Below, piece after piece: positions 1 through 64,000 of a stretch of 64,000 nt of DNA (the first letter of the stretch is position 1; each line of letters starts with the position of its first letter). Source of the stretch: Verrucomicrobiales bacterium (GTDB taxonomy: Bacteria > Verrucomicrobiota > Verrucomicrobiia > Methylacidiphilales > JAAUTS01); contig JAIRPN010000015.1 of assembly GCA_031256975.1 (NCBI GenBank), forward strand, positions 216,648 through 280,647. The letters are read 5' to 3'. A program made the translations under genes and the position numbers. The notes under the pieces are model-generated. The model ran no database searches and was not told the DNA's origin. It saw only the letters and a program-made list of their open reading frames with translations.

Positions 1-1
1 A

Positions 2-640
2 CAAGCTTCCTGGCGCACCAATCCCAAGGCCGCTGGCAAGAGCGGCTGTGGCGGCGACATTGGCACCCATGCACTGATGCAATTGCGCTTCCTCACCGGG
101 CTCGATGTGACCGCCGTTAGCGCCCGCCTGGAAAACTACGTGCCGGGCCGCATGCTGGACGATCACTTCACCACCTATTGCAAACTCTCCAACGGCGGCA
201 AGGCCCTGGTCCGCGCCTCGCAAATCTGCCACGGCCACAAGAACGACCTCGCCATCGAGGTGGTTGGCACCAAAGGCTCGCTGGTCTGGCATCAGGAGGA
301 ACCGGAGGCGGTGACCATCTACCTGCCCGGCCAGCCCGACCGCAAATACTGGCGCAGCGCGGTTAGCGCCAACGACGGTTTCCTCGGCGAGTTGCCCGCC
401 TGGCTGATGGCGGAACCCAAGATCCCGAGCGGCCACGGCGAAGCCTTCCACGATGCTTATGCGCGCCTGCACCGCTTCTTCGAGGCCGATGTCCGCGCCT
501 ACTGGGACGGCAAGCCGTTCCAGAACGACGGCTCCACCTACGCCAATGTTCACGACGGCCGGATGGGCATGGCGTTCATCGACGCCAGTGTCTCCTCGTC
601 GGAAAAGGATGGCGCCTGGGTTGATGTCAGCTTGAAATAA
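2..640 (+). CDS. Gfo/Idh/MocA family oxidoreductase, C-terminal part (5' truncated by window)
   Basis: Frame of ORF 77..640 stays open to base 2 (QASWRTNPKAAGKSGCGGDIGTHALMQLRF...); GDIGTHA motif typical of this family. Confidence 0.8.
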   Translation, partial: QASWRTNPKAAGKSGCGGDIGTHALMQLRFLTGLDVTAVSARLENYVPGRMLDDHFTTYCKLSNGGKALVRASQICHGHKNDLAIEVVGTKGSLVWHQEEPEAVTIYLPGQPDRKYWRSAVSANDGFLGELPAWLMAEPKIPSGHGEAFHDAYARLHRFFEADVRAYWDGKPFQNDGSTYANVHDGRMGMAFIDASVSSSEKDGAWVDVSLK

Positions 641-652
641 AACATCCCTTGC

Positions 653-694
653 AAGAAAGCCGCTAATGACGAGCTCGTCATTAGCGGCTTTCTT
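653..694. terminator. Perfect 42-bp palindrome AAGAAAGCCGCTAATGACGAG/CTCGTCATTAGCGGCTTTCTT containing two inverted TTAGCG words; probable bidirectional terminator
   Basis: Read directly; lies between convergent CDSs ending at 640 (+) and 736 (-). Confidence 0.85.
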
Positions 695-735
695 ATCGCC
701 TCACCGAAGCAGAAAGTCCAACGCGACTGTTCGCG

Positions 736-2136
736 TCAGTTCCAGGTTCCGCCCAGTGACTTGATCAATCTCACCGATGCCGAATATTGCAAGCCTTGGA
801 TGCGCACCGCGTCGCGCTGGCTTTGCAAACTGTCGCGCTGGGCGTTGATGACTTCGAAATAATCCACCGTGCCGGTCTTGTATTTCTGTTCGGTCAGCGC
901 GGCAATCTTGTCGGTCTCGACCACCGAGTCGTTGGTGGCCGCGGCCTGCTCGCGGTAGAAACGAATCTGCGACAACGATTCCTCCACGTCCTGGAATGCC
1001 ACCAGCACTTGCTGGCGGTAATCCGCCACCGCTTCGTCATAAGCGGCGCGCGCGGCCTTGAGCTTGGCGGTATTTTCGCCGCCGCTGAAAATCGGCAGCG
1101 TCACCGTGGGACCGAACGACCACACATGCTGCGGCCAGTTGAACAAATCGCTGGTCTCGGCGCTGAGATAACCCGCCTGACCGGTCAGGCTGACCGCGGG
1201 GAAAAATGCCGCGTAGGCCACGCCAATCTCGGCATTGCGCGAAGCCAGCTTGCGCTCGGCGGTGGCGATGTCGGGCCGGCGTTCCAGCAGCGTCGACGGC
1301 AAACCGACCGGGATATCCGGCGGCAGTCCGGCCAGCGGATTCTCCGTCATCTGAAATTGCGACGCCACCTGCCCGCACAGCAAGGCCAGGCTGGTTTCCA
1401 GCTTGGCGCGGGTCGCACGGGTCGAGGCCAGGTCGGCAACCGTGGTCGCCTTTTCATTGCGCGCACGCGACAAATCCACCTCGGAAATCAGCCCCACCTT
1501 GAACCGCTTTTCCTGCAACTCGACCGCCTCGTTGCGGATAGCCAGGGTCTTGTTCAACACGGCGATTTCGCCGTCGATTTCCCGCAAGGCGAAATAGGTG
1601 TTGGCCACGTCGGCGCTGACGCTGAGCATGGTGTTCTGATAGTCGGCGGCGCTGGCCTGGGTCTGCGCCTCGGCGGATTCAAAGGAACGCCGCACCCGGC
1701 CCCAGAGATCGACCTCGTAACTCAGATCGAACGGCACGCTGAATGAGTTGTAAGTCATCGACGGGATTGTTCCGGGGAACGGAATCGGATTATGCGCCGA
1801 GGTGCGGGTGCGCTGCCAGGACGGGTCAAAATTCACCTTCGGGAAAAAATCGGATTCGCTTGAACGCGAGATTGCCCGCGCCTGGTCAAGTCGTGCCAGC
1901 GAGGCTTTCAGGTTCTGGTTGTTGGCGAGCGCCTGTTCTTCCAGCTTGTCGAGTTGTCCGTCGCTGTAAATCTTCCACCAGGGTCCCTTGACCTGGTCGT
2001 CACCGGGCTCGGCTTTTTTCCATCGCCAGTCGGGCGGTGTGTCCACCACCGGGCGCTGGTAATCGGGCCCGACCGCGCAGCCGCCAATGACGAGCAGCGG
2101 CAACAACAACCAAACACGTGATAACAACTGTTTCAT
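736..2136 (-). CDS. Efflux transporter outer membrane lipoprotein, NodT/OprM family
   Basis: ORF 736..2172; MKQLLSRVWLLLPLLVIGGCAVGPDYQRP lipoprotein signal, ALLGQV-like and LLERRPDIATAERKLASRNAEIGVAYAAFFP motifs; start at 2136 fits the signal peptide. Confidence 0.9.
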   Translation of the reverse strand: MKQLLSRVWLLLPLLVIGGCAVGPDYQRPVVDTPPDWRWKKAEPGDDQVKGPWWKIYSDGQLDKLEEQALANNQNLKASLARLDQARAISRSSESDFFPKVNFDPSWQRTRTSAHNPIPFPGTIPSMTYNSFSVPFDLSYEVDLWGRVRRSFESAEAQTQASAADYQNTMLSVSADVANTYFALREIDGEIAVLNKTLAIRNEAVELQEKRFKVGLISEVDLSRARNEKATTVADLASTRATRAKLETSLALLCGQVASQFQMTENPLAGLPPDIPVGLPSTLLERRPDIATAERKLASRNAEIGVAYAAFFPAVSLTGQAGYLSAETSDLFNWPQHVWSFGPTVTLPIFSGGENTAKLKAARAAYDEAVADYRQQVLVAFQDVEESLSQIRFYREQAAATNDSVVETDKIAALTEQKYKTGTVDYFEVINAQRDSLQSQRDAVRIQGLQYSASVRLIKSLGGTWN

Positions 2137-2140
2137 AAAT

Positions 2141-2299
2141 TTATTTCGTCGACCAGACACTGGTCGGGTCACCCTTGTCCGTCGGAATAAAAATCTGCGG
2201 CATGCCGCCGCTTTTCTTCGTCGTATCGGACGTCGCGCAGGACGCCAACAGCAAAACCGCCATTAGCGAACACAACCCGGTGACCCATTTTTCTTTCAT
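2141..2299 (-). CDS. Small lipoprotein (52 aa) within efflux operon
   Basis: Hand translation MKEKWVTGLCSLMAVLLLASCATSDTTKKSGGMPQIFIPTDKGDPTSVWSTK*; LLAS-C lipobox; ATGA overlap with upstream HlyD stop; below the ORF track cutoff. Confidence 0.65.
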   Translation of the reverse strand: MKEKWVTGLCSLMAVLLLASCATSDTTKKSGGMPQIFIPTDKGDPTSVWSTK

Positions 2300-3201
2300 C
2301 TTACTTTCACCTTCACGATCACCGACAAGCCGGGACTGATGCGTTCCTCATAGCCCTTGACCGACCCGGGATCAAACACGATTTTCACCGGCAGGCGCTG
2401 CACGATCTTGGTGAAATTGCCGGTGGAATTGTCGGCGGGCAGCAGCGCGAACTGGTTGCCGCTGGCAGGCGAAAAACTGTCCACGTGCCCGGTGAAGGTC
2501 TTTCCCGGTATCGCGTCAATGGTCATCCTCACTTCCTGGCCAACGCTCATATGCGCGACCTGGGTTTCCTTGAAATTGGCAACCACCCAGGCATCCGGCT
2601 CCACCACCGCCATGAGCGACTGCCCCGGCTGCACATGGTTGCCCACCTCGACATTCTTCCGGCCGACACGCCCGTCGGTCGGGGCGCTAATGACCGTGTA
2701 ATCCAGCTGCAGTTTCTGCTGCGCCAGCCGCGCGGTATTGGCGGCCAGCGTGGTGCGCGCGTGGTCAATGTCCTGCTGCGACACCGCCCGGCTGTCGCCC
2801 AGCTGGGTCATCATGTTGTAATCCAGCTGCGCCTTGTCGTGGTCGGCCCTGGCCTCATCGTACTGTGTCTGATAATCGGCAGGATCAATGATCACCAATG
2901 GCTGCCCGGCCTTCACGTCTTGGTTGTCGTTCACCAGCACCCGTTGCACCACTCCGGAAATGCGCGGCGCCACATAGTGCACGTGACCGGAAACATACGC
3001 GTCATCGGTTTCCTCGTGAAAATAGCTGTCCACCGCGTACCAAACAATTCCGACTAGCGCCACCGCCGCCAGCACGTACAGCAGCTTGCGTTTTTGTTCC
3101 GGCGAAAGCCTCGGCTTCTTCGACGCCTTGCCACCCTTGGCGTGCCCCGCCTTGGCCGGTTCGGTTGTTTTCTTTTCCTCAGTCATACTTGAATTTTCCA
3201 T
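2296..3201 (-). CDS. HlyD/EmrA family efflux periplasmic adaptor
   Basis: Single N-terminal TM, biotinyl-lipoyl-like HYVAPRISGVVQRVLVNDNQDVKAGQPLVIID. Confidence 0.9.
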   Translation of the reverse strand: MENSSMTEEKKTTEPAKAGHAKGGKASKKPRLSPEQKRKLLYVLAAVALVGIVWYAVDSYFHEETDDAYVSGHVHYVAPRISGVVQRVLVNDNQDVKAGQPLVIIDPADYQTQYDEARADHDKAQLDYNMMTQLGDSRAVSQQDIDHARTTLAANTARLAQQKLQLDYTVISAPTDGRVGRKNVEVGNHVQPGQSLMAVVEPDAWVVANFKETQVAHMSVGQEVRMTIDAIPGKTFTGHVDSFSPASGNQFALLPADNSTGNFTKIVQRLPVKIVFDPGSVKGYEERISPGLSVIVKVKVR

Positions 3202-3222
3202 ATTGCCATTTCGTTCAAATTG

Positions 3223-4860
3223 TCAATGCAACGCCTCCGCCTCGGCGGCGTTCTTCTTGTTCTTGCCGCTGTCCAAAAAGATCAGCAGCGGAATGGTCAG
3301 CACAAACATCGCGGCCATCACGTAAAACACGTCGATGAACGCCATCAGTCCGGCCTGCTGGTTGATGATGCGGTCAACCAGAGCCAGCGCCTGTTGCTTG
3401 GCCGCCACCGGGTCGCCGCTGTTGCGGATGAAATTGTCCGCGTACATCCTGATGCGATCGGCATAGGCGGAGCTGAAATCCGAAATTTTCCATACCAGTT
3501 CCGAACGGTGCACCACCGTCATCTTGTCCACCATGGTGCCGATCAGCGCGATGCCGATACTGCCGCCCATTTGCCGGGTCAGGCTGTAAAAGCCGGAACC
3601 CGCCGCCACATATTGCTTGGGCAGCGAACCGAGCGTGGCAATCGCCAGCGGCGCGAACATGAATACCGAGGAAATGCCGCGCAAAACCAACGGGCCGAAC
3701 AATTCCTTCGACCCGGTATCGGGATTCAAATTCGCCAGCCAAAGGCAGGTGCCCACCATGCCCATCGCCGCCATGAAAATCAAAATGCGGGTGTCCATGA
3801 ACTTGAGCAGCCTGCTCGACAGGATGATTCCCACCAGTGCCGCCAGCGCGCCGGGAATCAACAGGATGCCGGTCTGGGTGGCGGTGTAATTCAGCATGGT
3901 CTGGGCATAGATCGGCACCACATACAAGGTGCCGTACAAACCCATGCCCAGGACGATCGAGTACAAGCTCCCCGCCGTCAGCGCCGGGAAACGCAGCACC
4001 CGCAAATCGACCGCCGGGTGCTTCACCCGCAATTCATGCCAGACAAACGCCACCAGGCTGACCACGCTGATGATCATCATCCGGCAGATGAATTTCGAAT
4101 CAAACCAGTCATCCTGCTCGCCCTGCTCCAGCACCACCTGCAGGCAGCCGAGCCCCGCGGCCAGCAAACCGATGCCCCACCAGTCAACCCGGTTCTCCCG
4201 GTCGGGGTGCGGCTCGTCCTTGGGCATGAACATCGAGATCATCCAGATCGCCAGAATGCCGAAGGGCAGGTTGATGAAAAAAATCCAGCGCCAGCTCAAT
4301 GTGTCGGTCAGCCAGCCGCCCAGCACCGGGCCAAGCGTCGGCCCGGCAATCACCCCGAGGCCGAACACCGCCGAGGCGGTCGCCTGTTCTTCCTTCGGAA
4401 AAGTCTCGAACATCACCGCCTGTGCCTTAGCCAACAGGCCGCCGCCGCCAAGCCCCTGCACCACGCGCGACCACACCAGCATGTGCAGGTTGACCGCAAA
4501 ACCACAGGCCATCGATGCCACGGTGAAGGCGAACAGGGAAAAGATGAAGTAGTTCTTTTTGCCGAAACGGTTGCCCAGCCACGCGGTCAGCGGGATGATG
4601 ATCACGTTGGCCGTGGAATAGCCGGTTGCCACCCAGCCGATTTCCTCCAGCGAAGCGCCGAGATTGCCCTGCATGTGCGGCACGGCGACGTTGATGATGC
4701 TAACGTCGATCACTTCCAGAATCGCGCCGAACGACACCGAAATCAAAATCGCCCATTTCAGCCAGCCCCGCTCCGCGGCACGGCGGGCAAGCTTCGACGG
4801 ATACAGATCGTGGCTGGCGTCCGTTCCGGCCGGCAACGGCATGGCAGAGGCCTCGCTCAT
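3223..4860 (-). CDS. DHA2 family MFS transporter (EmrB/QacA type)
   Basis: 14-TM-like sequence; IINVAVPHMQGNLGAS, GWLTDTLSWRWIFFINLPFG motifs. Confidence 0.92.
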   Translation of the reverse strand: MSEASAMPLPAGTDASHDLYPSKLARRAAERGWLKWAILISVSFGAILEVIDVSIINVAVPHMQGNLGASLEEIGWVATGYSTANVIIIPLTAWLGNRFGKKNYFIFSLFAFTVASMACGFAVNLHMLVWSRVVQGLGGGGLLAKAQAVMFETFPKEEQATASAVFGLGVIAGPTLGPVLGGWLTDTLSWRWIFFINLPFGILAIWMISMFMPKDEPHPDRENRVDWWGIGLLAAGLGCLQVVLEQGEQDDWFDSKFICRMMIISVVSLVAFVWHELRVKHPAVDLRVLRFPALTAGSLYSIVLGMGLYGTLYVVPIYAQTMLNYTATQTGILLIPGALAALVGIILSSRLLKFMDTRILIFMAAMGMVGTCLWLANLNPDTGSKELFGPLVLRGISSVFMFAPLAIATLGSLPKQYVAAGSGFYSLTRQMGGSIGIALIGTMVDKMTVVHRSELVWKISDFSSAYADRIRMYADNFIRNSGDPVAAKQQALALVDRIINQQAGLMAFIDVFYVMAAMFVLTIPLLIFLDSGKNKKNAAEAEALH

Positions 4861-5432
4861 GGCTTCACGCCTTTCACGAAAACCTCCACCGCGGTGTCCA
4901 AATATTTTTGCGTGGTGTAATTGCGCGGGCGCAATTTCGGTTTGATGGCAAAGGAAAACACCATGCTGCTAAACGATTCGCGCAGGATCTCGCAATTCAA
5001 GTGCGCCGCAATCTCCCCGCGCTGCTGGCATTTCTCCAGAAAAAAGGTCAATTGATCGATCACCGGCTCGACCGTGTTCCTGACATGTTTGATCACCTGG
5101 CAACGCAGCTCGGATTTGTCATTGATCATCGAGCGCACGAGGCTTTTGTTCAGCGTCAGCGACTTGTACAGCGCCGCGGCGTACAGTTTCATCGCCTGCT
5201 CCAGCGGCAACCCGTGATCAATCGACTGCTGCAAGGCGCGCGCCTGGAAACTCACCGTGCGCTGGATCACCGCCTTGAACAGCTGGTCCTTGTTGCCGAA
5301 ACGGCGGAACAGTGTCACTTCATTGACCCGCGCGGCACGGGCGATTTCCAGCGTGGTGGCCTCCTGCCAGCCGCGTTTGGAAAAAATTTGCACCGCGGCC
5401 TTTAGAATCCGCTCCCCCGAGTCCCGTTTCAT
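4857..5432 (-). CDS. TetR/AcrR family transcriptional regulator
   Basis: N-terminal HTH RILKAAVQIFSKRGWQEATTLEIARAARVNEVTLFRRFGNKDQLF; start placed at MKRDSGE because a palindromic operator sits just upstream. Confidence 0.88.
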   Translation of the reverse strand: MKRDSGERILKAAVQIFSKRGWQEATTLEIARAARVNEVTLFRRFGNKDQLFKAVIQRTVSFQARALQQSIDHGLPLEQAMKLYAAALYKSLTLNKSLVRSMINDKSELRCQVIKHVRNTVEPVIDQLTFFLEKCQQRGEIAAHLNCEILRESFSSMVFSFAIKPKLRPRNYTTQKYLDTAVEVFVKGVKP

Positions 5433-5436
5433 AAAA

Positions 5437-5454
5437 TGCAAGTGAGCACTTGCA
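5437..5454. promoter_or_regulatory. Palindromic operator TGCAAGTG-AG-CACTTGCA, probable TetR binding site
   Basis: Perfect 8-bp arms, 2-nt centre, immediately 5' of the TetR start. Confidence 0.65.
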
Positions 5455-5672
5455 CAAGCTAGGCGAAGTTGCCCCGGCGTCAAGACGGCGGCAAAAAATT
5501 GTGCTAAGGAGCTATTGACGGATTATTGGCGCTAACATTTAAGTTGTGTAATGGATCAATTCCGTCTGGAATGGAGAAGGAACCGGAGTTTCATAAACAT
5601 GGGATCGCGCAAGGAGTTAGGTGAAAACGGTTTGCGAAACACGGTTTCGGTTGAATATTTAATATCAAGATT

Positions 5673-6587
5673 ATGAGCACCACAGGTTATTTGTTAGACA
5701 TGGACGGCGTGATTTATCGCGAAAACCAGTTGATTCCCGGCGCCGCCGCGCTGGTCGAGGCCTTTACCGAAACCGGCACGCCCTTCCTGTTCGTCACCAA
5801 CAACTCGGCACTGACGCCAAACGACCTGGTGGTGAAACTGGATCACCTCGGCATTAGCGGCTTGAACCCGAAACACTTTTACACCTCGGCGCTAAACACG
5901 GCGGATTTCCTGCAGGAAACCCATTCCAATTGCACCGTCTACACCATCGGCGATGCGGGACTCATGGCGGCGTTGAACGACAAACATCTGGCCAACGACT
6001 CCATCGGCGCGGATTACGTGGTGGTTGGCGAAGGTCAGGTTGCCGCGGAACGCATTTTGAAAGGCCACGAGTTGATTGAAAAAGGCGCACGGTTGGTGGC
6101 GACCAATCCCGACAATTGGTGCCCGGTTTCCGCGACTGCCACCCGCCCCGGCGCGGGAGCACTGGCGGCTTTTTTGGAGGCCAGTACCGGCTGTCGTGCT
6201 TATTATCTCGGCAAACCCAACCCTTACATGTTTATCAAGGCTCGCCAGCACCTCGGCGTTAGCGTCGACCAGGTCGTGATGATTGGCGACACCATGGAAA
6301 CCGACATCCGCGGCAGCATCGAGGTCGGCATGCAGGCCTATCTGGTATTGACCGGTTCGACCGAGCTGGATGACCTGGCCGATTATGTTTACCAGCCGAC
6401 CCGCGTGATGAACAGCATCGCCGACCTGGTCGAGGAAATCCGCACCGGCAAACCCGGCGACCGCCTGAACAGCCCGGCATTCGACAAAGTCAAATCGCTA
6501 ACCGGGAAAACCAAGCTGGGAGCCAAGCACCAGACCGATATCATCGGCTCGCACCGCATCCGTCCGCGTCCTGCGATGACCAAATAA
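5673..6587 (+). CDS. HAD-IIA family hydrolase (NagD-like)
   Basis: LLDMDGVIYRENQLIPGA, FVTNNS, KPNPYMF, MIGDTMETDI motifs. Confidence 0.9.
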   Translation: MSTTGYLLDMDGVIYRENQLIPGAAALVEAFTETGTPFLFVTNNSALTPNDLVVKLDHLGISGLNPKHFYTSALNTADFLQETHSNCTVYTIGDAGLMAALNDKHLANDSIGADYVVVGEGQVAAERILKGHELIEKGARLVATNPDNWCPVSATATRPGAGALAAFLEASTGCRAYYLGKPNPYMFIKARQHLGVSVDQVVMIGDTMETDIRGSIEVGMQAYLVLTGSTELDDLADYVYQPTRVMNSIADLVEEIRTGKPGDRLNSPAFDKVKSLTGKTKLGAKHQTDIIGSHRIRPRPAMTK

Positions 6588-6622
6588 ACCAGACAACGTC
6601 ACAGCAACGGCAAAGTTCGCCG

Positions 6623-6961
6623 TTAGCGGATAATGTTGTTCTTCGAATCGCAGACGACGCGCTTGGGAACGATCGGGTTTTCCGATTGCGCGAAGCACAT
6701 GATGGAAAGAATCTCGCCCTTGTGGATCAGGTTGGCGGCACCGCCGTTGATAATGATCACGCCGGAACCAGCCGCGCCTTTTTGCACATAGGTCTCAATG
6801 CGTGAACCGCTGGTTACGGACGAAACCAGCACTTTTTCCCCTTCCCACAAGTCAACCGCCTTCATCAAATCCTCGGCGATGGTGATGCTGCCTTCGTAAT
6901 TCACATTGGCATCGGTCACCACGCAACGGTGGATTTTGGATTTTAACAGCGAGCGAATCAT
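6623..6961 (-). CDS. panD: Aspartate 1-decarboxylase
   Basis: MIRSLLKSKIHRCVVTDANVNYEGSITI (pyruvoyl cleavage site G-S), NGGAANLIHKGEILSIM. Confidence 0.93.
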   Translation of the reverse strand: MIRSLLKSKIHRCVVTDANVNYEGSITIAEDLMKAVDLWEGEKVLVSSVTSGSRIETYVQKGAAGSGVIIINGGAANLIHKGEILSIMCFAQSENPIVPKRVVCDSKNNIIR

Positions 6962-6995
6962 AACTTTCCTTGATTAAATATAAATCAGGCTGGAA

Positions 6996-8222
6996 ATGAT
7001 GCACGAATCCCCCTGTTTTGCCAAACCAAAAAACCGCCGCTGGCGGCTGGACGCAATCGGTTGGGACGCTAATAGTAAACATATTGTGATCATCAATTTA
7101 CTCCCGGTATCCCGTTTTATTCTAAGCCTGCTCCTGCTTTTCCTGCCAGCCGGAGCCTCCTTTGCCGCTAATACCGATCTGGCAGCCACCACCGGCGAAC
7201 CCGGTCTTTCCCTGTCCAACCTGCGCAGCGTGGATGTGATGAAGTACACCAAGGATGTCATGACCCATCAACCGGACGACGCCCGCATCGCAAGCCTGAT
7301 AGCCGCACTCAAGTCACTCCATATCACCCATATCGCCATCGCCATTCCGCTCGATGCGGATGAAGACTACCCGGCCGGCGACAAACCCGCCCCGCGCAGC
7401 GCCCGTGACTTCACCCAAAAGTGGGCCGACGCCATCCACGCGCAGGGACTGCACGTTTTGTGGCGCGGCACCTGGTCGGGACTCGAAGGCCTGTACCATT
7501 TTCCAAAGCGTGTCGGCAACGACCGCTTCCCCGCCGGCACGGCAAAATCGGCTCCGACCGACGGCAACGCCACCTGGCTCGGCAAAACCTACCGCTATAT
7601 CGTGGAGCATCCCGGTTTTTTCGCCAACGGCGATCTCTGGGCGCCGTTGCCCGAGCGCACCGAGTATATTTTTCAGGACGCAACCTCGTTCCTGCCACAT
7701 GACGGCGGTATTCAACAAAATTACACTGATTTTTTCCGCGACCTGAAACAAGTCTCCGAAAGCGCCTTCGCCAAAATCGGCAAACAAGTCCGTTGCGGCC
7801 TTTCCGCGAATAATTACACCGAAGTCAAAAACGGCTGGCTGCCGCAAGAGTTCTTCGACGCGCAAGGCGTCATCGTCGTCGATTATTACGGCAGCAGCCG
7901 CACACCGGAAGAACTGGAAGCGGACATCCGGCAAATGCACGCGCGTTACGGCAAACCGGTGTTCATTCAGGAATGGAGCGACTTCTGGCACAGCCAGACT
8001 TCCTTGCCCGAACGCAGCGCTTATCTGCGCCAGATCTATGCCCGGCTGCAAAAACTCGCCAACGACGGCATCCTGGTCGGTTTCAATTATTGGGGCGGCT
8101 GGGACAACACCACGGAAAGTATCGTTGTCGAGAACGAAACCGGCTTCCACCTGAATTACCGCGGCAAATTACTGCAGGAGTTTTTCAAGCAATGCGGGAA
8201 AGCCGCCGCGCAGGCCGACTAG
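6996..8222 (+). CDS. Putative glycoside-hydrolase-like TIM-barrel protein
   Basis: Signal-peptide-like N-terminus; RYGKPVFIQEWSDFW and GFNYWGGWDN resemble GH catalytic strands. Confidence 0.5.
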   Translation: MMHESPCFAKPKNRRWRLDAIGWDANSKHIVIINLLPVSRFILSLLLLFLPAGASFAANTDLAATTGEPGLSLSNLRSVDVMKYTKDVMTHQPDDARIASLIAALKSLHITHIAIAIPLDADEDYPAGDKPAPRSARDFTQKWADAIHAQGLHVLWRGTWSGLEGLYHFPKRVGNDRFPAGTAKSAPTDGNATWLGKTYRYIVEHPGFFANGDLWAPLPERTEYIFQDATSFLPHDGGIQQNYTDFFRDLKQVSESAFAKIGKQVRCGLSANNYTEVKNGWLPQEFFDAQGVIVVDYYGSSRTPEELEADIRQMHARYGKPVFIQEWSDFWHSQTSLPERSAYLRQIYARLQKLANDGILVGFNYWGGWDNTTESIVVENETGFHLNYRGKLLQEFFKQCGKAAAQAD

Positions 8223-8253
8223 ATCGAAAGTTGCCGCAGGACGAAAAGCCGCT

Positions 8254-10098
8254 ATGCTGCTATTCATGTTGTACCACGCTCATGACGAAGCGGTAAAGCC
8301 AGCCGCAAAAACCATCCCGAAACGCAGCGAGATCGCGGTTAGCGACACCTGGGACTTGTCACATCTTTACGCCGGCGACGAGGCGTGGAATGCCGATTTT
8401 GCCAAATATGAAAAACTTTATCCGCGCTATCTCGAGTTCAAGGGCACGCTAACGACCAGCGCGCAGCGCCTGAAGGAATGTCTGGAGTTCGACCGCGAAC
8501 TCGATTTGCTGGTGGAAAAACTCGGGCATTATGCGTCACTGCGCGGCAGCGAGGACAGCTCGGACAATGCCAACCTTTCCCGCGAAGCGCGTTTCATGCA
8601 CTTGATGACTCTGGCGGCGGAGACGGCCTCGTTCCTCACCCCGGAATTGCAATCCATTCCCGACGCGACCTTTGAGGAATTTCTGCAAAGCCCGCTGTTA
8701 GCGGAGTGGAACATCAAGCTTACTCGCCTGCGCCGTTTCAAGCCGCATGTCTTGTCGGAGAAAGAGGAACGGCTGATGGCGATGGCATCGTTGCCGCTCG
8801 GCGCTTCGCATGAGGCCTTCTCACAGTTGACCAATGTCGACATGAGTTTCGGCCTGATCAAAAACGAGCGCGGCGAGGAAGTCGAATTGTCGCACGGCGC
8901 GTTCTCATCGTTCCTGGTCAAGCGTGATCCGAAGTTGCGCCGCGAGGCCTTCCACCAGTATTACCAGGAATTCGATTCCCACAAATACACGCTAACCGCC
9001 ACGCTGGCGCATTCGGTGAAAACCGGCGTGTTCAATGCCAAGGCGCGCAATTATCCCTCGGCGCGCGAGGCCGCATTGTTCGGCGACAACATTCCGGTTA
9101 GCGTCTACGACAACCTGATCGCCACGGTGAAGAAAAATCTTGGCACATTGCATGAGTATTACGACTTGCGCAAGAAAGTGCTGGGCTTGGCTGACCTGCA
9201 TTTCTACGACACCTACGTGCCGATGGTCGGCAATATCGAGGTCCACACCAGCTTCGACCAAGCTTGCGAGAAAATCCTTTCGTCATTAGCGCCGCTCGGC
9301 GCGGAATATTGCCAAGTGCTCGGCGACGGCTTCGCCAACCGCTGGGTTGACCGTTACGAAACCAAGGGCAAGCGCAGCGGCGCCTTTTCCAGCAGCAGCT
9401 ACAGCAGCCCGCCCTACATGCTGATGAATTACAAGGAGGACGTGTTCTCCGATGTCTACACCCTGACTCACGAAGCCGGACACTCCATGCACTCCTGGTT
9501 CAGCCAGCGCAACCAGAAATTCCAGGATTACAATTACCCGATTTTCCTCGCCGAAGTGGCCTCCACCTTCAATGAGGAATTGCTCACGCATCACCTGTTG
9601 CAGACCACCGGTGACAAAAACATGCGCGCCTATATTCTCAATCGCCAGATTGACGACATCCGCGCCACGCTGATCCGCCAGACCATGTTCGCCGAGTTTG
9701 AAAAACTCACCCACGAAATGGAAGAATCCGGCGAACCGCTGACGCTGGAATCCTTCCGCGCCGTGTACCGCAAATTGCTGGATGAATATCACGGCAAAGG
9801 ACTGGTCATCGACGACGTGCTGGAACTGGAATGCCTGCGCATCCCGCATTTCTACGGCGCGTTTTACGTGTACAAATACGCCACCGGCATTTCCGCGTCA
9901 TTAGCGTTGTCCGAAGGCGTGTTGCAAAACCCTGCCGCTAACCGCGAGCCGTACTTGAATTTCCTCAAGTCCGGCGGCAGCAAATTCCCGCTCGATACCC
10001 TGCGCTTGGCGGGAGTCAACATGTCCAGCCCGGCACCGATCCAGAGTGCGTTGGACCTGTTCAAGCGACGGGTCAAGGAATTGGCGGAATTGTTGTAA
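8254..10098 (+). CDS. pepF: Oligoendopeptidase F family M3 metallopeptidase
   Basis: HEAGHSMHSWFS zinc motif, full-length M3 family. Confidence 0.93.
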   Translation: MLLFMLYHAHDEAVKPAAKTIPKRSEIAVSDTWDLSHLYAGDEAWNADFAKYEKLYPRYLEFKGTLTTSAQRLKECLEFDRELDLLVEKLGHYASLRGSEDSSDNANLSREARFMHLMTLAAETASFLTPELQSIPDATFEEFLQSPLLAEWNIKLTRLRRFKPHVLSEKEERLMAMASLPLGASHEAFSQLTNVDMSFGLIKNERGEEVELSHGAFSSFLVKRDPKLRREAFHQYYQEFDSHKYTLTATLAHSVKTGVFNAKARNYPSAREAALFGDNIPVSVYDNLIATVKKNLGTLHEYYDLRKKVLGLADLHFYDTYVPMVGNIEVHTSFDQACEKILSSLAPLGAEYCQVLGDGFANRWVDRYETKGKRSGAFSSSSYSSPPYMLMNYKEDVFSDVYTLTHEAGHSMHSWFSQRNQKFQDYNYPIFLAEVASTFNEELLTHHLLQTTGDKNMRAYILNRQIDDIRATLIRQTMFAEFEKLTHEMEESGEPLTLESFRAVYRKLLDEYHGKGLVIDDVLELECLRIPHFYGAFYVYKYATGISASLALSEGVLQNPAANREPYLNFLKSGGSKFPLDTLRLAGVNMSSPAPIQSALDLFKRRVKELAELL

Positions 10099-10105
10099 AG
10101 AACAT

Positions 10106-10219
10106 TTCACCGCAGAGACGCGGAGAGCGCAGAGCAGACTTTATTTGGAGTGAGATACCGCTAACACGGAAGCACAAATCCAAAAAAATCTCCGCGTCCT
10201 CCGCGCCTCTGCGGTGAAA
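10106..10219. repeat. Intergenic inverted-repeat element, family A copy 1
   Basis: ttcaccgcagagacgcggagagcgcagag ... ctccgcgtcctccgcgcctctgcggtgaa; central core inverted relative to copies 2 and 4. Confidence 0.85.
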
Positions 10220-10252
10220 ATTTGCTTTGTGCTTGTTGTTTTATGCGCTTAA

Positions 10253-10804
10253 TTGGTGGACATGATCGAAATCATCGTCGGAACCAATCGGCCGGGCGCT
10301 AACAGCAGAAAAGTCGCGGCGCAAATTCTGGAAATTTTCAAACGGCAAGGCACTGAGGCCGCGATCCTCGACCTCGCCGAATTACCGGCGGAGATTTTCG
10401 ACCCGTCGTCCTACGGCGAAAAACCCGCGTCCTTCGCCAAGTTTAGCGAGCGTGTTCTCAAGGCCGATGGCTTGTTGATTGTCTCACCTGAATACAACGG
10501 CGCAGTGCCCGGCATTTTGAAATACTTCATCGACATGCTGAAATTCCCGGAAAGCTTTGAAAGCAAACCGGTGGCCTTTGTCGGCGTGGCGGCGGGCATC
10601 TGGGGCGCGTTGCGTCCGATCGAACACTTGCAGCAGATTTTCGGTTACCGCAATGCCTTCATTTATCCGGTGCGCGTGTTCATTCCCGGCGTGTTCAACG
10701 AGATCGACGCCAACGGCAAGCTCAAGTCGGCGGAAATCACCGCCCGTCTGGTTGACCAAGCCAGGGGCTTCGCTGAATTCGCCGCGCACTTCAGTAAAAA
10801 GTGA
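10253..10804 (+). CDS. NAD(P)H-dependent FMN reductase family protein
   Basis: GTNRPGANSRKVA and LLIVSPEYNGAVPGILKYFID. Confidence 0.9.
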   Translation: MVDMIEIIVGTNRPGANSRKVAAQILEIFKRQGTEAAILDLAELPAEIFDPSSYGEKPASFAKFSERVLKADGLLIVSPEYNGAVPGILKYFIDMLKFPESFESKPVAFVGVAAGIWGALRPIEHLQQIFGYRNAFIYPVRVFIPGVFNEIDANGKLKSAEITARLVDQARGFAEFAAHFSKK

Positions 10805-11241
10805 AACTGCTCGTCGTTAGCGTCGGCAAACCCAAACTCGCGTATGCCAAGAGCGGCGCGGAGGAATACCTGTCGCGGTTGAAACATTATCTGCCGGTCG
10901 ATTGGAAACAGGTCAAGGAGGGCACGGAGGAACAAGAGGGCGAACGGCTGTTAGCGGCCAGCGAAGGCTGTTTCCGCATCATCCTCGACGAACGCGGCGA
11001 TTCCATCACCTCCAAGGCGCTAAGCACCAAATTTGACCAATGGGAACGGCAGGCCGTAAAGACCGCTGCCTTCCTGATCGGCGGCGCCAATGGCCATTTG
11101 CCCGCCACACGCGACCAAGCCGATTGGAAATGGTCGCTCAGCCCCCTGACCCTGCAACACGAACTGGCGCTAACCGTGATGCTGGAACAACTCTACCGCG
11201 CCCAGACCATCCGCCGCGGCGAACCTTATCACCGGGAATAA
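10801..11241 (+). CDS. rlmH: 23S rRNA (pseudouridine(1915)-N(3))-methyltransferase RlmH (GTG start)
   Basis: FLIGGANGH, LSPLTLQHELALTVMLEQLYRAQTIRRGEPYHRE. Confidence 0.95.
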   Translation: MKLLVVSVGKPKLAYAKSGAEEYLSRLKHYLPVDWKQVKEGTEEQEGERLLAASEGCFRIILDERGDSITSKALSTKFDQWERQAVKTAAFLIGGANGHLPATRDQADWKWSLSPLTLQHELALTVMLEQLYRAQTIRRGEPYHRE

Positions 11242-11247
11242 GTTTTT

Positions 11248-11364
11248 TCACCGCAGAGGCGCAGAGAACGCGGAGAGTTTCATTTAATTCGCGGTTCCGC
11301 GTCAGCTGTATCTAATGCCAAAAAACTACATCTCCTCCGCGCTCTCTGCGCCTCTGCGGTGAAA
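11248..11364. repeat. Intergenic inverted-repeat element, family A copy 2
   Basis: ttcaccgcagaggcgcagagaacgcggagag ... cctccgcgctctctgcgcctctgcggtgaa. Confidence 0.85.
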
Positions 11365-11365
11365 T

Positions 11366-11782
11366 TTATTCCCCGATAATTTTGACAAGAACCCGCTTCT
11401 TGCGCATGCCGTCGAATTCGCCGTAAAAAATTTGCTCCCACGGCCCGAAGTCCAGTTTCCCGCCGCTAACCGCGACCACCACTTCACGCCCCATGATTGT
11501 GCGCTTCAAATGCGCGTCCGCATTGTCCTCATAGCCGTTGTGCTTGTACTGACTGTGCGGCTTTTCCGGCGCCAGTTTTTCCAACCAGACCTCGAAATCC
11601 TGATGCAGCCCCGACTCATCATCATTGATGAATACCGAGGCGCTAATGTGCATCGCGTTGACCAGACAAAGCCCTTCCTTGATCCCGCTTTCATACAGAC
11701 ACTTTTCCACCTGCGGCGTGATATTGATGAATTCGCGACGCTGCTTGATGTCGAACCAAAGTTCCTGACGGTAGGATTTCAT
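11366..11782 (-). CDS. Secondary thiamine-phosphate synthase / YjbQ family protein (UPF0047)
   Basis: [42 protein letters not shown] and [13 protein letters not shown]. Confidence 0.92.
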
Positions 11783-11790
11783 AAAATTGA

Positions 11791-11858
11791 TTTTACAGGG
11801 AGATCATGGGGAACACAAAGAAATCCAGCTCCGCGATCTTCGTGATCTCCCTGTAAAA
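11791..11858. repeat. Intergenic inverted-repeat element, family B copy 1
   Basis: ttttacagggagatcatggggaac ... cgtgatctccctgtaaaaa. Confidence 0.8.
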
Positions 11859-11859
11859 A

Positions 11860-12447
11860 TTATTTCTCCAGTTCCTGCTCGATAATGTGGAAAACTTTTT
11901 CCGAATATACCATTAACGGATGTGCCGGAAGTGGGATTTTATATTCACGGGCGAACGCTAACCGCGAACTGGTGGCAGGAACAATCATCAAATCCAGCGG
12001 CGTCCAGATGCTGGTGACTTTGAGCTGATTCAAAACTTCTCTGTTAGCGTCCAAGTCACGCAGAAACCCGCTACCGGGACGCATTTGCTTAGCCCCTGCC
12101 AACGGCCAGAGATATGCCATCGCGGTGCCGTGATGTGGGGCGGCGATGCTGATGTAGCGATCGACACGTCGATAACCGCCCAAGTTTTGCAGGTAATAGC
12201 GCGTCGCCAGTCCACCCATGCTGAAACCTATTAGGTCAAACTTGGCATCGAGCCCCAGTGTGGAATCAACATAATTGGCCAGTTGTTGCGCCAGAATGTC
12301 GATGCCAACCTGTCCCCAGCTCGGCGTTAGCGTCGGCGTGTGGGTTTCCCAACCGCGTTCATGCAGCCAATTGGCCATTGGCGACATCTTTTTGCCGCTG
12401 TCCTTGAAACCATGGACCAGAACGACGGGATTTTTCGCGGCAACCAT
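11860..12447 (-). CDS. Alpha/beta hydrolase / lipase-like protein
   Basis: PVVLVHGFKDSG, DLIGFSMGGLATRYYLQNLGG nucleophile elbow. Confidence 0.88.
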   Translation of the reverse strand: MVAAKNPVVLVHGFKDSGKKMSPMANWLHERGWETHTPTLTPSWGQVGIDILAQQLANYVDSTLGLDAKFDLIGFSMGGLATRYYLQNLGGYRRVDRYISIAAPHHGTAMAYLWPLAGAKQMRPGSGFLRDLDANREVLNQLKVTSIWTPLDLMIVPATSSRLAFAREYKIPLPAHPLMVYSEKVFHIIEQELEK

Positions 12448-12460
12448 GCAGCCAGCTTAC

Positions 12461-13066
12461 TTATTGCTGCAAAAATTTGGAGAAATAATTCACGGCCGCA
12501 CCGATCACAATCATGTGATAGCCCAGGCTGATGAGAACCTCGCCGCTCACCAGCCAGCGGCCGATGCCAACCGGCACGAAATCATTGCAACCCACGGAAC
12601 CCAGTGTCACCAGGCTGAAATAAAAACAGTCGCTCAGGGAATTGGTCACGTTCAACACGCCGCTCACGTCTTTCAGCGCACCGGTCAAATGAAAGGTGAT
12701 GGCAAAGGCAACGGAGATCACCACATACCCGCCCAATACCATCCAGAGCACGTGGTTATGAATGCCAATTCCCATGCGCGACAGGGACGGGCCGTCTTCC
12801 TTCGACATTTGGTCAATGGCCCTTGAAAGCGAATGGCTTTGAATGCTGACGATCCGCCAGACCAGCCGCATCACCAGCAAGCCGATCAGGAAAGGATACA
12901 AAAAGGCCAGCATGTCATATAAATCGCCGTGCACCAGATACAACAGGCCTCCGGAACAGAATACTAACAATAGAATAATCAGCTGGATTAGCTCAAAACG
13001 CAATCGTTGCGCAATTTTTTCAGAACCGACATTCTTGGACATGCGGACACCCTCCCGTCGCCCCAT
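12461..13066 (-). CDS. Ion channel family protein (two-TM, Ion_trans_2-like) with atypical pore
   Basis: TM-rich; pore region SLVTLGSVGCNDFVPVGIGRWL aligns with TVTTIGYGDIVP-type filters. Confidence 0.7.
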   Translation of the reverse strand: MGRREGVRMSKNVGSEKIAQRLRFELIQLIILLLVFCSGGLLYLVHGDLYDMLAFLYPFLIGLLVMRLVWRIVSIQSHSLSRAIDQMSKEDGPSLSRMGIGIHNHVLWMVLGGYVVISVAFAITFHLTGALKDVSGVLNVTNSLSDCFYFSLVTLGSVGCNDFVPVGIGRWLVSGEVLISLGYHMIVIGAAVNYFSKFLQQ

Positions 13067-13170
13067 GGTGGACGCTAACCATCAAATCTCAAGCCCGCAG
13101 TAGGCTTCCGAACCAGAAAAAAATGCTCTTCTGAGTTGGCATTTTTTATTTCGCTGTTAGCTTGTCCGCC

Positions 13171-14148
13171 ATGAGCAAAGGACCGATTTCCCAGTTTATT
13201 ACGCATCACTACCGCCACTTCAACTCGGCGGCCCTGGTCGATGCGGCCAAAGGTTATGAAAAGCTGCTGAACGACGGCGGCAAGATGTTCGTGACGCTCG
13301 CCGGGGCGATGAGCACGGCGGAACTCGGCCTGTCGCTGGCGGAAATGATCCGCCAGGACAAGGTGCATGGCATCTGCTGCACCGGCGCCAACCTCGAGGA
13401 GGATGTGTTTAATCTGGTGGCGCACGATTATTACAAGCGCGTGCCGAATTACCGCGACCTAACCCCGCAGGATGAACAGGCTTTGCTCGACAAACACTTG
13501 AACCGTGTCACCGATACCTGCATTCCCGAGGGCGAAGCCATGCGTCGCATCGAGAAGGCCGTATTGGAAGAATGGGTCAAGGCCGACAAGGCGGGCGAGC
13601 GTTTCTTCCCGCACGAATTCATGTACAAGATTTTGCTCGGCGGCAAGTTGAAGAGTGAATACCAGATCGATCCGAAAAACAGTTGGCTATTAGCGGCGGC
13701 GGAAAAGAATTTGCCGATGTTCGTCCCCGGCTGGGAAGACGCCACGCTCGGCAACATGTTTGCCGGCCACGTGATCACCGGTGATGTAAAAAACGTGCAC
13801 ACCGTCCGCACCGGCATCGAATACATGATGTCGCTGGCCGAATGGTACACGACGCTAACCGCGAAGTCCCCGCTCGGTTTCTTCCAGATCGGCGGCGGCA
13901 TTGCCGGCGATTTCCCGATCTGCGTGGTGCCGATGCTGCACCAGGACTTGCAACGCGACAACGTGCCGCTCTGGGCCTACTTCTGCCAGATCAGCGACAG
14001 CACCACCAGTTACGGTTCCTACTCCGGCGCGGTGCCGAACGAAAAAATCACCTGGGGCAAGCTGGGCATCGACACGCCGAAATACATCGTCGAATCCGAC
14101 GCCACCATTGTCGCCCCGCTGATTTTCGCCTACCTGCTCGGCTGGTAG
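13171..14148 (+). CDS. Deoxyhypusine synthase family protein
   Basis: MSKGPISQFITHHYRHFNSAALVDAAKGYEKLL...TLAGAMSTAELG...ICCTGANLEEDVF...QIGGGIAGDFPICVVPML. Confidence 0.92.
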   Translation: MSKGPISQFITHHYRHFNSAALVDAAKGYEKLLNDGGKMFVTLAGAMSTAELGLSLAEMIRQDKVHGICCTGANLEEDVFNLVAHDYYKRVPNYRDLTPQDEQALLDKHLNRVTDTCIPEGEAMRRIEKAVLEEWVKADKAGERFFPHEFMYKILLGGKLKSEYQIDPKNSWLLAAAEKNLPMFVPGWEDATLGNMFAGHVITGDVKNVHTVRTGIEYMMSLAEWYTTLTAKSPLGFFQIGGGIAGDFPICVVPMLHQDLQRDNVPLWAYFCQISDSTTSYGSYSGAVPNEKITWGKLGIDTPKYIVESDATIVAPLIFAYLLGW

Positions 14149-14150
14149 TT

Positions 14151-14273
14151 TTTCACCACAGAGGCGGAAAGAACGCAGAGTTTTTAAAAATTAAGCCGCT
14201 AATGGCGAACCACCATTAGCGGCTTTTGTTTTAATTAAAATTTCTCTGTGTCCTCCGCGTCTCTGCGGTGAAT
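14151..14273. repeat. Intergenic inverted-repeat element, family A copy 3 (interior replaced by a TTAGCG hairpin)
   Basis: tttcaccacagaggcggaaagaacgcagag ... ctctgtgtcctccgcgtctctgcggtgaatt. Confidence 0.8.
14193..14225. terminator. TTAGCG-pair hairpin AAGCCGCTAATGG-cgaacca-CCATTAGCGGCTT followed by T-rich tract
   Basis: 13-bp perfect arms, 7-nt loop; nested in family A copy 3. Confidence 0.8.
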
Positions 14274-14338
14274 TAAACAGACTTGCACCTGCGCGGACAT
14301 TCCCTAAATTTAACCTCGTAAATAACAAGCTCTCTACT

Positions 14339-15562
14339 ATGAAAAAGCAGTCGTCCAAAGCCAGCGCCAAGTTCAGTCCGATCGAGGACATCATCGCCGA
14401 TGTCCGCAAAGGCAAGCTGGTGATCATGACCGACGATCCCGACCGCGAGAACGAGGGCGATGTCATCGTCGCGGCGGAAAAGGTCACCCCGGCGGCGATT
14501 AATTTCATGGTTAGCCATGCGCGCGGCCTAGTTTGCGCGCCCATCACCCAGCAACGCGCCAAGCAGCTCGGCCTGCAGCGCATGGTGGCCGACAACCGCG
14601 ATTCCCTGCGCACCGACTACACTGTTAGCGTCGACGCCGCGCGCGACATCACCACCGGCATCAGCGCTCCCGACCGCGCCAAGGCGGTCAAAATCCTGTC
14701 GCAGAAAAAATCCGCTCCCGCCGACCTGATCCAGCCCGGCCATATTTTCCCGCTGCAAGCCAAGCCGGGCGGCGTGCTGCAACGCGCCGGGCATACCGAA
14801 GCCGCCGTTGATTTGGCACGGTTAGCGGGCCTCGATCCTTCCGCCGCGATTTGTGAAGTGATGAAAGACGACGGCGAAATGGCGCGTCTGCCCGATTTGC
14901 TGAAATTCGCCTTCAAACACAAACTCAAGATCGGCAGCATCAAGGATCTGATCGAATACCGCCGCCGCACGGAAAAACTGGTAGTGCTCGAGGAAACCGT
15001 GTCCATGCCCACCGATTACGGCATATTCGATTTGCACCTGTACCGTTCATCGCTCGACGGCGTGCATCACCTCGCCCTGTCCAAGGGCAAAATCAACCCC
15101 AACAAGGCCGTGCTAGTCCGCGTGCACAGTGAATGCCTGACTGGTGATATCTTTGGTTCCCGCCGTTGTGATTGCGGCTCGCAATTGCATGACGCTTTGC
15201 GCATGATTGATGAAGAGGGCAGCGGTGTGTTGGTGTACATGCGCGGGCATGAGGGCCGCGGCATCGGCATCGGCCCCAAGATCCACGCCTACAAGTTGCA
15301 GGAACAAGGCTACGACACCATCGAGGCCAATGTGAAGCTGGGCTTCCCCGAAGACCTGCGCGAGTACGGCATCGGCGCACAAATCCTCTACGACTTGGGC
15401 GTGCGCAAGATGCGCCTGATGACCAACAACCCGAAAAAGGTGGTCAATTTGGCGGGCTACGGCTTGAAGATGATTTCGCAGGTGCCGATCCGCACCAAGC
15501 CGAACAAGCACAACAAGAAATATTTGGAAACCAAGAAAACCAGAATGGGACACACGTTATGA
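14339..15562 (+). CDS. ribBA: Bifunctional 3,4-dihydroxy-2-butanone-4-phosphate synthase / GTP cyclohydrolase II
   Basis: DDPDRENEGDVIVAAEKVTP; HSECLTGDIFGSRRCDCGSQL; HEGRGIG. Confidence 0.96.
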   Translation: MKKQSSKASAKFSPIEDIIADVRKGKLVIMTDDPDRENEGDVIVAAEKVTPAAINFMVSHARGLVCAPITQQRAKQLGLQRMVADNRDSLRTDYTVSVDAARDITTGISAPDRAKAVKILSQKKSAPADLIQPGHIFPLQAKPGGVLQRAGHTEAAVDLARLAGLDPSAAICEVMKDDGEMARLPDLLKFAFKHKLKIGSIKDLIEYRRRTEKLVVLEETVSMPTDYGIFDLHLYRSSLDGVHHLALSKGKINPNKAVLVRVHSECLTGDIFGSRRCDCGSQLHDALRMIDEEGSGVLVYMRGHEGRGIGIGPKIHAYKLQEQGYDTIEANVKLGFPEDLREYGIGAQILYDLGVRKMRLMTNNPKKVVNLAGYGLKMISQVPIRTKPNKHNKKYLETKKTRMGHTL

Positions 15563-15969
15563 AGCCTGTCATCGGAATTGTGGCCAGCGAGTTCAACAAG
15601 GAATTTGTGGACGGTTTGGTGGAAAATTGCCTTCGCGAATTGAAGGGACACAAAACCGTGGTGGTGCGCGTGCCCGGCGCGTATGAAATCCCGCTAATGA
15701 CCAAAAAATTGCTGAAAAAAAAGGAAATTGCAGTGGTGATTGCCTTTGGCGTGATCTGGCAGGGCAAGACCGCCCACGCCGATTTGATCGCCAGCGCCGT
15801 GACCAATAATCTGATGAGCCTGTCCTTGGCGTATGAAAAACCGGTGATTCACCAAGTGTTGGATGTCAGCAATGAAAAACAGGCGCGTGAACGCTGCTTC
15901 GGCAAGGAACTGAACCGCGGCACCGAGGGGGCGCAGGCGGCCTTGAAGATGCTGGAACTTTTTAAATAA
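15559..15969 (+). CDS. ribH: 6,7-dimethyl-8-ribityllumazine synthase
   Basis: VVRVPGAYEIPLMTK, FGVIWQGKTAHADLIASAVTNNLMSLSLAYEKPVIHQVL. Confidence 0.93.
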   Translation: MKPVIGIVASEFNKEFVDGLVENCLRELKGHKTVVVRVPGAYEIPLMTKKLLKKKEIAVVIAFGVIWQGKTAHADLIASAVTNNLMSLSLAYEKPVIHQVLDVSNEKQARERCFGKELNRGTEGAQAALKMLELFK

Positions 15970-15996
15970 TCAAAATTAACTTTGGCAAATTGAATT

Positions 15997-16461
15997 ATGG
16001 GGAAACGACGAGACGCACGGCTATTGGCGGTGCAATTTTTATATCAGGTGGAAGTGGGCGCCAAGCAGGACTTGGAGGCCAGCCTGGCGAATTTCTGGGA
16101 CACCACCGAGGCGGAACCGGCGCTGCGCAAGCTGGCGGAACCGGCCATCCGCGGCGTGCTGGAACAGTACGATTCACTGAACGAGCAAATCAAGGGTTTC
16201 TCGCAGAATTGGGATTTGAACCGCATGGCGCCGGTGGACCGCAATATTTTGCGCTTGGCGCTGTTTGAAATGCTGCACTGCCCGGACATCCCGCCGGTGG
16301 TATCGATCAACGAAGCCATCGACATCGCCAAGCAGCTCAGCACCGAGGAATCCGGCCGCTTCGTCAACGGCATTCTCGACCGCGCGATCAAGACCCTTGA
16401 CCGTCCCGCCCGTGGTGACGCTAATGACAAGCCCAAGAAAACCAAAAAAGTTAAACAGTAA
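15997..16461 (+). CDS. nusB: Transcription antitermination protein NusB
   Basis: GKRRDARLLAVQFLYQ ... MAPVDRNILRLALFEMLHCPDIPPVVSINEAIDIAKQLSTEESGRFVNGILD. Confidence 0.95.
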   Translation: MGKRRDARLLAVQFLYQVEVGAKQDLEASLANFWDTTEAEPALRKLAEPAIRGVLEQYDSLNEQIKGFSQNWDLNRMAPVDRNILRLALFEMLHCPDIPPVVSINEAIDIAKQLSTEESGRFVNGILDRAIKTLDRPARGDANDKPKKTKKVKQ

Positions 16462-16515
16462 GATCACGGAGGACATAGAGTTTTCTTCACGCTCTCCATG
16501 ATCTCCCTGTAAAAA
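16455..16515. repeat. Inverted-repeat element, family B copy 2 (overlaps nusB stop)
   Basis: acagtaagatcacggaggacatagag ... ctctccatgatctccctgtaaaaa. Confidence 0.7.
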
Positions 16516-16522
16516 TCCGATT

Positions 16523-17371
16523 ATGTTTTCCTTCTTTAAGAAATGGGTTGCCGAGATCAAGGGAGGCAAGGTTGACTGGGATGAAGTCGAGGCTCACTTG
16601 ATCCAATCCGACCTCGGCCTGCCGCTGACGGAAAAAATTCTCGGGAGACTCAAGGGACAGGCCCTTTCCGACCAGACTGTCACGGCCGCGGCTTCGCAAG
16701 CCATCCTGGAACTTTGGCCGCAACCCGTGCGCCAGCTAACTCCGGCAGCCGCCAACGGCAGTCCTGCGGTGTGGCTGATCATCGGCGTCAACGGCACCGG
16801 CAAAACCACCAGCATCGCCAAGCTTGCCAACCGTTACAAAAAAGCGGGTAAAAAAGTCCACCTGGTCGGCGCTGACACCTTTCGCGCCGCCGCCATCGAC
16901 CAGCTCAAAGTCTGGGCCGACCGTCTCGGGCTCGGCTTTAGCGCCGGAAAAGAAGGCGGCGACCCCGCCGCCGCCGCATTTCAGGGCTTGGAAGAAGCCA
17001 AACGTGCAGGCGCCGATCTGGTCATCATCGACACCGCCGGACGTTTGCATAACAAGGAAAACCTGATGCGCGAGCTGGAAAAGGTAAAACGCGTCATTCA
17101 GAAACTGGTTCCCGACGCGCCGCACGAAACTCTGCTGGTGCTTGATGGCACCAACGGCAGCAACGCCTTTGACCAAGCCAAACAATTCCACAAATTCCTC
17201 ACCATTAGCGGCATCATCGTCACCAAGCTGGACACTTCATCCAAGGGCGGTGCCGTCGCCGCGATCAAGGCCGAGGAACAAATCGACCCGCTGTTCGTCG
17301 GCCTAGGCGAAGGCATGGATGATCTGGTGGAATTCAATCCGCAGGATTATGTCGGCAGGTTTTTCCGCTAG
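16523..17371 (+). CDS. ftsY: Signal recognition particle receptor FtsY
   Basis: [56 protein letters not shown]. Confidence 0.96.
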
Positions 17372-17413
17372 TCCAAATACAATTCGTGCTCTTTAGGAAA
17401 TTTCCGCCAACGA

Positions 17414-17617
17414 TCAAAATTTTTCCTGCGTGCATTCTTTATGCTCGGCGTCTGTACAATCTTTGGCATTCCAGGCTGTATTTAGATGATGATAAGCGTG
17501 TCCCATGTGGACCCTAAAAGTTTCAACATCATAATCCTTGTTTTGAATTTCAGAAATTGTAGCCGTAAGTTGTTCTAAGGCTTCTTTAAGCTCAAAAAGT
17601 ACCCATCTTTTATTCAT
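17414..17617 (-). CDS. Hypothetical protein (67 aa)
   Basis: Only open frame of an AT-richer intergenic interval; no overlapping alternative. Confidence 0.45.
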   Translation of the reverse strand: MNKRWVLFELKEALEQLTATISEIQNKDYDVETFRVHMGHAYHHLNTAWNAKDCTDAEHKECTQEKF

Positions 17618-17639
17618 AAATTATTCTTCCAATGTATTA

Positions 17640-18122
17640 TTAATTAAAATGTGTGACTTGGTTAAAATTTTTCAGAAACTCTCTCGCCCGATGAACTTCA
17701 ACAGCCGCACTGCGTGCCGGATCGAGTTCAGGAAGCTCCGTTAGCGGAAACCATTTCACCTCGCCGCTTTCAATACTGGTCTTGGCTTCGCCGCCGATTA
17801 GATCGCAGAGAAAATACAGTTTGTAGCAGGTGAATTGTTCAATCGGGTGTCCGGCGGCTTCTTTCTCCACTACCGAGGTCAGGATGCGGGCTTTGACTTG
17901 GTAACCGCTCTCTTCCCAACATTCGCGTTCGACATTCCCGGCCGGCGTGGAATTCACATCGGCCCAGCCGCCGGGCAAGGTCCAGTAGCCGGAGGAAATT
18001 TCCTTCACCAGCAACACCTTGTCTTCGCTAATGACGATGCCGCGCACATCGACCTTCGGTGTCGGGTAACCCGCTTCCAGCGGCCACGATAATTTATTGT
18101 CGCTAACCGCGAGGCCGAGCAT
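17640..18122 (-). CDS. NUDIX hydrolase (annotated ORF lacks N-terminal helix region; see frameshift finding)
   Basis: Nudix box GGWADVNSTPAGNVERECWEESGY. Confidence 0.85.
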   Translation of the reverse strand: MLGLAVSDNKLSWPLEAGYPTPKVDVRGIVISEDKVLLVKEISSGYWTLPGGWADVNSTPAGNVERECWEESGYQVKARILTSVVEKEAAGHPIEQFTCYKLYFLCDLIGGEAKTSIESGEVKWFPLTELPELDPARSAAVEVHRAREFLKNFNQVTHFN

Positions 18123-18342
18123 TTCATTGGCGATTTCGTGCAGGCGGGTGTAACGCTGGCGGTCGAAGGGATCCTGCGCATAGGGTCAACCCGGTCTGCG
18201 CGATGGCGGCGAGTTCACGCGAGATTTGCAAGGGAGTTCGCATGCCTGCGATTCAAGCATATGCGGCGGGCGTGGTGAGGATTTTTAGCCGCGTTGATCC
18301 CTTCCGTCATTAGCGTCTTTGCTTCTTGGCGCCTTTGCGTTA

Positions 18343-19362
18343 ATGTCGCCAATCATGACCACCGATGAAAAATGGATGACGCTGGCGCTGGAGTTGGCGC
18401 GGAAGGGGATCGACAGGACCAGCCCGAATCCCTGCGTCGGGGCGGTCATTGTCAAAGGCGGGAAAATCCTCGGCAAGGGCTGGCACAAGCAGGCGGGCAG
18501 GCCGCATGCGGAAATCGAGGCAATCCGCGACGCCAAGCGCAACGGCGTGACCAGTTTCAAGCACGCCACGATGTATGTCACGCTGGAACCTTGTTGCACA
18601 CACGGTCGCACGCCGCCCTGCACGGAAGCGATCATTGGCGGCGGGTTCAAACGGGTGGTCATTGGCGCCACGGACCCGAACCCGCATCATGCGGGACGGG
18701 CGTTTAAAATTTTACGTCAGGCGGGAATCGAAGTGACGCACGGCGTGCTGGCGAAGGAAAGCGAGGAATTGAACCGAGCGTTCAATCACTGGATCGTCAC
18801 GGGAAAACCGTGGGTCATTGCCAAGGCCGCCCTGACGCTGGACGGGGCGCTAACGACGAAATCGGGCCGCCGGACACAAATCACCGCCGCCGACGCACAA
18901 AGGGATGCCCACAAGCTGCGCGCCATCAGCGACGCCATTTTGATCGGCGCGGAAACTTTGCGAATCGATCATCCGCGACTGACGGTGCGCGGAGTCAAGA
19001 CGGTCAAGCAGCCCTTGCGGGTGGTGGTGACGCGCTCGGGGAAATTGCCCGGGAAATCCCCTTTGTTCACCGACGCCAACCGTGAATCCACACTGGTGTA
19101 CCGGAATCAATCCTGGAACAGGATTTTGCGCGATCTTGGCAAGCGCGGCGTGACGCGGTTGCTGGTTGAGGGAGGCGGGGAGATTCACAACCAGCTGGCG
19201 AAGAAAAAACTGGTGGACGAGGTGGTGTTGTATTACGCGCCGCTCATGGCGAACCGGAAGGATTTGCCGCATGCGGACGCGTTGCGAAAATTACCGTTGG
19301 CGGACGCAACGCTAACCATGGTCGGCAAAGACCTGAAATTACAAGGCATCGTGAGGCGCTAA
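18343..19362 (+). CDS. ribD: Bifunctional diaminohydroxyphosphoribosylaminopyrimidine deaminase / 5-amino-6-(5-phosphoribosylamino)uracil reductase
   Basis: HAEIEAI, TLEPCCTHGRTPPCTEAII, TLDGALTTKSG; TAA stop lies in a CGCTAAC word. Confidence 0.94.
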   Translation: MSPIMTTDEKWMTLALELARKGIDRTSPNPCVGAVIVKGGKILGKGWHKQAGRPHAEIEAIRDAKRNGVTSFKHATMYVTLEPCCTHGRTPPCTEAIIGGGFKRVVIGATDPNPHHAGRAFKILRQAGIEVTHGVLAKESEELNRAFNHWIVTGKPWVIAKAALTLDGALTTKSGRRTQITAADAQRDAHKLRAISDAILIGAETLRIDHPRLTVRGVKTVKQPLRVVVTRSGKLPGKSPLFTDANRESTLVYRNQSWNRILRDLGKRGVTRLLVEGGGEIHNQLAKKKLVDEVVLYYAPLMANRKDLPHADALRKLPLADATLTMVGKDLKLQGIVRR

Positions 19363-19364
19363 CC

Positions 19365-19751
19365 ATGAAAGCGGAAGAATTTGAATCACGCTGCAGGCAG
19401 CTCGGGTTAAGGATCACCGACTTTCGCGAGAACTTCAGCCGTTCCTCCGGGCCCGGCGGACAGAATGTGAACAAGGTTTCCACCGCCGTTGAATTGGTTC
19501 ACCTGCCGAGCGGGCTCAGTGTGCGTGTGCAGGATTCCCGTTTCCAGGGAATGAACCGCACCCTGGCGCGCGAACGCTTGTTGGAGTTGTTCGCTGCCAA
19601 GCGCGAGGAACAGCGGCTGTCACGACTGGCGTTGATTTCCAAGGCACGGCGGCAAAAGGCGAAACGCTCCCGGTCAACCAAGCGGAAAATGGTGGAGGCC
19701 AAGCGACATCGCTCCGGCATCAAACAGAACCGCCGGGCGCGGGCGGATTGA
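19365..19751 (+). CDS. Peptide chain release factor-like protein (ArfB/RF domain)
   Basis: FSRSSGPGGQNVNKVSTAVEL GGQ motif with basic C-terminal tail. Confidence 0.88.
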   Translation: MKAEEFESRCRQLGLRITDFRENFSRSSGPGGQNVNKVSTAVELVHLPSGLSVRVQDSRFQGMNRTLARERLLELFAAKREEQRLSRLALISKARRQKAKRSRSTKRKMVEAKRHRSGIKQNRRARAD

Positions 19752-20495
19752 TCATTGGTAGGTTTCCTTCAGGTAATCCGCCACGGTCTTTTTGTGCATG
19801 ATAAAATTGCGGATCTCGCGGGCGGTGCGCTTTAGGTCGTCATCGAGGCCATAGACATTCAACGCGCCGCTGGAAAGGCCGCCCGGGGTCAATCCGCCGC
19901 CGGTAATGACACCGGGCTGGGCGTTGGAACCGCCGGTGGTGCTGAACGTGACCACGGGTTTGCTGCCGGATTCCGCAAGGTCGTAGAGCCGCACGATGGT
20001 GTTGACCTTGGTGCCGCCCGCGCCCATGCCGACCACGGCGCGCAACGCGCGGCTGCCTTGTTCGACGTATGTAAATTCACCCGTGACCAGCAAGCCGCTT
20101 TTCGGCAATTTTTTCGGCGCGAGGTCGGTCGGCGCGATTTCCACAAAGCGTTCAAGCATCATTTCCTGCAGGTGCTCGGCGATGATTTTCTTGAACTCTT
20201 CCAGCTCCTTGCCCTCGCGATCCACCAGCCAGGTGCCGTCCTTGGTGTCAAAAAGCTGCACATAAATGAATTGCGGAGGCTTCAATTCGCCGCTGTACTG
20301 CGGGCTGTCTTCGACCACCTTGGCGGAAGAACAACCGGCGAGCAGCGCGGCGCAAATTCCGCCCGTTAACAAGAGGCAATATCGGGCAAGTTTCAGGTTG
20401 GCCATTAGCGTTGATTCCATTGGCAGCATAAACCGGTTTCGCCTCGGTGGCAATCGCAGGAACAGCGTTTTTTGCAATTTACCAGAAGCAGGCAA
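19752..20495 (-). CDS. DUF4410-like lipoprotein
   Basis: Lipobox LLAGCSS, conserved hypothetical layout; likely start downstream at MESTLMANLK or MANLKLARY. Confidence 0.65.
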   Translation of the reverse strand: MPASGKLQKTLFLRLPPRRNRFMLPMESTLMANLKLARYCLLLTGGICAALLAGCSSAKVVEDSPQYSGELKPPQFIYVQLFDTKDGTWLVDREGKELEEFKKIIAEHLQEMMLERFVEIAPTDLAPKKLPKSGLLVTGEFTYVEQGSRALRAVVGMGAGGTKVNTIVRLYDLAESGSKPVVTFSTTGGSNAQPGVITGGGLTPGGLSSGALNVYGLDDDLKRTAREIRNFIMHKKTVADYLKETYQ

Positions 20496-20608
20496 TCAAC
20501 CATGCTTATGTTGCCATTTGGCTCACTACGATTCTGTACAAAATTGAATTGCGTATGTTGCTTTTTGGTTTTTCAGGTATAGTGGCGGCTCTCGTTTAAT
20601 CCAATATT

Positions 20609-22345
20609 ATGAACTGGCGAATTTCATTCCGGCCAAAATTGGTCGAGGTGTTGCAGGAAGGTTATACCAAACGGCAACTCCACACCGATCTGGTCAGCGG
20701 CATCGTGGTGGGGCTAATGGCGATCCCGTTGGCCATCGGCTTCGGCATTGCCAGCATTCCGCAAGGCACGGCCAGCTCGGTGAGTCCCGCCACGGTCGGG
20801 CTGACCACGGCGATCATCGCCGGGTTTATCATCTCCGCGCTGGGCGGCAGCCGGGTGCAGATCGGCGGGCCGACCGGGGCGTTCATCCCGATTGTCGCCG
20901 GCATCGTCTACGCACACGGCATGACCACGCTGTGGGCGGCGACGCTCATGGCGGGAATCCTGCTGATCGTGATGGGCGCGCTCAAGGCGGGCTCGTTCAG
21001 CCGTTACATCCCCCTGCCGGTGGTGGTCGGCTTTACCTCGGGCATTGCGGTGATCATCGGCATCCAGCAGGTGCAGCCGATGCTGGGCTTGCAGCTGGAA
21101 CACGGCCTGCCGCCGGAAACGCTCGGCAAGATCAAGATGCTGGCGATGAACATCCATCACCTCTCGCCGCTAACCGCGATCTTTTCCGCCGCTTGCGTGG
21201 TGGCGCTGTTCTCCTTCCCGCAAAAATGGAACCCGCGCATCAGCGTGCTGGTGCTGGCGACGCTGATCGCCAACCTGTTCGGCCTGACACAGACGCCGGA
21301 TCACGCCGGACTGGCAACCATCGGTTCGACCTTCGGCAAGATTTTCGACGGCAAATATATCGACGCGATCCCGAGCGGCCTGCCACAGCTGGTGCAGTGG
21401 GACATCTCCTGGCCGCTAATACGCGAGGCGATTCCGGCGGCGATGACCATCGCGTTCCTCGGCGCGGTGGAGTCCATTTTGTCGGCCATTTCCACCGACA
21501 AGATGATCAAGGATCGCCACAATCCCGACCAGGAATTGCTTGCCCAAGGCATCGCCAACTGCGTGGTACCCTGGTTCGGCGGCCTGCCCGCCACCGGCGC
21601 CATTGCCCGCAGTTCGACCAACGTGCAAAGCGGCGGACGCACGCCGGTTAGCGGCATGGTGCATGCGGTGTTCTTGCTGGTTGTCATGCTGGTCGCCTCG
21701 CAATGGGTGGCTTACATCCCGATGTGCGTATTAGCGGCCATCCTGCTGCACGTTTGTTACAAAATGTTTGAGGCGCATCATTTCAACGCGTTGTTCAAGG
21801 TGACTTACTCGGAACTGGCCATCGCGGTGGCGACTTTCCTGCTGACCGTGTGCGTCGACCTCAATGTCGGCGTCGGCTTTGGCCTAGCGGTGGCGGCGGT
21901 GACGCTCATCATGCGCTTGAAGGAAATCACCATCATGCGCCCGATTGACAGCGGGGCGCAGTTAGCGGCCGAGCGCGCCGGGGGAAGCAACCTCGCCGGG
22001 TCGCCGGAAATCCTGCAATTCCGCTTCGAAGGCGTGTTGTTCTACGCCGTGGCTGATGATTTCGCCTCGCAACTGGAACGCGCCATCCGCCAGCAACTCT
22101 CGACCCGCGTAGTCATCCTGCGCGTGGAACGCATGCTGGCGCTGGACTTTGAAGGACTGGTGCTGCTGGAGGAGATTTACGAGTCGCTAATGGCGAAAGG
22201 CATTCATCTGGTGCTGTGCAACACCCAGCCGCACCCCGCGCGGATGATGTACAAGCACCGTTTCCTGGAAAAACTCGGCATGGAAAACCTGTGCGGCGAC
22301 ATGCATCACGCCCTGCAGCGCGCGCAGGAAATTTTGCAGAAATAA
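20609..22345 (+). CDS. SulP family inorganic anion transporter with STAS domain
   Basis: DLVSGIVVGLMAIPLAIGFGIASIPQG, QIGGPTGAFI, C-terminal STAS. Confidence 0.94.
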   Translation: MNWRISFRPKLVEVLQEGYTKRQLHTDLVSGIVVGLMAIPLAIGFGIASIPQGTASSVSPATVGLTTAIIAGFIISALGGSRVQIGGPTGAFIPIVAGIVYAHGMTTLWAATLMAGILLIVMGALKAGSFSRYIPLPVVVGFTSGIAVIIGIQQVQPMLGLQLEHGLPPETLGKIKMLAMNIHHLSPLTAIFSAACVVALFSFPQKWNPRISVLVLATLIANLFGLTQTPDHAGLATIGSTFGKIFDGKYIDAIPSGLPQLVQWDISWPLIREAIPAAMTIAFLGAVESILSAISTDKMIKDRHNPDQELLAQGIANCVVPWFGGLPATGAIARSSTNVQSGGRTPVSGMVHAVFLLVVMLVASQWVAYIPMCVLAAILLHVCYKMFEAHHFNALFKVTYSELAIAVATFLLTVCVDLNVGVGFGLAVAAVTLIMRLKEITIMRPIDSGAQLAAERAGGSNLAGSPEILQFRFEGVLFYAVADDFASQLERAIRQQLSTRVVILRVERMLALDFEGLVLLEEIYESLMAKGIHLVLCNTQPHPARMMYKHRFLEKLGMENLCGDMHHALQRAQEILQK

Positions 22346-22385
22346 TCGGTGTGCATCCGCGAAATCCGCGGATAAACTATGGCTT

Positions 22386-22988
22386 ATGTTTAGCGGCATT
22401 GTTGAAGAAACGGGAACCTTGAAGGAAATCAAACACGCCGGTGAATTGACCAAGTTCGTCATTGGCGCCGGCAAGGCCGTCGAGGGAGTGAAGCTCGGCG
22501 ACAGCATCGCCAACAACGGCTGCTGCCTCACGGTCACTGAGATCAGCGGCAAGGAATTGGTGTTCGACCTGCTGGAAGAAACCCTGCGCGCCACCAATCT
22601 CAACGCGATGAAACCGGGTTCGCTGCTGAACATCGAGCGTTCTTTGTGTGTCGGCGACCGCATCGGCGGGCATTTCGTCACCGGGCATGTCGATTGCACG
22701 GCGCTAATCACCAAGTGGGAAAAATCCGGCGCCGATTACGAGCTGGAACTGGAAGTACCCAAGGGCTTGGAACGCTATCTGGTGCCGAAAGGCTGCGTCG
22801 CCATTGACGGCATCAGCCTGACCGTTGGCGCCGTAAACGGCAACCGTTTCAACGTGTGGATTATCCCGCACACGCTAACCGTGACCGCCCTGCGCGACCG
22901 CAAGGCCGGCGACCGCCTGAACATCGAGTTCGACATGCTGGCCAAGTACACCGAGAAACTTCTTGCCGTTAGCGGTAAAAATTCCTAG
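22386..22988 (+). CDS. ribE: Riboflavin synthase alpha chain
   Basis: MFSGIVEETGTL, GGHFVTGHVD, duplicated lumazine-binding domain. Confidence 0.95.
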   Translation: MFSGIVEETGTLKEIKHAGELTKFVIGAGKAVEGVKLGDSIANNGCCLTVTEISGKELVFDLLEETLRATNLNAMKPGSLLNIERSLCVGDRIGGHFVTGHVDCTALITKWEKSGADYELELEVPKGLERYLVPKGCVAIDGISLTVGAVNGNRFNVWIIPHTLTVTALRDRKAGDRLNIEFDMLAKYTEKLLAVSGKNS

Positions 22989-23021
22989 CAGATGCCGCTA
23001 AAGCTCTGCTAGTCTTGCGGA

Positions 23022-23732
23022 ATGTTGCCATCGCTGGAGCAATTGCTCATCTTGCAGGAACGCGACGTTCGTTTGCATCGCGCACAAAAGGAACTCAGCC
23101 TGATTCCGACCGAGGAAAAACAAATCGCCTCGCGGTTAGCGTCGCAAAGCGCCCATTTCGAGTCGCTCAAGCAGCAGGCGCGGCACATCGAGAGCGAGCG
23201 CAAGCAGCTGGAATTGCAGGTCGGCGCCAAGGAGGAAGCGATCCGCAAATTCCAAACCCACCAGGCCCAAACCAAGAAAAACGACGAATACCAAGCGATG
23301 ATCCACGAGATTGAGCGCGCCCGCAAGGACATCGACGAACTGGAGGAAAAGGAACTGGTGCTGATGGACCAGTACGACGCCGCGCAAAAGGAAGTCCAGG
23401 CGGAAGGCGTCAAGGTCAAGGAATACGAACGCATCGCCGCCAACCACCAGGAGGAATTAAAGAAAAAAAAGGCGGTTTTGGAGCAGCAAATCAAGGATCT
23501 CAGCGCTGAAGTGGCCGAACTGCAGAAACAGGTCAATCCGGCGGATTTGTCCGGCTACCGCCGCATCCTGCAAAGCAAGGGCGACATCGCCATCGTGCCG
23601 ATCGTGCACGGCAACACCTGCAACGGCTGCCACATGAAGATCACCCAAGGCACCGTCGCCATCGCCAAGTCCGACACCAAGATCGCCCATTGCGACAATT
23701 GCGGCCGCATCGTGTATTGGACCCTGCCCTGA
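23022..23732 (+). CDS. Coiled-coil protein with C-terminal C4-type zinc ribbon
   Basis: Long coiled coil then CNGCHMKITQ...CDNCGRIVYW. Confidence 0.88.
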   Translation: MLPSLEQLLILQERDVRLHRAQKELSLIPTEEKQIASRLASQSAHFESLKQQARHIESERKQLELQVGAKEEAIRKFQTHQAQTKKNDEYQAMIHEIERARKDIDELEEKELVLMDQYDAAQKEVQAEGVKVKEYERIAANHQEELKKKKAVLEQQIKDLSAEVAELQKQVNPADLSGYRRILQSKGDIAIVPIVHGNTCNGCHMKITQGTVAIAKSDTKIAHCDNCGRIVYWTLP

Positions 23733-23741
23733 ACGGCACGC

Positions 23742-23768
23742 ACGCTAACCGTGAGTCGTCATTGGCGT
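23742..23768 (+). terminator. Imperfect TTAGCG-pair hairpin (acgctaaccgtgagtcgtcattggcgt)
   Basis: Second half carries TTGGCG, pairing with CGCTAA through one G-U in RNA; directly after the zinc-ribbon gene. Confidence 0.5.
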
Positions 23769-23863
23769 TTTCAGCCGACTCGCGCCGTATACTTTGTTGC
23801 TGACGTCCCGCTAACCACTTGATTTTTCCAGCCCCCCTCGGCTACAGTTAACCCCTATTATTT

Positions 23864-25174
23864 ATGGCCGTCATTAACCAAACCACGATCGAACGCGAAG
23901 CCTCGCTGATGGGCACTTCCCTGCATACGGGCAACAAAGTCAACCTGACCATCAAGCCCGCCGAGGCCGGAACCGGTTACGTTTTCAAGCGTACCGACCT
24001 CCCCGATGCCCCGACCCTCAACGCCGGGGTGGAACTGGTCAGGCAGGTCGAGCGCGCCACCACCATCAGCGAAGGCGCGGTCAAGATTCACACCATCGAA
24101 CATCTGCTTTCCGCCCTGCGCGGGCTCGGCATCGACAACGTGTTGATCGAGATGGACTCCAACGAGCCGCCGATTGGCGACGGCAGCTCCGACCTGTTCG
24201 TCCAGCTGATCGAAAAAGCCGGCAAAAAGGAACTCAACGCGCCGCGCACCTACTTTGAACTGCGCGAACCGGTTTACGTGTACGGCAAGGATGATTCCTA
24301 CATGATCGCGCTGCCGCACGACAACTTCAAGGTCACCTGCACCAACGCCAACCACACCGGCTTCCACACCCAGTATTTCAGCTACGACCTCGACCCGGCC
24401 ACCTACGCCAAGGAAATCTCCAAGGCCCGCACCTTTGTGTTTTACGAGGAAGTTCAGCCGCTGCTGGAAAAGGGACTCATCAAAGGCGGCAGTCTGGAAA
24501 ACGCGGTGGTCATCAAGGGCGAAAGCTTGTTGAGCAAGGACCCGATGCGTTACAGCAATGAGTTTGTCCGTCACAAAATTCTCGACGTCATCGGCGACCT
24601 CGCCCTGTTCCCCGTGCACCTCAAGGCACATATCATCTGCGCCAGGCCCAGCCACGCGCTGAACGTGGAAATGGCCAAGGCCATCGCCAAGGAATACAAG
24701 CGCTACCTCAGCCAGCTCATGCCGATCGAATACATTCCGGTCGGCGAGGGCGCGCTGGACACGCAGGAAGTCATGCACATCCTGCCGCACCGCTATCCGT
24801 TCCTGATGGTTGACCGCATCCTGAAATTCGAGGGCGACAATCGCGCCACCGGTTGCAAGAACATCACCATCAACGAACCCTATTTCCAAGGCCATTTCCC
24901 CAACCATCCGGTGATGCCGGGCGTGTTGCAAATCGAGGCCATGGCCCAGGTCGCCAGCATCCTGATGCTCCGCCGCGCCGAGAACGCGGGGCGCATCGGT
25001 TTCTTCATGAGCGCCGACAAGGTCAAATTCCGCAAGCCCGTCGTCCCCGGCGACACGCTGATCATCCAGGCCGAGCTCACCAAGAGCCGCGGCAAGATCG
25101 GCAAGGCCGTCGGCCAATGCACCGTCAACGGCGAAGTCGTCTCGGAATGCGAACTCAGCTTCGTGATCCAATAA
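23864..25174 (+). CDS. lpxC/fabZ: Bifunctional UDP-3-O-acyl-N-acetylglucosamine deacetylase / 3-hydroxyacyl-ACP dehydratase
   Basis: LpxC motifs EHLLSAL and HKILDVIGDLAL fused to FabZ LPHRYPFLMVDRI...FPNHPVMPGVLQIEAMAQ. Confidence 0.95.
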   Translation: MAVINQTTIEREASLMGTSLHTGNKVNLTIKPAEAGTGYVFKRTDLPDAPTLNAGVELVRQVERATTISEGAVKIHTIEHLLSALRGLGIDNVLIEMDSNEPPIGDGSSDLFVQLIEKAGKKELNAPRTYFELREPVYVYGKDDSYMIALPHDNFKVTCTNANHTGFHTQYFSYDLDPATYAKEISKARTFVFYEEVQPLLEKGLIKGGSLENAVVIKGESLLSKDPMRYSNEFVRHKILDVIGDLALFPVHLKAHIICARPSHALNVEMAKAIAKEYKRYLSQLMPIEYIPVGEGALDTQEVMHILPHRYPFLMVDRILKFEGDNRATGCKNITINEPYFQGHFPNHPVMPGVLQIEAMAQVASILMLRRAENAGRIGFFMSADKVKFRKPVVPGDTLIIQAELTKSRGKIGKAVGQCTVNGEVVSECELSFVIQ

Positions 25175-25189
25175 TCAGCCACGCCAACC

Positions 25190-25960
25190 ATGAGCATCCA
25201 TCCCACCGCCATCGTCTCCCCCAAGGCCAAGCTCGGCGACAACGTCGAAGTCGGCCCGTATTGCATCATCGGCGACAATGTAAAAATCGGCGACAACTGC
25301 CGCCTGATACACCACGTCAACATCGAGGGCTATTCGAAGATCGGCGCGCATAATTTGTTTCACCCCTTCTGCACCATCGGCACCAAGACCCAGGATTTGA
25401 AATACAAGGGCGAACCCACCTGGTTGATCATGGGCGACCACAATGAATTCCGCGAATTCACCAGCGTCAACCGCGGCACCAGCCCCGAGGAAAAAACCAT
25501 CATCGGCAACCACAACCTGTTCCTCACCTACAGCCACGTCGCGCACAACTGCGAGGTCGGTAACCATTGCATCCTGTCCAACAACGGCACGCTCGGCGGC
25601 CACGTCATCGTCGAGGATTACGTCATCATCAGCGGCCTCGCCGCCGTGCACCAATTCTGCCGGGTCGGCCAGCACTCCATGATCGGCGGCTGCAGCAAGA
25701 TCGTGCAGGATGTCCCGCCCTATTTCATCGCCGACGGCAATCCCGCCGACGTCCGCGCGGTCAACACCGTCGGCCTGCAGCGCCGCGGCTTCACCGAGGA
25801 ACAAATCGCCCTGCTGCGCCGCGCCCGCCGCACCCTGTACGACGCCAACCTCAACACCTCGCAGGCCCTGACCCTACTTGAGGAAGAACTCGGCGCCAAT
25901 CCCGAGGTGCAGGTGTTGATCAATTTCGTCCGCAACAGCCAGCGCGGCATCATCCGTTAA
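25190..25960 (+). CDS. lpxA: Acyl-ACP--UDP-N-acetylglucosamine O-acyltransferase
   Basis: Left-handed beta-helix hexapeptides; IHPTAIVSPKAKLG, HVAHNCEVGNHCILSN. Confidence 0.95.
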   Translation: MSIHPTAIVSPKAKLGDNVEVGPYCIIGDNVKIGDNCRLIHHVNIEGYSKIGAHNLFHPFCTIGTKTQDLKYKGEPTWLIMGDHNEFREFTSVNRGTSPEEKTIIGNHNLFLTYSHVAHNCEVGNHCILSNNGTLGGHVIVEDYVIISGLAAVHQFCRVGQHSMIGGCSKIVQDVPPYFIADGNPADVRAVNTVGLQRRGFTEEQIALLRRARRTLYDANLNTSQALTLLEEELGANPEVQVLINFVRNSQRGIIR

Positions 25961-26370
25961 TGGCGAACGAATCCTTCAACCCGCTAATCGCCAAGGTCGG
26001 TCGCGGCCAGTTGCAGATTGCTTTGTTGTTGGTGTTTCTCGGCCTGTTGTTCGTCTCCCGCAAGGAGGATTTTCAGGGTTGGAATCTGCTCGGCACCGCG
26101 ATTGGCTACATCATCACACTGGCCATCTTGTACTGTGTCTATCTCGGTAACAAACTGTGGATCTGGTTCCTGCGCGCCATACTAATCATTTTCGGCGGCA
26201 TCCTGCTGTTGGGCCTGGCCTATGCGCTAACCGGCAAAACACAACCCGCCGACCAAAACCCGCTAACCGTCAAAACCCTCTGCTATTTCCTCGGCCTCGG
26301 TTATGTCCTCTGGGCCTTGTGCTTTTCCAAGTCGATCCGGTATTACTGGCGCTTCGCGCGGAAAATGTAA
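25960..26370 (+). CDS. Hypothetical membrane protein
   Basis: Hydrophobic, overlaps lpxA stop by 1 nt. Confidence 0.6.
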   Translation: MANESFNPLIAKVGRGQLQIALLLVFLGLLFVSRKEDFQGWNLLGTAIGYIITLAILYCVYLGNKLWIWFLRAILIIFGGILLLGLAYALTGKTQPADQNPLTVKTLCYFLGLGYVLWALCFSKSIRYYWRFARKM

Positions 26371-27843
26371 TCACTGCAACTCTTGGTATAATTCCGGTTT
26401 CGACGCCCAAACCCAATCGCCCTTCTCGCGCGATTTCGACCATTTGCCCCCGTCGTCCTTCAAATCCCAACCGACCGAATACAACATATAGTCACGAGCC
26501 CCCACCTTGCGGTAAATAAACGGCTCCCCGTTCACCACCTGCACCGGAAGTTTGTCCAAATACCTCGGCATTAGCGCCTCCAACTTGTCCGGCACTTCGC
26601 CATTAGCGAGCCGGTAGCGTTCTAAGGCACAAGATAACTCTCCAATCTTACTTTGCGTTTCTATACGTGCACACGTAATCATTGGTATGACAAGGGAAGA
26701 AACAAATAAACTGCTAAGCGGAGTCATTGCGGCTGTTCTGGTGTTTCCACAGGAAAATCTCGCATTCATATCCACTACCAATTGCTTTGCTTTTAGGATG
26801 TCAATTCGAGCGCTCGGTTCGTCAATCAACTCTTCGGCGCTCATTATATATTTCAGATACACACAACAATCCAAATCTTCCCAGCCATGCGGCCGAATCT
26901 TCCAAATTAGAACCAAAATTTTTCCTAAAAAACCGGCTTCAATGCTTCCGGAATTTATCAGACTTGTTGACGATTTAATGTTACGTAGCTCTTTTTTCGC
27001 CATTGGCTGCATGCTCAAGAAATATCCACAATCAATCAAAGAAGTTCTTTTCTGCGGTTTCAAATTATCAATATCAGCAAACAAGGACTGCAACCTGTTC
27101 AAGTCTTCCTGTTTCCATTGTTTCCTGACGCAACCGTTCCAAAAAACATCTATTGCCAGCCCCCTCTCCATCAAAGAACTCAAAACACTAATCGACTGCG
27201 GATATTTTTCCGTCACTTGAGCTAGATGAAAAATAGTGACGAGATCATCGACAGCCTCTTTTGATTGCCCCAATTCCAAACGACAAATTGCACGAAGAGT
27301 CAAGACCTTGGAAATTTTTAAGCATGCATCAACCTGAGGCATCCTCATTGCAAACCCTTTTTCATACGCTAATGGCCATCTGCATTGCGGACACTTTAAT
27401 GCCTCGGCAATCTCCGCTAATAGCGGCATCCATTCTTTATCCAACTCAGCTAAAATTTTGTGCGCGGCTTCTTGTTCCGTCATGGTGAATTCCCCCTGCT
27501 CAAAATAAAACCGTAGATCACCAATCTCACCCCTTATAAATACCGGCAATATTTTCGGTGTTGTTTTGAACGGTACAGCTTTTGCCAGCCTCGCCTCCTT
27601 ATTCTCCCCGCCATTAGCGTCAAACAACTCCGCGAAAATCGGCGCGGCGGCGACGTTGTCCTCGTCAGGAATCGGCGGCGGGATGGTCTCCTTGACGGTT
27701 AGCGGATAACCCCTGGCCTTGAGCTCGGCGGAAACTTTCGCCCACTCGCGGGCGCCGCGCCAGTTTTCCTCCAGATAGAAGATCACGATTAGCGCCGCCA
27801 GGACGCCGAGGGAGATGAACAGCCATTTGAACCAGCGTTTCAT
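26371..27843 (-). CDS. Hypothetical protein (490 aa), N-terminal TM
   Basis: Long ORF with N-terminal TM and C-terminal RYRLANGEVPDKLEALMPRYLDKLPV segment. Confidence 0.7.
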   Translation of the reverse strand: MKRWFKWLFISLGVLAALIVIFYLEENWRGAREWAKVSAELKARGYPLTVKETIPPPIPDEDNVAAAPIFAELFDANGGENKEARLAKAVPFKTTPKILPVFIRGEIGDLRFYFEQGEFTMTEQEAAHKILAELDKEWMPLLAEIAEALKCPQCRWPLAYEKGFAMRMPQVDACLKISKVLTLRAICRLELGQSKEAVDDLVTIFHLAQVTEKYPQSISVLSSLMERGLAIDVFWNGCVRKQWKQEDLNRLQSLFADIDNLKPQKRTSLIDCGYFLSMQPMAKKELRNIKSSTSLINSGSIEAGFLGKILVLIWKIRPHGWEDLDCCVYLKYIMSAEELIDEPSARIDILKAKQLVVDMNARFSCGNTRTAAMTPLSSLFVSSLVIPMITCARIETQSKIGELSCALERYRLANGEVPDKLEALMPRYLDKLPVQVVNGEPFIYRKVGARDYMLYSVGWDLKDDGGKWSKSREKGDWVWASKPELYQELQ

Positions 27844-27961
27844 AGCACTTTATTCAACGCTAATGGTGAAGCCTGTAAAGTCTTTTTGAAATGTGGCGAC
27901 TTGGAGATGCTCTCCATATTTTTGTGGCAAAACAGCCGCCAACGGCCATATTTATTTTACC

Positions 27962-29014
27962 ATGATTCGCCAGGATATTGAACGGACCATCGAGTTTGAA
28001 TTTGTCAGGGCCACGGAAAACGCCGCCCTCAATACCATCAAGTGGCTCGGCCGGGGCGAAAAGGAACTGGCCGACGCGGCGGCCTGCGACGCGATTTACG
28101 GCGTGTTCGACACGGTGCCGATGCGCGGCGCGGTGATGATCGGCGAAGGCATCAAGGACAATGCCCCCGGCATCTTCCTCGGCGAACATCTCGGCACCTG
28201 GGCCGACAACACGCCCTGTTTCGACATCGCCCTCGACCCGATCGACGGCACCACCAATGTCGGCAAGGGCATGCCCAACGCGATTTCGGTCATTAGCGCC
28301 TCGCAACGCAAGGACCCGGAGGTGCCGGCGATGATCAACATTCCCGCGTTCTACGTCGAGAAGCTCGCCTACGGCCCGAAAGTGGTCGCCGCCATGCAGA
28401 AAAACCCGTCCCATCCCATCAGCCTCGACGCACCGGTCGGCCAATTGCTGGATTTCGTCGCCCAGGCCCTGCACAAACGCGTGCCCGAACTGGTGGTCGC
28501 CACCATCGACCGTCCCCGCTCCGCGCCGCTAATCGCCGAGGTTCGCAAGGCGGGCGCGGCGCTAAGGATGATCTCCGACGGCGATGTGACCGCCGCGGTG
28601 GCGCCGTCGTTGGCCGACTCCGGGGTGGACCTGTTCTACGGCATCGGCGGCGCGCCGGAGGGCATCCTGGCCGCCTCGGCGTTGAAATGCCTGGACGGTG
28701 ACATCCAGTTGCGCATGTGGTTCAAGGACGAACAGCAGCGCAGCGACACCGCCAAGGAAGCCTCGGCCAAGGACATGCAGCGCATTTTCTTTTCCCGCGA
28801 CCTGGTGCCGGGTTCGAGCGCGATTTTTTGCGCCACCGGCATCACCGACAGCGCCCTGCTCCCGGGTGTGAAACTGATCGGCGAAACCGCCATCACCCAT
28901 TCCATCCTGATGCGCGCCAAGAGCCGCACGGTCCGTTACATCAAGGCCGTGCATAATCTCAAGGAAAAGACCATCCGGTTGCGCAGCGATTCCACTTTCC
29001 ACACAGTGATTTGA
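27962..29014 (+). CDS. glpX: Class II fructose-1,6-bisphosphatase
   Basis: GEGIKDNAPGIFLGE, DPIDGTTNVGKGMPNAISV, GIGGAPEGILAA; start at MIRQDIERTIEFEFVRATE. Confidence 0.95.
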   Translation: MIRQDIERTIEFEFVRATENAALNTIKWLGRGEKELADAAACDAIYGVFDTVPMRGAVMIGEGIKDNAPGIFLGEHLGTWADNTPCFDIALDPIDGTTNVGKGMPNAISVISASQRKDPEVPAMINIPAFYVEKLAYGPKVVAAMQKNPSHPISLDAPVGQLLDFVAQALHKRVPELVVATIDRPRSAPLIAEVRKAGAALRMISDGDVTAAVAPSLADSGVDLFYGIGGAPEGILAASALKCLDGDIQLRMWFKDEQQRSDTAKEASAKDMQRIFFSRDLVPGSSAIFCATGITDSALLPGVKLIGETAITHSILMRAKSRTVRYIKAVHNLKEKTIRLRSDSTFHTVI

Positions 29015-29214
29015 AGCGCGGCGCCAATGGCGAAAAACCGCCGGTGCCGAAGATAAACTAATGCCAGGACTTGTTCCTGTATAAGTTTTATTTCTAATCC
29101 GGCAGATTTTTACCTCCTTTTGCAAAAATTGTACTGCCAAATCCGTGATTTGGATTTAAGTTGAAAAGCTATGCCTGTTCATAATAAGTGGGCAGCATAC
29201 AAGGAGTTTGAGTT

Positions 29215-30507
29215 ATGTCGGAAACAGCGAAAATCATCATCGAGAACAAGACCTTTGAATTTCCCGTAGTCGTTGGCACTGAAAACGAGAAGGCCATCGA
29301 TACCAGCAAGTTGCGTGATACCACCGGTTACGTCACCTACGACGATGGCTACGGCAACACCGCTTCCTGCGAAAGTTCGATCACCTTCATTGACGGCGAA
29401 ACCGGCATCCTGCGTTACCGCGGTTACGACATCCAGGACTTGGCGGTGCAATCAAATTTTATCGAATCCGCCTATCTGGTGATTTACGGCGAACTGCCGA
29501 CTGTCCAGCAATTGCAAAATTTCCGTCACTTGATTCTGCGCAACGCCGCGATTCACCAGGGCATGTTCAGCTTCTTCGAGGCCTTCCCGAACAACTCGCA
29601 TCCGATGGCGATTCTCTCGGCCATGCTCAATTCGCTCGGCTGTTACTATCCCGAAATGGCCACCAACAACCGCCAGCGCGATCTCGAGCAGCTCGACAAC
29701 GCGGCGACTATCCTGTTGTCGAAGGTCCGCACCCTGGCGGCCATGTCCTACCGCATGAAGCACGGCCTGCCCTTCATCCATCCGAAGCCCGAGCTGCCGT
29801 ATTGCTCGAACTTCCTGCACATGATGTTCTCCGAGCCTTATGTGGATTACAAATTCAACCCGGTGATCGACCGCGCGCTGAACCTGATCCTGCTGTTGCA
29901 CGCCGACCACGAGCAAAATTGCAGCACCTCGACGGTGCGCATGGTCGCCTCCGGCGGTGCCAATCTGTTCGCCTCGGCATCGGCCGGTGTCTGTGCCCTC
30001 TGGGGCCCGGCACACGGCGGCGCCAACATGGCGGTTATCCACATGCTGGAGGAAATCCACAAGGCCGGCGACGACGGCTCCAGCTTTGTTGCCGCGGCGA
30101 AGAGCGGAGACAAGACCAAGCGCTTGATGGGCTTTGGCCACCGCGTGTACAAGAATTACGACCCGCGCGCCAAGATCCTGAAAAAGACCTGCGCCGAGGT
30201 GTTGAACACGCTGGGCGTTAGCGACCCTCTGCTCGACATTGCGCTGAAGCTCGAGGAAATCGCCACCCATGACGAGTATTTCCTGGCCCGCAAGCTGTAC
30301 CCGAACGTGGATTTCTACAGTGGCATCATCATGCGCGCCATCGGCATCCCGGTGGATATGTTTACCGTGATGTTCGCCATCGGCCGTATGCCGGGTTGGA
30401 TCGGTCACTGGCGCGAACTGGCGACCAGCAAATCGCCGATCCATCGTCCGCGCCAGATTTACATCGGTTCGCCGCGCCGCGAATACGTGCCGATCGACAA
30501 ACGTTGA
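29215..30507 (+). CDS. gltA: Citrate synthase
   Basis: [70 protein letters not shown]. Confidence 0.97.
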
Positions 30508-30510
30508 AAT

Positions 30511-30619
30511 TATTTAAGATTTTAGATTTAAGAATTAAGATTCCCAATATTTCCGCCTCCGGCGTATTTGCAATTGATTCGCCGGAGGCGCTAACTGTAA
30601 GAATCTTAAATCTTAAATA
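30511..30619. terminator. Compound inverted repeat: outer AT-rich arms and inner CGCCTCCGGCG...CGCCGGAGGCG
   Basis: Inner 11-bp perfect arms; outer tatttaagat...gattc / gaatcttaaatcttaaata; between convergent genes. Confidence 0.7.
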
Positions 30620-30622
30620 CCC

Positions 30623-31978
30623 TCATTCCTCCGCCTTTAGCGTCGCCAGCGGGCCGAGATTCTTCAGCGCCGGATAGAGATAAGCCACGGCGCCAACCAC
30701 CATTAGCGTGCAGGCGCCGCCCAGTGTCACCGCCAGCATCGGCCCCAGCAGGGCCACCATCAGGCCGCCGCGCAAGGCGCCAATTTCGTTCGAGGAACCG
30801 ATGAACACCTGTGTCACACTGGTCACCCGTCCGCGCAGGTAATCCGGCGTCAACAGCTGGATCAACGACTGGCGGATCACCACGTTGATATTGTCGAACA
30901 CTCCGGTGCAAAACAGCGCCAAAAACGACAGGGCGTAGCTCTTTGACAAACCGAACACGACAATGGCGAGACCGAAACCGGCCATGGTCAGCAACAAGGT
31001 GCGACCCGGTTTTTTCCACGGCGTGTGATGCGCCTGCCACATCGCCATGCCCACCGCGCCCATTGACGGCGCGGCGCGCAGCCAGCCGAGCCCGATCGGG
31101 CCGACGTGCAAAATTTCGTTGGCAAACACCGGCAGCAGTTCCGTGATCGCGCCGAACAGCACCGCGAACAAATCCAGCGTGCTGGCCGCGAAAATCGCTT
31201 TTTTCTTCCAGATGAATTTCGCCCCCGTGAACATCGTCTTCCAGGATCGGTCGGCCGGGGCGTGCTGCGGCTGGTTGAAATATTTCACCCGCAGCAACAG
31301 CAGGAAAAACAACACGCCGAACGCCGCGTCCATCAGGTACACCGCCGAGAAATTCAATCCGGCCACAATGAAACCCCCGATTGCCGGGCCCAGCACCGTG
31401 GCAGTTTCAAACGCGGTGGAATTCCAGGTGATCGCATTGCTCAGCTTCGCCGAAGGCAGCAACAAGGGCACGATGCTCATGCGCGCCGGCCACGCGACAA
31501 TGCGGATGCAAGCCTGCACCAGCAGGATCAGGTAAATCAACGGCAGGGCGGGCGAGCTGAAATCCAGCTTGGCCGGGTCGGCATGGCGTTCAAACACCAG
31601 CGCCAGCGCGTGCAGCGCATCGTTGGCGTGTTGCAACATCCCCAGCTGCGGCAAGGCATTGCGCTCGAAGGAAAGCAAGGCCAGCAGCAGGGAACAGACC
31701 GCCGTGCCCAACGCGCCGATGGAAATGATCCTGCGCCGGTCGTAACGGTCAGCCACCACCCCGGCGGGCAATGACAGGGCCAGCACCGGCAGAACGTTAA
31801 TAAATCCCATCAGCCCGAGCGCCGTGGCCGAATGCGTCCATTGGTAAATTTGCCAGCCGATGGCGATGCTGACCGCCTGGCGGCTGAACAAGGCGAGGAA
31901 ACTGCCGATGATGTAATCGCGGTAGTTGCTGATCTTTAGCGCCGCATAGGGATCGTGTCCGGTCAGGGGAGAACTCAT
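30623..31978 (-). CDS. MFS transporter (EntS/enterobactin-exporter-like)
   Basis: 12-TM-like; NYRDYIIGSFLALFSRQAVSIAIGWQIYQWT. Confidence 0.85.
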   Translation of the reverse strand: MSSPLTGHDPYAALKISNYRDYIIGSFLALFSRQAVSIAIGWQIYQWTHSATALGLMGFINVLPVLALSLPAGVVADRYDRRRIISIGALGTAVCSLLLALLSFERNALPQLGMLQHANDALHALALVFERHADPAKLDFSSPALPLIYLILLVQACIRIVAWPARMSIVPLLLPSAKLSNAITWNSTAFETATVLGPAIGGFIVAGLNFSAVYLMDAAFGVLFFLLLLRVKYFNQPQHAPADRSWKTMFTGAKFIWKKKAIFAASTLDLFAVLFGAITELLPVFANEILHVGPIGLGWLRAAPSMGAVGMAMWQAHHTPWKKPGRTLLLTMAGFGLAIVVFGLSKSYALSFLALFCTGVFDNINVVIRQSLIQLLTPDYLRGRVTSVTQVFIGSSNEIGALRGGLMVALLGPMLAVTLGGACTLMVVGAVAYLYPALKNLGPLATLKAEE

Positions 31979-31991
31979 AGCACCGACGGCC

Positions 31992-32018
31992 CGCTAACAG
32001 CCAACTTCGCCGTTAGCG
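31992..32018 (-). terminator. TTAGCG-pair inverted repeat CGCTAAC-N12/13-GTTAGCG
   Basis: 7-bp perfect arms in the intergenic gap downstream of the 32031..32489 gene. Confidence 0.5.
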
Positions 32019-32030
32019 CCGTCAATCCGT

Positions 32031-32489
32031 TTACGCTTTCCCCCCAAAACTGGCGTGATCATCCAAATCCAGCAAATCAAACACTGTTACGATGTCAGTG
32101 CGTTCCGCGTTCCATTTGGCGACTTCCCCGTTCAGATGCTCGCGGAACTTGATGGTGCCCGGGGAAAACTGCTCGGTGAAGCTCGACCATTGACAGACTT
32201 CCCAGATGCTGTGCTTTCTGGGCAAATGCTCCTTGATCCACTGCAAAATCTCGCCGTCGCCCTTGCCCAGCTTGAGTTGTTCCAGCAAATCCTCCGGCTT
32301 GATCTCCAGGAAGCGGAACAGCCGCTCGTCAAGCTGGCTGTTGTAACGGTATTCGCCGTTCTTGCCGGCCAGCGTGGCGCGGCCCTTGTCGAGCACGCGC
32401 GGTAAAATCACATAACCGCCGAGGCGGACCCGCGGGCTGCGCGGCGGGCGTTTGGTCAAATCGGGAACATTATGGATATTCAACTTCAT
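32031..32489 (-). CDS. DUF5069 domain-containing protein
   Basis: PDLTKRPPRSPRVRLGGYVILPRVLDKGRATLAGKNGEY. Confidence 0.85.
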   Translation of the reverse strand: MKLNIHNVPDLTKRPPRSPRVRLGGYVILPRVLDKGRATLAGKNGEYRYNSQLDERLFRFLEIKPEDLLEQLKLGKGDGEILQWIKEHLPRKHSIWEVCQWSSFTEQFSPGTIKFREHLNGEVAKWNAERTDIVTVFDLLDLDDHASFGGKA

Positions 32490-32534
32490 CGTTAGCCTCT
32501 AATTTAAACCAACTTTTGCCATCGGCATGAAAAT

Positions 32535-33044
32535 TCAGGGTTGCGCGGCATTCCGGGCGGCATGCTCGATACGAATGATTTGCCAGTCGCCCTTGTCGCT
32601 CTTGGCCAGCAGGAACACCAGGTTTTGCGGATTGATCGGCTCGTTGGCGCGCTCGGCAGTCACGGTTAGCGTCAGCATCGCGGACTTGCCCTTCTGCAGG
32701 ATGCTCAGCTGCTCGTTGCTGAAGATGAATTTCACCTGCGGGTTGGCCTGGCGACCCGCCACCGCCACTTGGATCAATTCATCACGGCCGTTAAGCTGCA
32801 ACGCGCCATAGGAAGGGTCCTGAATGTCGATCTGCACTTCGTTGGCGAAATATTTTTTCAAGGTGTTGGCATACACCGCCAAATCCAAGCCGTTGCCGGT
32901 ATAAGGCTGCGAAACCTCCTCCTGCAAGCGCTGCATGGTTTTGCGAATCTTGCGCTGGTCGGTGAAAATGAAATGCTTGCACAACAACCCGACAATGAAG
33001 CCAAACACCAAAACAACAGCGACAATCTTGATCATCCTGCTCAT
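32535..33044 (-). CDS. Hypothetical protein with N-terminal TM
   Basis: Intact ORF with membrane anchor; NTF2-like layout. Confidence 0.65.
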   Translation of the reverse strand: MSRMIKIVAVVLVFGFIVGLLCKHFIFTDQRKIRKTMQRLQEEVSQPYTGNGLDLAVYANTLKKYFANEVQIDIQDPSYGALQLNGRDELIQVAVAGRQANPQVKFIFSNEQLSILQKGKSAMLTLTVTAERANEPINPQNLVFLLAKSDKGDWQIIRIEHAARNAAQP

Positions 33045-33104
33045 CTATTTCTCCGTTACGGCGGCCGCTAATGGCGAACCGCCGCTGATTTCACAGTTAG
33101 CGTC

Positions 33105-34121
33105 TCAGGCCTTGGCCTTAATCAGCTCTTCGGCGATTTGCACCGCATTCCACGCCGCGCCCTTCAACAACTGGTCACCGCTGACGAACAAGGCCAAGCT
33201 GTGGTCGTTAGCGAGATCTTTGCGGATGCGGCCAACCAGCACATCGAGATCGCCAGTGGCTTCCAGCGGCATCGGGAAATGGTTCTGCTCGACATTGTCG
33301 ACCAGTTTCACGCCGGGCGACTTGGCCAAAACCTGACGCGCTTTTTCAACATCAACCGGCTTTTCGGTCTCGATCACCACCGACTCCGAGTGCGCGCGCA
33401 ACACCGGCACACGGATGCAGGTCGGCACGATCGGCAGATTCGGTTCGTGGAACATCTTGCGGATTTCCTCGATCAGCTTGTTCTCTTCCTCGTTGTAGCC
33501 GTTGGCGGCCACCTTGGTGTTGTGCGAAAACAGGTTGAAGGCGATCTGGTGCGGGAACACCTTCTTCTCGATCTTGCGTTTCTCGACATGCGACTTGACC
33601 TGGTCTTCCAACTCCGCCATCGCCTGCGCGCCTGCGCCGCTGGCCGACTGGTAGGTGGACACCACGATGCGCTTGATGCCAAATTCCTTGTGCAAAGGCC
33701 AAATGGCCACGGCGAGAATCGCGGCACAGCAGTTCGGGTTGGCAACCACTCCCTTGTTATTCTGCAAATCCTGCGGATTGACTTCCGGCACCACCAGCGG
33801 CACGTCTTCCTTCATGCGGAAGGCGGAGGAATTATCCACCACCACCGCGCCAGCCTTGATGGCAGCATCAACGAATTCGCGGGAACGGGTCGCCCCCGCG
33901 CTGAAAAAGGCGTAATCGATGCCGGCAAAAGCGGCGGCGTTTAGCTCCTCAACGGCGTAATCCTTGCCGTTGAAATCGAGTTTTTTACCGACGGAACGGG
34001 CCGAGGCCAGCAATTTGAGGTTGGCGACCGGGAATTTGCGGCGTTCCATGACGCGCAGGATTTCCACACCGACTGCTCCCGTCGCTCCGACGACGGCCAC
34101 GTTATATCCGTTTTTGTTCAT
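33105..34121 (-). CDS. asd: Aspartate-semialdehyde dehydrogenase
   Basis: VVGATGAVGVEILRVMERRKFPV, NPNCCAAILAVAIWPL, YQSASGAG. Confidence 0.95.
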   Translation of the reverse strand: MNKNGYNVAVVGATGAVGVEILRVMERRKFPVANLKLLASARSVGKKLDFNGKDYAVEELNAAAFAGIDYAFFSAGATRSREFVDAAIKAGAVVVDNSSAFRMKEDVPLVVPEVNPQDLQNNKGVVANPNCCAAILAVAIWPLHKEFGIKRIVVSTYQSASGAGAQAMAELEDQVKSHVEKRKIEKKVFPHQIAFNLFSHNTKVAANGYNEEENKLIEEIRKMFHEPNLPIVPTCIRVPVLRAHSESVVIETEKPVDVEKARQVLAKSPGVKLVDNVEQNHFPMPLEATGDLDVLVGRIRKDLANDHSLALFVSGDQLLKGAAWNAVQIAEELIKAKA

Positions 34122-34218
34122 AAAGGGTTTATTAGTATAGTTGAGCCATCGACCAAATCAAGATTACGTTTAGAGCTCGCATTAGAAATAAATCAGCTTA
34201 TAAACCGTTAAGTTAACG

Positions 34219-34575
34219 TTGGTTTTGCTAGCAAGCAATTTGGTTAAATTAATGGATAAAAATATGCTAGACTGGCTGTTTGTTATCGGCGTTTTAACGT
34301 TCCTGCCGTTTTTGGCTTATCTAATAAACAAACCTCGCGAAAAATGGCGGCCGCCTGTTCTTTTCGCCATTTTGGTTTGGCTCGCGTTAGGCAATGTTTT
34401 GCCCTATGCCTTGGGTCCTCACGAAGACTACCAACAGAATTACATTATCTGCATATTTGCCATACCGCTTGGTTATATCCTGCTGGATTATCTGTTTTGG
34501 CGCACCGAAAAACGATTCTACGGATTAATTTGGGAGAAATTAAAATCCCTGTTCCGTATTTATAAAAATAAATAA
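34219..34575 (+). CDS. Hypothetical membrane protein (118 aa)
   Basis: Hydrophobic ORF in AT-rich interval. Confidence 0.5.
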   Translation: MVLLASNLVKLMDKNMLDWLFVIGVLTFLPFLAYLINKPREKWRPPVLFAILVWLALGNVLPYALGPHEDYQQNYIICIFAIPLGYILLDYLFWRTEKRFYGLIWEKLKSLFRIYKNK

Positions 34576-34683
34576 TGCAGTTTAGCATTCCGGTTAATAC
34601 TTCGCAGTTAGCATGCAAATTCATTGCCAAGAACGTCCGTGCGTTTTATAACCTTTGCCAGTTCTTTGCGAGATTGACCCGCG

Positions 34684-34875
34684 TGTGTCTCATGCGGGCG
34701 TGATGGGCAGCCACAGGGAAGGCCGTGAGAATCGGCCACAGTTGCGCTGCGGTATCGGGTTACAAGTTCTCCTGAAGCCAATTTTCGCCGTCAGGCGCGA
34801 AAGTGAAGGCGGGAACAAGGTTTGACACCCGGAGTCCGAATATCTGCCTGCCCGTCCTCACATCATTCAGCTTGC
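34684..34875 (+). ncRNA. Cobalamin riboswitch (boundaries approximate)
   Basis: gggaaggccgtgagaatcggccacagttgcgct corresponds to the GGGAA..GGUGAAAAUCC..C..CAACUGU core; agtccgaatatctgcctg corresponds to the B12-box 3' part; precedes a TonB receptor. Confidence 0.8.
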
Positions 34876-34991
34876 CGCTAACGGCAGGACGGATGAAAAA
34901 CTTCATCGCAGAAATGAAGCGTGAGAGTGGAATTCTCGTTCTCCCTTTCCGGCGAGCAGCGTTTCCGCTCTTACATAAAAAGGAGTGGAAC

Positions 34992-36935
34992 ATGTTAAAG
35001 TATCATGTGGGCATGGCGCTAACCGCCATCTCATTACTGGCCTCGCCCGTCATCGGGCAGGATGCCTCATCGAAACCAGCCGCCAGCAGCGGCACGACCG
35101 CCCCGGCAACTTCCGGCACCGCGGCCACCACCGGCACCAGCGGCACTTCCGCCGTGAAGGAATACCCGGAAATCCTGGTCCAGGCCACGCGCCTTGAAAC
35201 CGCGCCGTTCCAGAGCGGCGTCAGCACCAGCGTCGTCACCAAGGATCAAATCCAGGACCAGCAACTCCGCACCATGCAGGACGCGCTGTCGCAGACTCCC
35301 GGCATTGCCTTGGCGTCCAGCGGTCCCGGCCAGAACGTCGGCGTGTTCACCCGCGGTCTCGACACCAACATGACCCAGTTCATGATCGACGGCCGTCGCA
35401 TGCCCACCGACCTGGCAAGCGGCTTTGCCCTCCAGAACATGACCCTCGACAACGTGCAGCAAATTGAAGTCCTGCGCGGCCCGGTCAGCTCCATCCAGGG
35501 CGGCAACACCGCCGGCGGCCTGGTCAACGTGGTCACCGAAAGCGGCAAGGACCTTGATAAACCGGAATACAGCGTTGGTTTTGAAGGTGGTTCCTACAAC
35601 ACCTTCAACGAAACCGCTAGCGCCCGCGGCGCAACCGGCCTGCTTGACTACAGCGCGCAGTTCTCCAATAACAACAGCACCTTCCAGCGCGCTAACAACG
35701 ATCAGATGCTGTCAAACTTCATCACCCACAACGGTTACCAGTTGACCAAGGACATCTATATCGATCTGTTCGCCTATTACAACTACTCCGACAACGGTCT
35801 GCCCGGTTCGGTCCAATCGCCGAGCCCGACCCAGGATTTGTTGCGCGAAAACTGGATGATTTCCCCCGGCATCACCTACCAGACAACCGATTGGTGGAAA
35901 CAAACCCTGTTCTACTCGCACAGTGAATTGCGACAGGTTGCCTCCGGTTATCCGCTGCCCGATTACTACGGCTCCAACAACCGCATCCAGGTGGACACCG
36001 AGCAGGTGGATTACCAAAACACCTTCCAGGTCGCGGAAAAATGGAAAGTTCTCGCCGGCGCCTCGTTTACCAGCAACAGCTATTACCGGATTCCCAACTA
36101 CGGCTCCACCGCCGGCACCAAGGACATCAACGACTCCCAATCCGTCATCTCGCCTTTCCTGCAAACCGAATGGGAAGCCCTCGAAGGCTGGACCCTCAAC
36201 GGCTCCCTCCGCCTGGATCATGATTCCGATTTCGGCAATCCGATCACCTGGCGCATTGGCAGCAGCTATCGCTTGCCGAAGCTCGACACCCTGTTCCACG
36301 CCAGTTACGGCACCAGTTACACCCCGCCCTCGCCGCAGGACATCGCCACCGCCTACTACGGCAACCCGAACCTCATGCCCGAATACGGCAGCGGCTGGGA
36401 CGTCGGCATCGAGCAGCCCTTCCTCGACAAAAAACTCACGGTTGGCGTGACCTACTTCTACAACGACATCAGCGACTACATCCTCTACAATCCGGCCACC
36501 TTCAGCTCGGAAAATATCGGCAAGGTTCGCACCCAGGGTATTGAGCTGACGCTAACCGCCAAACCCATCGAACAGTTGACTCTGATCGGCGCCTACACCT
36601 ATCTCGACGCGCAAAACTGCACCGACGACGTGCGCCTGGTGCGCCGCCCGCGCAACCAGGTCTCCTTCACCGCCATCGGCAAACCGCACAAGGATGTCAC
36701 CATCAGCTTCGGCGGCCTGTGGGTGATCGACCGCCAGGATTACGACCCCGTCACCTTCGCCCAAGTTCCGGTGGAAGATTATTTCGTCGCCCGCGTCAGC
36801 GCCTCCTGGCAAGTGAACAAGAATTTCCAATTGTTCGCCCGCCTGGAAAACGCCTTCAACGAGCAGTACGAGGAAGTGGCCGGTTATCCGGCGCTGGACC
36901 AGGCCATGTACGGCGGCTTCAAGATTTCGTTCTGA
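34992..36935 (+). CDS. TonB-dependent receptor, probable vitamin B12 transporter BtuB-like
   Basis: Plug domain EILVQATRLET...QIEVLRGPVSSIQGGNTAGGLVNVVT; ends GGFKISF; riboswitch upstream. Confidence 0.9.
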   Translation: MLKYHVGMALTAISLLASPVIGQDASSKPAASSGTTAPATSGTAATTGTSGTSAVKEYPEILVQATRLETAPFQSGVSTSVVTKDQIQDQQLRTMQDALSQTPGIALASSGPGQNVGVFTRGLDTNMTQFMIDGRRMPTDLASGFALQNMTLDNVQQIEVLRGPVSSIQGGNTAGGLVNVVTESGKDLDKPEYSVGFEGGSYNTFNETASARGATGLLDYSAQFSNNNSTFQRANNDQMLSNFITHNGYQLTKDIYIDLFAYYNYSDNGLPGSVQSPSPTQDLLRENWMISPGITYQTTDWWKQTLFYSHSELRQVASGYPLPDYYGSNNRIQVDTEQVDYQNTFQVAEKWKVLAGASFTSNSYYRIPNYGSTAGTKDINDSQSVISPFLQTEWEALEGWTLNGSLRLDHDSDFGNPITWRIGSSYRLPKLDTLFHASYGTSYTPPSPQDIATAYYGNPNLMPEYGSGWDVGIEQPFLDKKLTVGVTYFYNDISDYILYNPATFSSENIGKVRTQGIELTLTAKPIEQLTLIGAYTYLDAQNCTDDVRLVRRPRNQVSFTAIGKPHKDVTISFGGLWVIDRQDYDPVTFAQVPVEDYFVARVSASWQVNKNFQLFARLENAFNEQYEEVAGYPALDQAMYGGFKISF

Positions 36936-36962
36936 GGTACAGAACGGAGGTCACACCCAAAG

Positions 36963-37007
36963 AAACCGCTAATGGCAAGTCACACCACGGCTCGTCGTTA
37001 GCGGTTT
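36963..37007. terminator. TTAGCG-pair hairpin AAACCGCTAA...TTAGCGGTTT plus T-run
   Basis: 10-bp perfect arms; convergent genes; supplies the stop codon of the minus-strand gene. Confidence 0.75.
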
Positions 37008-38176
37008 TTCTTTAGCCACGAGGCACAGGCCACGACCAGGCGGTCAAGCTCGACCTCGGTGTTGTAAAAATGCGGCGAAACCCGCAGCAGTTTGATTCCC
37101 GCGCGATTCTGCCGGATGGACACGGTGATCTTTTCCGCCGCTAACAGCGAAATCAATTCATTGACGCGGTCCTGTTTTGGCAGGATGAAAGAAGAAATTC
37201 CCGACATCTCGCTAATAGCCAAATTCTTCGCGCCGAAAACCTCGAATCCCAGGTCCGTTATTCGCGGCAACAGGTGCTTTTTCAACGCCAACAGCCGCGC
37301 AGCGATATTTTCCACGCCGATTTCCAGCAACAATTCGATCGACGCCGTCATGCCCGCGATGCCGGGCAAATTTAACGTCCCACATTCGTAACGCCGCGCG
37401 CCTTCGTAAAATTCAATCTTGCGCTGGGCGATGAACTCCGGCGACACCACATTCCATGAACCAAGCAGGGTCGGCCGCAACAGCGGAAAGTTCTTTTCCT
37501 TCACGTAAAAAATCCCCGCGCCGACCGGGCCCAGCAGCCATTTGTGCGAATCGGCGCTGAGAAAATCGACATGTTCCACGTTTAGCGGGAACGCGCCGAG
37601 GGTCTGGATGCCGTCGAGGCAGAACAGGATTCCGCGTTCGTGCAGTTTCCTGCCGATGTGCTCGACATCGATGCGCGTGCCGCTGGCAAAGTTCGCGGTC
37701 GCCAACGACACCAGGCGCGTCCTCGCCGTTAGCGTGTTTTCAATCGTCTCCCACGTGATGCGCCCCTGCTCCTCGACCTCCAGCAATTCGCAGCGCACGC
37801 CTCGGTCGGCGAGCTTGAGCCACGGGTAAACATTCGCCGGATAATCATCCTGATAGCAGATGACCTGGTCATCCTCGCGCCAGTCGATGCCATCGGCCAC
37901 CAGATTCAGCCCGAGCGCGGTCGGCCCAAGCAGGGCAATTTCCTGGTCATTGGCGCCGATCAATTGCGCCGCAACCTTGCGTGCGTGCGCGACCTGTTTG
38001 AAAAAATCCTTCTCCTGATGCTCCAGCGAACCGCGCTGCGCGAAATCCCGCAACGCGTCGGCCGCCGCCAATGGCAGGGTGGTGACCCCGGCGTGCGCGA
38101 GAAAAACCTCGTTGTTAGCGACCGGGAAATGTTTGCGCCTGAGCTGCTCGTCGGCGAGCAAGTCCTGAATTTTCAT
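36998..38176 (-). CDS. Aminotransferase class V-fold PLP-dependent enzyme
   Basis: DFLSADSHKWLLGPVGAGIFYVKEKNF PLP-lysine motif. Confidence 0.9.
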   Translation of the reverse strand: MKIQDLLADEQLRRKHFPVANNEVFLAHAGVTTLPLAAADALRDFAQRGSLEHQEKDFFKQVAHARKVAAQLIGANDQEIALLGPTALGLNLVADGIDWREDDQVICYQDDYPANVYPWLKLADRGVRCELLEVEEQGRITWETIENTLTARTRLVSLATANFASGTRIDVEHIGRKLHERGILFCLDGIQTLGAFPLNVEHVDFLSADSHKWLLGPVGAGIFYVKEKNFPLLRPTLLGSWNVVSPEFIAQRKIEFYEGARRYECGTLNLPGIAGMTASIELLLEIGVENIAARLLALKKHLLPRITDLGFEVFGAKNLAISEMSGISSFILPKQDRVNELISLLAAEKITVSIRQNRAGIKLLRVSPHFYNTEVELDRLVVACASWLKKNR

Positions 38177-38215
38177 GCGTCCGATTTAACCACGGAACGC
38201 GCGGTTGAAAAAGGT

Positions 38216-39432
38216 TTAAACTGACGCCAGCGACAAACCCTCGGTGATGTTCTCGCCGGCGTCGAGACGCTCCTTGAGCTTCACCGCGCTGGCGGACTCG
38301 GCGCGCAGCTTGGCGACGATGGCAGGCAGGATGCCGAGCACATAATCGACTTCCGCCTCGGTGTTGTAGGCGCTAAAGCTGAACCGCAGGGTGCCGACGG
38401 CGCGTTCCTTCGGCACGCCCATCGCCTGCAGCACGTGGGAAATTTCCACCGAGCCGGTGGTGCAGGCGGAACCCGCCGAGGCGCAGACGCCGTATTGGTC
38501 GAGCATGATCAGCAAGGCCTCCGCCTCGATGCCGCTAAAGGCCAGGCTGGAAGTGTTCGGCGTGCGCTGTTCGCGGTTGCCGTTGACGAAGGTGTCGGGA
38601 ACCGAGGCCAGCACGGTGTTTTCAAATTTGTCACGCAGCGCGCGCACGCGGGTGGTTTCCTCGGCGAGATGTTTTTGCGCCTCGACCGCCGCTTGTCCCA
38701 AACCGACGATGTGCGAGACGTTTTCGGTACCGCCGCGCTTGCCTTTTTCCTGATGGCCGCCGATCACGTACGGCACGAATTTGACTCGGCGGCGCACATA
38801 CAACGCCCCCACGCCTTTCGGCGCGTGGAATTTGTGGCCCGCCAACGACAGGAAATCGATTTTCAATTCGGCGAGATTGATCGGCAGCTTGCCAACCACC
38901 TGCACGGCGTCGGTATGGAACAGTACGCCGCGGGAACGGCAAAGTTCGCCGATCTCGGCGACCGGGAAGGTCACGCCGGTCTCGTTGTTGGCCCACATCA
39001 CGCTAACGATCGCGGTGTCATCGCGCAGCGCTTCCTCGACCTGTTTCACCGTTAGCGTGCCATCGGCGGCAACCGGCAGATAGGTCACGCCGTAACCGAG
39101 ACGTTCAAGGTATTCGGCATGGTTCTTGATCGCCGAATGTTCCACGGCGCTAACGACGACGTGGCGGTGACCGGTGGTCTGCAACGCGGAGTGAATCGCG
39201 GTGTTGTTCGACTCGGTGGCGCAGCCGGTGAAGACAATTTCGCGCGGCTCGCAACCGAGCAGCGCGGCAACTTGGGCGCGGGCCTGTTCAACGGCCTCAC
39301 GCGTCCGGCGGCCGATGCGGTAGGCGCTGGAGGCATTGCCATAATGCTCCGTCAGGTAAGGAACCATGGCCTCAAAAACCGATGGACTTACTTGGGTTGT
39401 GGCGTTGTTGTCGAAATAAACGATTTTTTTCA
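38216..39432 (-). CDS. Cysteine desulfurase (NifS/IscS family)
   Basis: MKKIVYFDNNATTQVSPSVF, TGCATESNNTAIHSAL, SLAGHKFHAPKGVGALYVR, CASAGSACTTG. Confidence 0.94.
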
Positions 39433-39549
39433 TGTAATTAATCCCGCTACCGGTGAAGGATAAACAATATAGGCAAAACCACGCCAAATTCAATAATCTC
39501 TTCATGTGGGGGCAGGGCAAGCCCTGCCTCTACGAAATCACTTTCGCCG

Positions 39550-39828
39550 CTAGCGCCGTTTGGCGCTGCTTCGTCGCAGCTTCAATTTTACCTTCGGGCA
39601 ATGCTCGGCAAATAATTCGGCAAGGGTCAGGTCGTAGATCGCCGCGAAATTCAGGATGGTTTTCAGCCGCAGGTTCCAGCGCCGCCCGGCCTCGATGCTT
39701 TGGTACACCTTGTAGGAAATCCCCGCGTGCTCGGCGAAGCCCTCCTGGGTCAGGCCCGTCATTTCCCGCAAACGCCGCAGCCGCCGGGCAAGAAATAGAC
39801 TGGGCTTCGGGTCCTTGGACATTTCCAA
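39550..39828 (-). CDS. Helix-turn-helix XRE family regulator
   Basis: RLRRLREMTGLTQEGFAEHAGISYKVYQSIEAGRRWN. Confidence 0.88.
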   Translation of the reverse strand: MEMSKDPKPSLFLARRLRRLREMTGLTQEGFAEHAGISYKVYQSIEAGRRWNLRLKTILNFAAIYDLTLAELFAEHCPKVKLKLRRSSAKRR

Positions 39829-39853
39829 GCGTCTCCCAATTTTTACTTGTTAA

Positions 39854-39875
39854 ACACTATCATATAAGATAGTGT
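39854..39875. promoter_or_regulatory. Palindrome ACACTATC-atataa-GATAGTGT, candidate XRE operator
   Basis: Perfect 8-bp arms, 26 bp 5' of the XRE start. Confidence 0.55.
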
Positions 39876-39881
39876 CACATC

Positions 39882-40259
39882 GTGAATCCGCGGTTTCACA
39901 AAACTACCCCCCATGTTTCGCCCGCACGCCTGCGCAACGTTTTGTTCATCATGCGGCTGCTGGCGGGAACCTGCAAGCCGCTTGTCCTGCTAGCCGTGAT
40001 TATTTGCGAAAGCTACCGCCTATGGGTGCTGCCGCTGCTGGGACCGTCGGCGCAGGAGGAGCAGTCGTGGCAGATCCTGTGCCGCATCCTGGTGGTGGCC
40101 TTGTGCTATTTGCTGGCGGTGAACTATGTCGCCGGCTGGCTGCTGCCGGGAAAAATCCGCCGGACGGCAACGGTCAATCGCTCAGCTCAACGTTCCAATA
40201 CGCCAGATCGAGGAAATGCTTCCAGGAATCGTGCGGCACGGTGGAAATCTGGAAATTGA
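39882..40259 (+). CDS. Hypothetical small membrane protein (tail overlaps HNH gene antisense)
   Basis: Hydrophobic segments; 3' 86 bp overlap a well-supported minus-strand CDS. Confidence 0.35.
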   Translation: MNPRFHKTTPHVSPARLRNVLFIMRLLAGTCKPLVLLAVIICESYRLWVLPLLGPSAQEEQSWQILCRILVVALCYLLAVNYVAGWLLPGKIRRTATVNRSAQRSNTPDRGNASRNRAARWKSGN

Positions 40260-40782
40260 TGAAGGTGCGCAGCTTGGGCTTTTTCGGCTTGCGCAGCAGC
40301 TGCATGCCGATCTGGTGGGCCAGATGGTTGCTCTTGCGGGTGTTGCAGGGCACGCAGGAGGTGACCACGTTTTCCCAGGTCGTGCGGCCGCCGCGGTCGC
40401 GCGGGATGACGTGGTCGATGTTCAGGTCCTTGCGTTCGAACTTGCGGGCGCAATACTGGCAGGTGTAACTGTCGCGCTCGAAGATGTTGTTGCGGGTCAG
40501 CTTGACCTCCTTGCGCGGCATCTTGTCGAACAAGACCAGCACGATGATCTGCGGCACACGGACTTTGAACTTGATGGTGTGGAAACAATCCTCGTCGTTG
40601 GCGTGGCGGGAGAAGTCGCTCCATTCCATGAAATCGAGGGTGGCGTAGGAACCGCCGGCGTTGTCGACCACCTCGGCGTGGCCAAGGTAAAGAAGGGAAA
40701 GCGCGCGCTTGGCGGAACAAACGCTAACCGCCTGCCAAAGCCTGTTCAGTACGAGAACCGGCCGATTAAGAACAGAGTCCAT
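40174..40782 (-). CDS. HNH endonuclease family protein
   Basis: RDSYTCQYCARKFERKDLNIDHVIPRDRGGRTTWENVVTSCVPCNTRKSN. Confidence 0.92.
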   Translation of the reverse strand: MDSVLNRPVLVLNRLWQAVSVCSAKRALSLLYLGHAEVVDNAGGSYATLDFMEWSDFSRHANDEDCFHTIKFKVRVPQIIVLVLFDKMPRKEVKLTRNNIFERDSYTCQYCARKFERKDLNIDHVIPRDRGGRTTWENVVTSCVPCNTRKSNHLAHQIGMQLLRKPKKPKLRTFINFQISTVPHDSWKHFLDLAYWNVELSD

Positions 40783-40974
40783 CTCCTTTCTTCCCCCACT
40801 AAAGGTTGCAAAAAGCTAGCACAGGCGGCCCCGGCGGTCAATGCGGCAGAAGTGACAATTGCGCAACGAACGCCGCCAATGGCGGAATTTCGCGGTTAGC
40901 GGGCAATCAACGCCATTACAAAACTGTAATTTCTCAGCGTTTGACCTGACCGCCAGGCGTGGCAGAATAAGAGT

Positions 40975-41655
40975 ATGAAACTGACCTACCTCGGCCATTC
41001 CTGTTTCTCCGTCGCGGCGGGCGGCAAGACCCTGTTGTTTGATCCGTTCATCACGCCGAACCCGCTGGCCGCGCACATTGACATCAACGCCATCCAGGCC
41101 GACTACATCCTGCTGTCGCACGGCCATGCCGACCACGTCGCCGACGCGGCCGCCATCGCCAAGCGCACCGGCGCCACGGTGATCGCGCCGTTTGAAGTCG
41201 GCAATTGGGTCGCCAGGCAAGGTGTCGACAAGGTGCAACACATGAACCACGGCGGTAAAATCCACCTCGATTTCGGCACGGTCAAACTCACCAATGCCAT
41301 TCATTCCAGCTCACTGCCCGACGGCTCCTATGGCGGCAATCCGGCCGGATTCCTGGTCACCGCCAATGGCGAAAGTTTCTATTACTCCGGCGACACCGCG
41401 CTGACCTGCGACATGAAACTGATCGGTGACAGCACCCAGTTGAAGTTCGCCGTGTTGCCGGTTGGCGACAATTTCACCATGGGTTACGAGGACGCGCTGA
41501 TCGCCGCCGATTTCGTCAAATGCGACCAGGTTGTCGGGGTCCACTACGACACCTTCCCGCCGATCAAGATCGACCATGACAAGGCCATCAAGTTCTTCCA
41601 CCAGGCCGGCAAAACCCTGCACCTGCCGAAAATCGGCGACAGCCTGAACTTCTAA
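40975..41655 (+). CDS. Metal-dependent hydrolase, beta-lactamase fold (UPF0173)
   Basis: LTYLGHSCFSV, LSHGHADHVADA, YYSGDTALTCDM, GVHYDTFPPI. Confidence 0.93.
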   Translation: MKLTYLGHSCFSVAAGGKTLLFDPFITPNPLAAHIDINAIQADYILLSHGHADHVADAAAIAKRTGATVIAPFEVGNWVARQGVDKVQHMNHGGKIHLDFGTVKLTNAIHSSSLPDGSYGGNPAGFLVTANGESFYYSGDTALTCDMKLIGDSTQLKFAVLPVGDNFTMGYEDALIAADFVKCDQVVGVHYDTFPPIKIDHDKAIKFFHQAGKTLHLPKIGDSLNF

Positions 41656-41672
41656 TAAACAAGGCGCCAACC

Positions 41673-42356
41673 ATGAAACTGCTCGTTGTCGAGGATGACA
41701 AGAAAATCGGCTCCTTCATTGCCAAGGGCTTCAAGGAAAACGGCTTCGTCGTCGACCTCGCCGTTAGCGGCACCGACGGCCTGCATCTGGCCACCACTTC
41801 GCAATACGACGCCGCCATCCTCGACATCATGCTGCCGGGCATGGACGGCATCGCCCTGCTGGAAAACCTGCGCGCCAAGCGCATCACCATGCCGGTGCTG
41901 ATTCTCAGCGCCAAGCACACCGTCGACGACCGCGTGCGCGGTCTGCAGGCGGGCGGCGACGATTACCTGACCAAGCCTTTTTCCTTTACCGAATTGTTAG
42001 CGAGAATTCAGGCCCTGCTGCGCCGCTCGGCGGTGATCCCGGATTCGCAGACGCTAACGGTGAGCGACCTGCAACTCGACCTGCTCAAGCGCGAGGTCAC
42101 CCGCGACGGCCAGCACATCCCGCTGCAAAGCAAGGAATTCGCCCTGCTGGAATACTTGATGCGCAACCCGGAACGCATCGTCACCAAGACCGCCATCCTG
42201 GAAAACGTCTACGACTACAACTTCGACCCGCAAACCAACGTGGTCGACGTGCTGGTCTGCCGCTTGCGCAACAAAATCGAGAAAGACTTCCCCAACAAGC
42301 AGACCCACATCCAAACCATCCGCGGCATGGGCTATGTCCTTAAAAGCGCACAATAA
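41673..42356 (+). CDS. Response regulator transcription factor (OmpR family)
   Basis: LLVVEDDKKIGSFI, AILDIMLPGMDG, winged-helix C-terminus NVVDVLVCRLRNKIE. Confidence 0.94.
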   Translation: MKLLVVEDDKKIGSFIAKGFKENGFVVDLAVSGTDGLHLATTSQYDAAILDIMLPGMDGIALLENLRAKRITMPVLILSAKHTVDDRVRGLQAGGDDYLTKPFSFTELLARIQALLRRSAVIPDSQTLTVSDLQLDLLKREVTRDGQHIPLQSKEFALLEYLMRNPERIVTKTAILENVYDYNFDPQTNVVDVLVCRLRNKIEKDFPNKQTHIQTIRGMGYVLKSAQ

Positions 42357-43743
42357 ACTCGGCCTCGGCCTCAGCCTGCGTCTTTCGCTCTGGTACGGCA
42401 TCTTCATTGCCGTTGTGCTGCTCATCGTTAGCGGCGTCACCTACCTTTCGATGAGCCGTTTCATCCAGGAGCGCGAGGTCGACTACCTCAAGGCGCGCGC
42501 CGCCGAATACCAAAACTGGCTCATCCAGGGCGGCCTGCCCGCGTTGCAGGCCCGCTTCAACGACCTGCAAACCAAGGAAAAGGACGGCTTTTTCCTGCGC
42601 ATCATCGACCAGAAAACCGATTTTCAATACATCTACTTCAGCAACATCCCGAAAAATTTCGCCATGCTGACGCAGGAGCAAATCCGCAAGATTCCCACCA
42701 CTCCGCAAATCCTCACCTTCACCATCCGCCCCGACATCACCCGCAGCCAGTGGACACTCTACACGCTCAAGGTGAACGACCATATCGTCCTGCAAGCCGG
42801 TAAAAATTCCAACGAAGCCGCCCTCGTCCTCGACCAGCTCAAAGCCATTTTCCTCAAGATCATCCTGCCCCTGATCTTCGTCACCCTGATCGGCGGCGCG
42901 ATCATCACCTACCGCACCACCCGCCCCTTGCGCGACCTCAGCGCCACCATGCAGCGTATTTTGCAGGACGGTGCTTTTGAAACCCGCGTGCCCCTGCGTC
43001 CCTCCGATCCCGAACTCGGCTCGCTGTCCGCCCTGTTCAACCGCCTGCTGGAGAAAAATTCCCGCCTGATCCAGTTGATGCGCGAGTCGATCGACAATGC
43101 GGCACACGACCTGCGCACCCCGCTTACCCGCCTGCGCAACGCGGCGGAACTGGCCTTGAGCGGCAACAAGAACGAAGCCGAATTGCGCGAGGGCCTGGCC
43201 GACTGCCTGGAGGAATCCGAACACGTGTTGAAGATGCTGGAAGTCACCATGGACGTGGCCGAGGCCAAAACCGGCAGCCTGCGCCTCGCCATTAGCGCCG
43301 TCGATCTGCACGAAGCTTGCTCCCGCGTGATTGAGCTGTACGAAATCATCGCCGAGGAAAAAGATATCCGCCTCGTCATTAGCGGTGAGAAAAATATCAA
43401 AGTTCACGCCGACGCCGTCCGTCTCAACCAGGTCATTGCCAACCTGCTCGACAACTCCATCAAGTACAGCCCCGCCAACACCACCATCACGCTAACGGTG
43501 AGCCGCGACGAAAAATCCGGCAGCCTCGCCATTAGCGACCAGGGCTTCGGCATCTCCGAGCAGGACCTGCCGCGCATCTGGGACCGCATGTTCCGCGCCG
43601 ACAACAGCCGCAGCCAGCGCGGCTCCGGCCTCGGCCTGAGCCTGGTGCAGGCCATCGTCCAGGCCCACAACGGCAGCATTGGTGTCACCAGCAAACTCAA
43701 CGAGGGTTCCACATTTACTTTGAAATTGCCGCTGGCATCCTAG
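42334..43743 (+). CDS. Sensor histidine kinase (HAMP, HisKA, HATPase)
   Basis: ESIDNAAHDLRTPLTRLRNAAELAL, NQVIANLLDNSIKYSP, RGSGLGLSLVQAIVQAHNG. Confidence 0.95.
   Translation: MSLKAHNKLGLGLSLRLSLWYGIFIAVVLLIVSGVTYLSMSRFIQEREVDYLKARAAEYQNWLIQGGLPALQARFNDLQTKEKDGFFLRIIDQKTDFQYIYFSNIPKNFAMLTQEQIRKIPTTPQILTFTIRPDITRSQWTLYTLKVNDHIVLQAGKNSNEAALVLDQLKAIFLKIILPLIFVTLIGGAIITYRTTRPLRDLSATMQRILQDGAFETRVPLRPSDPELGSLSALFNRLLEKNSRLIQLMRESIDNAAHDLRTPLTRLRNAAELALSGNKNEAELREGLADCLEESEHVLKMLEVTMDVAEAKTGSLRLAISAVDLHEACSRVIELYEIIAEEKDIRLVISGEKNIKVHADAVRLNQVIANLLDNSIKYSPANTTITLTVSRDEKSGSLAISDQGFGISEQDLPRIWDRMFRADNSRSQRGSGLGLSLVQAIVQAHNGSIGVTSKLNEGSTFTLKLPLAS
43713..43738. repeat. Direct repeat copy 1 (3' end of histidine kinase)
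   Basis: atttactttgaaattgccgctggcat; matches 44579..44604 with one mismatch. Confidence 0.9.
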
Positions 43744-43753
43744 AATTATTGCC

Positions 43754-44575
43754 ATGGGAAAAGTCTGTTTTTTAGGTGAAGCCATTCACGGGGTCGCCGA
43801 ATTCACAACCTATAAACATGACTGGTTAAGAAATCAACGTCCCGAGGAATGGATCATTGTATTTGAAGCGGATCACATCGGCATGCTCAATTCAGTCGCT
43901 AATGACGAACCAGCGTATCAAATCTTACAAAATTTTCCCAAAGTACACCGTACTCAGGAAATGCTGATGTTATTGGAATATCTGATCGAAAAGAAAATTC
44001 CCTACTATGGAGCCGATGTTGTGACTAGGAACAAAATCGCAAAATTTCACGGAGATATGCTTGTGCCGCGACAAATTCAAGCAGAGCAAGAAGGCTTATT
44101 TTATTCACAGGCTGACCCCTTTACCTTGCGGGATTCTTATATGGCAAAAGTCATCGCCAATGTGGCAAGCAATCATCCGCATAAAAATATCGCCGGATTT
44201 TTTCATAACGGCCACATCAAAAAACATGGGAGCAAAGAAATAGGCAAATTCAAACTTCGCGATACGGCTGAAGTCCTTTTTGCAGACCATCAAATTCCAA
44301 GTTACAGCACTGGTTTATTCGCCGCACAGGGAAACATGCTACATAATATTTTCACGCCTCGTAATTTTAACAACATAGCGGATACTGAAGTCATTGAATC
44401 GCTGGCCAAACCGGATTCCTCCCCGCTAATCATCAAAGACAAGGAAACGATGGGCAATCTCGCGGCCTATCATCACGCTTTTGAAAAAGAAAATTTACCC
44501 GTCGCATGGCAATATGACGAATGCGTGATCTTTCACACGGCAACCACACCCACACTGGTTAAAGAAGCTCTTTGA
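43754..44575 (+). CDS. Erythromycin esterase-like protein
   Basis: FLGEAIHGVAEFTTYKHDW and FFHNGHIKKHGS resemble the Ere family; low GC. Confidence 0.65.
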   Translation: MGKVCFLGEAIHGVAEFTTYKHDWLRNQRPEEWIIVFEADHIGMLNSVANDEPAYQILQNFPKVHRTQEMLMLLEYLIEKKIPYYGADVVTRNKIAKFHGDMLVPRQIQAEQEGLFYSQADPFTLRDSYMAKVIANVASNHPHKNIAGFFHNGHIKKHGSKEIGKFKLRDTAEVLFADHQIPSYSTGLFAAQGNMLHNIFTPRNFNNIADTEVIESLAKPDSSPLIIKDKETMGNLAAYHHAFEKENLPVAWQYDECVIFHTATTPTLVKEAL

Positions 44576-44578
44576 AGG

Positions 44579-44604
44579 ATTTACTTTGAAACTGCCGCTG
44601 GCAT
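44579..44604. repeat. Direct repeat copy 2
   Basis: atttactttgaaactgccgctggcat, 3 bp after the esterase stop. Confidence 0.9.
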
Positions 44605-44648
44605 GAACTCTCTTTGACAACTAACAATTCATTTGCTTCTATACGGAT

Positions 44649-45002
44649 ATGAAAAGACACCCTTTAATTTTAATATGTCTTGTTGTTGCTATTTGTTTTT
44701 CGGGCTGCAAAAATGAAAAAGACAATGCCATCAAATGGGAATATAAAACAGTTACGTGGAGTCAACTTTACAGGCCACTTATGCTTGGGATGGAACAAAA
44801 TGGTGAAGCTAAATTTTTCAGCGATCCAGAAAAAAGCAGTTGGATGATCGACATGAGAAACGGACTCGCCCTGATGGAAAAGGACGAAAAAGAAAATTAT
44901 TTTGTAAAAAAATTGGATGAACTTGGAAATGATGGATGGGAGTTGGCCGCCACAATCGGCAACGAACGACCCACTTATATCTTCAAAAGAATTAAAAAAT
45001 AA
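44649..45002 (+). CDS. Hypothetical lipoprotein (117 aa), low GC
   Basis: ILICLVVAICFSGCKNEKD lipobox. Confidence 0.65.
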   Translation: MKRHPLILICLVVAICFSGCKNEKDNAIKWEYKTVTWSQLYRPLMLGMEQNGEAKFFSDPEKSSWMIDMRNGLALMEKDEKENYFVKKLDELGNDGWELAATIGNERPTYIFKRIKK

Positions 45003-45009
45003 TTTGCCT

Positions 45010-45297
45010 ATGAAAGAAGTCACTGTCTTCGCCACAATCACAGCCAAAAAAGAAGCCGTCGCGCAAGTGCTTGCGGAACTCCAGATCCTGGTTCCCGCCG
45101 TGCAACAGGAACCGGGCTGCATCGCCTACAAACTGCACCAGAATGTCCGGCAACCGGAGTTGTTTCACTTTTACGAAATCTGGGGCAGCCAGGAGTTGCT
45201 CGACCAGCATGCGATCGCGCCGGCCTTGACCGCATTCAAGCAAAAGACCGCCGGGTTGCTGACGGGTCTGGACGTGTTCGTGGCCAAACCGGTTTGA
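45010..45297 (+). CDS. Antibiotic biosynthesis monooxygenase / YgiN-like quinol monooxygenase
   Basis: MKEVTVFATITAKKEAVAQVLAELQILVPAVQQEPGCIAYKLHQN...FHFYEIWGSQELLDQH. Confidence 0.9.
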   Translation: MKEVTVFATITAKKEAVAQVLAELQILVPAVQQEPGCIAYKLHQNVRQPELFHFYEIWGSQELLDQHAIAPALTAFKQKTAGLLTGLDVFVAKPV

Positions 45298-45301
45298 ACC
45301 G

Positions 45302-45685
45302 ATGAGTGGGGTTTTATTTGAACGGGTTGGGGGTCGCAAGGGACTGTTGCGCCTGCTGCGTCATTTTTACGCCGACGTACGCCAGCACGCCGTGATCGGG
45401 CCGATTTTCCTGGCGAAGATCCACGACTGGCCCGCGCATCTGGAAAAAATCGCCGATTTCTGGTCGGGCCTAACCGGCGGTCCCGCCGAATACGGCGGCG
45501 GAATGGCAGCCCGGCATGTTCCGCTCGGCCTGGAGGAACAACATTTTCAGGCCTGGCTCACGCTGTGGCAGCACAATTGCCGCGCGCAGCTGGGCGCGGA
45601 GGAAGCCGAGGAAATGATCGCGCTGGCCAACAACATCGGTGACCGTCTGCGGGGCATCGTGGCCCGCGCGCGGTTGCTGCAATAA
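45302..45685 (+). CDS. Truncated hemoglobin (group III-like)
   Basis: LLRHFYADVRQHAVIGPIF...HLEKIADFWSGLTGG...ARHVPLGLEEQHFQAWLTLW. Confidence 0.85.
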   Translation: MSGVLFERVGGRKGLLRLLRHFYADVRQHAVIGPIFLAKIHDWPAHLEKIADFWSGLTGGPAEYGGGMAARHVPLGLEEQHFQAWLTLWQHNCRAQLGAEEAEEMIALANNIGDRLRGIVARARLLQ

Positions 45686-45696
45686 GCAGCCGCTAA

Positions 45697-46479
45697 TCAC
45701 GAGGCGGGCAAGACCGGCTTGAGCTTGGCGAGCGGAATCCAGCCTTTTTGTCCGGCCGGGTTTTTGACATACACGAACTCGTTGTAATGCTTCAACGGCT
45801 TGACCAGGTCGCCTTCCTTCAGGCTGGCAACATCGCCCGCGTCGGCAAACGGCGAAACTTTCAGCGGCGTGCCCTCGCCCATCACCACTTGCTGGTCGAG
45901 TTGCTGGGTTTGCACCATCATGCCACCACCCGCCAACAGCAACACCAGCACGCTAACCGCGACCATGCCGTGGAACAGGCGGGTCGGGCATTTTTCGTGC
46001 TCGCCGAAATTCAGCCAGGCGCCGCGCAAAAAAACGCCCAGCATGGCCGCCAACAGCGAGGCGAACCCAATCCAGGCCCAGGTGTTTAAGCCAAACGCGA
46101 CAAAGGGTTTCTGCCATACCGGGACCACGGGTTCCGGCAGGCCGCGCGACTGGCGCAGCACGGCGAGGTTGGCGGCAACATCGGCCGCGTTCGGCTCCAG
46201 CAGCAACGCGCGCTGGTATTCCAGTACCGCCTTGCCGATCTCGCCTTTCAGGTAATAGGCATTGCCGAGGTTGTAAAACACCGAGGCCGACAGGCTGCCG
46301 TCCTGCAGCAGGTTTTCATAAATGCGGATGGCGTCGTCGTATTTCTTCGCCGCGTAGGCCTGGTTGGCCGCGTCAAAATCGCTGGTGCCGGGTTTGCCCG
46401 CCATCAGCGGCGCCGACGCCAACAGTAAAAGAGCAAGAATTAATCCTCCCTGACGCAGCTTCGACTTCAAATTTTTCAT
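45697..46479 (-). CDS. TPR and SH3-like protein (BatE type)
   Basis: TPR YNLGNAYYLKGEIGKAVLEYQRAL; C-terminal SH3-like; Bat operon context. Confidence 0.85.
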   Translation of the reverse strand: MKNLKSKLRQGGLILALLLLASAPLMAGKPGTSDFDAANQAYAAKKYDDAIRIYENLLQDGSLSASVFYNLGNAYYLKGEIGKAVLEYQRALLLEPNAADVAANLAVLRQSRGLPEPVVPVWQKPFVAFGLNTWAWIGFASLLAAMLGVFLRGAWLNFGEHEKCPTRLFHGMVAVSVLVLLLAGGGMMVQTQQLDQQVVMGEGTPLKVSPFADAGDVASLKEGDLVKPLKHYNEFVYVKNPAGQKGWIPLAKLKPVLPAS

Positions 46480-48314
46480 GCTTTTGCCTCCAATTGCCTG
46501 AGTTGTTCGGTTATGCGCTGTCTTAAATCAAACATTTCATCGCGGCTGAAACGGCGGCCCGCATAGGTGACGGCATCCGCTGTCTCAAACAGGGCCACGA
46601 TCGGCTCACCGTTGGCGCCCAGTCTGGCACGCACATCGGCGGTGGTGATGCTCTCGGCGCGAACTTTCCACAGACCGGCGAGCCGTTCACGCAACGCACG
46701 GCTGGCAGCCTCGGCAAAGGCGGCGGAATCCTCGTTGGCCAGTGCGGAATCAAGCGCCTGCAAGGAATGCACGATGTTGCGGCCCATGCGCTTGTTTTGC
46801 TGGTAATCGGTATTCAGCACCTGTTTGCGGTAACGGCGCAGCAGGAAAAACCCGGCCAGGCCGATCAACAGCGAACCGCTGTTAGCGACCCAGTACCAGG
46901 CCCTGCCGGTCACCGGCAACAGGTTGGCGCGCAGGGCGCCTTCTTCCAGGCGGATGGGCGCCAGCACCGGGCCGTTGTTTTCCGGTGCGGGGTGAACGGG
47001 AGTCTGCTGCGCCAAGGATTTGTCCTGCTCGGCGGGCAATATCGCCACCCTGGGCAATTCCGGATGCAGGGTCACATATTGCACCGCCTGCGGATCGAAG
47101 TAGGAAAATTCAAGCGCGGGCAGGCTGTTTAATTGCCCGTCCTGCGGAATCAAGGCTTGGGTGAAAGTCTTGGCTCCCTCGATTCCGGTGCTGTCCGACG
47201 GCTCGAAATGATTGCTCGCGGGATACACTTTCCAGCCTTTGCTGTCGGCAAAGGCCGGCGCGCTGATGCGGTCAAAATTGCCGCTGCCCTGGATTTCCAG
47301 CTTCATCGTCAACGGGTCGCCGACATGCACCTGCAGCGGGTCGGCGGAAAGCTTGGCGCTGAACCTGCCAATCGCCCCGGCGAATGAGGTCGGCCGGCCT
47401 TCCTCGGGCAGGGCCAGCACGCCAACCGTGTGGTTCCTGCTGTTGACGGTAACGGATTTTTCCACGCGGCGGCGGAAAAATCCGCGGAAGAAGGGATCAT
47501 TGAACGGGTCGTTATTGTCACCGTCCTGGCCGCTGTCGCTCTCGACCACGTAAATTGACAAGGGCCATTGCGCGTTGAGGTCGAACTGCCCTTCCTTGAT
47601 TGCTGTTAGCGACACGGCGGCGCTAACCACGATATACGGGACGCCGTCGACGACCTGTTCGCTTTGCCTGATCTGGTTCGGCTTGAGCGTCGAGCTGGCG
47701 AAGGAATCGTTCTTGATCGACGGCATGCCGACCTGGTTGATCTGCAAATTGGAATTGCGATTGATGTAAAAACTGATGGTCACCGGCACCACCTGGCCGA
47801 CGTACATTTTGTCCGGCACACCGGTGATGCGGCCAAAGATTGATTTGTTTTTCTCGATGTCGGCGGGAACCGTGGCCGACGATGGCGCAGAGGAACCCGT
47901 GCCACCCGCCTGGGCGGGCGAAGCGGCGCTGTTGTCCTTCAATACCTTCAGGGTTAGCGGCTGGGTTTGCAGGTTTTTACCATCGACCTGGCAGGAGATT
48001 GGCGGAATGGTGAAACTGCCTTCCTTGGTCGGCACCACGCGGTAGATCAAGGTCACGTTCGACGACATGCTGCCGTTGACCCAGGAGAACTGGCTGCTTT
48101 GCCCGGCATTTTCAAACTCCAATCCGTCGACCTGCGGCAGGGCGGGATTGGCGGAACGGGAACCATTGATAACCAGTTTCAACACCGCGGACTGCCCCAG
48201 GCTGATGGCGTCCGGTGACAAATTGGCCTGCACGTTGGCGTCAGCCGCCAGCGCGGCCAGCGGCGCAAGGCCCAGCAACATCACGGTTAGCGTCTTGAAC
48301 AGATTCCTCTTCAT
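46476..48314 (-). CDS. BatD family protein
   Basis: SANPALPQVDGLEFENAGQSSQFSWVNGSMSSNVTLIYRVVPTKEGSFTIPP. Confidence 0.9.
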   Translation of the reverse strand: MKRNLFKTLTVMLLGLAPLAALAADANVQANLSPDAISLGQSAVLKLVINGSRSANPALPQVDGLEFENAGQSSQFSWVNGSMSSNVTLIYRVVPTKEGSFTIPPISCQVDGKNLQTQPLTLKVLKDNSAASPAQAGGTGSSAPSSATVPADIEKNKSIFGRITGVPDKMYVGQVVPVTISFYINRNSNLQINQVGMPSIKNDSFASSTLKPNQIRQSEQVVDGVPYIVVSAAVSLTAIKEGQFDLNAQWPLSIYVVESDSGQDGDNNDPFNDPFFRGFFRRRVEKSVTVNSRNHTVGVLALPEEGRPTSFAGAIGRFSAKLSADPLQVHVGDPLTMKLEIQGSGNFDRISAPAFADSKGWKVYPASNHFEPSDSTGIEGAKTFTQALIPQDGQLNSLPALEFSYFDPQAVQYVTLHPELPRVAILPAEQDKSLAQQTPVHPAPENNGPVLAPIRLEEGALRANLLPVTGRAWYWVANSGSLLIGLAGFFLLRRYRKQVLNTDYQQNKRMGRNIVHSLQALDSALANEDSAAFAEAASRALRERLAGLWKVRAESITTADVRARLGANGEPIVALFETADAVTYAGRRFSRDEMFDLRQRITEQLRQLEAKA

Positions 48315-48315
48315 G

Positions 48316-50304
48316 TCACCAATCCTTCTTGTTGTCTTTTTGTGAACCGGATTGATTTTGGTAATTCGGCATCGACATATTATACGGACGTTCCTCGCCT
48401 TTTAAAGAATCCAATGCGGCCTGCGCCTGTTCCTTGCTCATGCCGCCGGGCTGTTGATCCGGGCCGCCTTGCTGCTGTTGCCGGTTGCCGGAATTCTGCT
48501 GATCCTTCTGATCTTTGCCCGGTTGCGGTTTGCCATTAGCGTCCTGCTTTTGCGGTTGGTTCTGGTCCTGCTGTCCCTTGCCTTGCTGGTTTTGTTTATC
48601 CTGCTTGTTTTGCGAATTGTTTTGGTTTTGCTGCTGGTTCTGTTGCGACTGGTTGTTCTTGTCGCCGGAGTTCTGCTGCTGTTGGTTCTGGTCTTGGTTT
48701 TGCTGTTGCTTGTCCTTGTCCGACTGGTTTTTATCCTGTTGGCTTTGGTTCTGCTGCTGTTGCTGATCCTTTTGATCTTTCTGGTCCTGTTTGTCTTTGT
48801 CCTTGTCCTGGTTCTGCTGGGGCGGCGGCAGTTCATTCAGGCGTTTCTGCACAAACTCCATGTTGTATTTGGCGTCCTGGTCCTTCTCATTGAGCTTCAA
48901 TGCGCCCTGGTAGGCCTGCACCGATTGTTGCCAGAGTTTCCGCGTGGCGTCGGGATCGCTCTTTTCCGTGGTCTCGCCGCGACGGTACAAGCTGTTGCCG
49001 TAATTGTAATAGGCCTGGTTTTGTAATTTCAGGTCATCCGCGCTCAGGGCTTTTTGCAAGGCCTCGGAAGCCAGTTGGTAATGGCCAAGTTTGTAGTTGG
49101 CAGTGCCGTAGTCGTAATTCAAAACAGGATCGTCGGGATGCTTGGCCAGTTTGGTTTTGTATTTTTCCACCAGTTTTGCGAATTCCTGCCGGTCCTTGGC
49201 GTTCGGCGCGCTGTTGGCACGGGCGGCCCAAGGCAGGCCAAACATCATCAGCAACATCGCGGTTAGCGCCGCGGCGGATACGGATTTTTTACGGGCAAAC
49301 CACTGGGTCTTGCGTTCGCGGGTCAGGAACTCCGCCGCCAACAGCAACATTCCCGCCGCCAACGGCCAGCCGAAGCGCTCCAGCGGAATCTTTTCCATGC
49401 GGCTGCTCAGCTCCTGCTTGGGAATAATCTGGATCTTGTCGTTGTAAATTTTTTCCACGCCACCGCCGGTGGAACTTTGCAGGGCGTAGGAGCCCCCGGT
49501 GAGCTCGGCGATTTTTTTCAACATGGTTTCATCCAGCCGTGATTTCACAATCTGGCCCTTCTCATCCTTGAGGAAATCCACGCCGCCGCTTTCGTTCGGC
49601 ACCGGAATCAGGTCGCCGGTCGGAGTGCCGATGCCGACAGTGTAAATCACAATACCCTGCGAAGCCGCACGCTTGGCCTCGGCCAGCGCCGAACCCTCCA
49701 AGTCCTCGCCATCGGTCAGCAAAATCATGATTTTTTTGCTGCCCTGCGCCTTGCCCAGCAAATCCTCGCCCGCCCGCATCGCCGTGGCAAGGTCGGTGCC
49801 CGGCACCGGCATCATGTCCGGCGACAAGGTGTCCAGCGATTGCAAAAACATGTCGTAATCCAGGGTCGGCGGGCACATCACGTAGGCGGAACCGGCAAAG
49901 GGAATCAGTGCCAGGCGGTCGCCATCGGCCATGTCCACCAGGTCGCGCACCGCCAGCTTGGCGCGTTCCAGGCGGCTCGGCTTCACGTCCTGCGTCAGCA
50001 TGCTGCGCGACACGTCGATCGCCACCACGATATCAATGCCCTTGCGTTTCACCTCCTGCCAACGATAACCGACCTGCGGCCGTGCCAGCGCAATGAAAAA
50101 ACACGCTAATGACAAAACAAACAAGATGCGTTTCACCAAACGGCGCAGCGGCGAAAAGTTCACCGTTAGCTCCGCCAGCAAATGCCTGGACACAAACGAT
50201 TCCAGCGCCAGACGACGGCGACGGTCCGACCACCAGAAAAAAGCCGCCAACAGCAGGCACACCACCGCGCCGACGTACAACCAAAGCGGGGTCGCGAAAC
50301 TCAT
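48316..50304 (-). CDS. VWA domain plus TPR protein (BatB/BatC fusion) with Q/N/K/D-rich C-terminal tail
   Basis: VWA DIVVAIDVSRSMLTQDVKPSRLERAK; TPR; long low-complexity tail. Confidence 0.92.
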   Translation of the reverse strand: MSFATPLWLYVGAVVCLLLAAFFWWSDRRRRLALESFVSRHLLAELTVNFSPLRRLVKRILFVLSLACFFIALARPQVGYRWQEVKRKGIDIVVAIDVSRSMLTQDVKPSRLERAKLAVRDLVDMADGDRLALIPFAGSAYVMCPPTLDYDMFLQSLDTLSPDMMPVPGTDLATAMRAGEDLLGKAQGSKKIMILLTDGEDLEGSALAEAKRAASQGIVIYTVGIGTPTGDLIPVPNESGGVDFLKDEKGQIVKSRLDETMLKKIAELTGGSYALQSSTGGGVEKIYNDKIQIIPKQELSSRMEKIPLERFGWPLAAGMLLLAAEFLTRERKTQWFARKKSVSAAALTAMLLMMFGLPWAARANSAPNAKDRQEFAKLVEKYKTKLAKHPDDPVLNYDYGTANYKLGHYQLASEALQKALSADDLKLQNQAYYNYGNSLYRRGETTEKSDPDATRKLWQQSVQAYQGALKLNEKDQDAKYNMEFVQKRLNELPPPQQNQDKDKDKQDQKDQKDQQQQQNQSQQDKNQSDKDKQQQNQDQNQQQQNSGDKNNQSQQNQQQNQNNSQNKQDKQNQQGKGQQDQNQPQKQDANGKPQPGKDQKDQQNSGNRQQQQGGPDQQPGGMSKEQAQAALDSLKGEERPYNMSMPNYQNQSGSQKDNKKDW

Positions 50305-51305
50305 GGCAACCTCCTGATTAGCGCCTCGGAAAACGCCACTTCCAGCAACAGCACCGCCAGTGCCGGAAGAATCGCCCAGTGGAACAGCTCGCGGTAGTTC
50401 TCAAATTTCTTGGTCACATGCACCGTGGTCTCCATCTGGTTGATCTCCGCGTAAATGCCCTTCAACGAATCGGTGTCGGTGGCGCGGTAATATTTACCAC
50501 CGGTTTCCTGCGCGATTTTTTGCAAGGTGTCCTCGTCAATATCCACCTGCATCGGCACGGTGACTTTGCGCCCGAACTGGTCGGTGGCGGGAATCATCGC
50601 TTCGCCACGCGTGCCCGCGCCAATAGTATAAACTTTAACGCCCATCGCCTTGGCCAATTCGGCGGCCGCCAACGGCGAAATCTTGCCCATGTTGTTGATC
50701 CCGTCGGTCAGCAAAATAATGACCTTCGACTTGCCCTTCTGGTCACGCAAATGATTGGTGCAGGTCGCCAGCGCCGAGCCGATCGCGGTGCCGTCCTCAA
50801 CGCCGTCGGTGCTGATGGCATCCACCCGCTGCTCCAGCCAGTCGTGGTCCATGGTCAGTGGCGAAACCAAATACGAATACCCGGCAAAAGCCACCGCGCC
50901 GATGCGGTCATTGGGACGCTGGTCGATGAAATTTTTCACCACCGATTTCACCACCTCCACGCGACTGGTTGGCTGGCCGTTCAATTTGAAATCCAGCGCC
51001 TGCATCGAGCCGCTGATGTCGATTGCCAGCATGATGTCGATGCCGTTGGCGGAAATGTCCTGCGTCTGCTTGCCCAGTTGCGGGCGTGCCAGCGCGAAAA
51101 TGAACAACGCCAGCGCCGCCAGCCGCAACAGCATGGCAAACCAGCCCGCCGCCGATTTTTTCGGCGCGCCGGTTTGCCGCGCTATCGAGGTGGAGGAAAA
51201 AAGGATCGTCGCCGCCTTGCCCCGGCGGCCCCACCACAGCGCCAGCAACGGCAGCGCCAGCAACAGCCAGAGAAAGCCGGGATACATGAAACGGAAGGAA
51301 GTCAT
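50301..51305 (-). CDS. VWA domain protein (BatA type)
   Basis: DIMLAIDISGSMQALDFKLNGQPTSRVEVVK; VIILLTDGINNMG. Confidence 0.93.
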   Translation of the reverse strand: MTSFRFMYPGFLWLLLALPLLALWWGRRGKAATILFSSTSIARQTGAPKKSAAGWFAMLLRLAALALFIFALARPQLGKQTQDISANGIDIMLAIDISGSMQALDFKLNGQPTSRVEVVKSVVKNFIDQRPNDRIGAVAFAGYSYLVSPLTMDHDWLEQRVDAISTDGVEDGTAIGSALATCTNHLRDQKGKSKVIILLTDGINNMGKISPLAAAELAKAMGVKVYTIGAGTRGEAMIPATDQFGRKVTVPMQVDIDEDTLQKIAQETGGKYYRATDTDSLKGIYAEINQMETTVHVTKKFENYRELFHWAILPALAVLLLEVAFSEALIRRLP

Positions 51306-51332
51306 GCGCCCTCTCTCCCGATGGCACCCGCG

Positions 51333-51424
51333 CGAAACCGCGAAGGCGCGAAGAAACCGTTGCCAGGAGAAAGGGAAAAACTCCGGACAACGGTTTTTTT
51401 AATCTTCGCGCCTTCGCGGCTTCG
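51333..51424. repeat. Compound intergenic inverted repeat in Bat operon
   Basis: cgaaaccgcgaaggcgcgaag ... cttcgcgccttcgcggcttcg enclosing aaaccgttg...caacggttt. Confidence 0.75.
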
Positions 51425-51444
51425 CCTGAAAATCATTTGCGGAA

Positions 51445-52113
51445 TCATGACGCCACCTCCTGCGCTTGCACGGGTTTGGCTTCGTCATTAGCGTCCGTTT
51501 TCGTACTTTCCTGCGGCTTGGTGGATTCAATAAAACGGGCGGCGCTGTCGAGCATCAGTTGCATTTGCTCGACGTTCAATTCGGAGCGGGCGAATTTCGC
51601 CATGTCGCAATAACCCAGAAAATCATTCAACTGCGGCAAATGCGGTTCAAGTTCGCCGTTGGCGTTTTGCGTCGCGCTGCGGATAAATTCTTCCGTCGTC
51701 TGGTGCGTGCTCGGCACACGGAAGCGCCGTTCCAGGTAACCGCGCACGATGTCGGAAACTTCGCCGGAAAACGCGCGGGCGTTGCCTTCCACGATCAGCG
51801 TGCGGCATTGCCGCAGGCGCTCCATGACGATTTGATAAAGCGTGCGGACGGGTTTGCGTGATTTGAAGTAACGAATCAGCCACCAGACCAGGCCGCTAAC
51901 GACCACCAGCACGGCGATGGCGATTAGCGTCCACCAGACATACTTCAGGTAATCCGGCACCCAGATTCCGCGGACATCGTGGATGTCCCCCTCCGCCGGC
52001 GCGAAGCTCGGCGGAGGAGGCTCTGGGTGGGGTGGGGTTTGGGAAAACACAGTTACACCCGGGAACACGAGCGCGAGCAGAATCGAAGCGAAAAGGGAGG
52101 AAAACTTCTTCAT
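51445..52113 (-). CDS. DUF4381-like membrane protein of Bat operon
   Basis: Signal/TM plus operon position between DUF58 and BatA genes. Confidence 0.75.
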   Translation of the reverse strand: MKKFSSLFASILLALVFPGVTVFSQTPPHPEPPPPSFAPAEGDIHDVRGIWVPDYLKYVWWTLIAIAVLVVVSGLVWWLIRYFKSRKPVRTLYQIVMERLRQCRTLIVEGNARAFSGEVSDIVRGYLERRFRVPSTHQTTEEFIRSATQNANGELEPHLPQLNDFLGYCDMAKFARSELNVEQMQLMLDSAARFIESTKPQESTKTDANDEAKPVQAQEVAS

Positions 52114-53027
52114 CTCCTCACTCTCCTTTCCCGGGTGTAAAAGAATTGGCGCAACACCGGCAGATACGGTTGGTCGGTGCTCAGTTCAAGCAGGTCGACG
52201 GCGTTGCTGTTGAAGGTGCGGCGCAACTCGGCGGCACGCTTGGTGGAAAATTCCTCGAAATTTTTTCTGACCCGCGCGCTGGTGGTGTCGATCTCGACCA
52301 GTTCGCCGGTCTCGGCGTCTTCCAAGGTCAGGCGGCCAACGGCAGGCAATTTGCTTTCACAAGGATCGGAAACGCTAACGGCGACCAGATCGTGGCGGCG
52401 GTTCACCGAATTCAAAGTCGTCTTTAGCGTCTGCAATTCGGCGGAAAAATCGCCGTTCAGGCAAAAATCGGAAATCAGGAAAATCACCGCGCGGCGTTTT
52501 TGCGTGCGGCGGATATTCTCCAGCGCCAGCTTGATGTTGGTGCCGCGGCCCTGCGGTTCACGGAACAAAATCTCACGGATCACGCGCAGCACATGGAAAC
52601 GGCCCTTGTTCGGCGGGATGTACAATTCAACCTGGTCGCTAAACAGCAGCAGGCCGACGTTGTCGCGGTTCTTGATGGCGCTAAAGGCCAGCACGCTGGC
52701 GAGTTCGGCAGCGCGTTCGCGCTTGCTGTCGTCACCGGAACCGAAGTTGCCGGAGGCGCTGACGTCGATCGCCAGCAAAATGGTCAACTCGCGGTCTTCG
52801 CGGTATTTTTTGATGAAGGGGCGGCCCTGGCGTGCGGTGACTTTCCAGTCGATCGAGCGCACGTCGTCGCCGGGCACGTACTCGCGCACTTCGTCGAAAT
52901 CAATGCCCGAGCCGCGGAACACCGAATGATACTGGCCGGCCAGCGCCTCGTTCACCAAACGGTTGGTTCGGATCTCGATCGCGCGGACCTTTTTCAGCAT
53001 CTCACTGATGGTGGTGGGGCGGCTCAT
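52110..53027 (-). CDS. DUF58 domain-containing protein
   Basis: GSGIDFDEVREYVPGDDVRSIDWKVTARQGRPFIKKYREDRELTILLAIDVSAS. Confidence 0.94.
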   Translation of the reverse strand: MSRPTTISEMLKKVRAIEIRTNRLVNEALAGQYHSVFRGSGIDFDEVREYVPGDDVRSIDWKVTARQGRPFIKKYREDRELTILLAIDVSASGNFGSGDDSKRERAAELASVLAFSAIKNRDNVGLLLFSDQVELYIPPNKGRFHVLRVIREILFREPQGRGTNIKLALENIRRTQKRRAVIFLISDFCLNGDFSAELQTLKTTLNSVNRRHDLVAVSVSDPCESKLPAVGRLTLEDAETGELVEIDTTSARVRKNFEEFSTKRAAELRRTFNSNAVDLLELSTDQPYLPVLRQFFYTRERRVRR

Positions 53028-53070
53028 GGACTCAATTGCAAATTTTGAATTACTAATTATTAATTAATGG

Positions 53071-54105
53071 TTAGGGAACCGGCACCGCGTCCAGGATTTT
53101 CTGGATGATGTGCTCGCTGGTCAGGCCTTCGGCCTCGGCTTCGTAGGTTACCGACACACGGTGACGCAGCACGTCGGGCGCGATGGACTTGATGTCCTGC
53201 GGGGTGACGTAGCCGCGACCGTTCAAAAAGGCCAGTGCGCGGCTCGCCAGCGTGAGGCTGATCGAAGCGCGTGGCGAGGCCGCGTACCGGATGTAGGGTT
53301 GGAGGTCTAATTTGTATTTGGCGGGTTCACGGGTGGCGTGAATGATGCTGACGATGTAGTCCTTGACCTTGTCGTCGATGTAAATGGTGTTCACCACCTG
53401 GCGCGATTTGATGATGTCGTCGACGCTGAGCATGGCATTGGCCTGCGGCTTGGCATCGGTGGTGCCCATCAGGTCAATAATCACGCGCTCTTCGGCGGGC
53501 GTCGGGTAGGTGACGACCACCTTGAGCATGAAGCGGTCGACCTGTGCCTCGGGCAGCGAGTAAGTGCCTTCCTGTTCGATCGGATTTTGTGTCGCCAATA
53601 CCAGGAACGGTTCCGGCAACGGGTGGGTGGTGTCGCCGATGGTGACCTGGTGTTCCTGCATCGCCTCGAGCAACGCGCTCTGCACCTTGGCGGGGGCGCG
53701 GTTGATTTCGTCGGCGAGGATCAGGTTGGCGAACACCGGACCGTGCTTGATGGCAAAATTCAGGTCGCGCGGGTTGTAAATTTCGGTGCCGATGATGTCG
53801 GCGGGCAGCATGTCCGGGGTAAACTGGATGCGCTTGAAGGAAAGCTGGATGGTCGAGGCGAGCGTCTTGAGCGCCAGAGTTTTCGCCAGACCGGGCACCC
53901 CTTCGAGCAGGACATGGCCGTTAGCGAGCAAACCGACCAACAATCGCTCGATCAAATTGTTCTGGCCGATGATGACCCGGCCAATCTCGCGTTGCACCGG
54001 CTGGACCCATGCCGAGGCTTGTTGCACGGCTTGGTTGATGGTTTGGATAGAGGCATGTTGCGACGGCGACGGGATCGCCGGAGGTGTCATATTGGTGCTG
54101 CTCAT
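53071..54105 (-). CDS. MoxR family AAA ATPase
   Basis: LLEGVPGLAKTLALKTLA, LADEINRAPAKVQSALLEAMQE. Confidence 0.95.
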   Translation of the reverse strand: MSSTNMTPPAIPSPSQHASIQTINQAVQQASAWVQPVQREIGRVIIGQNNLIERLLVGLLANGHVLLEGVPGLAKTLALKTLASTIQLSFKRIQFTPDMLPADIIGTEIYNPRDLNFAIKHGPVFANLILADEINRAPAKVQSALLEAMQEHQVTIGDTTHPLPEPFLVLATQNPIEQEGTYSLPEAQVDRFMLKVVVTYPTPAEERVIIDLMGTTDAKPQANAMLSVDDIIKSRQVVNTIYIDDKVKDYIVSIIHATREPAKYKLDLQPYIRYAASPRASISLTLASRALAFLNGRGYVTPQDIKSIAPDVLRHRVSVTYEAEAEGLTSEHIIQKILDAVPVP

Positions 54106-54237
54106 GTTGGAACTATGCCATAAGAGGCTAACCTCAACATTTCCATATAATTACAAATTGGTAATAATCGCCATTTCAACGCAAAAAACCGCTAACGGCG
54201 GGCAAACTTTTCAGGTTGAATTTCCGACCCAAAAGTC

Positions 54238-54264
54238 ATTTATTGAGAATATGTCTCAATAAAT
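54238..54264. promoter_or_regulatory. Palindrome ATTTATTGAGA-atatg-TCTCAATAAAT, Fur-box-like
   Basis: Perfect 11-bp arms abutting the flavodoxin start codon. Confidence 0.6.
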
Positions 54265-54705
54265 ATGAACACTCAATCCATCTCCATCTATTACGCAACC
54301 GAAAGCGGCAATGCCGAGTCATTGGCGGGCCGTACCAGTGAAAAATTAAAACGGCTCGGTCACGAGGTGACCGTCCGCAATGTCAGCGATATTTCCGCGG
54401 ATTCGCTCGCCAATGGCGGCAAGGTGATTTTCTTGGTCTCAACCTGGGGCGATGGCGAACCCCCTTATGCCGCCGAGGATTTCGCCAAGGAGGTGTATGC
54501 CGGCAACCTCGACCTGGCAAATTTGTCCTTCACCGTGCTGGCGCTTGGTGACACCGCCTATGAGGATTTTTGCGGCTTCGGCCGGAAACTGGAAGAAGCC
54601 CTGCTGCGTCAGGGAGGAAAACCGTTTCTGCCGCGCAGGGACCTCGACCTCGATTTCGACGCCGAGTTTGAAAAATGGAGCGAGACGCTAAGCGCCGCGT
54701 TATAA
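54265..54705 (+). CDS. Flavodoxin domain protein
   Basis: ISIYYATESGNAESLAGRTSEKL; STWGDGEPPYAAEDFAKE; LGDTAYEDFCGFGRKLEE. Confidence 0.92.
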   Translation: MNTQSISIYYATESGNAESLAGRTSEKLKRLGHEVTVRNVSDISADSLANGGKVIFLVSTWGDGEPPYAAEDFAKEVYAGNLDLANLSFTVLALGDTAYEDFCGFGRKLEEALLRQGGKPFLPRRDLDLDFDAEFEKWSETLSAAL

Positions 54706-55011
54706 CTTCGGCACGGCCTTCGATTCAATCCCGGCTTTTTTCAGCCTGGCAATATCACCATTAGCGTCCTGCGGCGTGTCGTAAATCCCGCTATGCACCC
54801 GGTAAACCGCAGTGTAATGGATGATGTCGGTGTCCACCTGTGAGTTGCCGGTGACTTTTTTCACTTCGGCGGCGCGGGTGCGGGCCTCCTTGTAGTTGGC
54901 GAAGAAACCTGCTTCGATGGTGTAAACCGTTCCTTTGCCCGTGGAGGCGCAGCCGCTAACCGCAAGCAGCAGCGACGCCAGCAAGCCGAAGAGCAGCAAT
55001 TTGGTTTTCAT
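54700..55011 (-). CDS. Small SPOR-like lipoprotein
   Basis: Lipobox [33 protein letters not shown]. Confidence 0.65.
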
Positions 55012-55475
55012 TTTTTGCCGTAAACTTTTTCAGGGTCGAACAGTTTCTCGGTTTCCCTGAAAATCAATGCCATTCCGGTCTTGGCCTTTTCGCCAACCGG
55101 CACTTCGCGGTAGAAGCAGGAACGGAAGCCGGTGTGGCAGGCGCCGCCGAAACCCTGCTGGGTCACGCGCATCCACAGCGCGTCTTGGTCGCAGTCGATG
55201 CGCAGCTCGCGAACTTTTTGCACGTTGCCGCTGGTTGCGCCCTTGTGCCAGATTTCCTGGCGGCTGCGGCTCCAATACACCGCCTCGCCCAGCTCGATGG
55301 TGCGCACCAGCGAATCGCGGTTCATGTACGCCATCATCAACACTTCGCCACTGTCATAATCGGTTGTTACCACGGGAATCAACCCGTCCTTGTCGAACTT
55401 CGGTGCCAGCTGGGTGCTTTCCTCGAGTTGCTTCTTGTCGCCACGCTCGGCGAAAATGCTCTGCCAGTTATTCAT
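55008..55475 (-). CDS. hisI: Phosphoribosyl-AMP cyclohydrolase
   Basis: [47 protein letters not shown]. Confidence 0.95.
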
Positions 55476-55560
55476 GGCCCCATTCTATAAGCAAGCGCGC
55501 CGCTAATCACGAACTTTTTGCTGCACCAGGCGCCATTTTGCCCTAATATTGAAACCGCTT

Positions 55561-56478
55561 ATGAAGACGACTAACCATTTAATACTTGTTATCGCCTGCT
55601 CGCTCACGCTGGGCGCCGGCATTGCCTTCGCCCAGGACAGCGCCGCCAATGACGAACTCGTCCGCCTGCGCGCCGAACTCGAGGCCGCCAAGCGCGACAA
55701 TGCCCAGCTCGCCGACGCCAATAAAAAGGCCCGGCAACAAATTACCGACCTGAACAAGGAAGTCGCCTCGTTAAAAGGCGCGCCGGAAAAAGTCGCCGCT
55801 AATGACGAAGCCGCCGAAAAACTCAAGAATCCATGGAAAATGGAAGTCAACGCCGGCGGCAACTATGCCACCGGTAATACCAATTCCTATCGCGGCAACC
55901 TCGGTTTCAAGGCAGTACGGGAAACCGCCATCGACCAGCTGACCCTCAACCTTGCGGGCGAATATGGCAAGACCAGCGACACCCTCGACGCCGAACGCCT
56001 GCTGGCCGAGGCCAATTACCGCCATAACATCGAGGACGACCTGTACTGGCTCGCCAACACCAGTTTCCTGCACGACGGCGTCAGCGGCCTGGATTTCCGC
56101 AACACCATCGGTCCCGGCTTGGGTTATTATTTCATCAAGAACAACACCATCACGCTATTGCTGGAAGGCGGCCCGGCTTATGTCTGGGAGCGCAACGAAG
56201 GCGAGCCGAGCACCAGCAGTGTCCGTGGCCGTGTCGCGCAGGAATTCGACTGGAAATTCACCCCGAACGCCAAACTGTTCGAACGCTGGGAATTCCTCGA
56301 TAACCTGCAAAACGTGCAGGACTGGGTCACCACCCTGGAAGGCGGCATCGAAACCTCGATCACCAAAACCATCAGCCTGCGCCTGAGCGGCCGCTACCAG
56401 TACGACAACGATCCCGCCGTCGACCGCAAAAAAGGCGATTTCACCGCCCTCGGCGCCTTGGTATACAAGTTTGAGTAA
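55561..56478 (+). CDS. DUF481 family outer membrane protein
   Basis: Signal peptide, coiled coil, WKMEVNAGGNYATGNTNSYRGNLGF beta-barrel. Confidence 0.85.
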   Translation: MKTTNHLILVIACSLTLGAGIAFAQDSAANDELVRLRAELEAAKRDNAQLADANKKARQQITDLNKEVASLKGAPEKVAANDEAAEKLKNPWKMEVNAGGNYATGNTNSYRGNLGFKAVRETAIDQLTLNLAGEYGKTSDTLDAERLLAEANYRHNIEDDLYWLANTSFLHDGVSGLDFRNTIGPGLGYYFIKNNTITLLLEGGPAYVWERNEGEPSTSSVRGRVAQEFDWKFTPNAKLFERWEFLDNLQNVQDWVTTLEGGIETSITKTISLRLSGRYQYDNDPAVDRKKGDFTALGALVYKFE

Positions 56479-56484
56479 AATCTG

Positions 56485-56514
56485 ACGCTAACGGTAACAC
56501 CTCACCGTTAGCGT
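56485..56514. terminator. TTAGCG-pair hairpin ACGCTAACGGT-aacacctc-ACCGTTAGCGT followed by T-run
   Basis: 11-bp perfect arms, 8-nt loop, acctttttaa downstream. Confidence 0.85.
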
Positions 56515-56567
56515 ACCTTTTTAACGTTGAGCTTTTGCCCGTCGGGCTTTAGCCTTTCTGCTGCTTT

Positions 56568-57983
56568 ATGCCACAGGATGTTCACGTTTACGATACCATG
56601 ACCCGCAGTGTGAAAGCCGTCCAGCCCTTGGACGGCAAAACGGTGCGTTTTTACTGTTGCGGGCCGACGGTTTACGGGCCCGCGCATATCGGCAATTTTC
56701 GCACTTTCGTGTCGCAGGACATTTTGCGTCGCACTTTGGAGCTGGCGGGCTGGGAAACCAAGCACGTCCGCAATGTCACCGACGTGGATGACAAAACCAT
56801 CCGGCAGTCACAAACGCAGGGCAAGACGCTGAAAGAATTCACCGACTACTGGCTGAAGTTGTTCCGCGACGACTGCGCGGCGTTGAATTTGCTGCCGCCG
56901 CATGTCGAGCCGAGCGCGGTGGAGCATATTCCGCAACAGGTCAATTTGATCGAGACGCTGATGGCGAAACAGCACGCTTACCGCACGGACGACGGCTCGG
57001 TGTATTTCCGCATCGACTCGTTCCCCGAGTACGGCCGCCTGTCGCGCGTGAAGGAACGCGAACTGGCGCCCGGCACCAACAGCGGCGGCAAGGCCAATTT
57101 GTCCGATGAATACGAACGCGAGTCGCTGGCCGATTTCGCGTTGTGGAAGGCGCGCAAACCCGAGGACGGCGCCAACGTCTGGTGCGCGCCGTGGGGCGAG
57201 GGCCGTCCGGGCTGGCATCTGGAATGCAGTTGCATGAGCATGCAGTATCTCGGCGAGTCGTTTGACTTGCACGGCGGCGGCGTGGATTTGATTTTCCCGC
57301 ACCACGAAAATGAAATCGCCCAGAGCGAGGCGGCGACCGGCAAGGTTTTCGCCAAACATTGGTTCCATACCACGCACCTGTTGGTGGAGAATCGCAAGAT
57401 GAGCAAGAGCGACGGCAATTTGTTCACCTTGCAGGATCTCAAGGACAAGGGCTTCACGCCGATGGAAGTGCGCTATGTCTTGCTGGCGGGCAAATACAGC
57501 CAGCCGTTGAACTTCACCATCGACTCGCTAAACGCCGCGCGCGCCGCGTTGAAGAAGCTCGCCAAGGCCGCTTCGTCATTAGCGCCCAAGGAAATCACCT
57601 TTGAACAACTCAAGCAACAAACGCTAACGGCGGATAATCCGTTCCATGCCGCGTGGGAAGCCTTGAAGAACGACCTCAACGTCAGCGAGGCGCTCGGCCA
57701 GACTTTTGTCGCCTTGAAAGATACCGACAAGTTCAGTGACAAAACCGCCGCATGGCTTGGTTTCCAGCGTATCATCCAGGCGCTCGGCCTCATTTTGCCG
57801 GACGCCAACGATGAAGTGACTGCGGATGTCCCCGCCGAAGTACGTGAAGTCGCCGCCAAACGCTGGGAAGCGAAAAAAGCCAGGGATTGGAAACTGGCCG
57901 ACGAATGCCGCGCCAAGCTCAGCGAACTCGGCTGGGCCATGCAGGACGCCAAGGACGATTACAAGTTGACGAAATTGAATTAG
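56568..57983 (+). CDS. cysS: Cysteine--tRNA ligase
   Basis: YCCGPTVYGPAHIGNFRTFV, WHLECSCMSMQYLG, ENRKMSKSDGN. Confidence 0.97.
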   Translation: MPQDVHVYDTMTRSVKAVQPLDGKTVRFYCCGPTVYGPAHIGNFRTFVSQDILRRTLELAGWETKHVRNVTDVDDKTIRQSQTQGKTLKEFTDYWLKLFRDDCAALNLLPPHVEPSAVEHIPQQVNLIETLMAKQHAYRTDDGSVYFRIDSFPEYGRLSRVKERELAPGTNSGGKANLSDEYERESLADFALWKARKPEDGANVWCAPWGEGRPGWHLECSCMSMQYLGESFDLHGGGVDLIFPHHENEIAQSEAATGKVFAKHWFHTTHLLVENRKMSKSDGNLFTLQDLKDKGFTPMEVRYVLLAGKYSQPLNFTIDSLNAARAALKKLAKAASSLAPKEITFEQLKQQTLTADNPFHAAWEALKNDLNVSEALGQTFVALKDTDKFSDKTAAWLGFQRIIQALGLILPDANDEVTADVPAEVREVAAKRWEAKKARDWKLADECRAKLSELGWAMQDAKDDYKLTKLN

Positions 57984-57990
57984 TGGCAAT

Positions 57991-58076
57991 TTTTACAGGG
58001 AGATCACGGAGAACATGGAGGTTAACGGTGGAGAATTTTAAATTTCTTCGTGAACTCCATGATCTTCCTGTAAAAA
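57991..58076. repeat. Intergenic inverted-repeat element, family B copy 3
   Basis: ttttacagggagatcacggagaacatggag ... ctccatgatcttcctgtaaaaa. Confidence 0.8.
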
Positions 58077-58094
58077 ATGTTTTATTAACAACCC

Positions 58095-58445
58095 ATGATT
58101 ATGCCCGCTGCCAATAATGAATTCGCGCCGGTGATCAAACGCCTGCAGGAAACCCTGATCGAATATTTGAACGAGGGCAAAAGCCTGGGCATCAAGTTCG
58201 ATCGCACCGAGGTGGTTGCCGCGATTGATCGCGCCATCGCCAAATTGAATGGCGCCAACGACGAAGCCAAGCGCGAGACACCGAAGGAATTCTTCCTCGA
58301 TGGTGTCACCGAGTTGCTGCTCGAGGAGCGCGAGGGCGTGTTCGAGAAGCAAAAGGACGGGAACGGCGAGGAAAAATATCTCGCGGTTAGCGTCGCCGTC
58401 TGGGCGCAATGCCTTGGCGAGTTGCGCAAAATCACTCATTCCTGA
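58095..58445 (+). CDS. Hypothetical protein (116 aa)
   Basis: Intact ORF in an ordered cluster with downstream genes. Confidence 0.6.
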   Translation: MIMPAANNEFAPVIKRLQETLIEYLNEGKSLGIKFDRTEVVAAIDRAIAKLNGANDEAKRETPKEFFLDGVTELLLEEREGVFEKQKDGNGEEKYLAVSVAVWAQCLGELRKITHS

Positions 58446-58448
58446 GTC

Positions 58449-58925
58449 GTGAAATCCACCCAACAATTCAACGCCGCCGTCGGTTACTACCAGCTCGGCA
58501 TGTACGAGGAGGCCTGGCAGGAGTTGAAAGGCCTGCCCGCCGGCGAGGAATTGCGCACCGAAGTGCTGGGTTTGAAAATCTCGGTGCTGATGCAGTTGAA
58601 GCATTGGGAACAGGCGGTTTCGCAAAGCACCGAACTGTTGAAAATCAGCCCGGGCGAAAAGGCCGCCTATATCGACATCGCCTATTGCCTGCATGAACTC
58701 GGTCGCACCGAACAGGCCCGTGAATTTTTACTCGGCGCGGTGAACCTGCTGCGCGACAACGCCACTTTCCATTACAACATGGCCTGTTACGAGGCCCGGC
58801 TCGGCAATCTCGAATCGGCGCGCGGTTATCTGCAGCATGCCTGCAAAATGGACGGGCATTTCAAGGAATTCTCCAAAACCGACCCCGATTTGAAACCCTT
58901 ACGCAAGAAGAAAGGCAAATCATGA
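58449..58925 (+). CDS. TPR-like protein (GTG start)
   Basis: Helical repeat layout; ATGA-type overlap with dtd. Confidence 0.75.
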   Translation: MKSTQQFNAAVGYYQLGMYEEAWQELKGLPAGEELRTEVLGLKISVLMQLKHWEQAVSQSTELLKISPGEKAAYIDIAYCLHELGRTEQAREFLLGAVNLLRDNATFHYNMACYEARLGNLESARGYLQHACKMDGHFKEFSKTDPDLKPLRKKKGKS

Positions 58926-59377
58926 AGACAGTGGTGCAACGCGTTTCCAGGGCCGAGGTGCGCATCAACGGTGAACCCGCGCGCAGCATTGGCGCCGGAC
59001 TGGTCATTTTGCTCGGCGTGGAACCGGCCGACACGGATGCCGATGCCGCCTGGTTGCTGGATAAAATTCTCAAACTGCGACTGTTCGATGATAACGAGGG
59101 ATTCATGGACTTGTCACTCGGCGACATCGACGGCGAATTGCTGGTCGTCAGCCAGTTCACCCTGTTCGCCAGTACCAAGAAAGGCACCAAGCCTTCTTTC
59201 CACCGCGCCGCCAAACCGGAAATCGCCGTGCCGCTTTATGAATTGTTCGTGCGGCTGGCGCGCAACAGCATCGGGCCGGACAAGGTAAAAACCGGAACTT
59301 TTGGCGCGATGATGTCAGTTGAGCTGGTCAACGACGGGCCAGTGACGCTGATTCTGGATTCCAAGAACAAAGAATAG
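58922..59377 (+). CDS. dtd: D-aminoacyl-tRNA deacylase
   Basis: MKTVVQRVSRAEVRI, LLVVSQFTLFASTKKGTKPSF, GTFGAMMSVELVNDGPVTLILDS. Confidence 0.96.
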   Translation: MKTVVQRVSRAEVRINGEPARSIGAGLVILLGVEPADTDADAAWLLDKILKLRLFDDNEGFMDLSLGDIDGELLVVSQFTLFASTKKGTKPSFHRAAKPEIAVPLYELFVRLARNSIGPDKVKTGTFGAMMSVELVNDGPVTLILDSKNKE

Positions 59378-59381
59378 CTTC

Positions 59382-59490
59382 ATTCACCGCGGAGACGCAG
59401 AGAACGCGGAGATCTTTTTGGTTCACGATTCTGCGTTAGCCGTATCTTGCCCAAATAAAACTCAGCGTTCTCTGCGCCTCTGCGGTGAAT
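59382..59490. repeat. Intergenic inverted-repeat element, family A copy 4
   Basis: attcaccgcggagacgcagagaacgcggagat ... agcgttctctgcgcctctgcggtgaat. Confidence 0.85.
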
Positions 59491-60789
59491 TTAATCCACG
59501 ATGCTAACCTGCGTGCCGATGCCTATTTCGCCGAACAATTCCTTGGCCTTGTCGTAAGGCATGCGGATGCAGCCATGCGAGGCCGGATAACCCGGCAACA
59601 ATCCCGCGTGCATGCCGATCGGGCTGAAATTCAAGCGCATGAAAAACGGCATTTCCGCGTCCTTGTAAATCGAGGAAATCCATTGCTCGTGCTTGTCGGT
59701 GATCACGTACTGCCCCTTCGGTGTGTCGAAGCCCTTGGCGCCGGTGGAAACAGGCGATTTCATGTAAATCTCGCCTTCCTTGTAAATCACCGCGCGCTGC
59801 CTGGAGATGGAAATCTCGATTTTGAATTTCTGCCCGCCGTTAGCGCCGAGCAAATACTGGATCACCGGCGTGCGCTTGTTGGTGGCGGCAATGTACACCG
59901 CGCGGGTTTCGGTTTCCACGGTCCCGGCGGTTTTCCTGGCACCGTGCTTGACCAGCAACTTGACCATGTCGAGGTTGCCCTGCCCGGCGGCGATCATCAG
60001 CGGCGTCACTCCTTTTTCCTTCCGCAAATAAAATTCCACGGTGCCGTCGCCAACCGTGTTGACAAAGGCATTGCCGGCCGGGGTATTGGCCAGGGTGTTG
60101 GGATCGGCACCCGATTCAAGCAAGCGACTCACCAGTTCCAGGTTCCCGGTCGCCACCGCCCAGACCAAAAACGGCTGGCCCTGAATTCCCTCGGGACCGG
60201 GCTTGGCGCCGGCCTTCAGCAATGCGTTGACGGTCGCAATGTTCGGCGCGATGCCGAGCGGTGTCCTGCCCTCCTTGTCAGCGAGATTTAGCGCCGCGCC
60301 TGAACGCAACAACAATTCGGTGATCTTCGGCTGCTTGTGCCGGATTGACAAGAATAACGCGGTACGGCCTTGCCGGTCCTGCAGTTCGTCGTTAGCGCCC
60401 GCTTTCAGCAAATATTCCACCGCATCGGCCTTGCCATTGATAGTATTGGTCATCAATGCGGTCCGGCCCTGGTGGTTGGCGTGGTTCAAGTCGGCCCCGT
60501 GCCGCAGCAAAAAATCAGCCGCTTCCTTTTGTCCGGCGCCAACCGCGAGGCCGAATGCCGTCTCGCCATTGGCGTCCGCCGTGTTCACGTCGATGCCGGT
60601 TTGCAGAAACAACTGCAGGTTGTCCAGCTGCCCCTGCCGGGCGGTTTTCAGGAACTCCTCCACGGAAACCGGGATCTGCTTGCCTTGCAGGGTTTCACGC
60701 GCCACGTCAGCCTGTTTTTTGCACGAACACAGCGCAAGGCCGAGCAGCAGCACGGCAATAGTTTTCAAATGCTTCATGGACTGCGGCAA
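59491..60789 (-). CDS. Lipoprotein with ankyrin repeats fused to an L,D-transpeptidase (YkuD) domain
   Basis: LLGLALCSCKK lipobox; multiple ANK repeats; HAGLLPGYPASHGCIRMP catalytic motif. Confidence 0.9.
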   Translation of the reverse strand: MPQSMKHLKTIAVLLLGLALCSCKKQADVARETLQGKQIPVSVEEFLKTARQGQLDNLQLFLQTGIDVNTADANGETAFGLAVGAGQKEAADFLLRHGADLNHANHQGRTALMTNTINGKADAVEYLLKAGANDELQDRQGRTALFLSIRHKQPKITELLLRSGAALNLADKEGRTPLGIAPNIATVNALLKAGAKPGPEGIQGQPFLVWAVATGNLELVSRLLESGADPNTLANTPAGNAFVNTVGDGTVEFYLRKEKGVTPLMIAAGQGNLDMVKLLVKHGARKTAGTVETETRAVYIAATNKRTPVIQYLLGANGGQKFKIEISISRQRAVIYKEGEIYMKSPVSTGAKGFDTPKGQYVITDKHEQWISSIYKDAEMPFFMRLNFSPIGMHAGLLPGYPASHGCIRMPYDKAKELFGEIGIGTQVSIVD

Positions 60790-60857
60790 TTATAACAGCC
60801 GGAAGGACCTCCGCCATTCTTCTTTTCAAAATCCAGGAACCCGCTAACACCTTTAGG

Positions 60858-61493
60858 ATGGCCCTACGAGAAGCGAGACCCTTTCTGATCATCCTGACCA
60901 TTGCCGCATTGCTGTGCGCGTTCCTGCCGCATCCGTTCTCCTGGATCACGGTGCTGCCGGTGCTGCTGTTTTTTTACGTGCTGTATTTCTTCCGCGACCC
61001 GGAACGCAGTGCCCCCGCCGATCCCGATCTCATCATCAGCGCCGCCGACGGCAAGGTGATCTTTGTCGACGAAGTCGAGGAACCTTCCTACTCGAAGCAG
61101 AAAATGAAACGGGTGGCGGTGTTCCTGTCGGTGTTCGACGTCCACGTCAACCGCATGCCCTACGCCGGCACCATCAGGAAAGTCACCCACCAGCCCGGCA
61201 AGTTCCTCGACGCCCGGGTGCCCGACATTGACATACAAAACGAGGCGATGAACTGGCTGGTCACCACCGAGCGCGGCGACATGGTCATCCGCCAGATCGC
61301 GGGGTTGATCGCCCGGCGCATCGTGGCCTGGGCCAAGGAAGGGCAGACGCTAACCACGACGGAGCGTTTCGGCATGATCCGCTTCGGCTCGCGCACCGAT
61401 ATCTTTTTGCCGCTGGATTGCGAACTGCTGGTCAAGCCCGGCGAGCGCGTAGTCGGCGGAAAAACCGTCGTCGCCCGCTGGCCGCAACGCTAA
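60858..61493 (+). CDS. psd: Phosphatidylserine decarboxylase (short form)
   Basis: AADGKVIFVDEVEEP, DVHVNRMPYAGTI, RFGSRTDIFLP; TAA stop lies in a CGCTAAC word. Confidence 0.93.
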   Translation: MALREARPFLIILTIAALLCAFLPHPFSWITVLPVLLFFYVLYFFRDPERSAPADPDLIISAADGKVIFVDEVEEPSYSKQKMKRVAVFLSVFDVHVNRMPYAGTIRKVTHQPGKFLDARVPDIDIQNEAMNWLVTTERGDMVIRQIAGLIARRIVAWAKEGQTLTTTERFGMIRFGSRTDIFLPLDCELLVKPGERVVGGKTVVARWPQR

Positions 61494-61514
61494 CAGCGAA
61501 CTTGGAGCGCTTCT

Positions 61515-62339
61515 ATGAAAGAATCGGAATCGAAAGAGCCAAAAATGGTGTACCTGCTGCCGAACCTAATGACGGCCGGCAATTTGTGTTTCGGCTTTTT
61601 TGCCATCCTCAATATTTTCGAGGGCACCATCCGCCGCACCAACGAGGACGGCGACTGGATCCACTATTACCAGTTCAGCCTGTTCTGCATCCTCGGCGCC
61701 TTTGTCTGCGACATGCTCGACGGACGGATGGCCCGCCTGAGCGGGCAGGAATCGCCCTTCGGCCGCGAATTTGATTCGCTCGCCGACATTGTTTCCTTCG
61801 GCATCGCCCCGGCGTTGCTGGTGTTCAAGATCGTGTTGTTCGAATTCGAAAACCGGCTCGGCTGGCCGATTGCGTTTGTGTATCTGGCCTGCGGTGCCCT
61901 GCGCCTGGCGCGTTTCAATGTGCTGGCGGCGATGCCCGACAAGAAGGTGTTGAAGGAATTCACCGGCTTCCCGATTCCGGCCGCGGCGGGCTTGATCGCC
62001 TCGATCACCCTGCTGCTGTTGCATGTTTACCAACAGGACCGCATTATCGGCAACTGGAAATACCTGCTGGCGGCATTGATGCTGTTCCTCAGCTACATGA
62101 TGTTCAGCAAGTTCCGCTACCCGAGCTTCAAGTCGCTCAACTGGCGCGCGCAAATGTCGGTGCCGAAACTGTTCCTGTTCTGCGCGGGCGTGGCGCTAAC
62201 CATCATCTTCTACCGTTATTCGCTGGCGGTCCTGTTCACCGGTTACCTGTTTTACGGTTTCCTGCGGCCCTACATCTCCAAGAGCTGGCGCGAGGACCTC
62301 GGCGACGAGGAAGATGACGAATTCAAACCCAGCAGTTGA
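61515..62339 (+). CDS. pssA: CDP-diacylglycerol--serine O-phosphatidyltransferase
   Basis: CDMLDGRMARLSGQESPFGREFDSLADIVSFGIAPALL CDP-alcohol motif. Confidence 0.95.
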   Translation: MKESESKEPKMVYLLPNLMTAGNLCFGFFAILNIFEGTIRRTNEDGDWIHYYQFSLFCILGAFVCDMLDGRMARLSGQESPFGREFDSLADIVSFGIAPALLVFKIVLFEFENRLGWPIAFVYLACGALRLARFNVLAAMPDKKVLKEFTGFPIPAAAGLIASITLLLLHVYQQDRIIGNWKYLLAALMLFLSYMMFSKFRYPSFKSLNWRAQMSVPKLFLFCAGVALTIIFYRYSLAVLFTGYLFYGFLRPYISKSWREDLGDEEDDEFKPSS

Positions 62340-62347
62340 GTTTGCCT

Positions 62348-63271
62348 TCAGCGGTACAAATCCTGGTTGTGCTTGCGCTGTAGTTCCAACCACTCTTCTT
62401 GCTTTTTCTCCGCGGCGCTCTGCTTCTTGGCGGCATCGGCATCCGCCTGGGTCATTTGGTTGAGCTGTTCCTGGTTCTGTTCCTTGGCCTTCGGGTTGAG
62501 GAACAGTTCGATGCGGCGGAAGACGCCGTCGTCATCCTGGTAGAATTTCGGGCGGTAAACGTAATATTCCTTCGGCGTGGCTTTTGCGTCCGGCTTGGCG
62601 TCAATGGCCGGCAGGTCGGTGACGCTGGGAACAATGAATTGCTTCTTGCCATCCTCCGGTTTCAGAATCGCGGGGTCGGGGCCGGGACGGTCGATTTCAC
62701 GATAGGAAGTAAAGGTATGGTCAACAGGCTGGGCGCTGACCAGTAAATCCTTGGCTTTGTCCGGCGCGGCGAAATCTTTCACGGTTAGCGGCCCGCGGAT
62801 TTTGTCGGCGAGCACGAAATTCCACTCATTCGGGTCGCTGTAGCGCACGTTTTCCGGTTCCAGCGCGTTGCTGAAACGGTCGAGTTTCGAAACCCGCCAG
62901 CCGAGGTAGTCGCCGCTGCGCAGCCATTCCACGGTGGACGGCAGCCAATAACCGCCCGGCACCCAGGCCCAGCGGCCGCCGTCGGTATCGCGCCTGGTCC
63001 AGTAACCGTAATGGTCGATCATCCAGGAACCGTTGTCGGCGCCCTTCCAGGTCCAGCCGTAATCGGTGTAAATCCACTGGCCGTTGCGGTAGGGGGCCCA
63101 GCCGTCTTGTTGTTTCGGCTGGTAATCGAACTTGCGCGCGGCGTTGGCCTGCCAGGTGCCGGTGTCCTTGAGGGCGTCGATGATAAAATCAAAGTCCACT
63201 TGCGGCTGTTCCGCACGAACAAGCCCGCCAAGCATCAGGGACAGCAGCACACAAGCAACAAATCGCATCAA
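62348..63271 (-). CDS. DUF6600-like secreted protein with aromatic YxxWxP-type repeats
   Basis: GWAPYRNGQWIYTDYGWTWKGADNGSWMIDHYGYWTRR. Confidence 0.75.
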   Translation of the reverse strand: MMRFVACVLLSLMLGGLVRAEQPQVDFDFIIDALKDTGTWQANAARKFDYQPKQQDGWAPYRNGQWIYTDYGWTWKGADNGSWMIDHYGYWTRRDTDGGRWAWVPGGYWLPSTVEWLRSGDYLGWRVSKLDRFSNALEPENVRYSDPNEWNFVLADKIRGPLTVKDFAAPDKAKDLLVSAQPVDHTFTSYREIDRPGPDPAILKPEDGKKQFIVPSVTDLPAIDAKPDAKATPKEYYVYRPKFYQDDDGVFRRIELFLNPKAKEQNQEQLNQMTQADADAAKKQSAAEKKQEEWLELQRKHNQDLYR

Positions 63272-63366
63272 TTCTCTTTAGCCGCTAATGGCAAAAGCGC
63301 AAGCACCGCCTCGGCTGTTCAATTAGTGTTGTTCTTGTCTGCGCCGCCGCTTAGAATGACAGCCAT

Positions 63367-63771
63367 ATGCCTGAGATTGCCAATTACGTGCTGCAGGGGG
63401 CGATGAAGATCACGCCGCTAACGGTGAAAAAATTGCTGCATGAGCTGCCTATGCTCAAGCTGGAATTCACCCAGATTCATGCGCCCAAGTTTCCCCATTT
63501 GGTTGACCAACTGACCTTTCTCGCCGACGTGGTCGAGGACTTCGCCGAGGGCGAGGCCGACGAGCTGCCCTACCGGGCCGCCGCCGAGGCCGCCTTTGCC
63601 CTATTGTACGCCCATAAGCGGGCCGACCTGATTCCGGATTTCATTCCCGACTTTGGCCGCGCGGACGATTCAGTGGTGGTGCGCTCGGTGTTGATCACCC
63701 ACGAAAAACATTTTCGCGCCTACGCGGAAAAGCACCACATGAACTGGGACAAAATCACCAACGAGGCCTGA
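63367..63771 (+). CDS. DUF1232/YkvA-like protein
   Basis: DLIPDFIPDFGRADDSVVVRSVL. Confidence 0.65.
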   Translation: MPEIANYVLQGAMKITPLTVKKLLHELPMLKLEFTQIHAPKFPHLVDQLTFLADVVEDFAEGEADELPYRAAAEAAFALLYAHKRADLIPDFIPDFGRADDSVVVRSVLITHEKHFRAYAEKHHMNWDKITNEA

Positions 63772-63789
63772 CGCGCTGATTGCAAGCCT

Positions 63790-64000
63790 ATGGAACTGTC
63801 TCCCTGGCTTCTCCGTCTGGAACGGCGTTTCGGTCACTGGGGCATTCCGCACCTGATCAAGGGGTTGGTCGTCCTCAACTGCCTGACTTTCGTGCTGCAA
63901 TATTTGCAGCCCGGCTTTGAGCAAATGTTGTCGTTCGACAGCGCGGCCATCCGCGCCGGGGAAGTCTGGCGCGTGTTCACCTTCCTGTTGCAACCGGCCG
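63790..64000 (+). CDS. Rhomboid-like membrane protein, N-terminal part (truncated by window end)
   Basis: Translation MELSPWLLRLERRFGHWGIPHLIKGLVVLNCLTFVLQYL...GEVWRVFTFLLQPA. Confidence 0.55.
   Translation, partial: MELSPWLLRLERRFGHWGIPHLIKGLVVLNCLTFVLQYLQPGFEQMLSFDSAAIRAGEVWRVFTFLLQPA

Follow-up and report, generated by a model that had tools for sequence, protein, structure and literature searches.

A predicted two-way transcription terminator formed by inverted copies of a probable DNA uptake word in a genus of the Verrucomicrobiota

In the literature examined, sequence-specific uptake of DNA is placed in two families of the Pseudomonadota only, the Neisseriaceae and the Pasteurellaceae (PMC5031613, PMC7811141), and the question of how and why sequence-tagged uptake evolves therefore rests on two cases. 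The DUS of the Neisseriaceae is a word of 10-12 nt that occurs in hundreds to thousands of copies and as dialects between related species, and inverted pairs of it form terminators, which in N. meningitidis are most frequent between convergent genes (PMC3630211, PMC1852404). The USS of the Pasteurellaceae is a dispersed, asymmetric word with variants in subgroups and with pairs that reside in terminators (PMC1852404, PMC3630211). These traits are shared by the word that we describe here, the consensus of which is about TCRCCRTTAGCGKC. The sequences themselves are unrelated: the DUS is ATGCCGTCTGAA and the USS consists of a core, AAGTGCGGT or ACAAGCGGT, with an A/T-rich extension, whereas the organism studied here belongs to another phylum. 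Membership in either class was rejected, as the word differs and the organism lies outside both families. Its 16S gene carries the EUB338-III site (ACACCTACGGGTGGCAGC), a target typical of the Verrucomicrobiota. For uptake sequences in this phylum there was no report in the literature searched, the scope of which left out preprints and most subscription papers. A last class for comparison is that of the intrinsic bidirectional terminators, with which the locus shares a GC-rich stem, a T-rich tail on both strands and a place between convergent genes; it differs from them in that its stem is built from a dispersed genomic word, present twice.

We analysed a 64-kb stretch of DNA (the window) from an assembly of 2.76 Mb that comprises 19 contigs and is about 87% complete. 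The features at the locus under study are the following:

2..640, + strand: GFO/IDH/MocA-type oxidoreductase gene, 3' part; stop at 638-640, 12 bp before the palindrome
653..694, no strand: perfect 42-bp palindrome, proposed bidirectional intrinsic terminator (inverted-repeat match and RNA fold)
653..658, - strand: T-rich tail TTTCTT for - transcripts (sequence)
659..672, - strand: left extended word TCGTCATTAGCGGC, core TTAGCG at 661-666 (motif logo)
675..688, + strand: right extended word TCGTCATTAGCGGC, core TTAGCG at 681-686 (motif logo)
689..694, + strand: T-rich tail TTTCTT for + transcripts (sequence)
736..2172, - strand: OEP (TolC-family outer membrane efflux) gene; stop at 736-738, 41 bp from the palindrome

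The inverted repeat, AAGAAAGCCGCTAATGACGAG followed directly by CTCGTCATTAGCGGCTTTCTT, coincides exactly with 653-694 and has arms of 21 bp that are 100% complementary, with a spacer of 0 nt. From base composition alone (pair probability 0.254) a perfect arm of this length is expected ~2e-8 times per 64 kb, and the 42-bp palindrome occurs once in the assembly. The two TTAGCG cores (661-666 on the - strand, 681-686 on the + strand) are separated by 14 nt and oriented with their 3' ends away from each other, so that the 5' halves of the words, TCGTCA, meet near the centre. The genes on either side are convergent, because the oxidoreductase gene (+) ends at 640 and the OEP/TolC-family gene (-) at 736. 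The initial annotation had noted the perfect repeat, the extended motif in each arm and the convergent gene boundary, all of which we recovered. It had also called the repeat loopless, which holds for the DNA and not for the RNA: the fold of 641-712 (-33.8 kcal/mol, z of -7.9 with respect to shuffles) and that of the other strand (z of -5.6) are both hairpins with a 4-nt loop. The locus has a stable hairpin immediately downstream of a stop codon and a U-rich tail on both strands, like an intrinsic bidirectional terminator; the tails, TTTCTT on each side, are short and interrupted and weaker than a T run. The orthologous boundary was not found in the related genomes G003-G005, where the OEP homologues have different neighbour genes and the palindrome is absent, and a search of Rfam returned weak matches to eukaryotic miRNA hairpins only, all below the gathering score.

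The word that makes up the arms is dispersed. The window contains 161 copies of TTAGCG, where 23.3 are expected (0 of 100 shuffles reached 161), and the 1.24 Mb (45% of the genome) over which the word and pair statistics were taken contain 2223, where 347 are expected. The logo from -6 to +7 reads T C (G/A) (C/T) (C/G) (G/A) TTAGCG (G/T) C, and GTCATTAGCG, one of the motif's two strongest 10-mers, has 158 copies in the 1.24 Mb against 1.3 expected. The abundance is that of an uptake sequence, in which a word of 9-14 nt recurs hundreds to thousands of times, well beyond chance expectation. The placement also agrees, being strand-neutral and tolerated in genes: + and - counts are about equal in contigs of opposite GC skew, and 1733 of the 2223 copies lie inside genes according to approximate gene calls, mostly in the codon phases that read xTT-AGC or xCG-CTA. 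This preponderance of copies inside genes sets the word apart from the DUS. Spacing between copies is uneven (CV 1.56). The gene calls stem from our own script and cover ~77% of the sequence, and the distances to gene ends given below are therefore approximate.

Inverted pairs of the form CGCTAA-N13-16-TTAGCG number 34 in the 1.24 Mb, against 4.2 under random placement (maximum 11 in 1000 placements) and 9.3 under shuffling of orientation (maximum 19 in 2000). The spacing of pairs with outward 3' ends peaks sharply (20 at 14 nt and 10 at 15 nt, with ~1 each expected), and the opposite arrangement yielded 0 pairs at 13-16 nt; the preference for outward 3' ends with 14-15 nt between the cores is another difference from the DUS. 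Enrichment of inverted pairs at gene ends throughout the genome had been named in the initial annotation as a check, and it was found: 24 of the 34 pairs lie at most 60 bp 3' of a stop codon, as do 2.8% of random sites. Divergent pairs that are 13-30 nt apart occur at gene 3' ends in 35 of 64 cases, against 1 of 29 for close pairs of the opposite arrangement (Fisher 6e-7).

The pairs at gene ends have T-rich tails and A-rich heads and those inside genes have neither, the mean number of T in the 10-nt tail being 5.1 and 2.6, respectively. For the USS, Kingsford and colleagues had to consider such tails as a by-product of the motif (PMC1852404). Here they are not, because this motif lacks an A/T extension; in this respect, too, the word differs from the DUS. 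The arms of the gene-end pairs moreover agree beyond the word, with 4.21 matches in the inner 6 nt against 3.44 when shuffled (reached in 0 of 5000) and 3.09 matches in the outer 6 nt against 2.49 (reached in 4 of 5000). The excess is absent from in-gene, opposite-arrangement and wide pairs, and its restriction to gene ends fits selection on the stem, as expected. Further pairs within the window are:

14184..14234, no strand: pair, spacing 13, with A/T tails, downstream of a + gene
31992..32018, no strand: pair, spacing 15, adjoining the end of a - gene
33066..33102, no strand: pair, spacing 25, intergenic
36967..37003, no strand: pair, spacing 25, at a convergent boundary
56476..56523, no strand: pair, spacing 16, ~7 bp after a + gene

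The window contains other repeats as well. An imperfect inverted repeat of ~125 bp (TTCACCGCAGAG... / ...CTCTGCGGTGAA) is present in four copies, at 10095-10218, 11236-11363, 14141-14272 and 59372-59489, and constitutes a separate dispersed family; another inverted-repeat family (TTTTACAGGGAGATC... / ...GATCTCCCTGTAAAA) has three copies, at 11791-11860, 16451-16516 and 57991-58077. Positions 48466-48824 form a degenerate CTG/TTG-rich stretch of 11 overlapping copies of ~41 nt, which may encode a Gln-rich repeat on the - strand.

Four congeners, whose fragmented genomes were covered in part, carry a dialect of the word that differs by one base, TCAGCG, with TCACCGTCAGCGG in place of TCRCCRTTAGCGKC. 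The 12-mer TCRCCRTYAGCG was counted in five congeneric genomes (G000-G004) and has 811, 1247, 1046, 1451 and 1011 copies, against at most 6 for its reversed control; in the two other genera of the family the count is 7-8, and each of 281 non-congeneric genomes of the class has at most 92. Homologous coding sites were compared in codon alignments (96 gene-genome pairs, 72% DNA identity, overlapping loci deduplicated): at 75 of 154 sites TTAGCG is replaced by exactly TCAGCG in the sisters and at 3 of 154 it is unchanged, so that related species have a changed word at homologous places, as is the case for uptake sequences. The T of GTT/ATT codons is kept in 1 of 35 cases before AGCG, against 152 of 424 elsewhere (Fisher 9e-6). 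The exchange of T and C falls mostly on a silent codon position; copies in the GCT-AAY phase are the exception, where Asn becomes Asp and 6 of 21 sites are switched, and since this phase gives Asn here and Asp in the sisters, the word shapes protein sequence. The sister species share the architecture of the pairs in their own dialect, for example AAAAAAGCCGCTGACGATGGCAGTCATCGTCAGCGGCTTTTT, and some of these are textbook two-way terminators (L149). Each congener has 41-62 inverted pairs in its own dialect (0-1 in the control), an excess of close pairs over chance that we estimate at only ~2-fold, since the higher GC content of their DNA makes TCAGCG common. Samples of 35-80 kb from other families of the order contained no comparable word. 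GAGGGTG, considered as another word in G005, which belongs to the same family as the window genome, and in G010, was discarded: its flanks are only 3-base-periodic and it looks like codon bias.

Five long word-poor stretches, which were chosen as the longest gaps and not by an independent sign of foreign origin, are poor in GC (0.45-0.52 against 0.547 overall). The proteins from four of them include: glycosyltransferases, ABC and HlyD transporters, a desaturase and a metal P-type ATPase. These gaps, picked by length alone, resemble the scarcity of the DUS in recently acquired genes (PMC2397512).

With respect to competence, the genome encodes: ComEC, DprA, two PilB/GspE, PilC/GspF, two PilT/PilU and 25 pilin-like N-termini. 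ComEA was not found in the ~87% complete assembly, the best HHH_3 match being a 770-aa, Tex-like protein with an S1 domain that was rejected as a candidate, nor was a DNA-binding pilin that could serve as DNA receptor identified there. All 11 genomes in which ComEC was sought have it, whether they contain the word or not, and its presence therefore does not explain the restriction of the word to one genus.

The terminator might be genuine and the uptake function not, in which case the word would bind a chromosomal protein (a nucleoid organiser, a repair or Chi-like factor, or one for segregation) and the pairs would be co-opted or bound by a dimer. A motif that is long, asymmetric and present at thousands of sites also fits a protein-binding site, and the occurrence of ComEC does not follow that of the word. 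Oriented sites such as Chi and KOPS, however, show a bias for strand or replichore; the word has none, and we discarded a site of this kind given the about equal counts on both strands. Moreover, one and the same base sets the sister lineage apart at half of the homologous sites, and the longest of the gaps checked contain loci for glycosyltransferases, transport and metal efflux. Both findings resemble published patterns of uptake sequences (PMC3630211, PMC2397512), and we consider a chromosomal-protein site unlikely.

The hairpin could further be an ordinary intrinsic terminator that contains the word merely through its genome-wide frequency, without special use of the pairs. TTAGCG is indeed common (1.8 per kb), and perfect stems of at least 8 were found at 67 of 500 gene ends examined, 47 of which strong hairpins lack the word in both arms. 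Against this, the 20 of 67 that do have the word in both arms include all five stems of at least 16, whereas 2000 intragenic controls gave 7 hairpins with 0 of 7 of this type, and at 13-16 nt the pairs are 8 times as frequent as under random placement, which holds for a single arrangement, with a concentration at gene ends; such an ordinary terminator appears very improbable. Less credible still is an origin of the pairs from a palindromic mobile repeat (REP/BIME- or MITE-like) that settled 3' of genes, for which the many dispersed inverted repeats at gene ends and their preferred spacing could be adduced. The copies do not share sequence across a whole element, for which reason these classes were rejected: beyond the word, the arms, centres and flanks differ between copies and vary together within a copy, and single words far outnumber pairs and sit in genes in preferred codon phases.

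The reading of 653-694 as a two-way transcription terminator of two convergent genes is well supported by the sequence evidence, because the pairs are enriched, lie at gene ends, have T/A tails and show arm matching that is specific to gene ends. The same features (24 of 34 pairs at gene ends, T-tails, A-heads and extra arm complementarity) speak for the bidirectional terminator predicted in the initial annotation, and its analogy with DUS and USS gains from the dialects, the strand neutrality, the word-poor islands and the restriction to one genus. Taken together, the abundance of the word, its indifference to strand, the switch of dialect, the islands poor in it and the reuse of its pairs are best fitted by a DNA uptake sequence like the DUS and USS, and we infer that this is most likely how the word functions. 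On the basis of that analogy and of the literature that places uptake in two families only, the word stands outside DUS and USS by sequence and lineage and yet is likely to work in a similar way. The combined reading, a bidirectional Rho-independent terminator made from inverted copies of a word that is most likely a DNA uptake sequence, we judge to be clearly probable.

According to the mechanism that we propose, the terminator common to the two convergent genes would have arisen from a dispersed word of 12-14 nt, present here in two inverted copies. This word (TCRCCRTTAGCGKC here, TCACCGTCAGCGG in the sisters) would be a self-tag preferred by a transformation machine of type IV pilus and ComEC, and through this preference biased uptake and recombination would have spread it through the genome. 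Because so many copies exist, mirrored neighbouring words would arise readily, and those beside stop codons would be retained as terminators and elaborated with a longer stem and T/A tails.

On balance it seems rather likely that this genus of the Verrucomicrobiota independently evolved a complete system of uptake sequences, with a word of its own, TTAGCG/TCAGCG dialects and inverted-pair terminators. If this is true, sequence-tagged uptake would have a third case of independent origin, in which the dialects of congeners are cleanly separated by a single base, and on which the model of biased uptake could be tested. That terminators made of inverted pairs recur would then show this side use to be a predictable consequence of uptake sequences. 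The word could then also offer a handle for the transformation of Verrucomicrobiota.
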